From Thermobaculum terrenum ATCC BAA-798 (GTDB taxonomy: Bacteria; Chloroflexota; Chloroflexia; Thermobaculales; Thermobaculaceae): 64,000 nucleotides of DNA. The stretch is taken from NCBI RefSeq assembly GCF_000025005.1, contig NC_013525.1, positions 1,886,501 through 1,950,500 of the forward strand. The letters are read 5' to 3'. The position numbers were made by a program, and so were the translations under genes. The notes below the pieces were generated by a model, which saw only the letters and a program-made list of their open reading frames with translations, ran no database searches and was not told the DNA's origin. Position 1 is the first letter of the stretch. Every line of letters begins with the position of its first letter. This document shows, piece by piece, positions 1-64,000 of this stretch.

Positions 1-1181
1 TATAGCCTGTGCACGAATCTGTTGATCCTCTCCAGAGCCTCTTCTATCTGCTCCATGGATGTGGCGTAGCACATGCGCACGTGCCCCTCCCCCGAGGGGC
101 CAAAGACATCCCCTGGCACAGCAACTACCTTCTGCTGTAGCAGGAGTTGCTCCACGAACTCTATGGAGGACAGGCCTGTGGGGGTGATATCCGGGAACAC
201 ATAGAAGGCTCCCTTAGGCTCAAAGGTGGGCAGCCCTATCTCGTTGAGGGAGGAGACCATCACCTTCCGCCTGCGATCGTACTCGGCCCTCATCTGCTGT
301 ACGTAGGGTTCACCAGACTTCAGAGCCTCTATCGCTGCGTACTGGGCGGCGGTAGGGGCGCTCATGATGGTGTACTGGTGGATCTTCATCATGGCCTCTA
401 TCAGGTCAGCCGGTGCGCAGACGTACCCCACCCGCCATCCGGTCATGGCGTACGACTTGGAGAAGCCGCCCAGGAGTATGGTTCTCTCCCTCATACCGGG
501 CATGGATGGGAAGCAGGTGTGCTCGACTCCGTAGGTGAGCCTGTCGTAGATCTCGTCGGAGATGACGAGGAGATCGTGCTCCTCGGCAAAGGCTGCCAGC
601 TTCTCCAGCTCGTGCCTCGGCATAACCGCACCGGTGGGGTTGTTGGGATAGGCAAGCAGCAAGGCCTTCACCTCTGGGGACAGGAGCGGCTCGAGGAACT
701 CCACGCGCATCTCGAACTCGTAGCGCTGGGAAAGAGGGACCATGACAGGCTCGGCATCGGCCATGACGACCGCGGGCACATAGGCCACATAGGAGGGATC
801 GGGCACGAGTATCCTGTCGCCCCGCCCGAGGACCGCTCGGCAGGCAATATCGAGCGCCTCAGACACTCCAACTGTTATGAGGATCTCCGAGTGGGGGTCG
901 TACCTCACGCCATATCTGGCTGCCAGATGTTCCGAGAGGAGCTCCCGAAGCTCGAGAAGGCCGTAATTAGAAGTATAAGAGGTGTGTCCCTCTCTTATGC
1001 TTCTGATTCCAGCCTCGCGTATGGGGTCTGGGGTGACGAAGTCGGGCTCTCCTACGCCCAGGGATATGACTCCTTCGACTCCAGATATCAGGTCGAAGAA
1101 CCTCCTGATGCCGGAAGGGGGGATCCTTCTGGCCCTCTCCGAAAGGAACCTGCTTACACTACGATGATCCACAGTAGCCAT
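1..1181 (-). CDS. Class I/II PLP-dependent aminotransferase (aspartate aminotransferase-like), 3' end at window edge
   Basis: Read on the minus strand from ATG at 1181, the frame is open to base 1. The last two bases are TA, so the stop probably straddles the window edge and the protein is about 393 residues, normal for fold-type I aminotransferases. The N-terminal part has LGVGEPDF and the Y-N-PNNPTGA region. The PLP lysine motif GGFSKSYAMTGWRVGY is centred on about K242. It should transfer amino groups between an amino acid and a 2-oxo acid in the cytoplasm; the exact substrate is not readable from sequence. GGGAGAG lies just upstream of the ATG as ribosome site. It lies 63 bp downstream of, and in the same direction as, the small peptide gene at 1245-1478, so the two may be cotranscribed. 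Confidence 0.93.
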   Translation of the reverse strand, partial: MATVDHRSVSRFLSERARRIPPSGIRRFFDLISGVEGVISLGVGEPDFVTPDPIREAGIRSIREGHTSYTSNYGLLELRELLSEHLAARYGVRYDPHSEILITVGVSEALDIACRAVLGRGDRILVPDPSYVAYVPAVVMADAEPVMVPLSQRYEFEMRVEFLEPLLSPEVKALLLAYPNNPTGAVMPRHELEKLAAFAEEHDLLVISDEIYDRLTYGVEHTCFPSMPGMRERTILLGGFSKSYAMTGWRVGYVCAPADLIEAMMKIHQYTIMSAPTAAQYAAIEALKSGEPYVQQMRAEYDRRRKVMVSSLNEIGLPTFEPKGAFYVFPDITPTGLSSIEFVEQLLLQQKVVAVPGDVFGPSGEGHVRMCYATSMEQIEEALERINRFVHRL

Positions 1182-1244
1182 TGAAAACTCTCCCAGTTGT
1201 AGACACGGTAAATATAGAACTGCAATCCCGCAGTGTCAATCGAA

Positions 1245-1478
1245 TCAACCGCCACCGCCTCTGGAAATATGGAAAATATTTACATACTTTCTGACAAGTT
1301 GGGGATCCACCCCAAGCGCCAGCAGGTCAGGTTCGCTGGCGGCTATCAGGGCTCCTACCTCGCGGGGGTCGAGATCATAGGAGGCCAGCGCGTCGTAAGG
1401 GGAATCCACCAGCAGCTGCAGGAAATCCTCTTTTGATATGGCCTCAACGATGACTCTTTCCAGCTCAGGTCTCGACAT
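1245..1478 (-). CDS. Os1348/NHLP-clan-like small peptide (possible RiPP precursor)
   Basis: This 77-residue protein begins MSRPELERVIVEAISKEDF and continues with a short acidic helical domain (LVDSPYDALASYDLDPREV). The pattern resembles the Os1348/Franean1_4349 families of NHLP-related precursor-like peptides. It ends in ISRGGGG, a polyglycine tail. GAGGGG seven bases before ATG is the ribosome site. No cyclase, radical SAM enzyme or transporter is next to it; the gene that follows is the aminotransferase. Assignment rests on visual similarity of the N-terminal domain. A precursor role is inference, and a stand-alone small regulatory protein is possible. Confidence 0.7.
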   Translation of the reverse strand: MSRPELERVIVEAISKEDFLQLLVDSPYDALASYDLDPREVGALIAASEPDLLALGVDPQLVRKYVNIFHISRGGGG

Positions 1479-1552
1479 CTTCGCCCCTCATGCAGAAAGC
1501 TTAGCATATTACCTGCCAGCGGCGCTGCTGGTATTTTCATGCATCTGCACAG

Positions 1553-1581
1553 TTGACTCTTGTCCAAACCAGGAATATAAT
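1553..1581 (+). promoter_or_regulatory. Sigma-70-type promoter for the SWIM protein gene
   Basis: TTGACT (1553-1558) and TATAAT (1576-1581) are separated by 17 bp, close to the housekeeping consensus. Transcription would start near 1588, giving a 130-base leader that holds a 17-codon ORF and a hairpin. Confidence 0.7.
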
Positions 1582-1609
1582 CCATCCAAACCAAAGGGTG
1601 GTATCGGCA

Positions 1610-1663
1610 ATGTCAAACCAATGGAAAGTCTCTTACACGGAGGCGATAGAACACATCCGGTAG
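1610..1663 (+). CDS. Possible 17-residue leader peptide
   Basis: ATG to TAG encodes MSNQWKVSYTEAIEHIR. It starts about 20 bases after the predicted transcription start, and its last codons form the left arm of the following hairpin. That arrangement is typical of translation-coupled attenuators, but no run of a single regulatory codon is visible. It could be chance; the ribosome site (AAGGGTGG) is only fair. Confidence 0.3.
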   Translation: MSNQWKVSYTEAIEHIR

Positions 1664-1696
1664 CGATGAGGGCTGCCGGATGTGTGCTTTTAGCGG
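1651..1696 (+). promoter_or_regulatory. Leader hairpin before the SWIM gene (possible attenuator)
   Basis: ACACATCCGGTAGC (1651-1664) pairs with GCTGCCGGATGTGT (1673-1686), 14-base arms with one wobble, followed by GCTTTTAG. The weak T tract suggests a partial terminator or RNA-stabilising hairpin between promoter and gene. Confidence 0.45.
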
Positions 1697-1718
1697 TAGT
1701 TAAAGCAGGAGGTGGCCA

Positions 1719-1988
1719 ATGAACTCAGGACTTATAGGCAAGATAGAGAAGGCACACAGGTATGCGCAGGAGCCGGAGAGGGTACGCATCCACCATCTCG
1801 AGGCTACATTTAATGGGGATAACAACTCGTACGAGGTTAGTTTCAGGGACAACAAGTGGAACTGTGGATGCCATACATTCTCGACCTTCGGGGACTGCCA
1901 GCACGTGATGGCTATCCAGAAGATCCTCGAGCCGATGCTGCCCGAGGATACGACAAGCGAGCAGCAATCTCAACAACCTACTGCCTAA
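1719..1988 (+). CDS. SWIM zinc-finger domain protein
   Basis: This 89-residue protein is almost only a SWIM domain: residues about 38-64 read SFRDNKWNCGCHTFSTFGDC and then QH, fitting CxCx(n)CxH zinc binding. SWIM domains bind DNA or proteins and accompany SNF2 helicases or MULE transposases, but none is nearby. The acidic, Gln-rich tail (EDTTSEQQSQQ) looks disordered. A strong ribosome site (AGGAGGT) sits before the ATG, and an upstream promoter with a leader hairpin was found. The partner is unknown. Confidence 0.85.
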   Translation: MNSGLIGKIEKAHRYAQEPERVRIHHLEATFNGDNNSYEVSFRDNKWNCGCHTFSTFGDCQHVMAIQKILEPMLPEDTTSEQQSQQPTA

Positions 1989-2000
1989 ACTGAATAACCG

Positions 2001-2120
2001 ATGGAAGAAGAGAACTCTGGGGTATTCACCGTAGTAGGAATTCTCGTGGTGCTGGTGCTGGGCGTTGCAGTGTTCTGGATCCTCTACACTTCCCTCGCAA
2101 CGCCCATAAGCACCGGTTAG
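2001..2120 (+). CDS. Small single-span membrane protein
   Basis: A 39-residue ORF begins MEEENSGVFTVVG, is followed by an uninterrupted hydrophobic stretch of about 22 residues (ILVVLVLGVAVFWILY), and ends in a short polar tail. It lies 12 bp after the SWIM gene in the same direction, so it is probably cotranscribed. The ribosome site is weak, which may mean coupling to the upstream stop. The N-terminus is acidic, so an N-out orientation is likely by the positive-inside rule. Function unknown. Confidence 0.55.
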   Translation: MEEENSGVFTVVGILVVLVLGVAVFWILYTSLATPISTG

Positions 2121-2165
2121 CGCTACTCACACTCCTTGCGCTCTCCAAAAGAGCTCACTAAGAGG

Positions 2166-2194
2166 TTGACACTTTCATATTATAATGCTATTCT
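2166..2194 (+). promoter_or_regulatory. Promoter of the hrcA-grpE-dnaK operon
   Basis: TTGACA (2166-2171), 17 bp, TATTCT (2189-2194). The CIRCE operator begins 10 bp further on, at the predicted transcription start. Confidence 0.75.
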
Positions 2195-2204
2195 GATACC
2201 CGGA

Positions 2205-2231
2205 TTAGCACTCTCAAGGCGAGAGTGCTAA
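2205..2231 (+). promoter_or_regulatory. CIRCE operator (HrcA binding site)
   Basis: TTAGCACTC (2205-2213), nine bases, GAGTGCTAA (2223-2231): an exact match to the CIRCE consensus. HrcA should bind here and repress its own operon until heat shock draws the GroE chaperonin away from it. Confidence 0.97.
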
Positions 2232-2253
2232 TTCCAGAGGTGTGGGTGCTAGG

Positions 2254-3288
2254 ATGAGAGACCTGAACCTTTCCGAGCGAGCCAGGCTGGTGCTCAAGCT
2301 GGTGATAGAGGAGTACATAGCTACAGCCAAGCCTGTGGCGTCCGCGACGCTGCGGGACAAGTACGGCTTGGGTGTGAGCTCTGCTACCCTGCGCAACGAG
2401 ATGGCGGAGCTGGAGAAGATGGGTTATTTGACCCACCTGCACACCAGCGGTGGGCGTGTGCCTTCCGAGGCCGGCTACCGGCTATATGTGGAAAACCTGA
2501 TGGACAACCTGGGTCTCAGCCCGGCGGATCTGAGGCGTGTGGAGCACCAGTTCCACCAGATAGAGAGGGTAAGAGACATCGAGAGGTGGGCGGAGCTGGC
2601 GGCTTCGGTGCTGGCGCAGCTGGCAAATAATGCTGCGCTGGTCACTACCCCGCAGTCGGAAAACCTGCGACTGAAACGGATACACCTCATACAGCTGCAT
2701 GACAGGTCCGCCCTGGTGATAGCTGTGATGGACGATGGTACGGTGAGGCAGTCGGTGTACGAGATGCCCTATGAGGCTTCTCAGGAGGAGCTGGACAGCA
2801 TCGCTGCGGCTCTGAACGCCGAGTTCGCTGGTGAGGTGACCTCCAGGCTGGTTCGCAGGGCCAGGGACCTGCCTGCTCCGGTCAGCGATATCGTAAGGGC
2901 AGTGATAGACGTGGTGTCGCAGGCATCGGGGATCGGAGAGGTCCATCAGGTGGGGCTGACGCAGATGCTGGCGCAGCCCGAGTTCCAGAGCAGCGAGCGC
3001 GCACGCCCGGTGATAGAAATGATCGAGGGTGGCAGCTTGTTAAGAATATTATCGGAGAGGGTCGCCAGGTGGCCTGGCGTCCACGTGATCATAGGGTCGG
3101 AGATCCCGATCCCCGAGATGCAGAACTGTGCGATAGTCACGGCCACCTACAGAGCTGCGGGTGGCAGCCAGGGGTTGCTGACGGTAGTGGGCCCGATGAG
3201 GATGCGCTACAAGCGCACGATATCTTCGGTCTACTACCTGTCGAACCTGCTGAGCGAGCTGCTCTCTGACAAATACCTTGAGAGCTAG
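2254..3288 (+). CDS. hrcA: Heat-inducible transcription repressor HrcA
   Basis: A 344-residue repressor with an N-terminal winged helix (SERARLVLKLVIEEYIATAKPV, then SATLRNEMAELEKMGYLTHLHTSGGRVPSEAGYR), the classic HrcA start, followed by the GAF-like dimerisation domain. It binds the CIRCE site 23 bp upstream. An upstream in-frame GTG at 2242 is possible, but AGAGGTG at 2236-2242 is better placed for the ATG at 2254. It is the first gene of the operon with grpE and dnaK, the usual order in Gram-positives and Chloroflexota. Confidence 0.96.
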   Translation: MRDLNLSERARLVLKLVIEEYIATAKPVASATLRDKYGLGVSSATLRNEMAELEKMGYLTHLHTSGGRVPSEAGYRLYVENLMDNLGLSPADLRRVEHQFHQIERVRDIERWAELAASVLAQLANNAALVTTPQSENLRLKRIHLIQLHDRSALVIAVMDDGTVRQSVYEMPYEASQEELDSIAAALNAEFAGEVTSRLVRRARDLPAPVSDIVRAVIDVVSQASGIGEVHQVGLTQMLAQPEFQSSERARPVIEMIEGGSLLRILSERVARWPGVHVIIGSEIPIPEMQNCAIVTATYRAAGGSQGLLTVVGPMRMRYKRTISSVYYLSNLLSELLSDKYLES

Positions 3289-3306
3289 ATGACCGAGGAG
3301 GTGCTG

Positions 3307-3912
3307 ATGACCCAGGAAGCAAGAAACGAGCAGGAGATGGAGAACACTCAGCCTGTGGAGCCGGAGCTGGAGAAGGCTCAGGCGGACAACGAGCCCATGG
3401 AGATGACTGAGCCCGTGGTCGAGGAGATCGAGGCTGCCGAGGCCTCAGCCCAGGCTGATCTCGAGCAGCAGCTCCAGCAGGAGCGGGAGAAGGCTCAGGG
3501 GCTGCTGGACGAGCTCAAGCGGGAGAGAGCGTCCTTCATCAACTACAGGAGAAGGATAGAGCAGGAGAAGGAGTCGTGGTCCAGGGAGGCCACGGCGTCG
3601 CTGATCTACAACCTGCTGTCGGTGCTGGACGATTTCGAGAGAGCGAAGAAGGCTATCCCGGAAGAGTTCAAGGGCAGTCCCTGGGTAGAGGGGTTGCTGC
3701 TGGTCGAGCGCAAGCTGTTCTCTACGCTCGAGCTGGCAGGGCTCAAACCGATAGAGGCAGTGGGGAAGCCTTTTGATCCCAACATCCACGAGGCTGTATC
3801 TACCGAGCCTGTGGAGGGGGTTGAGCACGGAACCGTAGTAGAAGAATATCGCAAGGGCTACATGCTTGGAGACAGGGTGCTGCGGCCAAGCATGGTCAAA
3901 GTAGCACAGTAG
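3307..3912 (+). CDS. grpE: Nucleotide exchange factor GrpE
   Basis: About 201 residues: an acidic, disordered N-terminus (about 1-50), a long coiled coil (about 50-95, [19 protein letters not shown]), then the beta-wing domain ending [17 protein letters not shown] and RPSMVKVAQ. It opens the DnaK nucleotide cleft to release ADP. ATG 3307 is preferred over ATG 3289 because GAGGAGGTG lies directly before it, whereas 3289 touches the hrcA stop and lacks a ribosome site. Confidence 0.96.
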
Positions 3913-3931
3913 CCGAAAGGAGAGTGAGGAT

Positions 3932-5845
3932 ATGGGAAGAACTATTGGTATAGACCTTGGTACGACCAACTCTGTGATGGCTGTGATGGAAGGTGGTGAG
4001 CCCACGATCATTCCCAACGCTGAGGGCTCGAGGTTGACGCCTTCCGTTGTGGCTATCAACCCGAAGACGGGTGAGAGGTTGGTGGGGCAGATAGCCAAGA
4101 GGCAGGCCGTCACCAACCCTGAGAACACTATATTCTCCATCAAGAGGTTCATGGGCCGAAGGTTCGATGACCCTGAGGTCCAGAAGGCGATGAAGATAGT
4201 CCCCTACAAGATTCGTCAGGCAGCCAACGGCGGAGTCGAGGTCAAGATGGGGGACAGGTGGTACACCCCTCAGGAGATCTCGGCGATGATCCTGCAGAAG
4301 CTGAAGGCGGACGCAGAGGCCTATCTTGGCGAGACGGTTGACTCCGCGGTGATCACGGTGCCTGCTTACTTCAACGACAGCCAGAGGCAGGCGACCAAGG
4401 ATGCGGGGACTATTGCGGGGCTCAACGTCAAGAGGATCATCAACGAGCCTACAGCTGCATCCATGGCCTATGGTCTGGACAAGAAGAGCGAGGAGGAGAT
4501 CGCAGTCTACGACCTTGGTGGTGGTACGTACGACATCTCCATACTGGCCATAGGCGAGGGCGTGTTCGAGGTCAAGGCCACGAACGGTGACACCTACCTG
4601 GGTGGCGATGACTTCGACAACAGGATCATCGACTGGCTGATAGAGGAGTTCAGGAGAGACCAGGGCATAGACCTGAGGCAGGACCGCATGGCCCTGCAGA
4701 GGCTGAAGGAGGCCGCTGAGAGGGCCAAGATCGAGCTGTCTACAACCCAGCAGACGGAGATCAACCTGCCGTTCATCACGGCGGATGCCTCTGGCCCCAA
4801 GCACCTGATCATAACGCTGACTAGGTCGAAGCTCGAGCAGCTGGTCGGCGACCTGGTGGAGCGCACTATCCCGCCGATGGAGCAGGCGCTGAAGGACGCC
4901 GGCTACTCCAAGTCGGACATAGACGAGGTGCTGCTTGTCGGTGGCCAGACCAGGATGCCTCTGGTCCAGGAGACGGTCCGCAAGTTCTTTGGCAAGGAGC
5001 CTCACAAGGGCATCAACCCTGATGAGGTGGTGGCCATAGGTGCGGCGATCCAGGCGGGTGTGCTGTCCGGAGAGGTGAAGGACGTCCTGCTGCTGGACGT
5101 TACGCCGCTGACCCTGTCCATCGAGACGCTGGGTGGGGTGGCCACACCGCTGATCCCACGCAACACGACCATCCCGACCCGCAGGAGCCAGGTGTTCACG
5201 ACCGCGGCGGACAACCAGACGCAGGTCGAGATCCACGTCGTGCAGGGCGAGAGGCCCATGGCTTCCGAGAACAAGACTCTGGCGAGGTTCATCCTCGACG
5301 GCATACCGCCTGCACCCAGGGGAGTGCCGCAGATAGAGGTGACCTTCGATATAGACGCCAACGGCATACTCAACGTCTCGGCCAAGGACCTGGCGACCGG
5401 TCGTGAGCAGAAGGTGACGATCACCGCCTCCAGCGGCCTGTCGAAGGAGGAGGTGGAGCGGCTGGTGCGCGAGGCCGAGCAGCACCGCGCCGAGGACCAG
5501 AGGCGCAAGGAGCTGGTGGAGGCCCGCAACATCGCCGACTCGCTGATCTACCAGACCGAGAAGGTGCTGCGCGAGCACGGCGATCGGATCAACGAGAGCC
5601 TGAAGTCGGACATCCAGCGCAAGATCGAGGACCTGCGCCAGGCGATGGCCGGCGAGGACATCGGGCGGATAAGAACCGCCACGGACGAACTGGCCAGGGC
5701 CAGCCAGCAGATCGGCGCACAGATGTATGGCCAGCAGGCGACGGGTACCTACGGGCCGGAGCCTGGCGGCCAGCAGGGGCCACAGGGCGGCCAGGGCAAG
5801 GGCCCTGATGACGGCACCATAGAGGGCGAGTTCAGAGAGGTCTAA
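3932..5845 (+). CDS. dnaK: Hsp70 chaperone DnaK
   Basis: 637 residues. The ATPase domain starts [21 protein letters not shown] and contains [11 protein letters not shown] (phosphate 2) and [12 protein letters not shown]. The linker is [18 protein letters not shown], followed by the substrate-binding beta sandwich, the helical lid and a Gly/Gln-rich tail ending [11 protein letters not shown]. It folds and refolds client proteins together with DnaJ and GrpE. AAAGGAGAG precedes the ATG. A strong terminator follows, so dnaJ is a separate transcript. Confidence 0.98.
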
Positions 5846-5854
5846 GCCTCGCTG

Positions 5855-5896
5855 GTGTGGCCGGAGTCGGTTTGTGCTCCGGCCACACTGCTTTTT
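5855..5896 (+). terminator. Rho-independent terminator after dnaK
   Basis: GTGTGGCCGGAG (5855-5866) pairs perfectly with CTCCGGCCACAC (5877-5888), followed by TGCTTTTT. Confidence 0.93.
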
Positions 5897-5923
5897 GACA
5901 CCTGTCGACGCATTAGGTAAGTT
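5895..5923 (+). promoter_or_regulatory. Likely dnaJ promoter
   Basis: TTGACA (5895-5900), 17 bp, TAAGTT (5918-5923). It starts right at the end of the dnaK terminator. No CIRCE is seen here, so dnaJ may not be under HrcA control. Confidence 0.55.
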
Positions 5924-5957
5924 GTTAGTTGATAGCATTACTTAGAGTTGAGTGCTT

Positions 5958-7088
5958 ATGGACAGCAGAACTAAGAGGGACTATTACGAGATCCTTGGAG
6001 TACCTCGCAACGCGTCCGAGGAGGAGATACGCCGTGCATACAGGCGTCTGGCACGGCAGTATCACCCCGACGTGAACAAGGAGCCCGATGCTGAGGCCAA
6101 GTTCAAGGAGATCAACGAGGCCTACCAGGTGCTGAGCGATGCCGAGAAGCGCGCCATGTACGACCGGTTCGGCCACGAGGGCGTGGGCAACGGCGGCTTC
6201 GGCAGCTACGACTTCACCGGCAGCCCGTTCGGCTTCGGCATCGAGACCATATTTGAGAACCTCTTTGGTGCATCCACGAGGCGGACGAGGAGCCCGCGCA
6301 AGGGCAACGACCTGCGCTACAGGCTGACGCTGACCTTCGAGGAGGCCGTGTTCGGCACCACCAAGGAGATAGAGATCACCAGGCGCACGGTCTGCCCGAG
6401 GTGTCAGGGCACGAGGGCAGAGCCGGGGAGCTCGCCATCCCGATGCCCCACCTGTGGTGGATCAGGTGAGGTGAGGAGGATGCAGAGCACCCTTATAGGG
6501 CAGTTCGTGACGGTGACGCAGTGCAACACGTGCCAGGGCGAGGGCGTGGTGATCACCAACCCGTGCCGTGAGTGCCGGGGCCAGGGCTGGGTGACCGCCC
6601 CACGCAGGCTGGAGGTGAGGGTGCCTGCGGGCATCGACGAGAGCTTCCACCTGAGGCTGTCGGGCGAGGGAGAGCCGGGAGATCCTGGGGCACCGAGCGG
6701 CGACCTGTTCATAGAGTTCGACATCAAGCCGCACCCGCTGTTCAGGCGCGTCGGCAGGGATATACACCTGGAGATGCCCATAAACATCGTGCAGGCGGCG
6801 CTGGGCGACACCATAGACATCCCGACGCTGGAGGGCACGGCCGAGGTGAGGGTTGAGCCCGGCACGCAGACCGGCGACACGATAAGGCTGCGCGGCAAGG
6901 GCGTGCCCAGCCTGCGGGGCAGCGGTCGCGGCGACCAGGTGGTCACCTTCAGGGTGGTCGTACCCCGCCACCTGAACGAGAAGCAGAAGCAGCTCCTGAG
7001 GCAGCTGGGCGACACCCTCGAGAAGCCTCAGCCCGAGCAGGGCGAGAAGGGCTTCTTCGACAGGCTCAGGGAGTCGCTGGGGCTGTGA
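5958..7088 (+). CDS. dnaJ: Co-chaperone DnaJ
   Basis: About 376 residues. The J domain (about 1-70) has the HPD motif in [12 protein letters not shown] Gly/Phe-rich linker follows ([16 protein letters not shown]). The zinc region has four C-x2-C-x-G-x-G-type repeats ([31 protein letters not shown]), and the C-terminal client-binding domains end near [10 protein letters not shown]. It delivers clients to DnaK and stimulates ATP hydrolysis. GTG at 5952 is an alternative start two codons upstream; both lack a strong ribosome site. Confidence 0.96.
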
Positions 7089-7116
7089 TCACGGACTCCT
7101 TGCCCCTGCCCGTCCC

Positions 7117-7362
7117 CTAGATCATGCTCAGGCCATTCTCCCTGGGCGTCCTCCTTGCCAGCTGAGTCAGCTTCCATATCCTGTACTTGGCTGCGCGGTT
7201 GGGGTCCAGGGAGAAGAACAGCTTCCCCTTACACATCTCGACCTTCATGACCCCCTGCAGCTCGAGGTTGCATTGTCCCTGTTCGTTGGGAGTGCGATGC
7301 ACGTTCACTCTGTGCTTGCAGAACCTGCACTCTTCGTAGATGCACAACGCCTCGTGCGACAT
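7117..7362 (-). CDS. Hypothetical cysteine-rich small protein
   Basis: From ATG 7362 the protein is about 81 residues. It begins MSHEALCIYEECRFCKHRV and has further cysteines in GQCNLEL and EMCKGKL, ending in a basic C-terminal segment. The C-x2-C plus two later cysteines suggest a small zinc-binding fold. AGAGGA ten bases upstream supports this start; the longer frame to 7464 has no proper ribosome site. It is convergent with dnaJ. Family not recognised. Confidence 0.6.
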   Translation of the reverse strand: MSHEALCIYEECRFCKHRVNVHRTPNEQGQCNLELQGVMKVEMCKGKLFFSLDPNRAAKYRIWKLTQLARRTPRENGLSMI

Positions 7363-7684
7363 CTGACCAGAATCCTCTCTGGATTCCCTGTGCTTTACCA
7401 CACCTGTACCTCCTGCTACAAGACCTGCGATACCCCTACATCCCCTGCGTGGGCGGAAACTCATCCCCTATTCCATAACTCAACAGCAACCTGGAAGGTT
7501 ATACAACAACACATGGGCATATTTATGTCTATCCGTTGTTAATAACAACGTAAGGCCCCTTCAAGGTTGCACGCAACCACACGATTGTAAATATCGCATA
7601 TAATTTGCCAAGCGTGGCAGCCACACAAAGGGGCATAATGTTTGCTACGAATACATGTGACGGGTAGAATTTAGTGAGGTATAG
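7363..7684. other. Intergenic region between the Cys-rich gene and rsfS
   Basis: Divergent upstream region of 322 bp. It becomes AT-rich towards its right end, which holds the rsfS promoter at 7642-7670. A TATAAT at 7599-7604 has no matching -35 box. No further gene is visible. Confidence 0.6.
7642..7670 (+). promoter_or_regulatory. Promoter of rsfS
   Basis: TTGCTA (7642-7647), 17 bp, TAGAAT (7665-7670). The predicted start near 7677 leaves only about eight leader bases before ATG 7685, so the leader is very short. Confidence 0.6.
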
Positions 7685-8053
7685 ATGGTTACAGCTGACT
7701 CTACGCAGATACAACCGGAGACACTGGCGAGAGAACTGGTTGATGTAGCCTCTGAGAGGAAGGCATCGGACATCGTGCTGCTGGACCTCAGGGGCGTATC
7801 TATCATTGCTGATTTCTTCGTGATCTGCAGCGGCAGCTCCGAGAGGCAGATCAACGCTCTGTCTCAGGCCCTGGTAGAGAGGGCCGACGAGATGGGCGTG
7901 CCCACCAGAAGGATAGAAGGCAGCAGCGCCTCTGGCTGGGTGCTGATAGACTTCCTGGACGTGATGGTGCACATCTTTGCTCCAGAGCAGAGGGCGTTCT
8001 ACAAGCTCGATGAGCTCTGGAAGGAGGCGAAGCCTCTGCTGCTCATCCAATAA
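7685..8053 (+). CDS. rsfS: Ribosomal silencing factor RsfS (Iojap family)
   Basis: 122 residues of the DUF143/Iojap fold: LARELVDVASERKASDIVLLDLRG, then DFFVICSGSSERQ and SGWVLIDFLDVMVHIF, the family's most conserved segments. RsfS binds ribosomal protein L14 and blocks subunit joining when nutrients are short. It is followed 13 bp later by a small membrane protein gene in the same direction. Confidence 0.95.
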   Translation: MVTADSTQIQPETLARELVDVASERKASDIVLLDLRGVSIIADFFVICSGSSERQINALSQALVERADEMGVPTRRIEGSSASGWVLIDFLDVMVHIFAPEQRAFYKLDELWKEAKPLLLIQ

Positions 8054-8066
8054 CCTGGAGGAAGGA

Positions 8067-8252
8067 ATGTCGACAACTACAGGACGTAACCTGTTCATAT
8101 TCGGCGCAGTCATAGGCGCCATAGGAGGCCTCGTACTTGGATCAATCGCCACGTACGAGCTGGGCGATTACGTCACCCAGCTCGTGCGAAGGCTCTTCAG
8201 GGCGATCACCCGCAAGCAGGAGCAGGTGAGGTTTGATCTGCTCAGCCAGTAA
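8067..8252 (+). CDS. Small single-span membrane protein downstream of rsfS
   Basis: 61 residues: a short polar N-terminus, one hydrophobic span rich in small residues (FIFGAVIGAIGGLVLGSIA, GxxxG-like packing), then a basic amphipathic tail (QLVRRLFRAITRKQEQ). TGGAGGAAGGA before the ATG is an excellent ribosome site. The layout resembles YtxH-like proteins with a Gly-rich span. Function unknown; cotranscribed with rsfS. Confidence 0.75.
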   Translation: MSTTTGRNLFIFGAVIGAIGGLVLGSIATYELGDYVTQLVRRLFRAITRKQEQVRFDLLSQ

Positions 8253-8262
8253 AGCTCCCCTG

Positions 8263-8889
8263 CTAGCCTGTCCCGAACTGTCTATCTCCGGCGTCCCCCA
8301 ACCCGGGCACGATATAGGCCTGGTCGTTGAGGTGTGAATCCACAGCAGCCACGTAGATCTCGATATCTGGATGCGCCCTGGTGAGGGCTTCTATGCCCTC
8401 GGGGGCAGCGATGAGCCCCACGAAGCGCACGGCGGACAGGTTGCGGAGCTTGAGGACATCCACCGCCGCGACCGCTGAGCCCCCGGTGGCGAGCATGGGG
8501 TCGAGCACCAGGGCGACATCGATCTTCATGTCCTGCGGGAGCTTGTTGTAGTACTCCACGGGCCTGAGGGTATCGTGCTCGCGGTAGATCCCCAGGTGCC
8601 ACACCTCGGCGAAGGGCATCAGGCGGAGGGCTGCCGGCACCATGCCGAGGCCTGCGCGCAGGATGGGGACGAAGCCGATCCGCCACTGGAGGTCGTACCC
8701 GCGGGTGGTGGCCAGGGGCGTCTGGACCTCGATCTCTCTGAGGGGGAAATCGAGCGTGGCCTCATAGAGCAGGAGGCTGGTTATCTCGTCCACGAGCTCT
8801 CTGAACCGCTTAGGTTCGGTGTTGACATCCCTGAGGAGGGTGACCTTGTGGGCCACCAGTGGATGACTGGATACATGTACCTTGCCCAA
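8263..8889 (-). CDS. upp: Uracil phosphoribosyltransferase
   Basis: 208 residues, the usual length. The PRPP-binding loop is [15 protein letters not shown] (about 126-139), and the uracil-binding C-terminus is [17 protein letters not shown]. It converts uracil and PRPP to UMP in pyrimidine salvage. The start is TTG at 8889 with GGAGGT correctly placed, giving [21 protein letters not shown]. It is divergent from the gene at 8962. Confidence 0.97.
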
Positions 8890-8925
8890 AATCTACCTCC
8901 CGATGAAAGATGTTGTGTCTGAAGG

Positions 8926-8954
8926 TTGACCTTCCGGCATGCAGCGCGTACTAT
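8926..8954 (+). promoter_or_regulatory. Promoter of the gene at 8962 (leaderless)
   Basis: TTGACC (8926-8931), exactly 17 bp, TACTAT (8949-8954). The transcription start should fall at about 8961-8962, on the GTG start codon itself. Confidence 0.6.
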
Positions 8955-8961
8955 TACTCTC

Positions 8962-9411
8962 GTGAGATCCCAACCGATCGCCATCGACGTCCTCGACAGG
9001 GAGAGCTTCCTGCGATACGGGGAGACGATAGAGCTGGTGCAGCCCGACCTGGGCAAGCGGAGCCGTGGGGAGGACGACTACCAGGTTCTCACGCGCATCC
9101 CCAGCACGGGGTGGCGCCTGGCGCTGCACTGCGTGCGCGTTCGCTGGACGGACGTGCTCTACGTGTGCAACAACCGCAGGATCTTCACCCCGCAGTACGG
9201 CACGACGCTCATATGCGTGGCGCTGCCCCGAAGGACGGAGAACGTGCAGGTGTTCCTGCTGGACAGATCTGTGATGCTCAACTCCGAGATCCCGCATTGC
9301 CTCCTCACCCTCTCAGCGGAGTCCTGGGTCCAGGTAGGTGAGAGCTTCGACACGCAGGCCAGGGAGATCAAGCTGCGTCGAACGCTCGTGCCGGCGGTGC
9401 TGTGGCATTAG
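8962..9411 (+). CDS. Hypothetical protein, possibly ureidoglycolate-lyase/cupin-like
   Basis: From GTG 8962 the protein is 149 residues and begins VRSQPIAIDVLDRESFLRYG, then ETIEL. The F-xx-YG-x-x-I pattern recalls the start of ureidoglycolate lyase (AllA) cupins. The rest is beta-rich and has several arginines. No purine-catabolism genes are nearby, so the function is unproven. There is no ribosome site before the GTG, but the promoter places the transcript 5' end at this codon, suggesting leaderless translation. Its 3' end overlaps the plsY stop by four bases (convergent). Confidence 0.6.
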   Translation: MRSQPIAIDVLDRESFLRYGETIELVQPDLGKRSRGEDDYQVLTRIPSTGWRLALHCVRVRWTDVLYVCNNRRIFTPQYGTTLICVALPRRTENVQVFLLDRSVMLNSEIPHCLLTLSAESWVQVGESFDTQAREIKLRRTLVPAVLWH

Positions 9412-10004
9412 ATCCTTCTCTCCGTGCCCTGGAGGAGCCTCTGGATGTTGTCCTTGTGCATGGCGATGACCAGCAGGGCAGCCACCAGGGTGTAGACGAA
9501 GTACGCCCATGGTTCGTGCAGGAAGATCACCAGCAGCAGCACCACTATGGGGGCGAGGGCGCTGCCGGTCACCGACCCCAGGCTGATGTACCTGGAGATG
9601 ATCACCAGGGGGATACCCAGCACGGCCAGCACCAGCACCGCCAGTGGGACCATCACCAGGAGGGCGCCCATCCCGGTGGCCAGTCCCCTGCCACCTCTGA
9701 AGCCCAGGAACAGGGGCCAGGTGTGGCCGACGACTGCGAAGACGCCAGCTGCGGCCTGTGCCCAGTAGTTGGGTTCGGGCAGGAGCCACCGAGCGAGCAG
9801 CACCGCCAGGGCGCCCTTGGCGACGTCCATGAAGAGCACGAGGAAGAAGCCCTTCCACCCCACGAGCCTGCGGACGTTGGTGGCGCCCGTCTTGCCGGAG
9901 CCCACCGTGCGCACGTCCACTCCTGCCATCAGCCTGCCCACGATGTAGCCGTTGGGTATGGAGCCCAGAAGGTACCCGATAATGCAAGCAATGACTACGG
10001 ACAT
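9408..10004 (-). CDS. plsY: Glycerol-3-phosphate acyltransferase PlsY
   Basis: 198 residues, multi-span membrane enzyme. It shows the PlsY motifs GSIPNGYIVGRL, VGSGKTGATNVRRLVG and GHTWPLFLGFRGGRGLATG. It transfers an acyl group from acyl phosphate to glycerol 3-phosphate, the first step of phospholipid synthesis in most bacteria. It starts two bases after the der stop codon and is clearly in one operon with der. Confidence 0.97.
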   Translation of the reverse strand: MSVVIACIIGYLLGSIPNGYIVGRLMAGVDVRTVGSGKTGATNVRRLVGWKGFFLVLFMDVAKGALAVLLARWLLPEPNYWAQAAAGVFAVVGHTWPLFLGFRGGRGLATGMGALLVMVPLAVLVLAVLGIPLVIISRYISLGSVTGSALAPIVVLLLVIFLHEPWAYFVYTLVAALLVIAMHKDNIQRLLQGTERRI

Positions 10005-10006
10005 CT

Positions 10007-11353
10007 CTACGTCTCCTGTCTGCTGCGGAAGTACATCCTGATGGGAGTACCCTCAAAACCGTAGGCTTCCCGTATGCGATTCTCCAGATAGCGCTTGTAG
10101 CCGAACTGCACCTGCTTGGGATCGTTCACAAAGAAGACGAATGTGGGTGGCTTGACATCAGCCTGAGTGACGTAGTAGAACTTGAGCCACTTGCCGGGCT
10201 TGCTAGGAGGCTGGTGAGCGGCGACGGCGTCCCTCAGCAGGCGGTTGAGGGCGGCGGTGGTGATCCTGCGCTCCCTCTCCCTGGCGATCTTGAGGGCGGT
10301 CTCCACCAGCCCGGGGATGCCCTGGGAGTACTTGGCGGAGATGAACCTGACGGGTGCCCAGTCGACGAAGGGCATTCTCTCCCTGAGGTGGGCGACGTAT
10401 TCGTTGGCGGTGTTCTCGTCCTTCTCAACGAGGTCCCACTTATTGACGACCAGCACCAGCCCCTTGTACTCTTCCAGGACGTAGCCGGCGATGTGCTCAT
10501 CCTGGGCGGTGAGGCCCTCCTGAGCATCTATCAGCAGCAGCACGACGTCGCTGCGGCCGATGGCCCTGAGGGTCCTGAAGACGCTGTACTGTTCGATGCC
10601 GGACTCGACCTTGCCCCGACGCCGTATGCCGGCGGTGTCGATGAGCACTATGCGCTGGTCGCCCCACTGGATCTCCGTGTCCACGGGGTCGCGCGTGGTG
10701 CCGGGTACATCGCTGACTATGGCGCGCTCCTGCCCCAGGATGGCGTTGAGGAGCCGGCTCTTGCCGACGTTGGGCCTGCCGACGATGGCGATGCGCACGA
10801 CGGGGCCGGTCTCTTCCTCTTCCTCCTCTTCCTCGGGAGGGAGGAGCTCGACGACCCTGTCCAGGAGGGGGGTGATGCCCATGCCGTGGTAGGCGGAGAC
10901 GGGGATGGGATCGCCCATGCCGAGGGAGTAGAACTCCACGGCCTCGTACTCCCGCTGAGGGGAGTCGGCCTTGTTGACCGCCAGGATGGTGGGCTTGTTG
11001 GTGCGCCTGAGCAGGTCGGCTATCTCATAGTCCGAGGGGGTGGGCCCCGTCTTGACGTCGATCATGAAGACGATCAGGTCGGCCTCCCGTATGGCCTGCT
11101 CTGCCTGCTCGCGAACCATGCGGCGGATGGGGTCGGGCTCATCGGAGGATGAGTCGACGCTGGTCTCCAGGCCGCCGGTATCGACGATGGTGAAGGTCCT
11201 GCCGCGCCAGCTGACCTCGCCGTAGAGGCGGTCGCGCGTGGTGCCAGGCTCATCCTGCACTATCGCTGCCCTTTCCCCCAGCAGGCGGTTGAAGAAAGTT
11301 GACTTGCCGACGTTTGGTCTACCTACTATAGCTACGATTGGTTTTGCCGCCAT
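10007..11353 (-). CDS. der: Ribosome-associated GTPase Der (EngA)
   Basis: 448 residues with two tandem GTPase domains, each with GRPNVGKS (about residues 11-18 and again about 192-199) and later NKxD boxes (NKAD, NKWD). The domains are joined by an acidic linker of eight consecutive Glu, and the C-terminal KH-like domain ends the protein. It is required for assembly of the 50S subunit. It forms an operon with plsY. Confidence 0.98.
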   Translation of the reverse strand: MAAKPIVAIVGRPNVGKSTFFNRLLGERAAIVQDEPGTTRDRLYGEVSWRGRTFTIVDTGGLETSVDSSSDEPDPIRRMVREQAEQAIREADLIVFMIDVKTGPTPSDYEIADLLRRTNKPTILAVNKADSPQREYEAVEFYSLGMGDPIPVSAYHGMGITPLLDRVVELLPPEEEEEEEETGPVVRIAIVGRPNVGKSRLLNAILGQERAIVSDVPGTTRDPVDTEIQWGDQRIVLIDTAGIRRRGKVESGIEQYSVFRTLRAIGRSDVVLLLIDAQEGLTAQDEHIAGYVLEEYKGLVLVVNKWDLVEKDENTANEYVAHLRERMPFVDWAPVRFISAKYSQGIPGLVETALKIARERERRITTAALNRLLRDAVAAHQPPSKPGKWLKFYYVTQADVKPPTFVFFVNDPKQVQFGYKRYLENRIREAYGFEGTPIRMYFRSRQET

Positions 11354-11493
11354 TGAGCACCTGGTCTTTCGAAGTATTTTGGAAAACAGAGATACACTAA
11401 CTTGTCATTATACAAGAGAGAAGGCAGCGTTCTCTAGCCGGCGCCCCCGAGGCCTTCCAGGGCGTACCACGAAGCCCCCACCTTCTCCAGGTC

Positions 11494-11523
11494 TTTACAC
11501 GTATCGATTATATTTTCTATAAT
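11494..11523 (+). promoter_or_regulatory. Promoter of the HTH-primase pair
   Basis: TTTACA (11494-11499), 18 bp, TATAAT (11518-11523). A second AT-rich -10-like stretch (TATATAATAAT) lies at about 11554-11564, just before the AGGAGG ribosome site. Confidence 0.6.
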
Positions 11524-11570
11524 GCGCCTATCCAGTACATAGTAGAACATAATTATATAATAATAGGAGG

Positions 11571-11789
11571 ATGCTCGTGCAAAGACGGCTCTTGAAGGTT
11601 CCTGAGGTCGCCTCCTACCTGGGCATCAGCCGCGCCAAGGCTTGGGCCCTGGTCAACTCCGGATACCTGCCCTCGGTGCTCGTGCCCCCGAGATCTCGCA
11701 GGGTCCCGCTGGACGTCCTGGAGAACTGGGTGCAGCAGCAGCTCCAGAGTGCGCCGGCAAAGGAGGCGGCGGATGGCGATGCGGAGTAA
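11571..11789 (+). CDS. Excisionase-like helix-turn-helix DNA-binding protein
   Basis: 72 residues: LLKVPEVASYLGISRAKAWALVNSG followed by YLPSVLVPPRSRRVPLDVLENWV. This is the MerR-like HTH_17/excisionase fold (helix-turn-helix, wing with an RRVP-type strand, then a DVLENWV helix). Such proteins act as Xis factors or replication regulators on integrated elements. An ideal AGGAGG sits before the ATG. Its last 17 bases overlap the start of the primase gene, so translation is coupled. Confidence 0.85.
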   Translation: MLVQRRLLKVPEVASYLGISRAKAWALVNSGYLPSVLVPPRSRRVPLDVLENWVQQQLQSAPAKEAADGDAE

Positions 11790-13737
11790 TCCTGTCGACT
11801 CCTCCCGGGCGGACGCCCCGTTCCCCCAGCCACGCGGCGCAAGACATCAGAAGCAGCCCACAACCGACATCCGGCAGATCAAGTCGAAGCTGGACCTCGC
11901 GTCGCTCGTGGAGCGCCACGCGGGCGAGCTCCGAAGGGAGGGGGGCTACCTGAAGGCCCTTTGCCCCTTCCACAAGGAGAAGACTCCCAGCCTGGCGATA
12001 TACCCTTCGCGCCAGAGGTGGCAGTGCTTCGGCTGCGACCGCAAGGGGGACGTGATCGACTTCCTCGGGCACGTGCGCTTCAACGGCCTTTGGGACCGCA
12101 CCAACAGCTCGCAGTTCAAGGAGGTGCTGGCGGAGGCCACAAGGATCGCGGGCGAGCTCCCCACAAATTCCCGAATTCCCGATCCCTTAACAATCGGGAA
12201 TTCGGGAATTTCTCCCGCCGGCGAGAAGACCTACGAGCTGCGCGATCCTGCGGGGGCGCTGGTGGCCTACCACATCCGCGTGGAGAATCCCGAGGGTGTG
12301 AAGGTGTCCATGCCCTACAAGCTCCCCGACGGCTCGTGGGGCCTGGGCGACCTGCCGAAGGAATCGCTCCCCCTGTACCGCAGCCAGCATCTGGCGTCAT
12401 CCCCCGGGGCGACGATCGTCCTCACGGAGGGCGAGAAGGGAGCGGACGTGCTCTCGGAGCTCCTGCCACCGGAGAAGTACCTCGTGCTGGGCACAGCCTG
12501 TGGCTCAGCCACCACCCCGGGGGAGGAGGCTCTCAGGCCGATCCTGGGCAGGGAGGTCGTGCTCGTGCCCGACGCCGACGAGGGAGGCATCGCTCACATG
12601 CAGCGGATAGCCCTGCGCCTGCTGGAGATGGGCGCGCCCGAGGGCTCCGTCAAGATCCTGCTGGGGTACGACCTGGCGGACTACAGGGAGCCGCTGGAGA
12701 AGCTGCTGGCCCGCAAGGTGAAGACGGTCACTCCCGAGATGGCCACCAGGTGGCGGCAAGAGCGTATTCCCGAATTCCCGGTCCCTAAAGAATCGGGAAA
12801 TCGGGAACATCCCGGGTTCGTCCCCGTGTGGCTGCAGCCCGAGCCCCGGCCACGCGACTGGATCGTCGAGGACCTCATCCCCGAGGGGACGATCACCCTC
12901 CTGTACGGAGACGCGGGCACAGGCAAGAGCGCTTTTGCGACGGCGCTGGCGCTGCACGTGTGCACCGGCAGTCCTTTCCTGGGAAAGCAGACGATCGGCG
13001 GCCCAGTGGCGTACGTGGACACGGAGTTCGACGCGGAGGAGTTCGTCCGCAGGAGCTACGCGCTCTCCCGAGGCATGGGGCTGATGGGCCCGCCGGAGGG
13101 GATCTACTACCTGCGCACGCAGGGCTCCCTGACGGATCCTGCTGTGAGGGCACAGGTGGAGGCCTCGTGGGACTTCGCCCCCGCGATGGTGATCCTCGAC
13201 TCCCTGACGCTGGGGGCATACGAGTCGGACACGAAGGACGTGGCGGCAGTGGTGGAGATCCTGACCTGGCTGGAGGAGCTGCAGATAACGGCGCTGGTGC
13301 TGGATCACCACGCAAAACCCTCCCCGGGAGCCAACCTGAGCGACTACCGCCCCTACGGCTCCTTCGCCAAGCACGGCAAGGGCAGGCACGTGCTGCAGCT
13401 GCTGGCGGGAGAGGCCGGAGGCACCGCGGTGAGGGTGAGCAAGAGCAACCTGGCGCCCCGGGGACTGACGCTGGGCTTCAGTCTCCGCTGGGAGGGAGAC
13501 CAGATACTGCTGAGGGAGGAGCAGCTGGGGAGCGAGACGCTTGCGGGCGTGGAGCGCAACCTGCCGCGCTCGATGCAGGTGCTGATAGCGCTGGCACGCC
13601 ACCCCGAGGGAACAAGCGCCGAGGAGCTGGCCAAAGACCTGGAGATGGGCCAGAAGACGGTGCAGAACCACCTGTCGGTGCTGCGCTCGCTGGGGAAGGT
13701 GCAGCAGCTGGAGAGGGGGAGGTGGGTGGCAAAATAG
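11773..13737 (+). CDS. Mobile-element primase/TOPRIM/RecA-like ATPase replication protein
   Basis: 654 residues. The N-terminal CHC2 zinc finger has CPFH and CFGC (about residues 65-90). A TOPRIM domain has VLTEGEKGADVL and LVPDADEGG. A RecA/RepA-type ATPase has Walker A YGDAGTGKSAF and Walker B AMVILDSLTLG. A C-terminal winged helix (TSAEELAKDLEMGQKTVQNH) completes it. The protein should prime and unwind DNA for a plasmid, phage or integrative element. The start is ATG 11773 behind AGGAGG. Two 45-bp palindromic elements are inserted in frame: residues 132-146 lie between zinc finger and TOPRIM, and residues 332-345 lie between TOPRIM and ATPase. No integrase accompanies it. Confidence 0.9.
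   Translation: MAMRSNPVDSSRADAPFPQPRGARHQKQPTTDIRQIKSKLDLASLVERHAGELRREGGYLKALCPFHKEKTPSLAIYPSRQRWQCFGCDRKGDVIDFLGHVRFNGLWDRTNSSQFKEVLAEATRIAGELPTNSRIPDPLTIGNSGISPAGEKTYELRDPAGALVAYHIRVENPEGVKVSMPYKLPDGSWGLGDLPKESLPLYRSQHLASSPGATIVLTEGEKGADVLSELLPPEKYLVLGTACGSATTPGEEALRPILGREVVLVPDADEGGIAHMQRIALRLLEMGAPEGSVKILLGYDLADYREPLEKLLARKVKTVTPEMATRWRQERIPEFPVPKESGNREHPGFVPVWLQPEPRPRDWIVEDLIPEGTITLLYGDAGTGKSAFATALALHVCTGSPFLGKQTIGGPVAYVDTEFDAEEFVRRSYALSRGMGLMGPPEGIYYLRTQGSLTDPAVRAQVEASWDFAPAMVILDSLTLGAYESDTKDVAAVVEILTWLEELQITALVLDHHAKPSPGANLSDYRPYGSFAKHGKGRHVLQLLAGEAGGTAVRVSKSNLAPRGLTLGFSLRWEGDQILLREEQLGSETLAGVERNLPRSMQVLIALARHPEGTSAEELAKDLEMGQKTVQNHLSVLRSLGKVQQLERGRWVAK
12166..12210 (+). repeat. 45-bp palindromic element, copy 1, in frame inside the primase gene
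   Basis: AATTCCCGAATTCCCGAT and ATCGGGAATTCGGGAATT are perfect 18-bp arms around the 9-base loop CCCTTAACA. The 15 codons read NSRIPDPLTIGNSGI (residues 132-146), in the linker between zinc finger and TOPRIM. Confidence 0.95.
12766..12807 (+). repeat. 45-bp palindromic element, copy 2, in frame inside the primase gene
   Basis: Slightly worn copy with loop TCCCTAAAGA-type sequence. It is translated in a different reading frame from copy 1, as IPEFPVPKESGNRE (residues 332-345), between TOPRIM and ATPase. The change from TTAAC to TAAAG removes the stop codon that this frame would otherwise have. Confidence 0.93.
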
Positions 13738-13833
13738 CCCCACCCCCCTTTTATCCCCCCACCCCCTCCTCCTACCTCCTGACATGCCCTCAGCCCTCAT
13801 GTGGGGCACCAGCTCCAGTGCCCCAATTCCCGA

Positions 13834-13878
13834 AATTCCCGATTTCCCGGTCTCTTAACAATCGGGAATTCGGGAATT
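13834..13878 (+). repeat. 45-bp palindromic element, copy 3
   Basis: Arms start AATTCCCGATTTCCCG and end CGGGAATTCGGGAATT; loop TCTCTTAACA-type, forward orientation. No TTATG box; it lies within the composite repeat. Confidence 0.93.
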
Positions 13879-14229
13879 TCTCCCCGAGCCCCTGGAGGAG
13901 TGCCCCCTCCCCCCGCCCCCCTCCGGGGGACTGCCCCAGGCGGGGTGCCTCTCATGGAGAGTGGTCTCTCCAAGCCTCTCCTCTGGGTGATCTTCCACCA
14001 CGCAGTGGTGAGGGAGTCTTTGTCTCATGGAGAGGGACTCTCCAGACCTCTCCCTAGGGTGGATCACCCAGAGCTGGGTGTGTTAGGGATTCATGGAGAG
14101 GATCCTCTCATGCACTCCTCCTGGTGGAGGAGCACCACGCAGTGGCGAGGGGGGCTTCCTCTCATGGAGAGTGATCTCTCCAGACCTCTCCCTAGGGTGG
14201 ATCACCCAGGGCTGGGTGTGTTAGGGATT

Positions 14230-14317
14230 CATGGAGAGGAGGGGGACGGGAGTCGCCGCCCCTCCTGGGTCCCCGGACGATCATGGATCGTCTGGGGTTC
14301 CCCTCCTCCTCTCCATG
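14230..14317. repeat. Nested long hairpin within the composite repeat
   Basis: Outer arms CATGGAGAGGAGGGG and CCCCTCCTCCTCTCCATG enclose an inner hairpin CCGGACGATC-ATG-GATCGTCTGG. The inner hairpin is retained in all three composite copies and the outer pair in all three, suggesting that structure is conserved. Confidence 0.75.
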
Positions 14318-14734
14318 ACCTCACCTCCCCCCACAAAGCTGTGCCATGGTGCCATCCAGGGAGGTTGTGGAGAACATATGAGTGCTCTGAGGCGTCCTGC
14401 TCTGTCCCAGGGACCCCCTCTCCCCTAGCCCCTCTCCCACCACTGGAGAGGGGAACGCTGGGTGGTGTCCAGTGGACTGGGTCATAGAGTAGGGATCAGT
14501 GGAGTTTAGAAGGGTGGGGTGGGGATGGAGGTGGGTTGGGGAGGGGAGTGGGCTTGGGGTTGGATAAGGGTTGTGTCATGGAGGAGTTGGGGAGGCGGGA
14601 TGAGATTGGGGTGGGGTGGTGAGGGATGCGAGTCACTGCTCCCTGGAGGGGAAGAGAGCCAGAGGGGATCGCGGTGCAGAGTGAGTCCTGGAGGGGGTAG
14701 GGAGGCAATTTGGAAGGGAGTGAGTGTTATGGTA

Positions 14735-14779
14735 AATTCCCGATTTCCCGATCCCTTAACAATTGGGAAATCGGGAATT
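14735..14779 (+). repeat. 45-bp palindromic element, copy 4
   Basis: Forward orientation (loop CCCTTAACA), with the box TTATGGTA just upstream and AGTCATAAG just downstream. It marks the trailer side of CRISPR array 1. Confidence 0.93.
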
Positions 14780-14908
14780 AGTCATAAGTACTCCCTCTGC
14801 AGCAGGAGATGCCCCTTCCCCTGCTGCAGCCGCAAGCCACAACCCTCACACTCTGTATCCCGCGCAAGGGGAGGAAGGCACAGCTTGCCTCTCGCCGATC
14901 TCGAGCCC

Positions 14909-15669
14909 CGGTTCACCCCCACGCGTGTGGGGACAATTGGTGGCAGGCGCAGTACCTGGGCTCACAGCCCGGTTCACCCCCACGCGTGTGGGGACAATGC
15001 CTCGCGGATGCGGGCGTCGTCGTCACAGTACGGTTCACCCCCACGCGTGTGGGGACAATGTCTCGGGAGGTGCCCACACCCTGCCACGCCACGGTTCACC
15101 CCCACGCGTGTGGGGACAATGAGGGATTTCGCCTGCTCCCAGGTCGTGAGCTCGGTTCACCCCCACGCGTGTGGGGACAATGGGTCACCCTGCGCTTGGC
15201 CTTTGTCACGGCCGGTTCACCCCCACGCGTGTGGGGACAATACCATCGGTTGCCTCCAGGAGCGCACGGGGACCGGTTCACCCCCACGCGTGTGGGGACA
15301 ATGCGTTGCGGGTGAACCAGGTGCCCGGCCGGTCCGGTTCACCCCCACGCGTGTGGGGACAATAATCCCCACAGCTGACCGTGAGCTTCCGTGGACGGTT
15401 CACCCCCACGCGTGTGGGGACAATGATCCGGATCGTGATCGTGATGACCAAGCGCGCGGTTCACCCCCACGCGTGTGGGGACAATTCGCCAACTGCGTGA
15501 GCGCCACGACCGCCGCACGGTTCACCCCCACGCGTGTGGGGACAATTCAAGTGGATGTGGGACAAGCTCAAGGGTGTCCGGTTCACCCCCACGCGTGTGG
15601 GGACAATGCGCAGAGACCAACCATGAGAAGACGCGTAAGACGGTTCACCCCCACGCGTGTGGGGACAAT
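14909..15669 (-). CRISPR. CRISPR array 1 (type I-E-like repeats), 13 repeats and 12 spacers
   Basis: The 29-bp repeats start at 14909, 14970, 15031, 15092, 15153, 15213, 15274, 15335, 15396, 15457, 15518, 15579 and 15641, with spacers of 31-33 bp. Read in crRNA sense (minus strand) each repeat begins ATTGTCCCC, has a CACGCGTG centre and ends GGTGAACCG, like the E. coli I-E repeat. The leader is on the right. The four oldest spacers (14938-15152) also occur in array 2; eight leader-side spacers are unique. The frames reading FTPTRVGT are translated repeats, not proteins. No cas genes are in the window. Confidence 0.98.
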
Positions 15670-15816
15670 ACTTGCTAACTCCGCATTCTACCTGGGGGTT
15701 TAGTTTTAGATGCCCCGTTTGGTATCAGCCAGCTCCTACTCTACACCCCTCCGCCCAGGCTGTCAAGATACCCCCAAAACGTGTCCAGGTCCCCTCTATG
15801 AAAGGGCACAGCCCCT
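15670..15816 (-). promoter_or_regulatory. CRISPR array 1 leader
   Basis: The leader is nearly identical (inverted) to 38657-38803. It carries the same TTGACA-17-TAGAGT promoter on the minus strand, directing transcription left into the array. Confidence 0.8.
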
Positions 15817-15861
15817 AATTCCCGATTTCCCGATCACTTAAGAATCGGGAATTCGGGAAAA
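15817..15861 (+). repeat. 45-bp palindromic element, copy 5
   Basis: Loop CACTTAAGA; right arm ends AA instead of TT. It ends the duplicated CRISPR block on the leader side and corresponds to copy 16 in the inverted block, which sets its orientation. Confidence 0.88.
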
Positions 15862-16288
15862 AGGGGTTGGGGTCATTGATGTGGGTCGCAGGGGGGGCGT
15901 GGGTGGAGGGGGGAGGTGCTGTGGCCTGATCCGGGCTCTCCCCTGGGCATACCTTGCATGGTGTGGTCGAAAGAGGGGGGCTGCGCAGGGGCCGACATGC
16001 ATGGTGTTCTATTTTGTTCTAATATTGTGCCTCCCCGAGGGTGCCATGCGATGTGGGGTGTGTACCCTGAGGTCTTGGGGGGTGGAGGCCAGCCGTACCT
16101 GTCCGGGTGTAGTCCCGGGTGGGAAGTGGTGTAGGGGTGGCTCTATGGCCCGGAGGGTGTGGAGGCCCCGCAATTGGGGAGTGTCAGGGGGTGGCCTTTG
16201 GAAGGCCAGGGAAGCATATCTGCACCAGCGGTGCAGGCCAAAGGGCGGAGATGGTGCAGGGAGGAGCTATGCCCCTCCCTGGGATCAC
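15862..16288. other. Gene-free stretch right of CRISPR block A
   Basis: 427 bp, G-rich on the plus strand, with one short AT-rich island at about 16005-16025. I see no convincing ORF, RNA or repeat here beyond the preceding palindrome. Confidence 0.55.
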
Positions 16289-16585
16289 TTACTGCGCCTG
16301 GAACTCGTCGCCTGCCAGGTCCTCATCGTTGAACACCAGGCCGAGCTGGATGCCGTCCGGCGTCTCGATGAGGTCGATGGTGGAGCCGTCGAGCGCCTGG
16401 CTGACGTCCTCGGAGATGTGGAGCACCTCGTGTCCCTCGTGCTCGACCACCTGATCGCCCACCTGAGCTTTGCCGCTCACCAGGCCGATCTCGCCGGTGT
16501 TGAGCACCTCGAGACGGAGCACGTCGCCTTCGGCGACCTCCACGCCCTGCAGGATCTCCTTTGCTGCTGTGCTGACGTTGACCAT
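16289..16585 (-). CDS. HesB/IscA-fold protein lacking cysteine ligands
   Basis: 98 residues with the A-type carrier layout: an N-terminal VSTAAKEILQG helix, a beta-rich core (GEIGLVSGKAQVGDQVVEHEG) and a C-terminal SQALDGSTIDLIETPDG region matching the family's LDGxxIDY segment. A-type proteins bind Fe-S clusters through three cysteines; this protein has no cysteine at all, so it cannot act as a classical scaffold. AAGGAG stands before the ATG. A terminator (16627-16658) separates it from the MarR operon. The fold call is by eye and could be wrong. Confidence 0.6.
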   Translation of the reverse strand: MVNVSTAAKEILQGVEVAEGDVLRLEVLNTGEIGLVSGKAQVGDQVVEHEGHEVLHISEDVSQALDGSTIDLIETPDGIQLGLVFNDEDLAGDEFQAQ

Positions 16586-16626
16586 TAAGAACTCCTTTGT
16601 GTTGTCTTCTCTGTCGACCCGCTATA

Positions 16627-16658
16627 AAACAAATAAGCTCGGTCACAACGGGACCGAG
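16627..16658 (-). terminator. Rho-independent terminator after the MarR operon
   Basis: On the minus strand GCTCGGTC and GACCGAGC (16658-16636) form a perfect 8-bp stem followed by TTATTTGTTTT. A TATAAT-like box about 35 bases upstream could also make it an attenuator for the HesB-like gene. Confidence 0.75.
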
Positions 16659-16730
16659 CAACTCCCAGCGGCCTCGCCGTTGAGATTACTTATTATACAA
16701 CTTATCGCGGGGATATGCGAGACCCCTCGG

Positions 16731-17321
16731 CTATTTGCCGGAGAAATTCGCCACCGGTGTGTGATCGGGACAGAGCTTGCGCGACTCCTCCTCCGAGAGG
16801 TAGGCGTCGATCAGCGCGCACCTGTGGGGATGGAGACTCCCCGGGAGGGCGTTCTCCCGGAAGTAGGCGCACCCGCGGCAGGGCTCCGCCACGAAGAGCG
16901 CTCCCGCCTCCTGCAGGCTCCAGAGCACCCTGCCTAGCCCCAGCTCGAAGACGCGGCGATCCTCGGGCGTCATCTCGGCCAGCGCCTCCGAGAGGGCGTC
17001 TCCCCAGCGGGCGAGCGCCGAGGCCACTCGCTCCCCCTCGGGCGTCAGGCGGAGCAGCGTGACCCTGCGGTCGCGGTCGCTGACCTCCCGGGTCAGCAGC
17101 CCCCTGCGCTCCAGGGAGTCCACCACGCCCACGGCGCTGGCGTGCGAGCTGGCGAGCCAGAGCGCGAGGTTACCGATCGTCGTCGCAAAGCTCTTGGTAT
17201 GCCGCACGAACAGGAGCGCCTGTGCCTGCGCCGGCGTCAGACCCTCACCGTGCGACTCCCGGGCGATGAGGGCGCGCATCGCCTGCCCCAGCCGCAGGAA
17301 GGTCATCGCGAGGCGGTCCAT
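16731..17321 (-). CDS. MarR-family regulator with a C-terminal four-cysteine cluster
   Basis: 196 residues. The winged-helix MarR domain spans about 1-140 (LTPAQAQALLFVRHT, HASAVGVVDSLERRGLLTREV, DRDRRVTLLRLTPEGE). A tail unusual for MarR proteins follows, with Cys148, Cys151, Cys168 and Cys184 (EPCRGCAYF, HRCALID, KLCPDH), suited to an Fe-S cluster or zinc. It starts at the base next to the amidotransferase stop, so it is the last gene of a three-gene operon. The palindrome in the operon promoter (18682-18704) is probably its operator. Metal or gas sensing is inference from the cysteines and the protoglobin partner. Confidence 0.88.
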   Translation of the reverse strand: MDRLAMTFLRLGQAMRALIARESHGEGLTPAQAQALLFVRHTKSFATTIGNLALWLASSHASAVGVVDSLERRGLLTREVSDRDRRVTLLRLTPEGERVASALARWGDALSEALAEMTPEDRRVFELGLGRVLWSLQEAGALFVAEPCRGCAYFRENALPGSLHPHRCALIDAYLSEEESRKLCPDHTPVANFSGK

Positions 17322-18038
17322 CTATCCTCCCTCCGCAGGCCCCAGCAGGGCGTCGACCACAGCCGCCTGCAGCGACTCGAGCCGGGGCACGTGGCGGGGC
17401 GCCTCCCGCGCGATCGCCTCCGGCAGGTTGGGATCCTGTGCGCTGGCCTCCGCGATCATCTGGGGCTCGCTCAGCCACCTGGAGAGCAGGCCGTCATCGG
17501 CCTCCACGTGGAAGAGGATGCCCCAGGCGCTACTGCCCCACCTGAATGCCTGGCAGGGGGTAACAGCCGAGCTGGCCAGGGGGATAGCTCCCGGCGGCAG
17601 GTCGAAGATATCCCCGTGCCAGTGCAGCACCGTCTCCGTGGGGGCGAACCTCGAGAAGATGGGGTCGCTTGCGGCCTCGGGCATGGTGGTGATCTCGCCC
17701 CAGCCGATCTCCTTGCCCCGGGGGTTGGGGTACACTCCGGCGCCGAGCGCCGCCGCGAGCAGCTGGCTCCCCAGGCAGACGCCAACGGTCGGAACGCCGC
17801 TCTCCAGGCAGCTGCGGATGAACTCCACCTCCCGCCTCAGGAAGGGGTAACGATCCCCCTCGTACACGCCCATCGGGCCGCCCATCACGAACAGGGCGGA
17901 GGGCTCCCCCACCGCGGAGGGCATACTCCCCGCGAACAGGTCGACGTACTCCACCTCCGCCCCAAGGCGCACGATGTGACGCTCGAACGCTCCCAGGTCC
18001 TCCCAGGGGACATGACGCAGCGCGATCACTCTCTTCAA
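17322..18038 (-). CDS. Class I glutamine amidotransferase-like protein (GMP-synthase type)
   Basis: 238 residues from TTG 18038, which has AAGGAG six bases upstream. The catalytic triad is visible: Cys in GVCLGSQLLAAALG, His in VLHWHGDIF and Glu in ILFHVEADD. It also has the LFVMGGPMGVYE oxyanion region. It hydrolyses glutamine or a gamma-glutamyl amide. Stand-alone members act on unknown substrates, and no synthetase domain is fused. It sits between protoglobin and MarR with 14 bp and no gap respectively. The longer frame to 18467 overlaps the protoglobin gene and is rejected. Confidence 0.9.
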   Translation of the reverse strand: MKRVIALRHVPWEDLGAFERHIVRLGAEVEYVDLFAGSMPSAVGEPSALFVMGGPMGVYEGDRYPFLRREVEFIRSCLESGVPTVGVCLGSQLLAAALGAGVYPNPRGKEIGWGEITTMPEAASDPIFSRFAPTETVLHWHGDIFDLPPGAIPLASSAVTPCQAFRWGSSAWGILFHVEADDGLLSRWLSEPQMIAEASAQDPNLPEAIAREAPRHVPRLESLQAAVVDALLGPAEGG

Positions 18039-18052
18039 GGTAGGCTCCTTCC

Positions 18053-18646
18053 TCACCAGGCCTCGTTCTTGGCGTAAGGACGCGCCCACAGGGTGGCCTG
18101 TAGCAGCACGGCCTTCAGCCAGGCCTGGTGCATCTTCTCCACCATCTCGGGCGGCTCCCCGCTCTGCTCCAGGAAGGGCCGCACCGTGGCATATATAGGG
18201 TACACCAGCGCGTTGATGTACCGCCAATGGATGTAGGGAGGCGTGCCCTCCGCGGCCGCGCCATCGGTCTGGTTCTTCCTGGTGAAGTGCCGCTGGGCTA
18301 TCTCCTCCTGGTAGTCCAGCCAGCGTTGGTCGTACTCCGCCCTGCAGGTATCCTCGATCCAGCGACCGAAGCGGGCGCGCACCCTCTGCAGGTACTCCTG
18401 GCTGGGACCATCGGGCCGAGAGAAGTAGGCCAGCAGGTGGGGCTGCGACGCCACGAAGCCGTACCACACGTCGAGGATCTCCTCCTTGCGGGGGCCAAGG
18501 ATCTCGCCTGCCCTGCGCAGCGCCTGCACGTCCTCATCCGACCACAGCAGACAGGACTGGATGTGCTCCAGATCCTCCATCGACACGGGCGAGGGCTGCA
18601 CCGAGGGCTGTCCGTAGGTGTATCCGGGAATCTCTACCTGGCTCAT
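18053..18646 (-). CDS. Protoglobin (single-domain globin-coupled-sensor family)
   Basis: 197 residues starting MSQVEIPGYTYGQPSV. It is very similar in layout to archaeal protoglobin: EILDVWYGFVASQPHLLAYF, then RFGRWIEDTC, and the proximal heme ligand His120 in IAQRHFTRKNQTD. Protoglobins bind O2, CO and NO and may sense or detoxify reactive nitrogen species. CAGGAGGAG precedes the ATG. It is the first gene of the operon with an amidotransferase and a MarR regulator, under a palindromic operator. Confidence 0.95.
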   Translation of the reverse strand: MSQVEIPGYTYGQPSVQPSPVSMEDLEHIQSCLLWSDEDVQALRRAGEILGPRKEEILDVWYGFVASQPHLLAYFSRPDGPSQEYLQRVRARFGRWIEDTCRAEYDQRWLDYQEEIAQRHFTRKNQTDGAAAEGTPPYIHWRYINALVYPIYATVRPFLEQSGEPPEMVEKMHQAWLKAVLLQATLWARPYAKNEAW

Positions 18647-18681
18647 CACGACTCCTCCTGTTGCAAGTTCCCCTGAGGGTT

Positions 18682-18717
18682 AATATGTAGGATACCTACA
18701 TATTTAGGTCCTGTCAA
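18682..18717 (-). promoter_or_regulatory. Promoter and palindromic operator of the protoglobin operon
   Basis: On the minus strand TTGACA (18717-18712), 17 bp, TATCCT (18694-18689). A perfect palindrome AATATGTAGG-ATA-CCTACATATT (18682-18704) covers the -10 box and part of the spacer. Size and position fit a MarR dimer site that blocks RNA polymerase. Confidence 0.85.
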
Positions 18718-18890
18718 TCCCCTTCAGGCCGCAGCAGGAACAAAGCCCTCATCCACTCCCCGGCGGTCTCACGCGCTGGCTTCCGGTCGAAGGTCCAGCC
18801 GTCTCCCTCGGTGGGGGGCAGGCTTACAGGCGCCTTCACCCCGTGGGTCACGGCCGAATGCTGGGGGAAGCCTGGATCGGGACACCCTCA
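18714..18890 (-). pseudogene. Possible remnant of a coding sequence
   Basis: A minus-strand frame of about 57 codons ends at TGA 18714-18716, inside the protoglobin promoter, with a protein-like tail (GDGWTFDRKPARETAG, EWMRALFLLRPEGD). It opens after an in-frame stop and has only GTG candidates without ribosome sites. It may be a decayed gene end; I do not recognise the family. Confidence 0.25.
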
Positions 18891-19089
18891 GGGCCTGTGG
18901 CGTCCACCGCGGATACGGGCCTCCTGCGCAGCTCGATCTATGCCACCTGGCCCTCGTGTAGTATGATATAGCTATCAACTTTTGTTGACGGCCTGGTCCC
19001 TGTAAGTGATGCCACAGCGGTGCGCGAGTGCACCAAGTTCCATAACACCTTGCCTCCAGGGGTCAGCCAGCAAACTACGTGAGGTCAGC

Positions 19090-22000
19090 ATGCAGGTAAG
19101 CGAGTGGAGAGACGCCGTAAGAGCGTATCTGAAGACCATTGAAGACAACTTGCGCACGGGGCACGCCGGCGAGCACACCCACAGGGCCGCGCTCCAGAGG
19201 CTTGTCGAGAGCCTGCAGCCCAACACCCGTGCGATCAACGAGCCGGGACGCAGCGACTTCGGCGCGATCGACTTCCTGGTGCAGCGCCCTCGCCCCGGCG
19301 GCATGATGACCATCGGCTACGTCGAGGCCAAGGATGTGGGCACGGACCTCGACCGCGTAGAGCGATCCGAACAGCTCGTGCGCTACCGCAAGGCCCTGCC
19401 CAACCTCATCCTCACCGACTACCTGGAGTTTCGCTGGTACCTCAACGGCGATCTGCGCGCCAGGGCACGCCTGGGCTCGGCGGACCACTCCGGTAGGATC
19501 GCCAGGGACACGAAGGGCCTGGAGGAGGTCCACCAGCTCCTGAAGGGGTTCATCTCCCAGTCGCCACCGAGTATCTCCAGCCCCCGCGAGCTTGCGATCC
19601 GCATGGCGGAGCTCGCCCACACCCTGCGCGACCAGGTGATCCGCACGCTCGAGCACGAGCAGCTGGCTGCTGCACAGGGAGGTTCCGAGAGCAAGCTGAT
19701 CCTGCAGCTGGCGGCCTTCAGGGAGACCCTCCTGCCGGATCTGCAGCCCGAGGACTTCGCCGACATGTACGCCCAGACGATCGCCTATGGCCTCTTCACT
19801 GCCAGGATCATGGGCGATACGGCCACGACTTTCAACCGCTACATGGCGGCCCATATGCTGCCCAGGACCAACCCCTTCCTGCGCCAGTTCTTCGACGCGA
19901 TCACTGGTCCCGGGCTCTCAAGCGCGGTCGACTGGATCGTTGACGCGATCGCCGACCTGCTCTCCGTGGCCGACATGGCGGCGATCATGCGCGACTTCGG
20001 TCGTGCCACCCGCCAGGAGGATCCCGTGGTCCACTTCTACGAGACGTTCCTGGCGGAGTATGACCCGAAGGTGCGGGAGATGCGTGGGGTGTACTATACC
20101 CCGGAGCCCGTGGTCTCATACATCGTGCGCTCGGTGGACCGCCTCCTGCAGGAGCACTTCGGGCAGGAACACGGCCTTGCCGATCCTAACACCATCGTGC
20201 TCGACCCCGCCACGGGGACGGGCACCTTCCTTTACGATGCGATCCTCAGGGTGCACGAGAGCCTGCTGAGTCGTGGGCTGGGAGGCCTGTGGCAGGGGTA
20301 CGTCGCCGAGCGCCTCATCCCACGCATCTTCGGCTTCGAGCTGCTGATGGCCCCCTACGCCGTCGCGCACCTGAAGCTCTCCTGGCTGCTGCGCGAGACC
20401 GGCTACAACCTCGATGGCTCCGAGCGCATCGGGGTCTATCTAACCAACACCCTCGCGGAGGCGGTGCAGGCCTCACCCCTGCCCTTTGCCGAGTACATCA
20501 GCCAGGAGGCCAACGCTGCCGCGGAGATCAAGCGCGACAAGCCGATCATGGTCGTGCTCGGCAACCCGCCCTACTCCGGCCACTCCGCCAACCGGGGCGA
20601 GTGGATAGGCAACCTCCTGCGCGACTACTACCAGGTGGACGGCAAGCCCCTGGGCGAGCGCAACCCGAAGTGGCTGCAGGATGACTACGTCAAGTTCATC
20701 CGCTTCGGGCAGTGGAGGATCAACCGCACCGGCCAGGGCATCCTCGCCTACATCAGCAACCACAGCTACCTGGATAACCCCACCTTCAGGGGGATGCGCC
20801 AGTCGCTGATGCGCACCTTCGACCACATCTACCTGCTGGACCTCCACGGCAACACCAAGAAGAAAGAGAAGGCGCCAGACGGCGGGCCAGACGAGAACGT
20901 GTTCGACATCCAGCAGGGCGTGTGCATCGGCATCTTCGTCAAGACTCCCGGCTACCAGGGCCCGAAACGCGTGTTCCATGCCGACCTGTGGGGCAGGCGC
21001 GAGGAGAAGTACCGGTACCTCGGGGAGCAGGACGTCACGACCACCCAGTGGCAGGAGCTGCACCCCACATCACCCCTGTACCTCTTCAAGCCCCGCCAGA
21101 CGGACCTTGCGGAGGAGTACGAGCGCGGCCCCAGGATCACCGATATCATGCCCGTAAACTCCGTCGGGATCGTGACCGCGCGCGATAAGCTCGCCATCCA
21201 GTGGAGCTCAGAGGACATGCTCAGGACAGTGCGAGATTTTGTCTCCCTCCCTCCTGAGGAGGCCAGGCAGCGCTACAATCTCGGCCTAGATGTCAGGGAC
21301 TGGAAGGTGAGCCTGGCGCAGCAGGACATCCGCGATCACGGCGTCCTCAGGGACCGCATAGTGCCGGTGCTGTATCGGCCGTTCGATGTTCGCTACACCT
21401 ACTATACTGGCAGGAGCAGAGGCTTCATATGCAGGCCTCGTCCCGAGGTCATGGGCCACATGCTGCGCGGCGAGAACGTGGGGATAAGTTCTACGCGCTC
21501 AATCGAGATAGGCAGGGGATTTGAGCATCTATTTGCTACAAGACACATAGTGCAGCACCATACTGTGTCCATCAAGGAAGTAAACTACCTCTTCCCCCTC
21601 TACCTGTATCCTGAGGGTGGGGAGGCGTACAGCAGGGCGGACGCGATACGCGAGGCGGTGAGGCGCGTCGAGGCGATGGAGATCGCCTCTGCGGCCGAGG
21701 TGGCGCGCACCCAGCAGGAGATACCCGAGCTGGTGAGATCCCTCTTCCCCAGGGAGGAGTACGCCCGCTGGCCCAACTTCGCGCCTACGTTCATCGCCGA
21801 GGTCGCGGAGCGGACGGGCCTGCGCTTCGAGCCCGAGGGGTGGTGGCCCAACCGTCCAGCGGCCCGCACTCCCGGCACCTTCACGCCGGAGGACCTGCTG
21901 GGGTGGATCTACGCCGTGCTCCACTCGCCCAGCTACCGCACTCGCTACGCCGACTTCCTGCGCTCGGACTTCCCGCGAGTGCCCCTCCCGCCCGACGGCG

Positions 22001-22386
22001 ATACCTTCCTCCAGCTCGCGGACCTGGGCCTGCAGCTGATCGACCTGCACACCCTGCGGGATCCCTCCCTGGAGCACACGCAGGTAGGCTTCCCCCAGCC
22101 CGGCGACAACATCGTGGAGGCACCTTGCTACGACGAGCAGAGACAGGTCGTCTGGATCAACCGGACGCAGCACTTCACGCACGTCCCCCGGGAAGCGTGG
22201 GAGTTCCACATCGGTGGCTACCAGGTGGCCGAGAAGTGGCTGAAGGACCGCAAGGGTCGTCGGCTCTCCTATGAGGAGATCGAGACCTACAGGCGAATCA
22301 TCGAGGCGCTGCGGCGCACCCGGGATCTCATGAGCAGGATAGACCAGGTGTGGGTCATCTCACCCGCCCCCCAGGCGGGAGGATAA
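19090..22386 (+). CDS. Single-chain restriction-methyltransferase (type IIG/ISP-like)
   Basis: 1098 residues from ATG 19090, which has GAGGT upstream; an upstream ATG at 19006 would add 28 unconserved residues. The N-terminal nuclease region has SDFGAIDFLV and GYVEAKDVG, a PD-(D/E)xK core. The adenine-N6 methyltransferase has motif X VYYTPEPVVSYIVRSVDR, motif I LDPATGTGTFLYDAI and motif IV LGNPPYSG. The C-terminal half resembles the target-recognition part of type ISP enzymes. No helicase motifs are seen, unlike LlaBIII, so it is closer to a compact type IIG layout. It should methylate one strand of an asymmetric site and cut unmodified DNA. Confidence 0.88.
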   Translation: MQVSEWRDAVRAYLKTIEDNLRTGHAGEHTHRAALQRLVESLQPNTRAINEPGRSDFGAIDFLVQRPRPGGMMTIGYVEAKDVGTDLDRVERSEQLVRYRKALPNLILTDYLEFRWYLNGDLRARARLGSADHSGRIARDTKGLEEVHQLLKGFISQSPPSISSPRELAIRMAELAHTLRDQVIRTLEHEQLAAAQGGSESKLILQLAAFRETLLPDLQPEDFADMYAQTIAYGLFTARIMGDTATTFNRYMAAHMLPRTNPFLRQFFDAITGPGLSSAVDWIVDAIADLLSVADMAAIMRDFGRATRQEDPVVHFYETFLAEYDPKVREMRGVYYTPEPVVSYIVRSVDRLLQEHFGQEHGLADPNTIVLDPATGTGTFLYDAILRVHESLLSRGLGGLWQGYVAERLIPRIFGFELLMAPYAVAHLKLSWLLRETGYNLDGSERIGVYLTNTLAEAVQASPLPFAEYISQEANAAAEIKRDKPIMVVLGNPPYSGHSANRGEWIGNLLRDYYQVDGKPLGERNPKWLQDDYVKFIRFGQWRINRTGQGILAYISNHSYLDNPTFRGMRQSLMRTFDHIYLLDLHGNTKKKEKAPDGGPDENVFDIQQGVCIGIFVKTPGYQGPKRVFHADLWGRREEKYRYLGEQDVTTTQWQELHPTSPLYLFKPRQTDLAEEYERGPRITDIMPVNSVGIVTARDKLAIQWSSEDMLRTVRDFVSLPPEEARQRYNLGLDVRDWKVSLAQQDIRDHGVLRDRIVPVLYRPFDVRYTYYTGRSRGFICRPRPEVMGHMLRGENVGISSTRSIEIGRGFEHLFATRHIVQHHTVSIKEVNYLFPLYLYPEGGEAYSRADAIREAVRRVEAMEIASAAEVARTQQEIPELVRSLFPREEYARWPNFAPTFIAEVAERTGLRFEPEGWWPNRPAARTPGTFTPEDLLGWIYAVLHSPSYRTRYADFLRSDFPRVPLPPDGDTFLQLADLGLQLIDLHTLRDPSLEHTQVGFPQPGDNIVEAPCYDEQRQVVWINRTQHFTHVPREAWEFHIGGYQVAEKWLKDRKGRRLSYEEIETYRRIIEALRRTRDLMSRIDQVWVISPAPQAGG

Positions 22387-22677
22387 GCCCGCGATCCATC
22401 TCCTGCCCCCGGGAAGGACGCTTGCCAGGGCGTCCGCGAGGGGGAGAGGGGCATACCGGCAGGGAGGACAACCTGTGGGGGCAGCACAAAGTGTAGGGGC
22501 GGCGCAAACTGTGGGTGGGGGGTAAAGTATAGGGACAGGGCTGAAGGGAGAGCAAGTACCGCGGTGGGGGCAGGCATCGAAGGTGGGGGTAGAGAGCGGC
22601 TTTGGGGCCTTCGTGGGAGGGCCCTCGAGGGGCACGGGGCACACTTCCCGGGGGTGCCTCCGTGCCCTGGCGGTCAC
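22387..22677. other. Intergenic region between the restriction gene and the phage remnant
   Basis: Convergent 3' ends. It contains a degenerate direct repeat of about 18 bp near 22478-22515 (TGTGGGGGCAGCACAAAG, then TGTAGGGGCGGCGCAAAC) and a hairpin with GGGCACGG/CCGTGCCC arms at about 22632-22669 that may end the phage transcript. No gene seen. Confidence 0.5.
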
Positions 22678-23277
22678 CTACTCGTGCAGGGGGAGGACGA
22701 CCATGGCGCCGCCGGTGAGGGTGACGGTGCTGCCGGAGGCGAGGTTGCGCACCTGGGCGCGCACGCTGCGGGTGCCGCTTGCGGCGGCGATGACTGAGGA
22801 GTGGGTGAACGCCTGGCGCAGGCCCGCCAGGGGGGAGCCGTAGGCGGCGACCCGGCTCTGGGAGGTGCCGGCGAGGATGCGGACCTCCAGGGCGGAGGTG
22901 GCCTGCGCGCTGGTGTAGCCCTCGAGCTGCAGGGCGATCCACAGCCGCGAGGGGGCATCGGTGGTGATCGTCGCCGAGAGCACGTCCTGCCAGGGGGTGC
23001 CCGTCGCGTAGGGGATGCTCCCGAGCAGGAGGCTGGACGTGGTGGCTGGGCTGCCCGGGATCACCGCCTGGGAGGGGGCTCCCCCGAGGGTGGCCACCAC
23101 GAGCAGGTCGCCTGCCGGGGGCCGCAGCAGGAGGCAGTGGTCCTGCAGGTGCTCGTCGCGCACGTGATCGGCCACCACGGCGGAGACGGCTCCACCATCG
23201 GAGTCGATGGGTTGCACGGTGGCGCGCCTGGTGTAGGGGTCGTAGGATGTGATGAGTCCTCGCTGGATGATGCTCAT
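22678..23277 (-). CDS. Hypothetical phage structural protein
   Basis: 199 residues starting MSIIQRGLITSYDPYTRRAT and VQPIDSDGG, a pattern seen at the N-terminus of small phage baseplate or tail-spike-type proteins. The rest is rich in Ser, Thr and Ala and predicted beta (AAASGTRSVRAQVRNLASGS). It is the last gene of the capsid cluster. Assignment rests mainly on context. Confidence 0.55.
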   Translation of the reverse strand: MSIIQRGLITSYDPYTRRATVQPIDSDGGAVSAVVADHVRDEHLQDHCLLLRPPAGDLLVVATLGGAPSQAVIPGSPATTSSLLLGSIPYATGTPWQDVLSATITTDAPSRLWIALQLEGYTSAQATSALEVRILAGTSQSRVAAYGSPLAGLRQAFTHSSVIAAASGTRSVRAQVRNLASGSTVTLTGGAMVVLPLHE

Positions 23278-23332
23278 GGTATCTCCTTTCTGAAGTGGGG
23301 AGTGAGGGAGGGGCGGGTGCCCCTCCCGGCAG

Positions 23333-23908
23333 CTAGTAGGAGCGCAGGAAGCTGCAGTGCATCTTCCTGGGTTGTGATCGTAGCCAGTCCTTGTAGCGCT
23401 GGGCGTAGGCCTCGATCGAGGGTACCTCCTTGCGGATCATGACGCCGCCGCGCTGTCGCCTGCTCTCCAGGGAGCAGAGGGCGGAGTAGGCCGATAGCCA
23501 CAGCAGGGGCTCTTCCTCCCAGTGGAGGATGCCCAGGGGTGTGGTGTCGTCCCCGGGAGGGAAGACGCACGCCGGATAGGTGACGGCGATCGGTCGCACC
23601 CCGCGGGTGCCCATGGGCTCGAGCATGAGGATGTGGTCATCGGGCAGGAAGTAGGCGCTGGGCGGCAGCACCTGCCCGTCCATGTCGACCCTCCAGGGCG
23701 GTCCGATGCAGTCCTCCGGCAGGTAGTAGGCGCCGTCGGCGGGGTCGGGGTTAACGACCCTGCAGCGGGTGCGGGGCACGTGGGTGGTCAGCAACTGCAC
23801 GGAGCTATCGATGTACTCGTTGAGCTCCAGGTCCTTCCAGACGTAGGGCTGGGTCTCGTCGCCCAGCTCCCATCGCAGTCGGTTGCGCATATCGGCACGC
23901 GTGACCAT
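23333..23908 (-). CDS. Probable phage head-tail connector protein
   Basis: 191 residues beginning VTRADMRNRLRWELGD and LELNEYIDSSVQLLTTHVPR, the helical start typical of gp6/adaptor-like connectors, followed by a beta-rich middle and a C-terminal helix-rich part. Located directly after the capsid gene, as in tailed phages. Moderately confident, as the sequence alone is weak. Confidence 0.55.
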   Translation of the reverse strand: MVTRADMRNRLRWELGDETQPYVWKDLELNEYIDSSVQLLTTHVPRTRCRVVNPDPADGAYYLPEDCIGPPWRVDMDGQVLPPSAYFLPDDHILMLEPMGTRGVRPIAVTYPACVFPPGDDTTPLGILHWEEEPLLWLSAYSALCSLESRRQRGGVMIRKEVPSIEAYAQRYKDWLRSQPRKMHCSFLRSY

Positions 23909-23920
23909 GGGCGCAACCTC

Positions 23921-24811
23921 CTAGGGCAGGATGCCGACCATCTTGGCGGCGGCTATCTCGCGGAAGAGCACGAGGCCCACGTACCACTTGATGCGCCACC
24001 TGCGGGCGTTCTTCGTCTCCAGCATGCCCACTTCCTCGACCTGGATGCCGCCGTTCTCGATGCCCATCAGGCCGGTCTGGAAGCCGAACTTGACGGCGTA
24101 CATCGTGGAGCAGTTGTTGGCGGTGCCCTTGGTCTCGGAGTCGGAGATACTGTCGTCCACCTCGACGGGGATGCCGTCGTAGTAGAGGACGTGGCGGCCG
24201 AACTGGTCGACGTCCGTCTCCAGCACGGAGCCGGAGGCGCGGCGCAGGGAGTTGAGCTTCCTGCGGGTGCGCTTGGAGCATAGGATGACGTCGGGTCTGC
24301 CGGGCTTGACGCGATCGAGGAAGGAGTCCATCGCGTCGAGCGTGAGGTTGCCGCCGTTGGCTCCCAGGTCCTCTATCTGGGAGGGGGATGTGATGAGCTT
24401 CTTGAGGCCGTCGAACTGCTTGGGGTTGGCGGAGGAGTCGCCGTTGTAGAAGGAGTCGGAGAAGGCGTAGGCGACGGCCTTGGCGCGCTCGGCGATGATG
24501 GCGGCCTCCAGGTCCTGCACGCTGCTGTAGGTCTGCTGGAGGAAGGCATCGATGTCGGCATCGCCGCCGATGATGCGCAGGGCCGCGGTGCGGCTATTGA
24601 AGGTGGGCGTGGCCTCGGTCCAGGTGTCGCCCACGTCGTAGAAGGAGGCCGCGGGGTTGGTGGCCTCCTGGTTGTACCGCAGCTCGTTGCCCTGCACCTC
24701 CATGAAGGGCAGGTAGCGCAGGACGGGGGATTCCTGGACGATCGTCTCGACGACGCCGGCCAGCAGCATATCGTTGGTGAGCTTTGCAGCCTCTGTCTTG
24801 GTGAGTGCCAT
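23921..24811 (-). CDS. Phage major capsid protein
   Basis: 296 residues with the order expected of an HK97-fold capsid protein: N-terminal helix (ALTKTEAAKLTNDMLLAGVV), YLPFMEVQGNELRYNQE, an alpha-rich spine (LEAAIIAERAKAVAYAFSDSF), the NPKQFDGLKKLI region, and a C-terminal P-domain strand ending LFREIAAAKMVGILP. It directly follows the portal gene. No protease or scaffold gene is separate from it, apart from the small protein at 26134. Confidence 0.78.
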   Translation of the reverse strand: MALTKTEAAKLTNDMLLAGVVETIVQESPVLRYLPFMEVQGNELRYNQEATNPAASFYDVGDTWTEATPTFNSRTAALRIIGGDADIDAFLQQTYSSVQDLEAAIIAERAKAVAYAFSDSFYNGDSSANPKQFDGLKKLITSPSQIEDLGANGGNLTLDAMDSFLDRVKPGRPDVILCSKRTRRKLNSLRRASGSVLETDVDQFGRHVLYYDGIPVEVDDSISDSETKGTANNCSTMYAVKFGFQTGLMGIENGGIQVEEVGMLETKNARRWRIKWYVGLVLFREIAAAKMVGILP

Positions 24812-24822
24812 GGGTAACCCTC

Positions 24823-26130
24823 CTATCTGTACTGTAGTTGCATCAGCGAGATGTCCTCAGGGGACAGGGATTCCTCCACGACGCGGCGGTACTCCGCCTC
24901 GGGGTCATCCTCTCCCAGGACCTCCATCGCGCGGCGGCGGGAGTGGATGCCGGCCTCCACGAGCGCCACCTCGTCGCGCACGGTCTGGGAGCGGTCCTCC
25001 GGCAGGAGGCTGGGCCACTGGACGAGCGTCCTGTAGGGTGCCATGGGGCCGGCGCCCAAGAGCTCCAGGGAGCGCAGGATGAGCTCGTTGCGGGCCTGGA
25101 TGACGCCGGTCCATATCTGGCGCTTGCGGCTGACCTTCTGGACCAGCGGCTCCATCTCGACCTCCAGCGCCGCGCCGGAGATCACCCTGCCGGAATCCCC
25201 AAAGGCCGTGCGCGGGGTCTCGGCGATGTCGTGCAGTGCCCGGTAGAGCAGGTCCACGTACTCGATATGGAGTTTGACGCCCCCTCCCTGTAGTAGGTCG
25301 AGCAGGTAGGCCTTGCTCTCGGCTGGGAGCTCCCAGAGCTGCCCCGGTCCCACGCGGATACCGTCCGCCTCGGCGTTCTCAAGTACGGCGATCGGGTTGC
25401 CCGAGACCTCCAGCACCCAGGCGAGCACGGACATGCGCTTGTTGAGCTCCCGCGCCGGCCCTATGAGGTCCACCAGGTCGGATTCTCCCCAGAAGGAGAA
25501 CGGCCTGCGAATGTTGGGGAATATGACGTAGGGGATACGCCCCAGGGGGTTGGGCAGGGTGGCGACGTGGGCGCCATCGACCTGCAGCGTGACCTCGGAG
25601 TCGGTCCAGCGCTCGACGAACTCGCCGGAGAGCCTGCGGCCGGCCCACAGGCCGTGGTCGACGGGCTCCTCGACGGTGTAGCTGTGGGTGACGGCGAGCA
25701 CCCGCCGGAAGTCCAGCGGGTCGGTCTCGACGTCCAGCGCCTGGGGGTCGACGGAGGTGACCCGGACGCCCTCCTCTGTGGGGAGGACGCGGAAGGCGCC
25801 GTCGCCGATGACGGCGGCATCCACGGCGGTATCGTAGTCGAGCGCGTAGAGGTTGTTGGCCTCGTAGGTGGCCTTGAGCAGGCGCTCCACCTCGGCGGCG
25901 CGCTCCGGGGGCATCTCGTCCGAGGGGGGGACCTGCAGGTTGTACGGCTTGCCGAAGAGGTAGGAGGCCGCCTTGTGGACGAAGACGCGGGCGTAGTTGA
26001 ACGTCAGGCGCTTCTCGCCCGCCCGCGGGGGCGATTCCCACTGGTCGCCGGCGTAGAAGTCGAGGTACTCCCTGTAGCGGCGCAGCCTCTCCCAGCGGGA
26101 GTCGGCCATCTGTACGTTGGTCGCAGCCAT
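24823..26130 (-). CDS. Phage portal protein (SPP1 gp6-like)
   Basis: 435 residues. It shows the portal series RYREYLDFYAGDQWE, KRLTFNYARVFVHKAASYLFG, NPLGRIPYVIFPN and SGAALEVEMEPLVQKV, characteristic of the SPP1/Gp6 portal family. The dodecamer forms the DNA entry vertex of the head. It is preceded by a small gene three bases away and followed by the capsid gene. The terminase that would use it is absent from the window. Confidence 0.88.
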   Translation of the reverse strand: MAATNVQMADSRWERLRRYREYLDFYAGDQWESPPRAGEKRLTFNYARVFVHKAASYLFGKPYNLQVPPSDEMPPERAAEVERLLKATYEANNLYALDYDTAVDAAVIGDGAFRVLPTEEGVRVTSVDPQALDVETDPLDFRRVLAVTHSYTVEEPVDHGLWAGRRLSGEFVERWTDSEVTLQVDGAHVATLPNPLGRIPYVIFPNIRRPFSFWGESDLVDLIGPARELNKRMSVLAWVLEVSGNPIAVLENAEADGIRVGPGQLWELPAESKAYLLDLLQGGGVKLHIEYVDLLYRALHDIAETPRTAFGDSGRVISGAALEVEMEPLVQKVSRKRQIWTGVIQARNELILRSLELLGAGPMAPYRTLVQWPSLLPEDRSQTVRDEVALVEAGIHSRRRAMEVLGEDDPEAEYRRVVEESLSPEDISLMQLQYR

Positions 26131-26133
26131 CGC

Positions 26134-26463
26134 CTACCCCCTGCGCCTGCCGAGCGCCCAGGCGATCTTGGCGATGGCGGGGGCACTGCGCACGTCCGCT
26201 GGCGGGGAGGCAGACCTCGCAGGGTTGGAGGCCGGCAGTGACTGCACCGAGGACTGGCGCGCCCGCTCGACCGTTCTCTGGTAGGCCGCCCGGGCCACCT
26301 CCAGGGATGCATCGATCTCCTCGATCGTCTGCCCCTCCACCAGCTCGGGGACGATATCGGGGTGGGAGGCGACCACGGCCTGGCGGTAGCGCTCGACGGC
26401 CTCCCGCAGCCGGAGCTGCACCTCCTCCACGCTGGGATTCACAGGATCACCGGTGTTGCTCAT
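26134..26463 (-). CDS. Small hypothetical phage-cluster protein
   Basis: 109 residues: a helical N-terminal half (SVEEVQLRLREAVERYRQAV) and coiled-coil-like middle (EEIDASLEVARAAYQRTVER), then a Ser/Ala/Pro-rich basic tail. First gene of the capsid operon, behind a strong ribosome site (AAGGAGGGAG). It might be a scaffold-like or terminase small-subunit-like protein, but neither can be shown. Confidence 0.65.
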   Translation of the reverse strand: MSNTGDPVNPSVEEVQLRLREAVERYRQAVVASHPDIVPELVEGQTIEEIDASLEVARAAYQRTVERARQSSVQSLPASNPARSASPPADVRSAPAIAKIAWALGRRRG

Positions 26464-26493
26464 TACTCCCTCCTTGTTTAAGAACTTAAGTGC

Positions 26494-26522
26494 TATATAC
26501 TATATAACAACAACTTAATCAA
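26494..26522 (-). promoter_or_regulatory. Promoter of the capsid operon
   Basis: On the minus strand TTGATT (26522-26517), 17 bp, TATATA (26499-26494), in a strikingly AT-rich 100-bp stretch within GC-rich surroundings, followed by AAGGAGGGAG and the first ATG. Confidence 0.6.
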
Positions 26523-26716
26523 GTCTTTTGAGATATTTTTATAAAGCTATCAATATAAAGCAAACTTATGTTCACCAGGAGGGAGCGACACAACTCCAGG
26601 GCGGGGCTTCCCGGGGGAACACGCCCGGCGCGATCACGCGAAGGGCAGGCTGGAAGGGGGGGCGCGCTGCCCCCACGGCAGGATGTCAGGGGCGGGCCGG
26701 CAGCCCCCCCCCAGCG

Positions 26717-26878
26717 CTAGACGTCGTAGGCCCGCTCGGCGATGATCCTCTCCAGGTCCTCGTCGGAGATCTCGCCCTGTTGGTGGTAGTAGTTGAGGTG
26801 TTCGCGCAGCCTGATGCGCAGCTCCTCGTCGTTGACCGCCTCGATGTGCTCTCCGCACTCGCACTCCAGAGCTCTCAT
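26717..26878 (-). CDS. DUF1059-like small protein
   Basis: 53 residues starting MRALECECGEHIEAVNDEEL and ending ERIIAERAYDV. The CECG start, acidic middle and AYDV end match the DUF1059-type small proteins common in Actinobacteria and Chloroflexota. GGGGGTAGAG precedes the ATG. Function is unknown. The GNAT gene starts upstream on the same strand, so the two may form a pair. Confidence 0.75.
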   Translation of the reverse strand: MRALECECGEHIEAVNDEELRIRLREHLNYYHQQGEISDEDLERIIAERAYDV

Positions 26879-26947
26879 CTCTACCCCCTGCGACGGATGA
26901 CCCTGCAAGCGATCACCATTGCAGCATCAACAAGCGTGCCACGCCGA

Positions 26948-27385
26948 CTACTCCAGGCGGCGCTCGAAGACCCTGGAGGTCTTGACCAGCGTGTAGCCCT
27001 GGCGCTCGTAGAAGCGGTGGGCGCGCTCCCTGACCACGTTGCTGCGCACGATGATGCGCCCGTAGCCCTGGCACCTGGCCCACTCCTCGGCGGCGCGTAG
27101 CAGCTGAGCGCCCACGCCCCTGCTCCTGTGGCCCTCGTCCACCACCAGGCCGGCCAACACCGCGCAGGCTCCCGACTCCAGCGTAAGTGCCTCGCAGACG
27201 TGTGCCCAGCCCACCACCTCGCCATCGATCTCGGCCACCAGCAGGCAGTGGTCGGGCCGCCCGGAGATCCTCCCAAGCCTCGTGGCCACGTCCTCCACCG
27301 CGGAGGGGTATCCCAGCTGGGCGCACAGGTTGCTCAGCTTCTCCACATCCCGCTGTGATGCAGGCCGCACATCCAGTTTCCCCAC
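26948..27385 (-). CDS. GNAT-family N-acetyltransferase
   Basis: 145 residues from GTG 27385 behind GGAGG. Motif A is VVDEGHRSRGVGAQLL (acetyl-CoA pyrophosphate loop R/Q-x-x-G-x-G/A), with the preceding beta strand VAEIDGEVVGWAHV and the ending FYERQGYTLVKTSRVF. It transfers an acetyl group to an unknown amine. The longer frame to 27631 has an unlikely Pro/Ala-rich extension and is rejected. The DUF1059-like gene follows on the same strand. Confidence 0.9.
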   Translation of the reverse strand: MGKLDVRPASQRDVEKLSNLCAQLGYPSAVEDVATRLGRISGRPDHCLLVAEIDGEVVGWAHVCEALTLESGACAVLAGLVVDEGHRSRGVGAQLLRAAEEWARCQGYGRIIVRSNVVRERAHRFYERQGYTLVKTSRVFERRLE

Positions 27386-27653
27386 TTCCCGACACCTCCA
27401 CAACTGATCTTTGCTCGCATGATGCCCGCTCGAAGGAGCCGGCCCCTCCACAGGAGCCACCACCATGATGACACACCCAGCGGCCAAAGGGAACGAAGCG
27501 GGGGCGGTGACCACCGCCGCGCCCGGAGCAGCCGAAAGGCCGGCAGGAGCCCGCGAGCTCCCACCGGCCCAGGACGGGGAGGGCATCAGCCCCAGGGGGT
27601 CAGCTCCCCGGGGCGCAGGATGGCGCATCACGTGGGATCAGGCGCGTGGCACC
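27386..27653. other. Intergenic region between the ABC exporter and the GNAT gene
   Basis: 268 bp downstream of the ABC permease stop. It holds the GNAT ribosome site and probably its promoter, but no clear -35/-10 pair was found. Nothing else recognised. Confidence 0.4.
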
Positions 27654-29294
27654 TCACGAGCGGGCTGCCAGGCTGGTGCGGCCGAAGGCGACCACGGCGG
27701 CCACGAGGAGCGCCACCCCGACCGCCAGCAGCGCCAGGAACCTGCCCCACTCCATGCCGGTCACCGCCGGCGTGCCGTACTGGTGAAAGATTGACAGGCC
27801 GATCAGCCAGTCCGGCATGCTGACCACCGGTCGAAGGAACTCTCCCAGGAAGGAGACCAGCAGGAAGGCGCTCGCCAGGCCCGTTGCGGCGCCCGAGGGC
27901 AGCCTGCAGGCCAGCAGGTACACCAGCCCCGCGGCGATGAGCTCCAGCGGGAAGATCGCCGCCGACGCTGCCGCCAGCCTGGCGACGTCCACCCGCAGGT
28001 CCACCGCCCAGGCCGCAAGCAGGATCGCCAGCCACAGCACCACCGGCAGGAAGATCGCCGCCAGGATCACCGCCGCCGCGTGCTCCAGCAGCAGCCGGGA
28101 CCTGGGCTGCGGCGTGGAGAGGACGATCTCCATGCGGCCGTTGTCGAGGTCGCGGCTCCAGGAGGCCGCCAGCGTGAGCGCGTAGAAGCTGACGAGCACC
28201 GGTATGAAGCCGAACAGTGCAGCGCTGATCACCCCCTGGTTGGTGGAGATATCCTGCCCGCTGAACAGCTCGCCCAGCACGCCGCCCTCGCCGACGATCC
28301 TGCGGAACACATCCAGCAGCCTCGGCAGCATCCAGGTCAGCAGGCCCGCGTAGCCCCCGCAGATGCCGACCGTCCATGCCAGGATGGCCAGCGACCGCGC
28401 CCGCAGCGTGCGCCACCCCAGCGACCGCAGCCAGGGCGAGCCCCAGGCCTCTTCCAGGAGCTCCAGAGGCTTCTCCTCCCTCTGGCCCCCTGCGGAGAGG
28501 TCCAGCACGACGCCCCCGAGGTCCCGCCGCGCAAAGACCCAGGCATTGATCACCAGCAGCGCCAGCAGCGCCACCCCCAGCACCGCCAGGGCCGCCCAGT
28601 CGGCGGGCACCGAGGGGATCAGCGGCTTGTTGGCGTTGTAATAATGGTAGAGCGACAGGTTACGCAGCCAGCCGGCGCCCTCCACGGTGCGGCCCACAGC
28701 GTCGAGCATGAACATCACGAGTAGCACCCCGCCCGTCCAGCCCGCCGCCGCGCCGGCCGTCCGCAGGAAGTGCGACAGGAGGCAGACGACGAGCAGCACG
28801 CACAGCTCGAATAGCCCGACGTTGAGCATCGCCCCTAGCGCCCGCCCGTAGTCCACGGCCTCGTGAGCGCTGGCCTGCCCCAACATCGCGAACCCTGCAA
28901 GGATCAGGCAGATCAGGAGGATGCTCACCGCCACGCCGATCAGCTTCTCCAGCAGCAGCCTCACCCTCCCCAGGGGGTAGGAGAGCAGCACGTCCATGGA
29001 GCCCCGCTCCTCCTCCCCGCGCAGCAGCCTTGCTCCCGTAAGCAGCACCCATATCGCCAGCACCGTGGGAATCAGCACGCTCGTGCCGCGGAACGTGATG
29101 TACCCTGGGACGGTGTCGATTGCCACGGGGTCGGCATAGAACCTGAAGGACTGGTAGATCTCAGCCACGCCGCCCCTCAGCGCCTGCTCCGCGGTAGCGT
29201 ACAGCGCATATAGCAGCAGGCCCAGCCCGATGCTCCAGCCGAGCACCGCGACCCTGTGATCCCTTATCGTCTTCAGCCAGACCGACCGGAACAT
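27654..29294 (-). CDS. ABC-2-type exporter permease (duplicated)
   Basis: 546 residues with two similar ABC-2 permease halves. Each half begins with a cytoplasmic start and a first span (TIRDHRVAVLGWSIGLGLLL; RTLRARSLAILAWTVGICGG), contains an RGEEERGSMDVLLSYPL or RDLDNGRMEIVLSTPQPRSR loop, and has four to six further spans. This is the two-in-one layout of antibiotic exporters. It is the third gene of the TetR-ATPase-permease operon. Confidence 0.9.
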   Translation of the reverse strand: MFRSVWLKTIRDHRVAVLGWSIGLGLLLYALYATAEQALRGGVAEIYQSFRFYADPVAIDTVPGYITFRGTSVLIPTVLAIWVLLTGARLLRGEEERGSMDVLLSYPLGRVRLLLEKLIGVAVSILLICLILAGFAMLGQASAHEAVDYGRALGAMLNVGLFELCVLLVVCLLSHFLRTAGAAAGWTGGVLLVMFMLDAVGRTVEGAGWLRNLSLYHYYNANKPLIPSVPADWAALAVLGVALLALLVINAWVFARRDLGGVVLDLSAGGQREEKPLELLEEAWGSPWLRSLGWRTLRARSLAILAWTVGICGGYAGLLTWMLPRLLDVFRRIVGEGGVLGELFSGQDISTNQGVISAALFGFIPVLVSFYALTLAASWSRDLDNGRMEIVLSTPQPRSRLLLEHAAAVILAAIFLPVVLWLAILLAAWAVDLRVDVARLAAASAAIFPLELIAAGLVYLLACRLPSGAATGLASAFLLVSFLGEFLRPVVSMPDWLIGLSIFHQYGTPAVTGMEWGRFLALLAVGVALLVAAVVAFGRTSLAARS

Positions 29295-29312
29295 CTCTCT
29301 CCCTCCAGACAG

Positions 29313-30230
29313 TTATGCACGCGCGCCCACGCCCTCGGGCTCATAGAAGCGCATGAAGATCTCCTCTAGGCTGGGCTCCTGGACCGTGAGGTTCTGGGCG
29401 TTGTACTCAGCGGCCTTCCGGATGACGGCGCTCAGGTCGCCGCCCCGCACGTGCAGGTGCAGCTCCCGGCCATCTCGCTCCACCTTCAGGTCCTCCACCT
29501 CCGGCAGGGAGGCGAACTCCTCCGAGGGCACCTGCCTGCCGAACGTCACGACCACCGTCTGCTGGCGGAGCCTCTTGAGCTGCTCCACCTCGTTGATCTC
29601 CACCAGGCGCCCATCGCGCACGATGCCCACCCTCTGGCAGGTGTGCTCCACCTCCGGCAGGATGTGCGAGGAGAGGAACACCGTGGCGCCCTCCGCCTGC
29701 ACCTCCCGCAGGATGCGGTAGAACTCCTGCTGGTTGAGCGGGTCGAGCCCTCCCGTGGGCTCATCCAGGATGAGCAGGCGGGGCCTGTGCATGAACGCCT
29801 GGATGATCCCCAGCTTCTGCCGGTTGCCCCTCGAGTACTCCCGGAAGCGCTTGCCGGGGTCGAAGTCCAGCCGGTCGCAGAGCGCCGCGACGTACCGGCG
29901 ATCCACCCCGCCTCGCAGGTGCCCCAGGTACGAGAGGATCTGCGCCCCCGTCATCCCGGGGTCGAACGCGAACTCCGATGGCAGGTAGCCCACCAGCCGC
30001 TTGACGGCCGTCGACTGCGCCCAGCAGTCCAGCCCCGCGATCGTCGCCCTGCCGGCCGACGGCCGCAGGAACCCCATCAGCGTGCGGATGGTCGTGGTCT
30101 TGCCCGCACCGTTGGGCCCAAGGAAGCCGAAGATCTCGCCCTCCTCGACCTGGAACGTCAGGTCGACGATACCCCTGTTGCGGCCATAGCTCTTGGTCAA
30201 CCCCTGGACATCAATCAGCGCTCCCATCAT
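29313..30230 (-). CDS. ABC transporter ATPase subunit (drug-exporter type)
   Basis: 305 residues: Walker A GPNGAGKTT, a variant signature YSRGNRQKL in place of LSGGQ, Walker B LLILDEPTGGLDP and the switch His in SSHILPEVEH. The C-terminal extension is typical of exporters. It powers the permease encoded downstream. Its ATG lies inside the last codons of the tetR gene behind GAGGAGGTGG, so translation is coupled. Confidence 0.95.
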   Translation of the reverse strand: MMGALIDVQGLTKSYGRNRGIVDLTFQVEEGEIFGFLGPNGAGKTTTIRTLMGFLRPSAGRATIAGLDCWAQSTAVKRLVGYLPSEFAFDPGMTGAQILSYLGHLRGGVDRRYVAALCDRLDFDPGKRFREYSRGNRQKLGIIQAFMHRPRLLILDEPTGGLDPLNQQEFYRILREVQAEGATVFLSSHILPEVEHTCQRVGIVRDGRLVEINEVEQLKRLRQQTVVVTFGRQVPSEEFASLPEVEDLKVERDGRELHLHVRGGDLSAVIRKAAEYNAQNLTVQEPSLEEIFMRFYEPEGVGARA

Positions 30231-30978
30231 CCACCTCCTCTAGATGCTGTTGCAGGTATGCCCTCACCATAGTGACCATCTGGCCCAGGCGCTCCTCCAG
30301 GAAGCGGGACAGCCTCTGCCGGTGCTCCGGAGTCGGCTGGTGCCCCGTCTCCAGTGTGCGCCGCGTGGCCTCCGCCAGCAGATCGCACTGCCTCTCAAGC
30401 GGGATGGTCACGCCCTCGGGCCAGAAGTGCTCCACCGTCATGAAGCCGATGCAGATCGCCCCCAGCGTGTGCAGCACATCCTCCAGCGAGAGGTCCGTGC
30501 GGACCATGCCCTCCTCCCGCAGGAACACCAGCAGGTCCCGCAGGAAGTCCATCCGCCGGCGCATGAGCGAGCCCTCTCGCAGGTACTCGTGACGCGCAAT
30601 GCTCCCCAGCGTGCGGGAGTCCGTCAGGAGCAGGGCCCGAGGCAGGGGCCGTCGAACGGTCGCCAGCACGCTGTACTTCACCAGGCCATGGAGGGTCAGC
30701 CCCTCGGGATCCTCCCGCACCTGGGCCTGGAGCTCCTCGACCATCTGCAGCCACTCGCGCAGCAGCACACAGATAAAGAGGTCCTCGCGGCTGCTCCAGT
30801 GGTGGTAGATCGTGCCCTTGGCGACGCCGGCCTCCCGTGCGATATCCTCCATGGTCGTCTTATCGAATCCCCAGCGCTCGGCCAGGGAGGTCGCCGCGTC
30901 GAGGATGCGCTCGGCACGCTCCCTGCGCCTGCGGGCATCCAGCCTGCGCCTGCCGCGGGTACTCGCCTGCTCGTCCAT
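30211..30978 (-). CDS. TetR-family repressor of the ABC exporter operon
   Basis: 255 residues from ATG 30978 behind GGAGGCGC. The N-terminal HTH reads ILDAATSLAERWGFDKTTME, then DIAREAGVAKGTIYHHWSSR, a textbook TetR start. The C-terminal helical half should bind the inducer, probably an exported compound. It is the first gene of the operon and faces an imperfect palindrome at 31051-31086. Confidence 0.93.
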   Translation of the reverse strand: MDEQASTRGRRRLDARRRRERAERILDAATSLAERWGFDKTTMEDIAREAGVAKGTIYHHWSSREDLFICVLLREWLQMVEELQAQVREDPEGLTLHGLVKYSVLATVRRPLPRALLLTDSRTLGSIARHEYLREGSLMRRRMDFLRDLLVFLREEGMVRTDLSLEDVLHTLGAICIGFMTVEHFWPEGVTIPLERQCDLLAEATRRTLETGHQPTPEHRQRLSRFLEERLGQMVTMVRAYLQQHLEEVDDGSAD

Positions 30979-31050
30979 CTCAGCGCCTCCACCGGCGGCG
31001 GGAGCAGCCACCCTGCGGGGGAAACATCCACCTGGCCATTCCCACCTCCA

Positions 31051-31086
31051 ATTTTGTGACCAAATAAGTATTTTGCGTCATAAAAT
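31051..31086. promoter_or_regulatory. Probable TetR operator
   Basis: ATTTTGTGACCAAA (31051-31064) and TTTGCGTCATAAAAT (31072-31086) form an imperfect palindrome about 70 bp before the tetR start, in AT-rich DNA. Confidence 0.5.
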
Positions 31087-31231
31087 TCACAGCACGATTG
31101 TACTCTGCCCTCGATCCGAAATCAAGCCCCTCCCGCCGCCGGGGGCGCACCCCTGCCCCCCTTATATTCCCTCAGATCTCGGCACCTTCGCGAAGGGAGT
31201 TCGTAGCCTGCCTACCCCCAGCCTTTATATC

Positions 31232-31897
31232 CCCTCAGCCCTCATGTGGGGCACCAGCTCCAGTGCCCCAATTCCCGAAATTCCCGATTTCCCGGTCTCT
31301 TAACAATCGGGAATTCGGGAATTTCTCCCCGAGCCCCTGGAGGAGTGCCCCCTCCCCCCGCCCCCCTCCGGGGGACTGCCCCAGGCGGGGTGCCTCTCAT
31401 GGAGAGAGGTCTCTCCAAGCCTCTCCTCTGGGTGATCTTCCCCTCATTGAGGGAGAAGCTTTCCACCCCAATCCCCTGTGGGCCTTCCATCACGATTTGG
31501 CGAGGGCGTTTTTGTCTCATGGAGAGTACCCTCTCATGCACTCCTCCTGGTGGAGGAGCACCACGCAGTGGCGAGGGGGGCTTCCTCTCATGGAGAGTGA
31601 TCTCTCCAGACCTCTCCCTAGGGTGGATCACCCAGGGCTGGGTGTGTTAGGGATTCATGGAGAGGAGGGGGACGGGAGTCGCCGCCCCTCCTGGGTCCCC
31701 GGACGATCATGGATCGTCTGGGGTTCCCCTCCTCCTCTCCATGGCCTCACCTCCCCCCACAAAGCTGTGCCATGGTGCCATCCAGGGAGGTTGTGGAGAA
31801 CATATGAGTGCTCTGAGGCGTCCTGCTCTGTCCCAGGGACCCCTCTCCCCTAGCCCCTCTCCCACCACTGGAGAGGGGAACGCTGGGTGGTGTCCAG
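31232..31897 (+). repeat. Composite hairpin-rich repeat, copy B
   Basis: 31232-31441 matches 13787-13996 almost base for base. A unique 70-bp piece follows, then 31511-31897 matches 14098-14475 including the nested hairpin. It is followed by a G-rich segment (31930-32096) homologous to the inverted 39986-40200 segment. Confidence 0.85.
31279..31323 (+). repeat. 45-bp palindromic element, copy 6
   Basis: Identical to copy 3 and likewise inside the composite repeat. Confidence 0.93.
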
Positions 31898-32096
31898 GGA
31901 ACTTGGATATGGGTTGGGTCATGGAGGGATTTAGAGAGGTGGGTTGGGGATGGAGTTGGAGAGGATGAGGGAGGGTGGCCGACTGAGGTAGTGGGAGGAC
32001 AAGGGCCACCCCCCTGCTGGAGAGGGACCGGTTGGGGGTGTTAGGGGGTTGGATAAGGGTGGGATTGGAGTGGTGGGAGAGGGTAGTGTTATGACT

Positions 32097-32141
32097 TATT
32101 CCCGATTTCCCGGTCCCTTAACAATCGGGAAATCGGGAATT
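32097..32141 (+). repeat. 45-bp palindromic element, copy 7
   Basis: Forward orientation; preceded by TTATGACT. First base pair of the arms is worn (T for A). Confidence 0.93.
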
Positions 32142-32426
32142 AGGGGCTGTGGGGCTTTGCCTGGCGATCGGGGGTGCAGGGGGCTATGAGGGTGATGAGG
32201 AGGAGACGCCTGATCGAGGCTACTGAGGACTGGGGAACTGACCTTGAGGGGCTGGACACTGGCAGCTTGAGGACCTGCGAGGAGGTGGAGGGTATGTGGT
32301 GCGTCGTCAATCCCTGCCAGGTATGAGAGTGCCCTGCATATGGAGAGTCGGGGGAGGGGTGAGGTGGAGCGCTGGGTACACATCCAGGGCCGCGTTGCCT
32401 GGCTTGCAAAGAGTACACTTATGACT

Positions 32427-32471
32427 AATTCCCGAATTCCCGGTCTCTTAACAATCGGGAAATCGGGAATT
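32427..32471 (+). repeat. 45-bp palindromic element, copy 8
   Basis: Forward orientation; preceded by CTTATGACT and followed by AGTGCGCC. Confidence 0.93.
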
Positions 32472-32663
32472 AGTGCGCCGGGGCTCTCCTGCCTACTGGA
32501 GAGGGCGATACTCGGCGGCGCTCAGGAGGCAAGATCTTGGAGTGGGAAGTGGTGGGATGTAGAAGGGTGGCAAAGGGACGGAACGTGGTGGAAGGAGGGG
32601 CGGGGAGAACTGCTCATCACAAGAGGGTGCACTGGCCACACAGAGGGAGTAAGTCTTATGGTA

Positions 32664-32708
32664 AATTCCCGATTTCCCGGTCCTTAAAGAATCGGGAAAT
32701 CGGGAATA
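32664..32708 (+). repeat. 45-bp palindromic element, copy 9
   Basis: Loop CCTTAAAGA; preceded by CTTATGGTA and followed by AGTGCGCC as in copy 8. Confidence 0.92.
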
Positions 32709-33009
32709 AGTGCGCCTGGCACTTGGCATGTGACGCGTTGGGCTGCGGTGTGGACTCTGAGGATGGACTATCAGGGAGGCTGCCCGCTGAGAGGCTGGGT
32801 GAAGAGTGGTGAGGGATGCAAGGAGGGGACAGGACTGGTAGCACACCACCGATTGAGCGTGCTCTGCAGCCCCGGTCCCCACCCTGAGCTGCCACAGCAG
32901 GAGTGGCAGTTGCTTCCTGGGAAGGGTAGCAGCTGCGTGTCTGGTGCACGGTGGCATGCGGTCCTGAGGCTTGAAGCCCCTACGGCTGCACAGGCAGGGA
33001 GTTATGACT

Positions 33010-33054
33010 AATTCCCGATTTCCCGATCCCTTAACAATCGGGAAATCGGGAATT
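33010..33054 (+). repeat. 45-bp palindromic element, copy 10
   Basis: Perfect arms, loop CCCTTAACA, preceded by TTATGACT. It lies 89 bp before the alkA start. Confidence 0.94.
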
Positions 33055-33142
33055 TCTCTCCGCGCTCCGGGGGCAAGGATGCCCCCCCGGGCTCATCCGG
33101 CATAATGGGATGCAGCACATACAGAAGCTTCCTGGAGGTAGT

Positions 33143-34048
33143 ATGTGGGTCGAGAGGTGGATTGTCCCCAATGGGCCCCTGCGGCTGGCTCATGCGTTGC
33201 TGTACCTGCGCACTTCGCCCTCGGCGGTGCTGGAGAAGGTGACGGAGGATGCCTGCAGGCGGGCTCTTCGTATTAATGAAAGAGCGGTGCTGCTGCAGGT
33301 GCGACAGGAAGGGCAGGGCGTGCGGGTGACCCTCTGGGGCGACGCGCTGGACGATGCGACCGTGGCGGCCGCTGAGGCCGAGGTGAGGCGCATCTTCCTG
33401 CTGGACGAGGATCCTGGGGCCTTCTACCGCGAGGTGCCCCTCAGGGATAGGGTGCTGGGCCGGGTGATGGAGGACTACCTCTGGGCGCGGCCCGTGCTGA
33501 TCGCGGATCCTCTGGAGGCGCTGATGTGGGCGATCATCGGCCAGCAGGTGAACGTGGCGTTCGCGCGCAAGCTGAAGGCCCGTCTGGTGGAGCTGTGTGG
33601 GAGTGTCCTGGAGGTGGATGGCGAGCGGTACTGGGTCTTCCCGCCGGCGTGGAGGATCGCCGATCTGCCTGAGGACCTGCTGAGGGGCAACCAGTTCAGC
33701 CGGCAGAAGGCCCGCTATATACTGGGGCTGGCGAGGGCTGTGGCCTCGGGGGAGCTGGACCTGCGGGCGCTGGGTGTCCTCCCCGTGGAGGAGGCGATCG
33801 CGGAGCTCGTGCGGTTCCTCGGAGTGGGCAGGTGGACCGCGGAGTACGTCCTGATGCGGGGGCTGGGGAGAGCCGATGTGATCCCTGCGGCGGACCTGGG
33901 CCTGCGGGCGGTCATGGGGCGGCACTACCTGGGCGGCAGGGTAGCGACGGAGGCGGAGGTGAGGGAGATCTCCGCGGCGTGGAGTCCCTGGAGGGCCTGG
34001 GGGGCATGGCTGTGGTGGCTGCACCTGCAGGTGACCAGAGGGGTGTAG
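33143..34048 (+). CDS. DNA-3-methyladenine glycosylase II (AlkA family)
   Basis: 301 residues from ATG 33143, which has GGAGG at the right distance. After an N-terminal beta domain, the helix-hairpin-helix HhH-GPD core reads MWAIIGQQVNVAFARKLKAR, RYILGLARAVASG, LVRFLGVGRWTAEYVLMRGL and the catalytic Asp in VIPAADLGL. It removes alkylated purines in base excision repair. It is flanked upstream by a palindromic element. Confidence 0.93.
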   Translation: MWVERWIVPNGPLRLAHALLYLRTSPSAVLEKVTEDACRRALRINERAVLLQVRQEGQGVRVTLWGDALDDATVAAAEAEVRRIFLLDEDPGAFYREVPLRDRVLGRVMEDYLWARPVLIADPLEALMWAIIGQQVNVAFARKLKARLVELCGSVLEVDGERYWVFPPAWRIADLPEDLLRGNQFSRQKARYILGLARAVASGELDLRALGVLPVEEAIAELVRFLGVGRWTAEYVLMRGLGRADVIPAADLGLRAVMGRHYLGGRVATEAEVREISAAWSPWRAWGAWLWWLHLQVTRGV

Positions 34049-34121
34049 ATAGAGGGTCAAGATTTTGGTACCCTTCTTGCAAGGATGCTGTGTAAGTCAT
34101 CAAGGGTATAAGGAGAGGTGT

Positions 34122-34442
34122 ATGCCACTGGTAATCCTGCTCATCATAGCGCTGATCGTGTTCGCGGTGATCATCCTCATCGCCAGCAGCCTGATCGGCC
34201 TGATCTTCACGCTGATCGTTGCAGGCATCGTGGGATGGATCGCCGACATGATAGTCCCAGGGGAGCTGCCCTACGGCTGGCTGGGCGCTATCGCGGCGGG
34301 GCTGCTCGGCAGCCTCATCGGTGGCCTGCTGCTGGGGAACCTGGGACCTGAGATAGGCGGGATCAGCGTCATCCCCGCGCTGGTGGGCGCCATCATCCTG
34401 GCGTTCCTGCTGGAGTGGATCGGCCAGCGAAGGCGCGCCTAG
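34122..34442 (+). CDS. GlsB/YeaQ/YmgE-family membrane protein
   Basis: 106 residues, almost entirely hydrophobic, with three or four spans. The segment GIVGWIADMIVPGELPYGWL and later GLLGSLIGGLLLGNLGPEIG are the family signature (transglycosylase-associated protein). Often stress-induced; the biochemical role is not known. AGGAGAGG precedes the ATG. Confidence 0.9.
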   Translation: MPLVILLIIALIVFAVIILIASSLIGLIFTLIVAGIVGWIADMIVPGELPYGWLGAIAAGLLGSLIGGLLLGNLGPEIGGISVIPALVGAIILAFLLEWIGQRRRA

Positions 34443-34456
34443 CCAGTCATGTAACT

Positions 34457-34485
34457 TTGTCCACCAGGAGGGCGTTATATATGTT
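34457..34485 (+). promoter_or_regulatory. Promoter of the SH3b lipoprotein gene
   Basis: TTGTCC (34457-34462), 17 bp, TATGTT (34480-34485), followed by a GCCGGC/GCCGGC hairpin (34491-34511) in the leader. Confidence 0.5.
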
Positions 34486-34535
34486 AGCGCCGGCGGGACC
34501 TGCCTGCCGGCAAGTAGTTGCTGTAAGGAGTGAAC

Positions 34536-36005
34536 ATGTACCGTAGACTTTCCTTGCTAGTGCTGTTGTGCCTGCTGCTGGTGGCCTGTGGCGGCAGGGG
34601 AGGATCCCCCACCCCGACGGTCGGCAGCTCGCCCGACCCCACAAGCTCCGCCGGCCCCCAGGCATCGCCCGCACCTTCGCCGACGGCTGCAGCCTCCGTG
34701 GGGCAGCCCTCGCCGACGCCCACAGAGGTCGCCAGCCCCGAGCCCTCACCCACCGCTCGCCCCAGCGAGAGCCCTGCGCCCTCGCCCACACCCACCGCGG
34801 TGGCGAGCCCGAAGCCCAGCCCCACAAGCGTCCCCTCGCCGACGCCCACCAGGCCCCCCGGCGACGAGCAGGCGGGATGCCAGCCCGCCAGGGCCCGGGC
34901 ACTGTACGTCACATCCGACAGCGGCCTCAACCTGAGGGCAGAGCCCAGCACCGAGGCCGACATCCTGCTCACGATGCCCCTCGGGGCACAGGTGCGCGCC
35001 ATCTGCCAGATATCGGTCGACGGAGAGTCCTGGTACAAAGTGCGCTACGAGGGTCACCTGGGGTACGCCTACGCCAACCTGCTCACCGACGAAGAGCCGC
35101 AGCCTCCCAAGCCCGCGCCCACCATACATGTGCCCAGGGGCAGGGCCGCCTCCTGGATGGATAACACCATCCTGTTGGGGATGTATGGCCGGTCCTTCGG
35201 GGTGGCACCCATCCTGGGACGCGTAGGCCTGTACCGCAACCTGGACGACATGGCTCGCGACGTCCAGCGCTTCGAGGCGCAGATGCGCCCCTACATAGGC
35301 GACAAGCAGGTGCGCCCCGAGATACACCTCATCTACGCGATGGCGGTGCCCTGCTGGGGCGACAGCGACTGCCTGTCGTACCTGGACGACACGGGCGTAG
35401 ACATCGTCAACACGTACATCAAGCCCGCCCAGGAGCTCGGCTGGCTGGTGGTGCTCGACACCCAGCTGGGCAGCTCCAACCCCGTCGAGCAGGTGCAGCG
35501 GATGATCGACAAGGGCTACCTCAAGTACGACAACGTCCAGGTGGCGCTGGATCCCGAGTTCCACGTGGTGCCCGGGCACGACCGACCGGGCATCCCCGTG
35601 GGGTCCATCGATGGCTCCCAGGTCAACGCCGTCCAGCAGATGCTCAACGACTACGTCCGTCGCGAGGGCCTGCCCCACAAGAAGGTGCTGATCGTGCACC
35701 AGTTCCTGGAGTCGATGATCCAGAACAAGGACACCATCCGGCTGTACCCCGAGGTGGACCTCATCATCGACGCCGACGGTCTGGGCGCGCCCTACATCAA
35801 GACGTTCAAGTACAACCTCTTCACCGACAGCTCGCGCTACCCATTCGTGCGCTACAGGGGCATCAAGCTGTTCCCCGAGGGACCATCCACCACCGAGGGA
35901 CACTTCGACACCCCTCTGATGACGATGCGCCAGGTGTTCGGGTACGCCCCCGTGCCGGGAGGCATCCGGATGCACGTCCCACCCGACCTGCTCATATTCG
36001 CCTGA
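34536..36005 (+). CDS. SH3b-domain lipoprotein with an uncharacterised C-terminal domain
   Basis: 489 residues. The signal peptide RRLSLLVLLCLLLVACGG places the lipidated Cys at position 18. A Pro/Ser/Thr-rich linker (about 25-110; PSPTAVASPKPSPTS-like repeats) follows. A bacterial SH3 domain is next (LNLRAEPSTEADILLTMPLG, WYKVRYEGHLGYAYANLL), then about 300 residues with IHLIYAMAVPCWGDSDC and DNVQVALDPEFHVVPGH. The latter region looks like a TIM-barrel hydrolase but I cannot place it. Anchored outside the membrane; may act on cell wall or envelope glycans. AAGGAG precedes the ATG. Confidence 0.8.
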   Translation: MYRRLSLLVLLCLLLVACGGRGGSPTPTVGSSPDPTSSAGPQASPAPSPTAAASVGQPSPTPTEVASPEPSPTARPSESPAPSPTPTAVASPKPSPTSVPSPTPTRPPGDEQAGCQPARARALYVTSDSGLNLRAEPSTEADILLTMPLGAQVRAICQISVDGESWYKVRYEGHLGYAYANLLTDEEPQPPKPAPTIHVPRGRAASWMDNTILLGMYGRSFGVAPILGRVGLYRNLDDMARDVQRFEAQMRPYIGDKQVRPEIHLIYAMAVPCWGDSDCLSYLDDTGVDIVNTYIKPAQELGWLVVLDTQLGSSNPVEQVQRMIDKGYLKYDNVQVALDPEFHVVPGHDRPGIPVGSIDGSQVNAVQQMLNDYVRREGLPHKKVLIVHQFLESMIQNKDTIRLYPEVDLIIDADGLGAPYIKTFKYNLFTDSSRYPFVRYRGIKLFPEGPSTTEGHFDTPLMTMRQVFGYAPVPGGIRMHVPPDLLIFA

Positions 36006-36685
36006 CAGGCCATGCCTACCCCCCTCTCCGCTCGGGAGAGGGGGACCCCTCACCGTCCCCCAGCCCACCCCGAGAGGGCAAAGCCTGAGCACATACCCTG
36101 TCCTCAGCCCCAGCCTGTCAGGAGCTCCACCCGCATATATCGCATTCCACATACACCTGCACCCATCGCCCAGCCCCAGGCCCTCGGGAGCTCACCCTCC
36201 CCGCACCCACCACCTGCGGCACATGGCGATCACCCACCACAAGAGCACCCAAGCCCCTGGCAGCCCAGGGCCTCCACCTGGGATACATATTTGGGATACA
36301 TATTGACACCTCCCTATCCCATCCATCTCAGCCGTCACCGCCACCACCACGCCCCCAGCCCTTACGTACCCCGCACCCATAGGTATAGGCAGAGCGCTCT
36401 CGTACACCTGACCCAGGACATATGGCAGCTTATGCACCTAGCACCCGCAGGTGCAGGCACCATGCAACCAGTGGTCATCGCCTCCGGGACCTTATATGCC
36501 CCACAGCCACCTACGCGGCCACCCTTGCCGGCCAACCAGAGGCACTGGCCGCTCGGTGCTCCCCCCACCCTCCGCACCTACGCGGCAACCCTCCCGGCCT
36601 CATGTATCACCCCCACGACCAGCCAGGCTACTGGCGCTGCCACGTTACCCATATGCCGGTCACATCTACCACCCCCACGACCCCA

Positions 36686-36787
36686 CGTGCAGGCCTCGTA
36701 TCTGCTCTGAGGTGCAAGAGGATAAGAGGGTATGGCACCTCAAAGACTCCTACGCGTGCAGTCCTCGTATCTGCTCTGAGGTGCAAG
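36686..36787. repeat. Pair of 33-bp direct repeats with a 36-bp spacer (mini-CRISPR-like)
   Basis: Repeats at 36686-36718 and 36755-36787 differ at one base (CGTGCAGG vs CGTGCAGT start, GAGGTGCAAG end). Repeat and spacer sizes fit a two-repeat CRISPR remnant of a type other than I-E. Chance duplication is also possible. Confidence 0.5.
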
Positions 36788-36850
36788 GCAATTGGCAATA
36801 CGCCCCACCTCCCACAACCCCCTGCACCCCACATCAATAGCCCCAGCCCC

Positions 36851-36895
36851 AATTCCCGATTTCCCGATTACTTAAGAACCGGGAAATCGGGAATA
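36851..36895 (-). repeat. 45-bp palindromic element, copy 11
   Basis: Loop contains the symmetric ACTTAAGA. The TCATGACTT box on its right side shows reverse orientation. Confidence 0.92.
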
Positions 36896-37073
36896 AGTCA
36901 TGACACCCTGCACTGCCTGTGGACCCGGTGCACCCCCAGGGGGAGTATCCCTCCCCACAGCAGGCAATCCCTCTACCCCCACTGACCCCCCAGCCCTCCC
37001 ACCCCCTCAACCCCATGCTCCCCAGACACCACCCTCCCAGGGATGCAAGAGATCTCTCCACCCCCACGCCACT

Positions 37074-37118
37074 TTTTCCCGAATTCCTGATTACTTAAGG
37101 ACCGGGAAATCGGGAATT
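37074..37118 (-). repeat. 45-bp palindromic element, copy 12
   Basis: Left arm has one substitution (ATTCCTGAT); the TACCATAA box on the right shows reverse orientation. Confidence 0.9.
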
Positions 37119-37521
37119 TACCATAACACTTACCGTCCTCTATGTTGACCCAATGTACTCTCCCTGTGCCGAACCCTCAGTCCCAACTGCCCCATCACCT
37201 GATCTCACGACCACCGCCAGCCGGAAGTCTAGTAGCAGCTTTCATGGCCTGCAAGCTCTGCCTGCCATCCACTCGCCTCCACCCCACCTTCCAGTCCATC
37301 ATCCCTGCCAGGACCCAACTGACCCCGCGAGTGCCCACTTCCAGGCATCTGGCCCGCTCCCCCCACCGCTCTTATGGCCCCTGCCGGATCCTCAGGACCA
37401 CGCATGACGCTGCCACCTTCACCGGTAGCGCCCTTCCAGCAGGGGATAGCTCTCACAGCGCTCTGCGCCCCACCTCCACGATCCCACGTGTCCCATCCCT
37501 CCATGCAAGACCACAACCACT

Positions 37522-37566
37522 TATTCCCGAATTCCCGATTGTTAAGGGATCGGGAAATCGGGAATT
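37522..37566 (-). repeat. 45-bp palindromic element, copy 13
   Basis: Loop TGTTAAGGG (reverse); box AGTCATAA on the right. Confidence 0.93.
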
Positions 37567-37879
37567 AGTCATAACATCTATCCTGCCTTGGGGATCGTAG
37601 AGGTTGCCTGGCACTCCCCGTGACCACACCCCTCACATGCACAGGCACCCACGGAGCAGGTGAGCAAGCGGGAGGCAGACCCTTCCAGCCCCTATCCCTT
37701 CCCCTTTGCCTTCCAGGGTCCCCTGCCCCGGGAGCTGCCCCGAGGCTCCAGCACCTCCCAGCTCCCCCACGTCCCCTGAGGAGGTGGCTCCCGCATATCC
37801 CTCCCCAGCCCTGCACCCCCAGCTCACAATCCTCCGAGCCCTTCCCCGCCAATCCATGACCCCCTTCATGTAGCACCCT

Positions 37880-37924
37880 TCTTCCCGAATTCCCGATTCT
37901 TTAGGGACCGGGAAATCGGGAATT
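37880..37924 (-). repeat. 45-bp palindromic element, copy 14
   Basis: Loop TCTTTAGGG (reverse of the CCCTAAAGA form also seen in the in-frame copy 2); box AGTCATAAG on the right. Confidence 0.92.
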
Positions 37925-38162
37925 AGTCATAAGTGCTCCCTGCGGGCTTGCACCACGGGGAGGTCTCGAGCACCCAGGTGTGAGGCGTGGGCAGATCCTG
38001 CCTCCACTCCATAGGCAGTGGACTCCCAGAGCGTACCCTGCCCCTGTAGTCCCTGGTGCCTGCCATGGCCTTGCACTCAAAGCTCCCAGCTGCGCTACCA
38101 CACAGCCCCACAGCGGCCTCCCCAACAGCTCGCCCTCAGGGATACCCCACACCCACCACCCT

Positions 38163-38207
38163 TATTCCCGAATTCCCGATTGTTAAGAGACCGGGAAATC
38201 GGGAATT
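38163..38207 (-). repeat. 45-bp palindromic element, copy 15
   Basis: Loop TGTTAAGAG (reverse); box TACCATAA on the right. Confidence 0.93.
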
Positions 38208-38611
38208 TACCATAACGCTGGATGACTCCCGCCCCCTGCCACAGGTGAGCCGTCCCTGTCCGGCGCCGCCCACCTGTGGCCCGGGCTTCCCGTCCTCCTG
38301 CTGCAGAGGGTCTGCAGGGGCAGGATTACTGGCATCTGGAATTGGTCTTCGCCCCTGCGCATCCTCCTCTCAAAGGCAGCAGAGATGGTCCGGGGCACGC
38401 CCACATTCCGCCACTGCCCCTCTCCAGAAGTCCTCAGGACTCAGCTCCCACTTGTCCCATCCCAGGCACTTCAGCTCCATGTACGGACCGGTGCCTCGTC
38501 GTACGCCCCATCAGGTCTCAGACACCCCTCTCTGGGACCCCCTCCTCGCGAACTCCCCTGGCAGAGCCCAGTCCTCAGGTAGCCTCTCCGTCAAGCGGCC
38601 CCCTTCGGACA

Positions 38612-38656
38612 AATTCCCGACTTCCCGATTGTTAAGAGACCGGGAAATCGGGAATT
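38612..38656 (-). repeat. 45-bp palindromic element, copy 16
   Basis: Loop TGTTAAGAG (reverse). It bounds CRISPR block C on the leader side; the inverted counterpart of copy 5. No TTATG box. Confidence 0.93.
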
Positions 38657-38803
38657 AGAGCCTGTGCCCTTGCATGGAGTGGAGCCTGGACATGTCGGGG
38701 GGTATCTTGACAGCCTGGGCGGAGGGGTGTAGAGTAGGGGCTGGCTGATACCAAACGGGGTATCTAAAACTAAACCCCCAGGTAGAATGCGGAGTTAGCA
38801 AGT
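38657..38803 (+). promoter_or_regulatory. CRISPR array 2 leader with promoter
   Basis: TTGACA (38707-38712), 17 bp, TAGAGT (38730-38735). Transcription would begin about 60 bases before the first repeat. Nearly identical, inverted, to the array 1 leader. Confidence 0.8.
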
Positions 38804-39442
38804 ATTGTCCCCACACGCGTGGGGGTGAACCAGAAAGCCAGTCTTTAGGGATGCGGAATACACCATTGTCCCCACACGCGTGGGGGTGAACCGCCACCGA
38901 GACCACGAACCGTGAAGAGCGTCCAATTGTCCCCACACGCGTGGGGGTGAACCGAGCTCACGACCTGGGAGCAGGCGAAATCCCTCATTGTCCCCACACG
39001 CGTGGGGGTGAACCGTGGCGTGGCAGGGTGTGGGCACCTCCCGAGACATTGTCCCCACACGCGTGGGGGTGAACCGTACTGTGACGACGACGCCCGCATC
39101 CGCGAGGCATTGTCCCCACACGCGTGGGGGTGAACCGGGCTGTGAGCCCAGGTACTGCGCCTGCCACCAATTGTCCCCACACGCGTGGGGGTGAACCGGT
39201 ATGCGCTCATCGTCTGCTCCTTGTAGTGTGATTGTCCCCACACGCGTGGGGGTGAACCGTCCTCCAGGTGAGCACGCGCCCACAGGGGCCGATTGTCCCC
39301 ACACGCGTGGGGGTGAACCGGAGGTACGAGATGATCAAGCGTGAATTCCTTAATTGTCCCCACACGCGTGGGGGTGAACCGCGTCCGCGAGCGGCTGGGC
39401 ATGTCCCAGAACGATTGTCCCCACACGCGTGGGGGTGAACCG
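38804..39442 (+). CRISPR. CRISPR array 2 (type I-E-like repeats), 11 repeats and 10 spacers
   Basis: The 29-bp repeats start every 61 bp at 38804, 38865, 38926, 38987, 39048, 39109, 39170, 39231, 39292, 39353 and 39414, with 32-bp spacers. The leader is on the left. Spacers 3-6 (38955-38986, 39016-39047, 39077-39108, 39138-39169) are the reverse complements of spacers 4-1 of array 1, in the same order from the leader. Two leader-side spacers and four trailer-side spacers are unique. The first repeat ends in A instead of G. No cas genes are nearby. Confidence 0.98.
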
Positions 39443-39572
39443 GGGCTTGAGATCGGCGAGAGGCAAGCTGTGCCTTCCTCCCCTTGGGTGGGATATAGAG
39501 TGTGAGGGTTGTGGCTTGTGGCTGCGGCAGGGGGAAAGGTCATCGCCTGCTGCAGAGGGAGTACTTACGACT

Positions 39573-39617
39573 AATTCCCGATTTCCCGATTGTTAAGGGA
39601 CCGGGAAATCGGGAATT
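39573..39617 (-). repeat. 45-bp palindromic element, copy 17
   Basis: Loop TGTTAAGGG (reverse); TACCATAA box on the right. It bounds CRISPR block C on the trailer side; counterpart of copy 4. Confidence 0.93.
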
Positions 39618-39940
39618 TACCATAATGCTGTAGATGAGTGATACCCCGCACCATGGTGGTAGCATCGCCTGAGGGAAGTCCTCATGACCCTGCGCTCAGG
39701 CATCCGTCTGTGGCGTTGCTTCCTGCGGAGCACTCTCAGGGTGTAGTTGCGGGCAAGGGGCACCTCTGGCCCTGCCAGGCTTCCGTCCATCGTGGGACAG
39801 GCGGCCTCCTCTGGCCCCGACACCTCACTCCCGGGCCACACGCAGGCCTTGATATACCTGTCTCTAATTACTCCTCAGCGCAGGGTCACCTCCAGCCCCC
39901 AGGCCCCATGCACCCCTCTCACGACGGACCCCTCCGAAGC

Positions 39941-39985
39941 AATTCCCGATTTCCCGATTACTTAAGAACCGGGAAATCGGGAATT
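39941..39985 (-). repeat. 45-bp palindromic element, copy 18
   Basis: Central ACTTAAGA is symmetric; the TACCATAA box on the right indicates reverse orientation. Confidence 0.92.
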
Positions 39986-40201
39986 TACCATAATGCCACT
40001 CTCTCCCACCCCTCATAGCACACTCCACTCCCTTCCCTAAGCCCTCCCTATCCTCCATGACCCAACCCTTATCCAGGCCCCTAACGTCCAACCTTCCCTC
40101 TCTCCAGCAGGGATGCGCCCCCTGTCCTCCCACTACCTCGGCCGGCCACCATCCCTCCCCATCCCAATCCCATCCCCAAACCACCCTTCTAAACTCCACT
40201 G

Positions 40202-40816
40202 ATCCCTACTCTATGACCCAGTCCACTGGACACCACCGAGCGTCCCCCTCTCCAGAGGTGGGAGAGGGGCTAGGGGAGAGGGGGTCCCTGGGACAGAGCA
40301 GGACGCCTCAGAGCACTCATATGTTCTCCACAACCTCCCTGGATGGCACCATGGCACAGCTTTGTGGGGGGTGGTGAGGCCATGGAGAGGAGGAGGGGAA
40401 CCCCAGACGATCCATGATCGTCCGGGGACCCAGGAGGGGCGGCGACTCCCGTCCCCCTCCTCTCCATGAATCCCCCTTACACCACTGCGTGGTGGAAGAT
40501 CCACAGAGGAGAGGCTTGGAGAGATCACTCTCCATGAGAGGAAGCCCCCCTCGCCACTGAGTGGTGCTCCTCCACCAGGAGGAGTGCGTGAGAGGGTACT
40601 CTCCATGAATCCCTAACACACCCAGCCCTGGGTGATCCACCCTAGGGAGAGGTCATGGAGAGGAGGGGCGGCGACTCCCGTCCCCCTCCTCTCCATGAAT
40701 CCCCCTTACACCACTGCGTGGTGGAAGATCCACAGAGGAGAGGCTTGGAGAGACCACTCTCCATGAGAGGCACCCCGCCTGGGGCAGTCCCCCGGAGGGG
40801 GGCGGGGGGAGGGAGT
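40202..40816 (-). repeat. Composite hairpin-rich repeat, copy C (inverted)
   Basis: The reverse complement matches 13880-14517, including the nested hairpin. Unlike copies A and B it lacks a palindromic element at its start, and a piece of about 115 bp (CATGGAGAGGAGG to CTCTCCATGAGAGG) occurs twice, near 40430-40545 and 40655-40770. Confidence 0.85.
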
Positions 40817-40868
40817 GCCCCCTCGGGGGCATTACAGGGTATCATAGACCTGTAAGGGGGGAAACACC

Positions 40869-41477
40869 TTGAAAGATCGCAGCAGATTCGTAATTGGCCT
40901 CACCGGTAACATAGCCTGTGGCAAGTCCACCGTCAGCGGGATGCTTGCCGAGCTCGGCGCGCGGGTGCTCGACGCCGACCTCATCGCTCACGAGGCGCTC
41001 GTGCCCAGCACCTCCACTTACCAGCGGGTGGTCCAGGAGTTCGGCAGCGACATCCTCAGGACCGACCTCAGCGTGGATCGCGCCGCGCTGGGGAGGATAG
41101 TGTTCGCGGATCCCGACGCCCTTCGCAGGCTGGAGCGGATTGTGCACCCCTACGTCGTGGAGCGGATATCCCATGAGGTCTCGGGGAGCCCGGGAGTGGT
41201 GGTCATCGACGCCATCAAGCTCTTTGAGAGCGGGCTCGACTCACTGTGCGACGAGGTGTGGGTCGTCACCTGTACACCCGAGCAGCAGCTGGAGAGGCTG
41301 CGTGCCAGGAGTGGGCTCACCAGGGAGGAGGCGCTACGGAGGATCAACGCCCAGCCTCCTCAGGGGGAGAAGGTCCGCAGGGCTGATGTCGTCATCGACA
41401 ACTCGGGGAGTGTCGAGGATACAAGGCAGCAGGTGCTCGCCCAATGGGAGAGGATAGCTGAGAGGTTGGCTACGTAG
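40869..41477 (+). CDS. coaE: Dephospho-CoA kinase
   Basis: 202 residues: P-loop [13 protein letters not shown], then [15 protein letters not shown] (the DAD substrate motif), [10 protein letters not shown] and [13 protein letters not shown]. It phosphorylates the 3'-hydroxyl of dephospho-CoA in the last step of coenzyme A synthesis. The start is TTG with an AAGGGGGG ribosome site. It marks the right edge of the accessory island. Confidence 0.96.
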
Positions 41478-41508
41478 GGCACGGCAACCACGCGCCGTGC
41501 CCCTGGTG

Positions 41509-43710
41509 TTATCGCTCTGAGGATCGGGGCTTGCCGGAGGGGCGCCCACCCCTGGAGGGCTTGGATCCCTGGGATCCGGAGGCCACCGCCAGCTTGCCCG
41601 ACTGCCTGGAGGATGGCGTTTCACCCGTCAGGACAGCGCGCCTCGAGAGGCTTATCTTGCCGTTGCGGTCTATGTCCGTCACCATCACGGTGATCTCGTC
41701 GCCCAGCTTGACCACATCCTCCACACGGTTCACCCGCGTATCGGACAGCTCGCTGATGTGCACCAGACCGTCCTTGCCGGGCGCCAGCTCCACGAACGCC
41801 CCGTAGGGCATGATCCCTACCACCTTGCCGGTGTAGACCTGCCCCACCTCTATGTCGCGGGTGAGCATCTCGATGCGCCGCCTGGCCTCCTCGGCCCCCT
41901 CGGCGTTCGTCGAGTAGATCAGGATCGTGCCGTCGTCCTCGATATCGATCTGGGACCCCGTTGCATCGGTGATCGCCCTGATCGTCTTACCGCCGGGCCC
42001 TATCACCGCGCCGATCTTCTCGGGGTTGATCTTCATCGTGAGGATTCGCGGCGCGTACCCGGAGAGGGTACTGCGGACCTCGGGTATCGCCTCCAGCATC
42101 TTGCCCAGGATGTACATCCTGCCCTCGCGCGCCTGCTCGAACGCCTCCCTCATGATGTCGAAGGTTATGCCGGTGGTCTTGATGTCCATCTGCAGGCCTG
42201 TGACGCCCTTCTCGGTGCCCGCCACCTTGAAGTCCATGTCTCCCAGCGCGTCCTCGATGCCCTGGATGTCCGTCAGGATCACGTACTTGCCGTCCGGGCC
42301 CGTGACCAGGCCCATCGCCACGCCGGAGACCGGCGCCTTGATCGGCACGCCAGCGTCCATCAGCGCCAGCGTCGAGCCGCACACGCTGCCCATCGAGCTG
42401 GAGCCGTTGGAGCTGACCACCTCGGAGACCACGCGGACCGTGTAGGGGAACTCCTCCTCCGAGGGCATGACCGGCAGCAGGGACCTCTCCACCAGGGCGC
42501 CATGGCCTATGTCGCGCCTGCTGGGGCCTCGCAGCGGCCTGATCTCGCCCGTGCTATATGGCGGGAAGTTGTAGTGGTGCATGAAGCGCTTGGATTCCTC
42601 CATGCCCAGGTCGTCGAGGATCTGCTCCTCGCGCCTGGTGCCCAGCGTCACCACGCTTATGATCTGGGTCTGGCCGCGGGTGAAGAGCGCCGACCCGTGT
42701 GTCCGCGGCAGGAGCCCCACCTCCGCCGAGACTGGGCGAATCTCCTTTGGGCCCCTTCCGTCCGGGCGAACGCCCTCGTTCAGTATGCGGTTGCGCACCT
42801 CTTCCTTCAGGAGCGTCTCGAACTCGCGGGCCACGGCTCCCGTCAGGTCTGCGGGATCCGCCACGTCGTCGCTGATCATCGCCGCGATCAGGTTGGCCTT
42901 GACCTCGGCTATGGCCTCCTCGCGCAGCACCTTGTCCGGGTTGTTCACGGCCTCCTTGAGCTTGTCGCCCAGCCACTCGCGCACCCGGGCGGTGAACTCC
43001 TCGTCCACCTCGGGGACGTCGAAGTGGTGCTTAGGCTTACCCGCCACAGCCACCAGCTGCTCCTGCAGCTTTATGGTGTCCTGCAGCATCCTGTGACCGA
43101 ACTCCACCGCGCCCAGCATGACCGACTCCGGCAGCTCGTGCGCGGAGCCCTCCACCATGATCACGGCGTCCTTCGTGCCCGCCACCGTCAGGTCCAGCAG
43201 GCTCTCCTCCCGCTGGTCGGCGGTGGGGTTGAGTATGTACTCGCCGTCTATGTACCCCACTCTCGCCGCACCCACGGGCCCCAGGAAGGGGATGTCCGAG
43301 ATGCTCAGGGCCGCGCTGCCGCCGATTATCGAGAGGAGGTCGGGCTCGTTCTGCTGGTCGGTGCTGAGCACCGTGGTGATGATCTGTACCTCGTACTTGT
43401 AGCCCTTCGGGAAGAGAGGGCGCAGAGGGCGGTCGGTCAGCCTTGCGGCCAGCGTTGCGTTCTCCGAGGGCCTGCCCTCACGGCGGATGAAGCCCCCAGG
43501 GATCTTGCCCGCCGCGTACATCCGCTCCTCGTACTGCACCGTCAGCGGGAAGAAGTCCATGTTGGAGGGTGCGTCCGCCCTCACGGCCGTGGTAAGGACC
43601 ACGGTATCTCCGTACTGGACCAGCACAGCTCCGTGTGCCTGGCCAGCTATCCTGCCTGTTTCTATAGATAGTTTCCGTCCTGCCCAGATAGTCTCAAACT
43701 TGCTAATCAT
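41509..43710 (-). CDS. pnp: Polynucleotide phosphorylase
   Basis: About 733 residues from ATG 43710; a GTG at 43725 is an alternative. Two RNase PH domains lie before and after an all-helical insert. A KH domain ([20 protein letters not shown]) and an S1 domain ([20 protein letters not shown]) follow, with a basic Ser/Gly-rich tail ([14 protein letters not shown]). It degrades RNA from the 3' end by phosphorolysis. It sits downstream of rpsO behind a terminator-like hairpin, the classic rpsO-pnp arrangement. Confidence 0.97.
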
Positions 43711-43732
43711 CTTCGCGTTCCACACCTCTATG

Positions 43733-43759
43733 AAAAGCCCAGGGCGACTGGCCCTGGGC
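43733..43759 (-). terminator. Terminator/processing hairpin between rpsO and pnp
   Basis: On the minus strand GCCCAGGGC and GCCCTGGGC pair around a 5-base loop, followed by TTTT. As in other bacteria it may serve both as partial terminator and as RNase III site. Confidence 0.85.
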
Positions 43760-43788
43760 TCCGTTATTGCGATATAAGTGGCACAGGG

Positions 43789-44076
43789 TTATCTCCTGAT
43801 GCCAATTGTCTCTCGTAGACCTAGAGCTCGCACCACCTCGCGATACTTCTCCAGGTCGTGCCTGTAGAGGTATCTCAGAAGGCGCCTCCTCTGCCCCACC
43901 AGCTTGAGCAGGCCCCGACGCGAGTGGTTGTCGTGCTTGTGCTCCCGAAGGTGGTCCGTCAGGTGCTGTATCCTCTGGGTCAGCAGAGCCACCTGCACCT
44001 CCGTGGAGCCGGTGTCGTTGTCGTGCCTCTTGAACTGCTCTATTACCGACGCCTTGTCGGTTGCCTCCAAAGTCAT
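43789..44076 (-). CDS. rpsO: 30S ribosomal protein S15
   Basis: 95 residues, all helical: [39 protein letters not shown] and [20 protein letters not shown], the S15 signature. It binds 16S rRNA early in 30S assembly. GGAGG precedes the ATG. Confidence 0.98.
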
Positions 44077-44112
44077 TCTGCCTCCTAAACTTTATGTATA
44101 ATCTTCCTCTAA

Positions 44113-45153
44113 TCAACTCAGTATATCAGAAATCGTTCGAGAATTTTCAAGAGAATCCTCGACCTCCGGAGCGCCTCCCTCGAACATCCTCCTGGTCGCC
44201 AGCAGCGTCACCACCCCCACCAGGGCACCGAACCACAGCGTGCAGAACCTGATGAGCAGCGTGGCGGCCACAGCCTCCGGCACCGTAACAGCCCCGGGCA
44301 TGACGAGCAGCAGCAGCCCCGTCACCGAGGCATCTGCCACCCCCAGCCCACCAGGCATCAGCGAGGCCGAGCCCAGCAGGGTCGAAGCCCCCAGCACGAA
44401 CGCCGCCGTCACCAGCAGTCGCCAGGAAGCCTCCTCTCCTAGCCCCGCCAGCACCAGGAAGAACGCCAGACACTCCCCCGACCAGGAGATTATGCCGATG
44501 GCGACCGCAAGCAGCAGGGGCCTGGGCGCAAGTAGCCTCCGGGAGCTCTCGTACAGCGCCACCACATGATGGGTCCGCTCCCTCACGAAAGGCACCATCC
44601 CCGCCAGCGCCATGGTCAGCGACCTGCCGCTCTCCGTGACGAACACGAACACCAGCAGCGCCGCCCCAAGAGCTATGAGGCCTAGCATCGCACCCCCCAC
44701 ATGGAAGAGATAGAGCCCTCCCAGGCTGAGGACTATCAGAGCTACCCCGTCCGTGAGCCTCTCGGCCATCACCACCGGCGCAGAGACGCTGACAGGCGTG
44801 CCGGCCACCCTCCTCAGCAGCACGCTCTTGAGGAGCTCCCCCACCTTGCCGGGCGTCATGGCCATCGTCAGCCCCGACAGGAAGATCGCCACGCTGTGCG
44901 AGAGCCTGATGCCCCTGACGCCTATCAGGCCCAGGTAGTAGTGCCACTTGAGGAAGCGCAGCACATAGTTGAAGAGCGTCAGCCCCAGGATCAGCGGCAC
45001 AAGCTCCCACCTGAAGGTCTCCAGGGTGCTCGCCAGCTTCCGCAGGTCCGTCAGCATCACCAGGACGAGCACGACCAGCAGGCCAAGCCCAAACCCCAGA
45101 AGTAATCGCCCCCTTAGGGCCCTCACACTCGCAGAGACGTTACCGTCGCTCAC
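44113..45153 (-). CDS. Flippase-like/lysylphosphatidylglycerol synthase-type membrane protein
   Basis: 346 residues with about eight spans. It shows FRWELVPLILGLTLFNYVLR, LSGLTMAMTPGKVGELLKS, VVMAERLTDGVALI and LMPGGLGVADAS, the motifs of the LPG_synthase_TM/UPF0104 family. Members move or modify lipid-linked substrates. It is 21 bp after the anti-sigma gene on the same strand, so it may belong to that regulon. Confidence 0.88.
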   Translation of the reverse strand: MSDGNVSASVRALRGRLLLGFGLGLLVVLVLVMLTDLRKLASTLETFRWELVPLILGLTLFNYVLRFLKWHYYLGLIGVRGIRLSHSVAIFLSGLTMAMTPGKVGELLKSVLLRRVAGTPVSVSAPVVMAERLTDGVALIVLSLGGLYLFHVGGAMLGLIALGAALLVFVFVTESGRSLTMALAGMVPFVRERTHHVVALYESSRRLLAPRPLLLAVAIGIISWSGECLAFFLVLAGLGEEASWRLLVTAAFVLGASTLLGSASLMPGGLGVADASVTGLLLLVMPGAVTVPEAVAATLLIRFCTLWFGALVGVVTLLATRRMFEGGAPEVEDSLENSRTISDILS

Positions 45154-45174
45154 AGATCGAGTATACCCTAATGG

Positions 45175-45900
45175 TCACCTCAAGTAGAGCCTTGTGCGCA
45201 TGAAAAGCAGGATGGACAGCAGCAGGGACCCCAGCGACAGAGCTCCAAGAGTCCGCGCCAGGGTGCCCGTGTAGTCGCTGGAGCTCGAGGTGGAGGTCTC
45301 CACCGGCTCCTGCCCTCCGGAAGCCGAGGGGGTAGTCCGCGACACCCCTCCCGCAGCCTGTGCGCCCCCGGAGCTGCTGACCGACCTGTCGCCGGGCGCA
45401 AACGCGGAGGCCGGAGTCTCCAGACTCATCGTCACCGTTGGGGCAGCGCCAGCGCCCACCCCCGCCGGCATCATCATGCCCGCGCTCACCGTCGCGGTCG
45501 GAGCCATCCCCTGAACGGACTCCTGCGAGACCCTGGAGTCCTCAGGTGTCAGCACTATCTCCGGCTGGTCCGGCCCATATCCACCGATGAGGAGCGATAG
45601 CGCCATGCCCAGCGCAAGGATCACCGAGGCGGCAAGAGATGCGTACACCGACGCAAAGGAGCCTACAGGACGTTGTTTCGCATGGCTCTCATCCAGCAGG
45701 AAAGACCTCCTGGGAGCATACTGCGGCAGGGCACGCAACAGGGCGACCATCCTCTCCATCTCCTCCAACGCGCGCCTGCAGGACTGGCAGGCTTCCACAT
45801 GACGCCTGACCAGTATCCTCTCGGTATCTGGCAGGGCACCGTCTATCAGGCCCGCCAGCTTCTCTGGCTCAGGATGATTTGTAGGCTCCATCTTCTCCAA
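45175..45900 (-). CDS. Anti-sigma factor with zinc-binding N-terminus
   Basis: 241 residues. The N-terminal ZAS motif is H-x3-C-x2-C in RRHVEACQSCRRALEEMERM. One membrane span lies at about 80-105 (ASVILALGMALSLLIG). A Ser/Thr/Gly/Ala-rich extracytoplasmic linker follows, and a second hydrophobic segment near the C-terminus (LGALSLGSLLLSILLFM) precedes RTRLYLR. It should hold the ECF sigma factor encoded 54 bp upstream inactive. Confidence 0.9.
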   Translation of the reverse strand: MEKMEPTNHPEPEKLAGLIDGALPDTERILVRRHVEACQSCRRALEEMERMVALLRALPQYAPRRSFLLDESHAKQRPVGSFASVYASLAASVILALGMALSLLIGGYGPDQPEIVLTPEDSRVSQESVQGMAPTATVSAGMMMPAGVGAGAAPTVTMSLETPASAFAPGDRSVSSSGGAQAAGGVSRTTPSASGGQEPVETSTSSSSDYTGTLARTLGALSLGSLLLSILLFMRTRLYLR

Positions 45901-45954
45901 AAACCTCTCACCACCTTCCTTGTAGCTTCTGGATATTAGACGTTAACAATTCTT

Positions 45955-46524
45955 TTACAGTTCCCCCGAATCTTTCAACAACTCGCGCAGCATGCATCGT
46001 CCCCGAAACAGCCTCGACTTCACGGTCCCAAGCGGCAGCCGCAGCGCCGTGGCAACCTCGTCGTAGGATAGCCCCTGCACATCCACCAGCAGCAGCACAA
46101 GCTTGTACTCCTCGGGCAGCTTCTGGATGCACTTCTCTATCGCCTTGAACGTGGCAGCAGATACCGCGGTCTCCTCCGGCCCGATGTGAGGATCCCCCAT
46201 CTGCGGGAACTCCCCAAGCTCCTCAAGGATCTGGTCCAGCGACCCTGGCGTGCGCTTGACGTGCCTCCGCCTGAGATCGTGAGCCTCGTTGATCAGTATC
46301 CTGAAGAGCCAGGACCTGAAGGACCCCCCACGAAAGCTCCCGAGGGCCTTCCATGCCGCCACAAACGCCTCCTGGGTCACATCCTCGGCAAGGAATGGAT
46401 CCCCGATATACCTGATGGCCAGGTTGTACATCTGGACCTGATACCGCTCCACAAGCTTGTTGAAGGCGTCCAGGTCCCCCTCCTGCGCTCTTCTAACTAG
46501 TTCATCGTCGTTTGGTATTTCCAC
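45955..46524 (-). CDS. ECF-type RNA polymerase sigma factor
   Basis: 189 residues. Region 2 is NLAIRYIGDPFLAEDVTQEA and FVAAWKALGSFRGGSFRSWL; region 4 is LPEEYKLVLLLVDVQGLSYD and EVATALRLPLGTVKSRLFRG. This is the RpoE/SigW-like group. The anti-sigma gene follows in the same operon. Its targets cannot be read here. The start ATG is about 50 bp from the tRNA-Leu gene on the other strand. Confidence 0.96.
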   Translation of the reverse strand: MEIPNDDELVRRAQEGDLDAFNKLVERYQVQMYNLAIRYIGDPFLAEDVTQEAFVAAWKALGSFRGGSFRSWLFRILINEAHDLRRRHVKRTPGSLDQILEELGEFPQMGDPHIGPEETAVSAATFKAIEKCIQKLPEEYKLVLLLVDVQGLSYDEVATALRLPLGTVKSRLFRGRCMLRELLKDSGEL

Positions 46525-46534
46525 TGCTCACCGC

Positions 46535-46564
46535 TTGACTGAAGATATATTTCTTACTTATACT
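46535..46564 (+). promoter_or_regulatory. Promoter of tRNA-Leu
   Basis: TTGACT (46535-46540), 18 bp, TATACT (46559-46564), placing the start about 7 bases before the tRNA. Confidence 0.7.
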
Positions 46565-46577
46565 GCCATATTGAAGA

Positions 46578-46660
46578 GCCGAAGTGGTGGAACGGCAGAC
46601 ACGCTCGCCTCAAAAGCGAGTGGGGGAAACCCCGTGTGGGTTCGAATCCCACCTTCGGCA
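46578..46660 (+). tRNA. tRNA-Leu(CAA)
   Basis: The acceptor stem GCCGAAG pairs with CTTCGGC, with discriminator A at 46660. The anticodon stem GCTCGC/GCGAGT flanks loop CTCAAAA, giving anticodon CAA for the UUG codon. A long variable arm (GGGGAAACCCC) is typical of class II tRNAs. TTCGAATC forms the T loop. The CCA end is not encoded. Confidence 0.96.
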
Positions 46661-46757
46661 CCGGTTCTGCCCCAAGGGGCAGCCATCACATCCGGTTGTC
46701 ATGCTTATACTATAAACCCTCAGACAGCCTATATTCACTTTCCAGGAGAAGAAGAGC

Positions 46758-47786
46758 ATGAAAGTTGGTGTTCTGACAGGAGGAGGGGACGCACCAGGGC
46801 TCAATGCCGCTATCCGCGCAGTGGTCCTGAGCGCACTCTCCCGTGGCGACGAAGTCGTCGGGTTCCTAGATGGGTGGAAAGGCGTACAGGATAACCTAAC
46901 GATCCCCCTGGACAGGGAATGGGTACAGGACATCCATGAGGTCGGGGGTACCAACCTGGGCACATCCCGCACCAACCCCATGAAGTCGGAAGATACCATG
47001 AAGGCCGTCGAGAACCACTTCCGCGAGAACGGCCTGGACGTCCTGATAGCCATAGGCGGCGATGATACGCTGAGCGTCGCTGCCGAGCTGGACCGCAGAG
47101 GCTTCCCCGTGGTCGGCGTGCCCAAGACCATGGACAACGACGTCCCCGAGACCGACTACTGCATCGGGTTCGACACGGCCGTAAACCGCCTCATGGAGTC
47201 TATAGACAGGCTCAGAACCACCTCCAGGTCCCACCACAGGGTGATGGTCGTGGAGGCCATGGGGCGCGACGCCGGCTGGGTCGCTGGCTTCGGTGGCCTC
47301 GCCGGAGGAGCCGACGTGATCCTCGTGCCCGAGATAGAGGTCGACCTCGATGACGTCGCCCAGCGCCTGGAGAAGGTCCGCAGCAGAGGGCGCAGCTACG
47401 CAATAGTTGTAGCAGCCGAGGGCATCAGCTTCGGTGAGGCTCAGGTGCCCGAGAACGCCAAGACCGACGCCTTCGGGCACGTGATCCTGGCAGAGAAGGC
47501 CGTCGGCGAGCGCCTTGCACAGGAGATCGAAAGCAGGCTCGGCTGGGAAACAAGATCCATCCAGATAGGGCACCTGCATCGAGGTGGCTCCCCCACCGCG
47601 TTCGACCGCATACTGGGCACCCGCTACGGCGAGAAAGCTGTGGAGCTGGCACACAACAACAGCTTCGGTCAGATGGTCGTGCTGCACGGCCTGGACCTCA
47701 CCACCGTGCCCCTGGCGCAGATCGCCGGCAAGACCAAGACGCTTTACCCACAGTTCATCGAGCTGATCCAGAACCTCAACGCCTGA
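46758..47786 (+). CDS. 6-phosphofructokinase family, probably pyrophosphate-dependent
   Basis: 342 residues with GVLTGGGDAPGLNAAIR at the N-terminus. At the two positions that set donor choice it has Asp103 (IAIGGDDTLS, where ATP enzymes have GGDGS) and Lys123 (VPKTMDND, where ATP enzymes have PGTIDND). In this family these residues go with pyrophosphate use. It phosphorylates fructose 6-phosphate in glycolysis and may run reversibly. Single-gene unit, convergent with accA at a hairpin terminator. Confidence 0.93.
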   Translation: MKVGVLTGGGDAPGLNAAIRAVVLSALSRGDEVVGFLDGWKGVQDNLTIPLDREWVQDIHEVGGTNLGTSRTNPMKSEDTMKAVENHFRENGLDVLIAIGGDDTLSVAAELDRRGFPVVGVPKTMDNDVPETDYCIGFDTAVNRLMESIDRLRTTSRSHHRVMVVEAMGRDAGWVAGFGGLAGGADVILVPEIEVDLDDVAQRLEKVRSRGRSYAIVVAAEGISFGEAQVPENAKTDAFGHVILAEKAVGERLAQEIESRLGWETRSIQIGHLHRGGSPTAFDRILGTRYGEKAVELAHNNSFGQMVVLHGLDLTTVPLAQIAGKTKTLYPQFIELIQNLNA

Positions 47787-47816
47787 TACCCTCGGTATAA
47801 GCAGGGGAAACTAAAC

Positions 47817-47846
47817 AGGGGAGCTATGTCATGTAGCTCCCCTTTC
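47817..47846. terminator. Bidirectional terminator between the phosphofructokinase gene and accA
   Basis: AGGGGAGCTA and TAGCTCCCCT form a perfect 10-bp stem with a 7-base loop; T-rich stretches follow on both sides, longer on the minus strand. Confidence 0.8.
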
Positions 47847-47864
47847 CTGTCCCTGTCACAACAG

Positions 47865-48734
47865 CTACGAAGAGGGCTGAATCTCGCTCAGAGCCGCCCG
47901 GGACTCTTCCTGCCACTTGCCTATGCGCCTGTACTTCTCCAGCCTGTCGGCTATCAGGGCAGAGGCTTTGTATGCCCGACCGTTCCGGTATTTCGCGTCA
48001 AGCTCGCTCAACGCACTGGCGATGTAGTCCCCCAGCGTTGCTATGGCCGCTGCTGGCTCGGCGTGTGCCCCCTCGTCCGGCTCAGGCACTACCCCATCGA
48101 TGATCCCAAACTCCAGCAGATGCTGCGCTGTGATCTTCATGGCCTCCGCGGCAAGCGGCGCCTTGCTGGCATCATGCCACAGGATAGTCGCACTGGCCTC
48201 CGGCGAGGCCACAGAGTAGATGGCGTTCTCCATCATGTACAGGCGATCCGCTACGCTTATGGCCAGAGCCCCTCCGCTGCCGCCTTCGCCTATGACCGTC
48301 GCAACCACGGGCACAGGAAGGTTGGCCATGGTGTACAGACAGGCAGCGATCGCCTGCGCCTGCCCCCTCTCCTCGGACTGCATGCCAGGATCCGCGGCAG
48401 GAGTGTCTATGAAGCAGATCAAGGGATACGAGAACTTGGCAGCCAGCTCCATGATCCGCTTAGCCTTCCGATACCCCTCAGGACGAGGCATGCCGAAGTT
48501 CCGCCTCAGGTTCTCCTTCGTGTCGCTGCCCCTCTGGTGGCCAAGCACCACCACGGCACGGCCACGGAACCGGCCTATACCTCCCACCATGGCAGCATCG
48601 TCGGCGTAAGCCCTGTCCCCGTGCATCTCGAACCACGGATCGATAAGAGCGTTGATGTAGTCGAGCGTCTTGGGCCTGTCGGCCCTGCGCGCCGTCTGCA
48701 CTCTATCCCAGGCTGTCTTGGAGTTCTCGGACAA
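47865..48734 (-). CDS. accA: Acetyl-CoA carboxylase carboxyltransferase subunit alpha
   Basis: 289 residues: AWDRVQTARRADRPKTLDYI, FRGRAVVVLGHQRGSDTKEN, GMPRPEGYRKAKRIMELA, IGEGGSGGALAISVADRL and YSVASPEASATILWHDA, the AccA signature in order. Starts with TTG immediately after the accD stop, with the ribosome site inside accD. With AccD it transfers CO2 from carboxybiotin to acetyl-CoA for fatty acid synthesis. Confidence 0.97.
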   Translation of the reverse strand: MSENSKTAWDRVQTARRADRPKTLDYINALIDPWFEMHGDRAYADDAAMVGGIGRFRGRAVVVLGHQRGSDTKENLRRNFGMPRPEGYRKAKRIMELAAKFSYPLICFIDTPAADPGMQSEERGQAQAIAACLYTMANLPVPVVATVIGEGGSGGALAISVADRLYMMENAIYSVASPEASATILWHDASKAPLAAEAMKITAQHLLEFGIIDGVVPEPDEGAHAEPAAAIATLGDYIASALSELDAKYRNGRAYKASALIADRLEKYRRIGKWQEESRAALSEIQPSS

Positions 48735-49592
48735 CTAGCTCCCCTCCCGATCAAATATGGTCAACAAATTGCCTATAACCGGTCGCAGATCCCTCCGCGG
48801 GACCACCATATCGATCATGCCGTGCTCCAGGCAGAACTCGGCCGTCTGGAACCCTGGCGGCAGCTTCTGCCTGGTTATCTGCTCTATGACCCTGGGACCC
48901 GCAAAGCCTATGAGCGCCTTGGGCTCAGCCAGGATCACGTCCGCAGTCATCGCATAGCTGGCCGTCACACCCCCAAAGCAGGGGTCCGTCAGGAGAGATA
49001 TGTGCGGCAGCCCTCGCCTACCCAGCTCCGCAAACGCCGCCACCGTCTTGGCCATCTGCATCAGCGAGAAGATCCCCTCCTGCATGCGGGCGCCCCCAGA
49101 GGACGATACCGTGAGTATGGGAAGCTGCCTCTGCAAAGCCAGGCCCACCGCCCTGACCAGCTTCTCCCCGTACACCGAGCCCATGCTCGCGCCCATGAAG
49201 CTGAAGTCGCTTACCGCCAGCACCAATGGGTGACCCTCGATCTTGGCAGTGCCCACCACCATGGCGTCCGCAATTCCTGTCTCCCTCTGCTTCTCGCGAA
49301 CCTTTCCGAGGTAAGTCTCACCGTTGGCCTCAAACCCCAGAGGATCGTCCGGGAAGATGCATGCAAACTGCTCCTCGAAAGAGCCTTCGTCCACCAGGTA
49401 CCTGACCCGCTGATGCACCCTCAGGCGGAAATGGTGCCCACACCGAGGACACACCATCTCGTTGTTTTCGAGCTCACGATGATACAGCAGCTCCTTGCAC
49501 TTGGTGCACTTCACCCAGAGATCATCTGGGATGTCCCTGTTCTCCTGAGCAGGGTGAAAAGTTGGGCTATGACGACGGAAGAAATCCCTCAA
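48735..49592 (-). CDS. accD: Acetyl-CoA carboxylase carboxyltransferase subunit beta
   Basis: About 285 residues. The N-terminal zinc finger is CTKCKELLYHR...CPRCG; the crotonase-fold core has VSSSGGARMQEGIFSLMQMA and FAGPRVIEQITRQKLPPGFQ. TTG at 49592 is the likely start because GGAGG lies eight bases upstream; a TTG at 49613 is the next option. It is followed directly by accA. Confidence 0.96.
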   Translation of the reverse strand: MRDFFRRHSPTFHPAQENRDIPDDLWVKCTKCKELLYHRELENNEMVCPRCGHHFRLRVHQRVRYLVDEGSFEEQFACIFPDDPLGFEANGETYLGKVREKQRETGIADAMVVGTAKIEGHPLVLAVSDFSFMGASMGSVYGEKLVRAVGLALQRQLPILTVSSSGGARMQEGIFSLMQMAKTVAAFAELGRRGLPHISLLTDPCFGGVTASYAMTADVILAEPKALIGFAGPRVIEQITRQKLPPGFQTAEFCLEHGMIDMVVPRRDLRPVIGNLLTIFDREGS

Positions 49593-49745
49593 ACCCGCAA
49601 CCTCCACAAACAAAGGGTATTATATCACCCTCTCAACCATTACTAGTAACATACCAAACCAACCAATTCTATACCCTGACCGCTGCACATTTGTAGAGAT
49701 ACTGCCAGTACTCGCTATCAGCCCTGGTAACACCCACCGGTCCCC

Positions 49746-49779
49746 AAAATAATAGGGGGCCTGGCAAGTCAGCCCCCTA
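49746..49779 (-). terminator. Terminator after the PsbP/DcrB-like gene
   Basis: On the minus strand TAGGGGGC and GCCCCCTA pair, followed by TTATTTT. Confidence 0.85.
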
Positions 49780-49815
49780 TGTAGCTAGTCCCTCAGAACG
49801 GTCATACTCAGGTCC

Positions 49816-50364
49816 CTACTTCTTGGTGTACTCCTTCCAGTACCCCGCCAGATCCCTGTCGGTCATGAACCACAGCTCCTCCGGCAGGTTGAAGGTAGCG
49901 AACGAGTAGTTCGCCATGGCCAGCCAGTATTTGTACTCCTCTTCCGTGGAGCCCTGGAATATCACGACTATCATCCACCTGTCCACGTACAGAACCCACT
50001 GCTTGCGCTTGCGAGTCTGCCCGTTTTCCTTAAAGGTGAATATGCGCTCGAACTTTATGAGGTTGCCCATCACATCCTCGGAGGACTGCTCCACCTTGCA
50101 ATCCTCCAGCTGCTCCAGGCCCTCCTCCAGTCCCTCCCTGAGGATGTCCAGGTCCTCAGCCACCACGTGCTGGTCCTTCAACTCAGTTATCCACACGGCG
50201 AACCAGGTGTTCATGTCCTTGGTGTCCGGGACGAACATCACGCCGTCGCGGTTGTCGTCAAGCTCGAACTGCTCCCACTCCCACGAGTGACGGAAGTGAA
50301 ACCTGCCGTAGGGATCTATATATGTGTTTACGCCCGTGAACCTTGGGGGCTGCCTTTCTGCCAT
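49816..50364 (-). CDS. Hypothetical PsbP/DcrB-like soluble protein
   Basis: 182 residues beginning MAERQPPRFTGVNTYIDPYG, then FHFRHSWEWEQFELDDNRDG. This opening (Y.DP.G.F.F.yP..W) and the alternating strands ending ATFNLP resemble the PsbP/DcrB/DUF1795 fold. No signal peptide is seen, so it is probably cytoplasmic. Single-gene unit with its own terminator. Function unknown. Confidence 0.65.
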   Translation of the reverse strand: MAERQPPRFTGVNTYIDPYGRFHFRHSWEWEQFELDDNRDGVMFVPDTKDMNTWFAVWITELKDQHVVAEDLDILREGLEEGLEQLEDCKVEQSSEDVMGNLIKFERIFTFKENGQTRKRKQWVLYVDRWMIVVIFQGSTEEEYKYWLAMANYSFATFNLPEELWFMTDRDLAGYWKEYTKK

Positions 50365-50431
50365 GCTACTACCTCTTGCTCATATTTTTGCCACGATGTC
50401 GTGTTTATTGATTTTATACCATTATCGAACA

Positions 50432-53293
50432 CTATACAGTTTCTCCCAGCTTCACCGCCTCGAAGATCTTCATCCTTCGCATGAAGACGTACGTGACGGC
50501 TATAGTAACGAGCAGGAGTATGGCCACAACTAGATCCACCAGCACGACCCTGTCCCAGGCAAGCTCGACTATGAACGGCGGTGTACCCGAGTACCTGCCC
50601 GTCTTGATCTGTAGCAGAGGGATGAACAGTTCCGAGGCAGCTATCCCCAGGATCGTCCCCCCAACGGCACCTATGCCCACCACCAGCAGCTGCTCCAGAG
50701 TCAGCAAGGTCGCCACGCGCCCCGAACCAAGGCCTATCGCCCTCAGTATGCTGATCTCCACAGCCCTGCGACGGAAGGATGCTAGAGTATACATCAACAA
50801 CCCGGCGGTGGTGACCAGCCCCGCAGCTATGAACCCGATGGATAGAACCCCGAACAACCCCTGGCGAGAGGGAGTGCTCTGCTCGCTGCTTATGATGCTA
50901 CGAGGCGACTCCTTCGATACCACCAGCCCCGCATCGAATGCCGCAGCCACTATGCCGTTCATGTCGGGGTTAGGACCCAGCTTCATCCATATCTCGAAAG
51001 GATAGGGCGAGCCCTGCTGGTCGAACGAGTAGTCCAGGTTGCCTATCACGAACGGCCCATCCTGTGGGTAGAGAGTGGGAAAGTACTTGGTGGTACCTAC
51101 CACAATGGCCGGCACCTTGACAGACGTCCCCAGGTCGTCCATCGTAAGAGTGATCCTGTCGCCCACCCGCAACCCTTCCTGCTGCGCTATATCCCTGGAC
51201 ACTATTACCGCGGACGGATCGTAGGCCAGACGATTCAGCAAGCCCCCCAGGGACTCGCCAGCGTAGTCGTCACGCCAGGCCCTGTCGATCACCCCCGCGA
51301 GCGTTATCCTGTCGACTCCCATAAATGTAGCTCGAAAAGTATCTCCCCCCGGCAGATCCACCAGGGTATCGCTCTTTGCCACCCTGGTCACGGCTTGCAC
51401 TCCCCTTATCTTCAGGTAGTCGTCCACCGGCAGATAGACATAGTCCGTAGGAGCACAATCCGACTGGGACTGCCCAGGGAACTGGGAGGAGCCCCCAAAC
51501 TGGTTAGGGCCAGCACAGGTGTACACCAGCTTCAGGTCAGCACCCGTGCTGTAGCGAGCACTGAGGCTGGAGTAAGAGTCCATCGTCTTGGCTATCGAGG
51601 CGGTAAATATAGCCAGAGATATCGTCAGGAGCATCATCAATATCGGCGGGGTGTAGCTATAGGTGCTGCGGGACAGGTAGTTCATTATGATCACCGCGAC
51701 ACCCCGAGTGTACTTGCTCACCCAGGCCATGATGCGCAGCACAATCGGCAGCAGCCTCAAAGCCAGGAGAGCAAGAGAAAACACCAGCAGGGAAGGCGCA
51801 AGGATTATCAGGGGATTGCGGAAGGGGTCGTTAGCGGCCTCTGTGAGCCCTGGTACGCCTATCAACCCCTGGGAGCGCAGCAGGTACGTCCCATACAAGG
51901 CGGGAATGAGCAGCAGTATGTCCAGATAAGCCCTCTTCCAGAAGGGAGGCTTCTCCGCACGCGCTCGCTCCTGCTTGTAGGATACTATCGTCCACCTGGA
52001 GGCGCCCATTGCCGGGAACATCAACGCCGGTACCACCCAGGCAGCCACCAGAGCTCCGTGGTACCAGCTCTCACCCAGCATCTGCACGGGCACGTCCGGA
52101 AGCCTGTCAAAGTCAAGAAAAGACCTCGTCCAGGCCATGACCTGCGCGATCACCAGGCCCAGAGGTACCCCCACGATCACTGCAGCCACCCCAAGGAAGA
52201 TGGCATCCCCTATAGAAAGGAATACCATCTGCAGGCGCGAGATACCCCTGCTTCTCAGCACCGCTATCTCCTGCTGCTGCCGCTGGATCAGCATCCCAGC
52301 CATCTGCCATATAAAGTAGAGCACCAACGCAACCAGCGGCAGGCTGAACAGCAGAAGAGTTATGCTCAGGATGCTTACCTGCCGTTTCTGCTGCACCAGG
52401 GCTTGCTCCGGACTCTTGACTATCTCCGCCCCGGGCAGTGCCCTGCGTATCCTCTCCGTGGCCTCGTTCAGGCTATTGATGATCTGTTGCGACCGCGAGC
52501 TCCTGATACCAGCGTGATCAAAGGCAAAATACCAGGTAGCATAGCTGATAAGGGGATAGTTCCTCAATGCAGCCTCAAAAGACTCCTCAGGTACCAGCAC
52601 CATGGAGTTGAAGGCCTCCGGAGGGTAAAACCAGAAGTCGCTTGCGGGGTTGCTGGGACGCCATACGCCAGCTATCCTTATCGGGATATTGACCTGCCCG
52701 GAAGGAGTGGTCGTGCTAAGCCAGTACAGATCCCCCACCAGCATCGTGTACGTGTCGGAGGCGTACTGGGTAATCAGGACGTCCACGGGCCCTCTGCCAC
52801 TCCACGGCTTCGGAAGACTCCCAGCAACGAGCGTTATGTTGGGGTAAAGGTCCGTCACGAAGGCAAATCTCTGCCCAGTGATCTCGACCTTACCGTCGCT
52901 GGAAAAGACCCTCATCCTCTCGGTAGCCGCATACTTGACCTGCTTGAGTACCGGCAGAGATAGGCCTAACTGCTGGACAGACCCTATCTGCTGATCGGCT
53001 TTGTGGTAGTCGTTCCACGTCATGGAAGGCCCAGAAGACCCCTGATAGCCATAGATAAGCGAGAATGGCGGGATGTTACTGTCTTCGTTGGACTGCTCGA
53101 GATTACGCAGCAGAGCTTTATAACCCGCCCACTCGGAGTACATGGGTATGCTGGTGACCAATCCTACCGCCAGGGTAAGCCCCAGCCAGGCCACAAGCAC
53201 GAGATATATCTGTCCTCTTAGTCTGTTGACTATCAGCTGCAGGAAAGAAGCGAACGCCGGCAACGGCAATTCCGCATATTTCACCTTAGCCAT
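50432..53293 (-). CDS. FtsX-like ABC transporter permease (large, MacB/LolE superfamily)
   Basis: About 953 residues from ATG 53293, which overlaps the stop of the upstream gene (ATGGCTAA). One span near the N-terminus (IYLVLVAWLGLTLAVGLVTS) is followed by a large extracytoplasmic domain, then several spans, a second outer domain and the C-terminal FtsX block (GLVTTAGLLMYTLASFRRRA, EISILRAIGLG). No ATPase gene adjoins, so its motor must be encoded elsewhere. It probably moves lipids, lipoproteins or peptides. Confidence 0.9.
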   Translation of the reverse strand: MAKVKYAELPLPAFASFLQLIVNRLRGQIYLVLVAWLGLTLAVGLVTSIPMYSEWAGYKALLRNLEQSNEDSNIPPFSLIYGYQGSSGPSMTWNDYHKADQQIGSVQQLGLSLPVLKQVKYAATERMRVFSSDGKVEITGQRFAFVTDLYPNITLVAGSLPKPWSGRGPVDVLITQYASDTYTMLVGDLYWLSTTTPSGQVNIPIRIAGVWRPSNPASDFWFYPPEAFNSMVLVPEESFEAALRNYPLISYATWYFAFDHAGIRSSRSQQIINSLNEATERIRRALPGAEIVKSPEQALVQQKRQVSILSITLLLFSLPLVALVLYFIWQMAGMLIQRQQQEIAVLRSRGISRLQMVFLSIGDAIFLGVAAVIVGVPLGLVIAQVMAWTRSFLDFDRLPDVPVQMLGESWYHGALVAAWVVPALMFPAMGASRWTIVSYKQERARAEKPPFWKRAYLDILLLIPALYGTYLLRSQGLIGVPGLTEAANDPFRNPLIILAPSLLVFSLALLALRLLPIVLRIMAWVSKYTRGVAVIIMNYLSRSTYSYTPPILMMLLTISLAIFTASIAKTMDSYSSLSARYSTGADLKLVYTCAGPNQFGGSSQFPGQSQSDCAPTDYVYLPVDDYLKIRGVQAVTRVAKSDTLVDLPGGDTFRATFMGVDRITLAGVIDRAWRDDYAGESLGGLLNRLAYDPSAVIVSRDIAQQEGLRVGDRITLTMDDLGTSVKVPAIVVGTTKYFPTLYPQDGPFVIGNLDYSFDQQGSPYPFEIWMKLGPNPDMNGIVAAAFDAGLVVSKESPRSIISSEQSTPSRQGLFGVLSIGFIAAGLVTTAGLLMYTLASFRRRAVEISILRAIGLGSGRVATLLTLEQLLVVGIGAVGGTILGIAASELFIPLLQIKTGRYSGTPPFIVELAWDRVVLVDLVVAILLLVTIAVTYVFMRRMKIFEAVKLGETV

Positions 53294-54182
53294 CTGCCCG
53301 GCTCTTCTCCAGGTAGTATTCTCTATATCTTTCATGCAAAGTTATCATAGTGGTCGGTATTATTCTATACCTGTCTTCCAGATTTTGCAGATAATTAATC
53401 ATGGTCTCTACCGACTTTACCACCTTGGTGTCCGACCGGTAGTCCACGTGGTTGGACGTAGTAGCACATATAGCCTTGAACTCGGCTCCCTCCGACTCCA
53501 GGCTGGCAAGCAGCGCATCGATTATGGGCTTGTGGACCGATTCAAAGTCGCCGGACTCTATCACCAGCTCCGGCACCATACCAGCGTACAGGGTTCTGCC
53601 CTCCCTCATGGTAGACAACGGTATCTCCAGAAACTCCAGGCTACCCACCTTCAGCCTGTTGTGTGGATCCACATAGTGGGGGAAATTGGGAGCATCTACC
53701 CACACCGCCGAGCGCCTTGGTAAGTTCCGGCCCGGACTGGATAGCGAGCCCTGGGTGAAACCCAGATTATAAAGCAGCTGGTAGGTAGCATCGCTTGCCG
53801 AGAACTGAGCCGCCCTGAATGACCTGGGTCGCCGGCCAAGGGCATCAGCGAATCTGTGCATGGACTCTTCAATTATGTCGCGCTGCTCATCAACCCCATA
53901 AGTACCTAGATCGCGCTTGTACTTGGAGCCTCTGATGCTCGGAGGATCTACGTACAACCCCACCTCCACACGCTTGCCCCAGAACTCCTCCAGCAGAGGG
54001 GATTGCTCCTCAGCGCACTCCGGAGAAGCCAGCAGCGTGACGGCAAAACCATTGTTTAGCATCAACGTACAGAAACCGTCGATTGACCTGGCACTTTGTT
54101 CCCATGTCTGTGGGGCGTCGAACTGAGCCTTCAGAGAAGGCACCCGACATTCCATTGTAAAGACTACGTACAGATCCTCCAT
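53286..54182 (-). CDS. Polysaccharide-deacetylase-like protein
   Basis: 298 residues resembling NodB-fold proteins: LYVVFTMECRVPSL near the start, then FRAAQFSASDATYQLLYNLG and GSLSSPGRN, like the RAP.....T...L...G pattern of this family. The usual first-motif D-D is replaced by TMEC, so metal-dependent deacetylase activity is doubtful. It overlaps the permease gene by eight bases, so the two are cotranscribed and may act together at the envelope. Confidence 0.75.
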   Translation of the reverse strand: MEDLYVVFTMECRVPSLKAQFDAPQTWEQSARSIDGFCTLMLNNGFAVTLLASPECAEEQSPLLEEFWGKRVEVGLYVDPPSIRGSKYKRDLGTYGVDEQRDIIEESMHRFADALGRRPRSFRAAQFSASDATYQLLYNLGFTQGSLSSPGRNLPRRSAVWVDAPNFPHYVDPHNRLKVGSLEFLEIPLSTMREGRTLYAGMVPELVIESGDFESVHKPIIDALLASLESEGAEFKAICATTSNHVDYRSDTKVVKSVETMINYLQNLEDRYRIIPTTMITLHERYREYYLEKSRADG

Positions 54183-54310
54183 GATGATAACCTTTCACAC
54201 ACCTGCTTTCGTTAGGGCATCCTTCTTGCAGTATTTTATGACTAAGTAAACAAAACACCAAGTAGAAGTTCTGGTTTATACTACAAACCATCAACGCCAG
54301 GAGGCCCAAA

Positions 54311-54640
54311 ATGAAGCTGACGATGGACGTAAACGAAGTGATGCAGCAGAAGGGGATGGATGCCGCAAAGCTCGCAGAGGCCGCTAACATCCCACCTTCA
54401 TTGGCAGATCAGATCCTGCAGGGGCAATCCGTGCAGCTAGACCTGCCAACCCTCAGCAGGATCTGCACGGTGCTCGGTGTACTGCCTCACCAGATAGTGA
54501 AGTCGGTCGAGGAGAAGCAACCAAGCGCCTCGGAGGGCAAATGGCCCAGATCAATAGAGGAAGAAGCCGCAGTCGTGGGCACAACCGCCACAAGCGAGCC
54601 CGAAGAACCCGAACAAACGACAGAGACGAAGATCATCTGA
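54311..54640 (+). CDS. XRE-type helix-turn-helix regulator
   Basis: 109 residues. The N-terminal 65 form a Cro/C1-type HTH (MDAAKLAEAANIPPSLADQI, LQGQSVQLDLPTLSRICTVL), and the rest is an acidic, disordered tail (EEPEQTTET). GGAGGCCC precedes the ATG. Its targets are unknown; its 3' end faces the Opp operon's last gene. Confidence 0.88.
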   Translation: MKLTMDVNEVMQQKGMDAAKLAEAANIPPSLADQILQGQSVQLDLPTLSRICTVLGVLPHQIVKSVEEKQPSASEGKWPRSIEEEAAVVGTTATSEPEEPEQTTETKII

Positions 54641-54690
54641 CCTTCGTCTTCCGTCTAGTGCTTATCTGCGCGCTGGCCGGCGGAACGTCC

Positions 54691-55809
54691 CTACTCCTGG
54701 CCTGCAGGTCGTGCCTTGCCCGCCTGCATTCTTCCTGCCTCTTCCATGCTCTCAGCTGCGGTAACAGGTAGCTCGCCAAGCTTGGGAATACCCTTGAGAT
54801 TGAGCTCCTCCGCAAAGTGACAGGCCGCCCAGTGGTCAGGACCCACCAGTCTCAGGGGTGGCCTCTCCCTCTTGCATATCTCCTGAGCATACGGACACCT
54901 CGGATGGAAATAACATCCAGAAGGTGGATTGGCCGGGCTGGGAACATCTCCTGGCAGCCTTATTGGACGGGTACGATTCCTGGGATCTGGCTTAGGTATA
55001 GCTGCCAGCAATGCTTCGGTATAAGGCATCTTCGGATTAGTATATAGCTCCTCGGTGGGAGCCATCTCCACCACATAACCCACGTACATCACGGCCACCC
55101 GATCGGAGATGTGTTCCACGACACTCAGATCGTGGGCCACGAAGATATAAGTAAGGTTATACCTCTCCTGCAGCTCCTCAAGAAGGTTGAGCACCTGAGC
55201 CTGTACAGATACGTCGAGAGCAGACACAGGCTCGTCGCAGATAATCAGCTTCGGGTTCAGGGCCAATGCCCGCGCGATACCTATACGCTGCCTCTGACCA
55301 CCGCTGAAGGCATGGGGATAACGGCTTGCGTACTCCGGCCTGAGCCCCACCTCGGTCAGCAGCTCGGCAACTCGATCCTTCAGAGCCCTCCCCTTGGCCA
55401 CCTTGTTGATGACCAGAGGCTCCGCTATGATCCTTCCTACAGTCATCCTTGGGTCGAGCGAGGAGAACGGATCCTGGAAGATCATCTGCATGTTGCGGCG
55501 AAGGCGTCGGAGCTGCTCACCTTGCAGCTGCTCAACATGCACGGGCCCCATATCCGGATCGTTGAATATAATCTCCCCGTCCGTGGGGTCAAGCAGCCTG
55601 ATTATAGTCCTGCCCGTAGTGCTCTTACCGCAGCCAGACTCACCTACCAGGCCAAGCGTCTCTCCCTCTCGCACGTAGAGGTCTATACCATCCACGGCTT
55701 TGACGTAACCTACCACCCGGCGCAGCAACCCACCATGGATGGGGAAATGCTTCTTCAGACCTCTTACTTCCAACAGTATGTTGTTGTCCTGCTTGCCATT
55801 GTTGCTCAT
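54691..55809 (-). CDS. Oligopeptide/oligosaccharide ABC importer ATPase (OppF type)
   Basis: 372 residues from ATG 55809 behind GGGGGAGA. Walker [17 protein letters not shown], signature [16 protein letters not shown], Walker [13 protein letters not shown] and the C-terminal Cys-containing extension [20 protein letters not shown], typical of OppF/DppF and able to bind an Fe-S cluster in some members. Last gene of the importer operon. Confidence 0.95.
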
Positions 55810-55851
55810 ATATCTCCCCCGCACAGTAAAATTACGTGAACTTCAATGGGG

Positions 55852-56964
55852 TTAGCTGGCCACCGCAGCGCCTCCATGTGTAGAAGCCTGAGATGGCACT
55901 TCCACGCTTCCCGGGTACAGGTGACATCTCACGGTATGCTTTGTGTCCCCGTTCACAGGGGTCTCCGCAGGAAGCACCTTATCGCAAAGCCCCGGCATGA
56001 AGTTTGGACATCTGGGATGGAACGGGCATCCAGTCACGGTCGAGTAGGGGTCCGGAACGCTGCCCTTGATCACCTCAAGCCTCTTCCTCTTCTTTTGCCC
56101 GATCCTGGGGATAGACCTCAGTAGAGCTATCGTATACGGGTGCTTGGGGTTGTAGAATATGTCATCCACTGGAGCTCTCTCTACTACACGCCCCAAGTAC
56201 ATCACTGCAACCTCGTCACACATCTGAGCCACGACGCCCATATTGTGCGTCACGAACATGATCGAAGTGCCTATCTCTGCCTGCAGCTCCCTCATCAGGT
56301 CAAGAATCACTGCCTCCGTCGTCACATCGAGCGCCGTAGTGGGCTCGTCTGCTATCAGCAGCACAGGCGTACAGGATAGAGCAAGCGCTATCATTGCGCG
56401 CTGGCGCATGCCACCGCTCAGCTCATGAGGATAACTATCTGCTATCCTCTCAGGGTTAGGCATGCCCACCCTTCGAAGTATATCTACGGCTCTCCTGCGA
56501 GCCTCTTTTTTATCGGGTGTCTGGTGGAGTAATATAGCCTCCATTATCTGGTCGCCGATTGTGTACACCGGGTTAAGGGATGTCATCGGCTCCTGGAAGA
56601 TCATGGAGATATCGTCACCTCGTATGTTGCGCATCTCATCACTGTTGCGCCCCAACTTAAGGATGTCTATAGGCTCATCATCAGGATTTCGCTTAAATAG
56701 AATCTGACCCTTTTCTATCCTTCCAGGAGGCGGCACCAGCTGCAGGATGGAGAGCCCGGTCTGGCTCTTGCCGCAACCACTCTCACCTACTATACCCAGC
56801 ACCTTTCCCCTGGGTATGCTGAAGCTTACCCCGTTCAGGGCTCGAACGACCCCTACCTGAGTGTAGAAATTAAGGTAGAGATCCTTGACTTCCACCACAT
56901 AGTCGGCTTCTTGTGGGGTACTTTCCGTGGTCTTCACTTGATTTTTTATTACAGGTTCAGCCAT
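55852..56964 (-). CDS. Oligopeptide/oligosaccharide ABC importer ATPase (OppD type)
   Basis: 370 residues. Walker [17 protein letters not shown], signature [16 protein letters not shown], Walker [13 protein letters not shown], and the C-terminal C-rich extension [20 protein letters not shown] as in OppD. It forms a heterodimeric motor with the OppF-type subunit encoded 42 bp downstream. Confidence 0.95.
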
Positions 56965-56987
56965 GTTCTTACCCCCAACCTACAAAT

Positions 56988-58151
56988 CTAGCTGTACGGG
57001 TCAACGGCATCTCGCAGACCATCGGCCAGGAACTGGTAGCAAAGGACCGCGAAGATAACCGTCGCTGCAGGAATCAGCATCCATGGATGCTGGATGATGT
57101 TCTGTACATTCTGAGCATCTCTCAGCAGCACTCCCCAGCTGACCGCTGGCGGCAGCATTCCCAGACCGAGGAAGCTCAGCGTCGTCTCACCAATGATGGA
57201 TGCCGGTACCGCCAACGCAGCCACAACGATTATGTGGCTCAAAGAGTTGGGCAGTAGGTGTGTGAGGATTATCCGCATGTGCGAAGCTCCAGCCACCCTG
57301 GCTGCAGCTGTGTAATCCAGTGTCCTGTAGGCCATTACCTTGGCCCTCACCTGACGAGCCAGGCCCGTCCAGGAAACCAGCGAGAGCACTATAGTGATCA
57401 GGAAGAATCTCTGTACCACCGTCATCTCTCGGGGTAGAGCAGCCGCCATAGCCGCCCACAGAGGTAGCGTAGGCATAGAGGATATTATCTCTATTAGCCT
57501 CTGGATAAGGTTATCTACCGCTCCTCCAAAGTAACCGGAAGCTGTACCAAGGATGGCACCAATCACGACCGATATCAGCACCCCCACAAGGCCCACGCTT
57601 AGAGAGATCCGCGAGCCATATACGGTCCTCGAGAACATATCGCGCCCCTGCGAGTCAGCACCGAACAGATAGATCTTGGCCTCGGCTCCCTGCCCGGCCA
57701 GCACATCACCTTGCTGATTCTCTTCCTTAGACTCCAGGCCAAACAGATGTATGTTGGTGGGGATTATACCTAAGAGTTTATACTCAAAGCCCTTTACGAA
57801 GAACTTTATAGGTTGCGCTTTGCTGCAGTCAGGTTTGTAGATCAAAGTGAAAGAAGAAGTGTCCAGTTGCTGCGTGACAGGACATATGGAGGGTCTACCG
57901 TTGATGAACTTGATAGGCGTAGGACTAGCCCAGGAGAAGTTAGTGTCTATCTGGTCATATGGATAAGGAGCTATAAAAGGCGCAAAGATTGCGATTAAGT
58001 AAGATATGACCAGAACTACGAAACCAGTAAGGGATAGCCTGTTCTGGGCAAATCTCCTGGCCATCAATCGCCATTGCGATATCTGGCCTACATCCTTCTT
58101 CTTAGCTAGCTTTCTAGCTTCGGGTGTAGCTACCTTAGCTGCTGTAGCCAT
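56988..58151 (-). CDS. ABC importer permease (OppC type)
   Basis: 387 residues. N-terminal cytoplasmic part, first span (LSLTGFVVLVISYLIAIFAP), a long outer loop of about 150 residues, then five spans. The EAA-like coupling motif is TAARVAGASHMRIILTHLLP. The outer loop is longer than usual in OppC. Confidence 0.93.
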   Translation of the reverse strand: MATAAKVATPEARKLAKKKDVGQISQWRLMARRFAQNRLSLTGFVVLVISYLIAIFAPFIAPYPYDQIDTNFSWASPTPIKFINGRPSICPVTQQLDTSSFTLIYKPDCSKAQPIKFFVKGFEYKLLGIIPTNIHLFGLESKEENQQGDVLAGQGAEAKIYLFGADSQGRDMFSRTVYGSRISLSVGLVGVLISVVIGAILGTASGYFGGAVDNLIQRLIEIISSMPTLPLWAAMAAALPREMTVVQRFFLITIVLSLVSWTGLARQVRAKVMAYRTLDYTAAARVAGASHMRIILTHLLPNSLSHIIVVAALAVPASIIGETTLSFLGLGMLPPAVSWGVLLRDAQNVQNIIQHPWMLIPAATVIFAVLCYQFLADGLRDAVDPYS

Positions 58152-58180
58152 AACACTCCCCCTTTACTAATGCGTAAATA

Positions 58181-59164
58181 CTACTCCAACCGCACTCTTG
58201 GATCAACCCATGCCAACAGCAAATCAGCCAGAAGGTTACCTATCACCAAGAGTATCGACAACATCATAAGGAAGGTGATCGCCAGGTACATGTCCTTGTT
58301 GATCAGAGCATTTACAAACAATGGACCAGTAGTTGGCAGATTCAACACTATGGAAGCAGTGACCTCGGCAGATATAAGAGCAGGCAATACGCCTCCCAGA
58401 GACATGATCAACGGGTGAAGCGCGTTGCGTACCGCGTGCTTCCAGACCACCACACTTTCCTTCAGCCCCTTGGCTCGCGCAGTCTGTATATACTGCTGAT
58501 TGAGTACGTCTAGCAGGTTAGCCCGCATGACTCTCGTGTTCCAGGCGGTGCTACCGGCAGACACCACTATAACTGGGATCCAGAGATGCTTAAGCAGATC
58601 CACAAACTTATCCCAGCCCCAGGGGGCATTCTGGAAGCGAGAAGAATAGAGACCGCCTACGTCCGCGTTCAGGTACCTAGCCGCGAACACCATTAGAAGA
58701 AGTGCTAGCAAGAACTCAGGAATGGAAATCCCGATGAACTGGATAACCGTTACCAAATAATCCGGAATCGTATACCTATGAGTAGCCGAGTACACACCTA
58801 GCGGTATAGCCACTAACCAGGCAAATATCAGCGCGAAACCTGATATCATGACCGAGTACCCTAATCTACCCCATATCAGCTGAGAAACCGGAGCTCCCTG
58901 CTGGAACGAATCCCCGAAGTCGCCATGTACAGCCCCTGATATCCACTTCCAGTATCTTACGTACCACGGGTCACCTAGACCGTACTGCTGCTTCAGGGCC
59001 TCTATCTGCTGGACAGACATGTCGCCGCCCATGTTTCTCAGCTGCTGGATGCGTGCATCCAACGCAGATCCAGGAGGCAACTCTATCAGGAAGAAGCTTA
59101 TCAGGGATATAAACCACAGAGTAAATACCATGTAGATGAGGCGTCTGATGATATAGTTCGTCAT
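58181..59164 (-). CDS. ABC importer permease (OppB type)
   Basis: 327 residues, six spans. Start MTNYIIRRLIYMVFTLWFIS and LPPGSALDARIQQL are typical of OppB; the EAA motif is TARAKGLKESVVVWKHAVRN. Follows the binding-protein gene after a strong hairpin. Confidence 0.94.
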   Translation of the reverse strand: MTNYIIRRLIYMVFTLWFISLISFFLIELPPGSALDARIQQLRNMGGDMSVQQIEALKQQYGLGDPWYVRYWKWISGAVHGDFGDSFQQGAPVSQLIWGRLGYSVMISGFALIFAWLVAIPLGVYSATHRYTIPDYLVTVIQFIGISIPEFLLALLLMVFAARYLNADVGGLYSSRFQNAPWGWDKFVDLLKHLWIPVIVVSAGSTAWNTRVMRANLLDVLNQQYIQTARAKGLKESVVVWKHAVRNALHPLIMSLGGVLPALISAEVTASIVLNLPTTGPLFVNALINKDMYLAITFLMMLSILLVIGNLLADLLLAWVDPRVRLE

Positions 59165-59206
59165 TGCTCGACCCCCTTACTTCAGAAGAAGCGGTGAATG
59201 CTATTA

Positions 59207-59235
59207 ATGGGCGGTTGGTAGTACCAACCGCCCAT
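59207..59235 (-). terminator. Hairpin between the binding-protein gene and the permease genes
   Basis: ATGGGCGGTTGGTA and TACCAACCGCCCAT (14-bp perfect arms, 1-base centre). Weak T tract (TTAATAG), so it more likely stabilises the binding-protein mRNA or attenuates the downstream genes than fully terminates. Confidence 0.7.
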
Positions 59236-59243
59236 CAGGGGAA

Positions 59244-61553
59244 TTAGCTCTGAGTGTGCTGATCAGGGTTCTCCCAGTACCAGGTCTCAGGATCATACAC
59301 AGCAGGTGTCGGGTGAATCCATGGGTTCACAAATCCACCCTGGCCCCAGCTCTTCAGATCATCATGAGTCGGCCAGTTCCTAAGATCCTTGTGGAACAGC
59401 TCGATTCTGGGAGTGTTAGCCGCAACACCACAGAAGTAGGGACCATTATCAACGTGGACCTTGATCATGTCCCAGACAAGCTGCGTCCTCTTCATGAAGT
59501 CCGGCTCAGTCTTGGTCTGGTCGTACATCTGCCAGATCTTCTTGATGTTGGGATCAGCTTCCTTATCAAAAGGCCCTATCCTGGGTGGATTGCGCTTCCA
59601 TGGATCAACGTTCTTCTGCTGGTTCTCCTTGGGGGTACCCCTCAGGTTGTACCAGTTACCATGGAGTGGAGACCAACGGGAATACTCCATCGGCACGAGC
59701 CACTGTGGATATACCAGGTGGTTCGGACCGTCACCAACCTCCCAGGCAGTCTTCATCAGGATCTTGCCCGCCTGCCACCTGTCGTCGTATCCGGTCGGTG
59801 GCTGAGGAGTCATCCTGGCGTTGATACCCACTGCCTGCCAGTTCTTGGCCAAGAGCTCGTTCTTGCGAACATGCTCACCGTTCTGGGGCTGGTCGGCCGG
59901 ATAATCGATGGTGATCAACAGCTTGGAGCCGTCGGGGAACTCCCTGAATCCATCACCATTTGTGTCCTTCAGACCTATCTCGTCCAAAAGCTGCTTGGCC
60001 TTGTCTGGGTTGTACTCCACAGCGCTGTCTCGCCAGGACCTGTACACCTGCTTGCCCTGATCGTTGATCACGTACTCGATGGCCTTCGGGCTAAGAGTAC
60101 CTGTGGTCAGCTCGCCTGTCTTGTAGTAGATCAGGGTCTGAGCAGTCTGCCTGTCGAAGGCATGAGATAGAGCCTTCAGGAACTTGGGATTCCGCACCAG
60201 CTCCCTTAGCTTAGGATCAGCATAGTCATGGTTGAAGAAGTACATGGAAGAGGTACCAGAACCAGAGTCCCAGAACTCCACATGCAGGTTGCTCTTGCTC
60301 TCGTTCTGCTTGAAGGTGGATACATCCGCCAGAGTAAACGGCTGGAAACCACCATGCGAGAAGTCGCAATCTCCCTGAATGGTCTTGAGCTTGAGCACCT
60401 CGGGGTCCTGGATATTGGTCATGATTACTGTATCGATGTAGGGTAGCTGGTTGCCCCATTTGTCCACACACCAGTAGTATGGGTTGCGCTCCCAGATCGA
60501 GTTGCGCATCTTGGTGTAGGACTTGAGTTTCCATCCCGTAAGGGTGGGACACTCCGGATTGGTCGCAAAGTCCACAGCCTTACCACCGGGGAATGAGAAA
60601 TCATCCGCCCAGTTCTTCTTGACGTTGGGGTTGTACTTCTTGTGGAACTTCTGCGAGTAGTGCTTGGGTGCAGACCAACCAGGTCCTATACCTCTCTTCA
60701 CCCACATCGCCAACCTGTCTGCAGTCAGGGGCGTCGGGGAATCAAAGATCATCTGGAAGGTGTAGTCGTCCACCTTCTTGAACTTGGCCAAAGTCCCCTT
60801 GCCAGACCTGGCCTCATCAGGCGGCCCCTCAGCAACTTCTTCGTTGAGCACCATATCCTCCCACCAGAAGAGGACGTCATCCGCGGTGAATGGCTCTCCA
60901 TCGGACCACTTGATGCCCTCCCTGATGTGGAAGGTCCAGGTGGAAAGATCCTCGTTGGCTTCCCAGGCCTCCACCCAGCCTCCACTGATCGCCAACCCAT
61001 CCTTGTGCCACCTCAACGGTGAGTTGCCATACATCGACTCCTGGATAAGGTGCGTAGTACCCCAGTCGTCAGAGCTGGAGCACAGCTGCCTTAGTGTGCC
61101 ACCGTACTTGCCCTCTTTGAGCCAGGGGTGAGGAACCACATAGGGGTTCTTGGGCAGCCTCTCCTGCACAGGTGGCAACTTGCCTGCCTTGACCATCTCA
61201 GCCAGCATCGGCGCCTCCTTCAAGGTGGACGGCGCAGCAGGCGGCTTGATGATCTGTACACCCGTGGTACCCTCTGGTTGACCAGCTGTGGTTGTGACCG
61301 TGGCACCAGCTGCTGGTGGGGTCATGCCAGGAGATGGACTGGCGGCTGATGGGGATGGGCTAGCTGCTGAGGGTGAAGGACTGGCAGCCGATGGGGATGG
61401 ACTGGCGGCTGATGGGGATGGTGAGGCTCCCGTGGGAGCTGTGGGGGTGGTACCGGTAGTGCCTCCTCCACAGGCCACTAGAATGGCGCTCCCAGCCGCT
61501 ACCGCCGAGAACTTCAGGAATCTCCTCCTACTGAGCTTTTCTTTGGTTGTCAC
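59244..61553 (-). CDS. ABC importer substrate-binding lipoprotein (family 5, Opp type)
   Basis: 769 residues, long for the family. Signal peptide has the Tat motif SRRRFLK (residues 8-14) and lipobox VACGG with Cys28, so it is exported folded and lipid-anchored. A linker with four SPSPSAA repeats (about 42-75) precedes the two-lobed binding domain (YGNSPLRWHKDGLAISGGWV, FHIREGIKWSDGEPFTADDV). Members bind peptides or, in many thermophiles, oligosaccharides; the divergent sugar genes favour the latter. First gene of the five-gene operon. Confidence 0.95.
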   Translation of the reverse strand: MTTKEKLSRRRFLKFSAVAAGSAILVACGGGTTGTTPTAPTGASPSPSAASPSPSAASPSPSAASPSPSAASPSPGMTPPAAGATVTTTAGQPEGTTGVQIIKPPAAPSTLKEAPMLAEMVKAGKLPPVQERLPKNPYVVPHPWLKEGKYGGTLRQLCSSSDDWGTTHLIQESMYGNSPLRWHKDGLAISGGWVEAWEANEDLSTWTFHIREGIKWSDGEPFTADDVLFWWEDMVLNEEVAEGPPDEARSGKGTLAKFKKVDDYTFQMIFDSPTPLTADRLAMWVKRGIGPGWSAPKHYSQKFHKKYNPNVKKNWADDFSFPGGKAVDFATNPECPTLTGWKLKSYTKMRNSIWERNPYYWCVDKWGNQLPYIDTVIMTNIQDPEVLKLKTIQGDCDFSHGGFQPFTLADVSTFKQNESKSNLHVEFWDSGSGTSSMYFFNHDYADPKLRELVRNPKFLKALSHAFDRQTAQTLIYYKTGELTTGTLSPKAIEYVINDQGKQVYRSWRDSAVEYNPDKAKQLLDEIGLKDTNGDGFREFPDGSKLLITIDYPADQPQNGEHVRKNELLAKNWQAVGINARMTPQPPTGYDDRWQAGKILMKTAWEVGDGPNHLVYPQWLVPMEYSRWSPLHGNWYNLRGTPKENQQKNVDPWKRNPPRIGPFDKEADPNIKKIWQMYDQTKTEPDFMKRTQLVWDMIKVHVDNGPYFCGVAANTPRIELFHKDLRNWPTHDDLKSWGQGGFVNPWIHPTPAVYDPETWYWENPDQHTQS

Positions 61554-61896
61554 TATCTACTACCTCCCTTTGGAAGTAATTTTTCAAAGTCTAGAGATAC
61601 GAAAGACTAACGGAGTTATATCTGAAAATCTCTACAGCTCCTGCCGGATTACATCACTCCTTTCACAAGGTATACAGTGTTCTGAATATTACTATTTGTG
61701 AGTAGGGTTGTCAATTGCTATTTTGATATGATCAAGTTCGAACTACCACTTCCTCCTGCTAACATTGTATATAAACCCGTTTTGCCGTCAGGTCAAGTAT
61801 TGTCATCGAAATTCTAACCAAATAATGACATTGTTGCTCATATAGGGCATAATTGATGCCGAAATCGTGCACTGCTGCAAACCCGTCCCGGAGTAA
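61554..61896. other. Divergent regulatory region between the importer and the sugar genes
   Basis: 343 bp with AT-rich stretches. It holds the importer promoter (61686-61714), a perfect palindrome AGTTCGAACT at 61735-61744 that could be an operator shared by both directions, and the ribosome site of the gene at 61897. A clear promoter for the rightward genes was not found. Confidence 0.55.
61686..61714 (-). promoter_or_regulatory. Promoter of the Opp-type importer operon
   Basis: On the minus strand TTGACA (61714-61709), 17 bp, TAATAT (61691-61686). It gives a leader of about 125 bases. Confidence 0.7.
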
Positions 61897-62736
61897 ATGT
61901 CTATGTATATTGGAGTGTTAACAGCCCCGGTCCGCGAAAAACCGTTATCTGAGGTGATCACCTGGGCATCTTCCAACAATATAGCTGGCCTAGAGGTGGA
62001 TGTAAGCTCCGGTTCTCACTTAGATGCAACCACTGCCGGAGAGGTAGTAGTAGAGAATACCTTGGACCTGCTCAAAAAACATAATGTTAAGATATCTGCA
62101 CTGGCTGCCTATACGGTACTGACAGGCACGACCACTGAAAAAATCGAGACCAACCGCAGGTTTCTGGAGAGGGCCATTGCCCTGGCAGCACGACTTGGGG
62201 TTGACACGATATGTACCCTGGGTGGCTTCCCCTCCGCAGGGAAAGATCGATTCAGGACAATAAAAGAAGACCTGGTTTATATCCTCAAACCACTGCTTGA
62301 ACGCGCTCAACAGCACAACATACGCATCGCACTTGAGAACTGGTACGCTACTAATCTCCAAAACCTAGATCACTGGGTAGCATTGTTCGAGTCTCTTCCA
62401 AATGAAAATCTAGGGCTTAACTTCGACCCATCCCACCTGGCTTGGCAGGGTATAGATCCAATCGGAGCCATATATGAGTTCCGAGATCGTATATTTCACT
62501 TTCACGCAAAAGATGTAACAATAAACGCGTCTCTCCGATCCCGGAGAGGTATATTAGGGGAGGGATGGTGGAGATATGTCCTCCCAGGATACGGAGTTCT
62601 ACCATGGGGGGAGATCATAGGTGCCCTGAGAGATATCGGTTACAACGGCGCTATCTCCATCGAGCACGAAGACAGAGCCTTTCCCATCGAAGAAGGCTTT
62701 ATCAGATCTTCCAGGTTCCTATCGGAATTGATCTGA
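61897..62736 (+). CDS. Sugar phosphate isomerase/epimerase-like TIM-barrel protein
   Basis: 279 residues of the xylose-isomerase-like TIM-barrel fold: IAGLEVDVSSGSHL, ALAARLGVDTICTLGGFP, IALENWYATN (metal-binding Glu), LGLNFDPSHLAWQG (Asp-x-x-His), FHFHAKDV and ISIEHEDRAF. Residues fit the AP-endonuclease 2/IolE-type metal site. It probably isomerises or dehydrates a sugar or inositol derivative. Forms an operon with the dehydrogenase gene 55 bp downstream. Confidence 0.93.
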   Translation: MSMYIGVLTAPVREKPLSEVITWASSNNIAGLEVDVSSGSHLDATTAGEVVVENTLDLLKKHNVKISALAAYTVLTGTTTEKIETNRRFLERAIALAARLGVDTICTLGGFPSAGKDRFRTIKEDLVYILKPLLERAQQHNIRIALENWYATNLQNLDHWVALFESLPNENLGLNFDPSHLAWQGIDPIGAIYEFRDRIFHFHAKDVTINASLRSRRGILGEGWWRYVLPGYGVLPWGEIIGALRDIGYNGAISIEHEDRAFPIEEGFIRSSRFLSELI

Positions 62737-62791
62737 TCAAACCGCGTGATCAGCACAAAATACAGATAAGTGGAGGAGGATCCGTACGAAG

Positions 62792-63826
62792 ATGCAAGAA
62801 GGGCAAGCCAATATCCGCGTAGCGATGGTAGGATGTGGAGCCGTAGCCAGGTGGCATGCTTCTACTCTCTATCGTATCCCGGGAGTAGAAATCGTAGCTC
62901 TGGTTGATCCTAGCCAGGAAAATCTCAACGCCATGGTCAAGTGGATTCCGCAGCTATCGAACGTCCCCACTTTCTCGGGACCGGAGGAGATGTTCAAGGC
63001 TATCGGTCCAGATGCTGTAGAGATCTGTACCCCACACACCCTGCATCACGAGCACGTAGTCATGGCTCTGGAGCACGGAGCTCATGTCCTGTGCGAAAAA
63101 CCCCTGGCTTGTAGCGTGGAACATGCCCAGGATATCAAGCAAAGAGCTCAAGACACTGGCAAGGTCGTTATGGTTAGCTACCAGAGACGACTCGATCCGG
63201 GCTACAACTATATCAAGAACGCCATAACCAGCGGAGAGATCGGAGATATCCAGACTATCTCAGTGATCTGCTGCCAGGCATGGAAGAAAGGTACCACAGG
63301 TACCTGGAGACAGAACCCAGAGCTTTCCGGTGGTGGCATGCTCATGGACAGCGGCAGTCACCTGGCAGACGTGCTGCTCTGGCTAACTTCACAGCCTGTA
63401 GAGAGCGTGTACGCCACTGTAGATAATTGCGACACCCCAGTTGATATAAACAGCACCAGCACGATCAAATTTACCAACGGCACACAGGCTCAGTTCACTG
63501 TCAATGGAAACCTGCCAATCACCTGGATAGAAGAAGTACTCATAATAGGTACCGAGGGCATACTAAAGTACGAAAGTGACCCACAGCACCCGTGGAGAAC
63601 CGGCAGAATAACCCATAGCAAGGATGGTAACCTGATCCAGCCTCTAAGGCTTCAGATGTATTCCAGCCCGGATGAGGCCTGGATAGCTGCCATTAGGGGC
63701 GAAGGAGAAAACCCATCACCTCCGGACGCTGGGGTGAGGGTGGCAGAACTTACCACTGCCATCTACGAATCTGCCCGTACAGGGCAAGCCATAAAGATAT
63801 CAGACATATCGCCAGTAGGGCGATGA
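62792..63826 (+). CDS. Gfo/Idh/MocA-family oxidoreductase
   Basis: 344 residues. Rossmann start [20 protein letters not shown], the family motif [16 protein letters not shown] with catalytic Lys, and [20 protein letters not shown] further on. It oxidises a sugar, inositol or similar compound with NAD(P). Its stop overlaps the start of the next gene (ATGA). Confidence 0.95.
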
Positions 63827-64000
63827 GGGAGCTTGAGACCGATATCCTGATAGTGGGTGGAGGGCTGGGAGGAGTAGCTGCTGCGCTCTCAGCTCTCCGC
63901 ATGGGCAGGAAGGTCCTGCTCAGCGAGGAGACCGATTGGCTGGGAGGACAGCTCACTTCTCAGGGCGTGCCCCCTGATGAGCATCCCTGGATAGAGTCCA
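63823..64000 (+). CDS. FAD-dependent oxidoreductase, 5' part (runs off the window)
   Basis: The first 59 residues are visible: an FAD-binding start [20 protein letters not shown] followed by [20 protein letters not shown]. The GGQ(L/M)T region is typical of the FAD_oxidored (pfam12831-like) family. ATG overlaps the previous stop, so it is the third gene of the sugar operon. Confidence 0.85.

Follow-up and report, generated by a model that had tools for sequence, protein, structure and literature searches.

In Thermobaculum terrenum, a replication gene that codes for a fusion of a primase with a RepA-type ATPase carries two copies of a palindrome, both translated in frame within inter-domain linkers, and related replication genes carry palindromes of their own with genome-specific half-sites. 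We consider that these palindromes are probably DNA sites cognate to the replication module in which they are encoded, with their being specifically an origin a plausible, if more tentative, proposal.

The stretch of DNA that was analyzed, hereafter the window, comprises 64,000 nucleotides of chromosome 1 of T. terrenum, whose genome of 3,101,581 bp is divided between two replicons (2,026,947 and 1,074,634 bp). The primase/RepA protein (Table 1) displays a CHC2 zinc finger at residues 31–100 and an AAA_25 ATPase domain at residues 352–516 (Pfam); its PHROG annotation is primase/helicase, and its ATPase profile matches RadA and RepA (1g8y) in a PDB sequence search. As with the HTH_17 gene preceding it, an HTH_17-like frame, read from the sequence, also lies 5′ of the CHC2 gene in the genome G341. 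The G+C content of the window is 61%, peaking at 67% (24–28 kb), and the mean for chromosome 1 is 48% (PMC3035366); this G+C-rich stretch looks like a chromosome-2-type or acquired segment. A type ISP restriction-modification gene (19006–22386) and an SPP1-type phage portal gene (24823–26130) are situated between its two palindrome clusters.

Table 1. Replication genes, palindromes and palindrome islands of T. terrenum (window positions unless prefixed; residues count from the ATG at 11773).
Feature	Position	Strand	Basis
HTH_17 (excisionase/MerR-type) gene 5′ of the primase; candidate DNA-binding partner	11571–11789	+	Pfam HTH_17 3e-10; PHROG excisionase/transcriptional regulator
Fusion of a primase (CHC2 zinc finger, TOPRIM region) and a RepA-type ATPase that ends in a winged HTH; 654 aa	11773–13737	+	Pfam, PHROG and PDB sequence matches
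Palindrome copy 1, CHC2/TOPRIM linker, residues 132–146, four perfect TTCCCGA half-sites	12165–12211 (core 12168–12208)	+	
Palindrome copy 2, TOPRIM/ATPase linker, residues 332–345, TAAAG loop, other reading frame (core spans the whole range)	12767–12807	+	
Third copy, about 100 bp past the primase/RepA stop codon; right flank TTTCTCCC in common with copy 1	13836–13876	+	
Two palindromes (14737–14777, 15819–15859) either side of a 13-repeat CRISPR array (14910–15669)	14737–15859	+	
Non-coding island with five palindromes (31281, 32099, 32429, 32666, 33012)	31281–33052	+	
Non-coding island with eight palindromes (starts 36853, 37076, 37524, 37882, 38165, 38614, 39575, 39943) on either side of an inverted 11-repeat CRISPR array (38804–39441)	36853–39983	-	
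Primase/RepA paralogues	C1:981,500–983,668 (L039:500–2668) and C1:1,699,672–1,701,837 (L040:673–2838)	-	

Each palindrome comprises the 7-bp half-site TTCCCGA four times, first as two direct and then as two inverted copies, giving the core TTCCCGAWTTCCCGRT-N9-ATCGGGAAWTCGGGAA. The 41-bp core of copy 1 sits within a 47-bp palindrome that encodes NSRIPDPLTIGNSGI, and copy 2 encodes IPEFPVPKESGNRE. The earlier note had placed both copies in the coding sequence at these residues with the frame intact, in phases that differ by one base and in linkers on either side of TOPRIM, and all of this holds up: the core offset of the first full codon is 1 for copy 1 and 2 for copy 2, and the domain positions put them in length-variable linkers, respectively N-terminal and C-terminal of the TOPRIM region. 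The difference in frame indicates that it is the DNA, and not the peptide, that is kept. With 41 one-arm near-matches in the window versus 0.07 expected from shuffled sequence, a chance origin of the repeat is excluded. The common loop, CTTAAC, does amount to a TAA stop when read in the frame of copy 2, as had been claimed, and the TAAAG-type loop of copy 2 is open; however, the latter is not private to this copy, being present in four island copies as well, and is thus a pre-existing variant rather than evidence of a rescuing mutation.

Across homologues from the class and the phylum, both linkers vary in length and lack the palindrome-encoded residues. The alignment thereby bears out that these segments are not ancestral protein, although it does not by itself establish the insertion of an unrelated repeat. 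Genomes of the same family yielded no full-length orthologous gene, their best palindrome match being a single arm-like sequence with one mismatch, and neither an empty site (the gene without the palindrome) nor a target duplication was seen; with no empty site found, insertion is unproven.

Genome-wide we found 39 palindromes, all in a few clusters (C1:578.6–584k; window 12.2–15.9k and 31.3–40.0k; C2:12.6–13.9k; C2:1054–1072k), and none of the 37 outside the primase/RepA gene lies in a recognizable gene at the loci inspected. The latter belong to islands composed of non-coding, palindrome-bounded blocks of 200–450 bp that recur in changed order and orientation (window 31281–40000, L005:8600–13950, L006:7650–8890, L007:4180–4590), with some blocks 100% identical between islands and others about 90%. 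Integron-like cassettes were considered for these shuffled blocks, which are without convincing genes. Most island copies share the flank TTATGRYWAA upstream and a G-rich stretch downstream; the absence of both from the in-gene copies marks the palindrome itself as the common unit. On the other side of the ledger, TTTCTC[CT]C to the right of copy 1 recurs at other copies, including the one just 3′ of the gene, and this common flank suggests that copying has probably taken place between the gene and the islands.

Both CRISPR arrays of the window have palindromes on either side, and a further array adjoins the island at C1:578–584k (at C1:584k). The two window arrays have the same repeat and four spacers in common in opposite orientation, suggesting that an inverted duplication took place inside the islands. 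None of the 111 spacers matched the examined loci outside the arrays. The palindrome was likewise unmatched in viral contigs as a possible source, and no close relative of the primase/RepA protein was found in phages or viral contigs.

The half-sites are nearly invariant, with 3 changes in 1014 positions over all 39 T. terrenum copies, whereas homologous non-CRISPR flanking blocks are mostly 4–20% different (a single recent duplicate shows no difference). At spacer position 8, 19 of 38 copies can pair, close to the roughly 20.6 that independence would give by hand calculation from the frequencies in each column, and all 24 of the non-Watson–Crick pairs at position 15 are G–T in the same strand orientation. 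Near-invariance of the half-sites combined with the lack of covariation argues that they are conserved as double-stranded DNA and not as a hairpin. Such conservation would fit a protein-binding site or a homogenized repeat, two possibilities that are not fully separable.

Comparable palindromes occur in related replication genes. The orthologous ATPase gene of G341 has two in frame, at its N- and C-terminal ends, of a sequence absent from the rest of that genome. In the orthologue of G390, whose primase is of the unrelated Prim-Pol type, two lie in the linker joining primase and ATPase, and in G458 two are directly 3′ of the orthologous ATPase gene; G390 and G458 each also have a separate intergenic palindrome cluster. 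The palindromes of T. terrenum, G341, G390 and G458 align to one consensus with a CCCTTAAGG core, and their half-sites differ in concert from genome to genome (TTCCCGA, TTCACGA, TTCATCAC). A distant homologue in G073 (L105:436–3051) has a linker and a C-terminal tail, both S/D-rich, that are encoded by several palindromes composed of the 9-bp iteron CGTCACTAG; 13 of the 14 genome matches of this iteron are within the primase/RepA gene. The two T. terrenum paralogues possess an unrelated palindrome, AAAACCAACAAC-N11-GTTGTTGGTTTT, in the TOPRIM–ATPase linker and near the C-terminus, with no occurrence elsewhere in the T. terrenum genome. About 4 kb from the G341 module lies a large serine integrase, the only clear nearby integrase among the modules, which suggests that this module is probably part of an integrating element. 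Strong palindromes were absent from the weaker relatives L103, L104 and L106 and from most viral ones, and a scan of genome contigs with the T. terrenum protein returned only ordinary DnaG-like relatives.

An in-gene palindrome with a score of at least 14 was found in 9 of 22 family genes. Of 101 control frames, 4 had one, but three of these lie on palindromes or CRISPR and are not genes, which leaves 1 of 98. The comparison of 9/22 with 1/98 gives a Fisher p = 4e-7, and a deliberately pessimistic 5/101 gives 4e-5, values that overstate independence because the family genes are longer and mutually related. In some cases (L105 and L045), the null obtained by synonymous shuffling is raised by the repetitiveness of the peptide itself.

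We propose that a protein of the module, e.g., the HTH_17 protein or the winged HTH of the ATPase, would recognize the half-sites in double-stranded form; the DNA that carries the sites also encodes the primase and RepA-type ATPase. Were the palindromes such sites, those within and just 3′ of the gene would most likely be, or once have been, the initiator iterons that make up the origin of an element able to replicate and integrate, with autoregulation as an alternative use. A site placed inside a gene must be coded through, hence the translation of the in-gene palindromes, something that linkers and open frames would permit. The T. terrenum site may also have reached the islands beside the CRISPR arrays along with non-coding blocks or through their recombination. 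The palindromes of G341, G390 and G458 count in favor of cognate sites, as they combine a common architecture with genome-specific half-sites. Also in favor are the palindromes of G073 and of the T. terrenum paralogues, the excess of palindromes in family genes, the near-invariant half-sites, the two reading frames of the in-gene copies, the integrase near the G341 module, and a lambda-O-like initiator gene of T. terrenum with iterons in its linker (described below).

A well-studied counterpart is lambda, whose origin lies inside gene O, with palindromic iterons that are part of the coding sequence and are translated (PMC4488673, PMC7466680); in Stx phages, extra iterons lengthen O by 13 residues (PMC7466680, PMC4488673). 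The likeness lies in repeated, translated palindromic iterons inside a replication gene—in inter-domain linkers in the T. terrenum gene (P0001), its two paralogues, G390 and G073, at the gene ends in G341, and just downstream in G458. Unlike lambda, the gene here is a primase/RepA-ATPase fusion, the sites are sets of four half-sites of about 45 bp in two linkers and downstream, no AT-rich element is obvious, and tens of copies occur elsewhere in the chromosome. Confinement of the sites to the gene, as would be expected of a lambda-type origin, holds for the palindromes of G341 and of the T. terrenum paralogues, and nearly so for that of G073, but not for those of the T. terrenum primase/RepA gene, G390 and G458, given their copies elsewhere. 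In RSF1010, a RepA-type ATPase works with a primase, initiation is at hairpin (ssi) sites, and the genes and oriV are separate. The present module resembles it in pairing a RepA-type ATPase (the 1g8y match) with a primase and differs in having its sites within the fused gene. A search of the literature on origins inside primase genes found nothing specific.

Several observations weigh against the proposal. First, 37 of the 39 T. terrenum copies are in islands without replication genes, which goes beyond the needs of a pure origin, and the separate clusters of G390 and G458 are likewise left unaccounted for by a plain origin. Second, palindrome position relative to the gene varies among genomes, which fits movement as well as turnover. 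Third, several weaker relatives have no strong palindrome, and a clear integrase is apparent only near G341. Finally, no AT-rich unwinding element seems to stand out beside the T. terrenum copies: only the palindromes themselves have a lowered G+C fraction (0.55–0.59 versus 0.67), with no separate AT-rich stretch. The extra copies may be remnants of other integrations, products of block-recombination spread, or decoys, and they leave some room for the mobile-repeat and decoy readings discussed below.

The earlier note had instead read the palindrome as a mobile element of the Rickettsia type, with purifying selection removing harmful insertions; in this account, a selfish, MITE-like repeat would have hit the gene twice by chance and survived there thanks to keeping the reading frame within linkers. 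Its factual supports stand, namely the 39 dispersed copies, the homologues without these residues, and the location of both copies in linkers, to which the flank common to copy 1 and island copies can be added. What finds no support is the chance hit by an independent mobile palindrome: in related replication genes, similar positions are occupied by palindromes of other sequence, and the half-sites behave like conserved protein-binding sites, being far more conserved than their flanks. Further, at the loci inspected, coding copies are found in the primase/RepA gene only, and two of them there, neither a target duplication nor an empty site was seen, and a Y1 transposase is lacking. Rickettsia palindromic elements are about 150 bp long and occur in many unrelated genes (PMC10969869). 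The resemblance to them lies in palindromes translated in frame within a protein gene; against their roughly 100–150 bp, we find a 41-bp core and at most 47 bp (copy 1), in one gene family with gene-specific variants. We regard this account as unlikely; should the palindromes prove to be cognate sites, being in frame would on its own be no evidence of selfish insertion.

A role as operators, through which the HTH_17 protein or the winged HTH of the ATPase would control transcription of the gene, with island copies being regulatory or decoy and no origin function, would suit the invariant tandem and inverted half-sites and the HTH gene directly upstream; it sits poorly with sites deep within or 3′ of the gene, away from the promoter, and with their recurrence specifically in primase/RepA genes, and we hold it to be distinctly improbable. 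Another conceivable role for the island copies is that of origin decoys titrating the initiator, so that an invading element using the primase/RepA module cannot replicate. Sites of the initiator of such a replicon would then be kept beside the CRISPR arrays, with half-sites constant while flanks drift. Lambda is indeed arrested by ectopic copies of its origin (PMC4488673), yet we rate this reading as a long shot.

Hairpins acting in the mRNA by attenuation, stability or translation pausing could draw on the strong inverted repeats and the uniform strand of the 24 G–T pairs at position 15, but spacer position 8 does not covary, variation avoids the half-sites rather than respecting pairing, and an Rfam search gave no match at the palindromes, rendering this role highly improbable. 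REP/REPIN elements mobilized by a RAYT (Y1) transposase share the short palindrome, the tens of dispersed copies and a partner gene, but are scarcely credible here, because the partner is a replication gene and no RAYT, the T. terrenum genome has no Y1_Tnp (PF01797) protein in a search that was positive in control genomes, and the palindrome end has no GTAG/CGTC tag.

If the cognate-site proposal is true, these genes would represent a recurrent Chloroflexota design in which a primase/RepA gene bears its own palindromic recognition sites in coding linkers, and the concerted shift of site sequence among genomes would provide a natural series pairing initiator specificity with DNA sites. The constrained, dispersed copies beside the T. 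terrenum CRISPR arrays raise the testable question of whether they relate to decoys, incompatibility or recombination.

A lambda-O-like HTH_36 initiator gene is also present on chromosome 2 of T. terrenum near 1,072,800–1,073,700 (L008:2778–3722, minus strand), with repeated iterons in its linker (AAACCCTGAACG / CAGGGTTT, also rendered as AAACCCTG...CAGGGTTT). Strong palindromes or repeats were further observed in linkers or C-terminal tails of other primase-family genes (L053:3858–3918, L046:4167–4212 and L045:3211–3255), which are possibly more examples of the same design.
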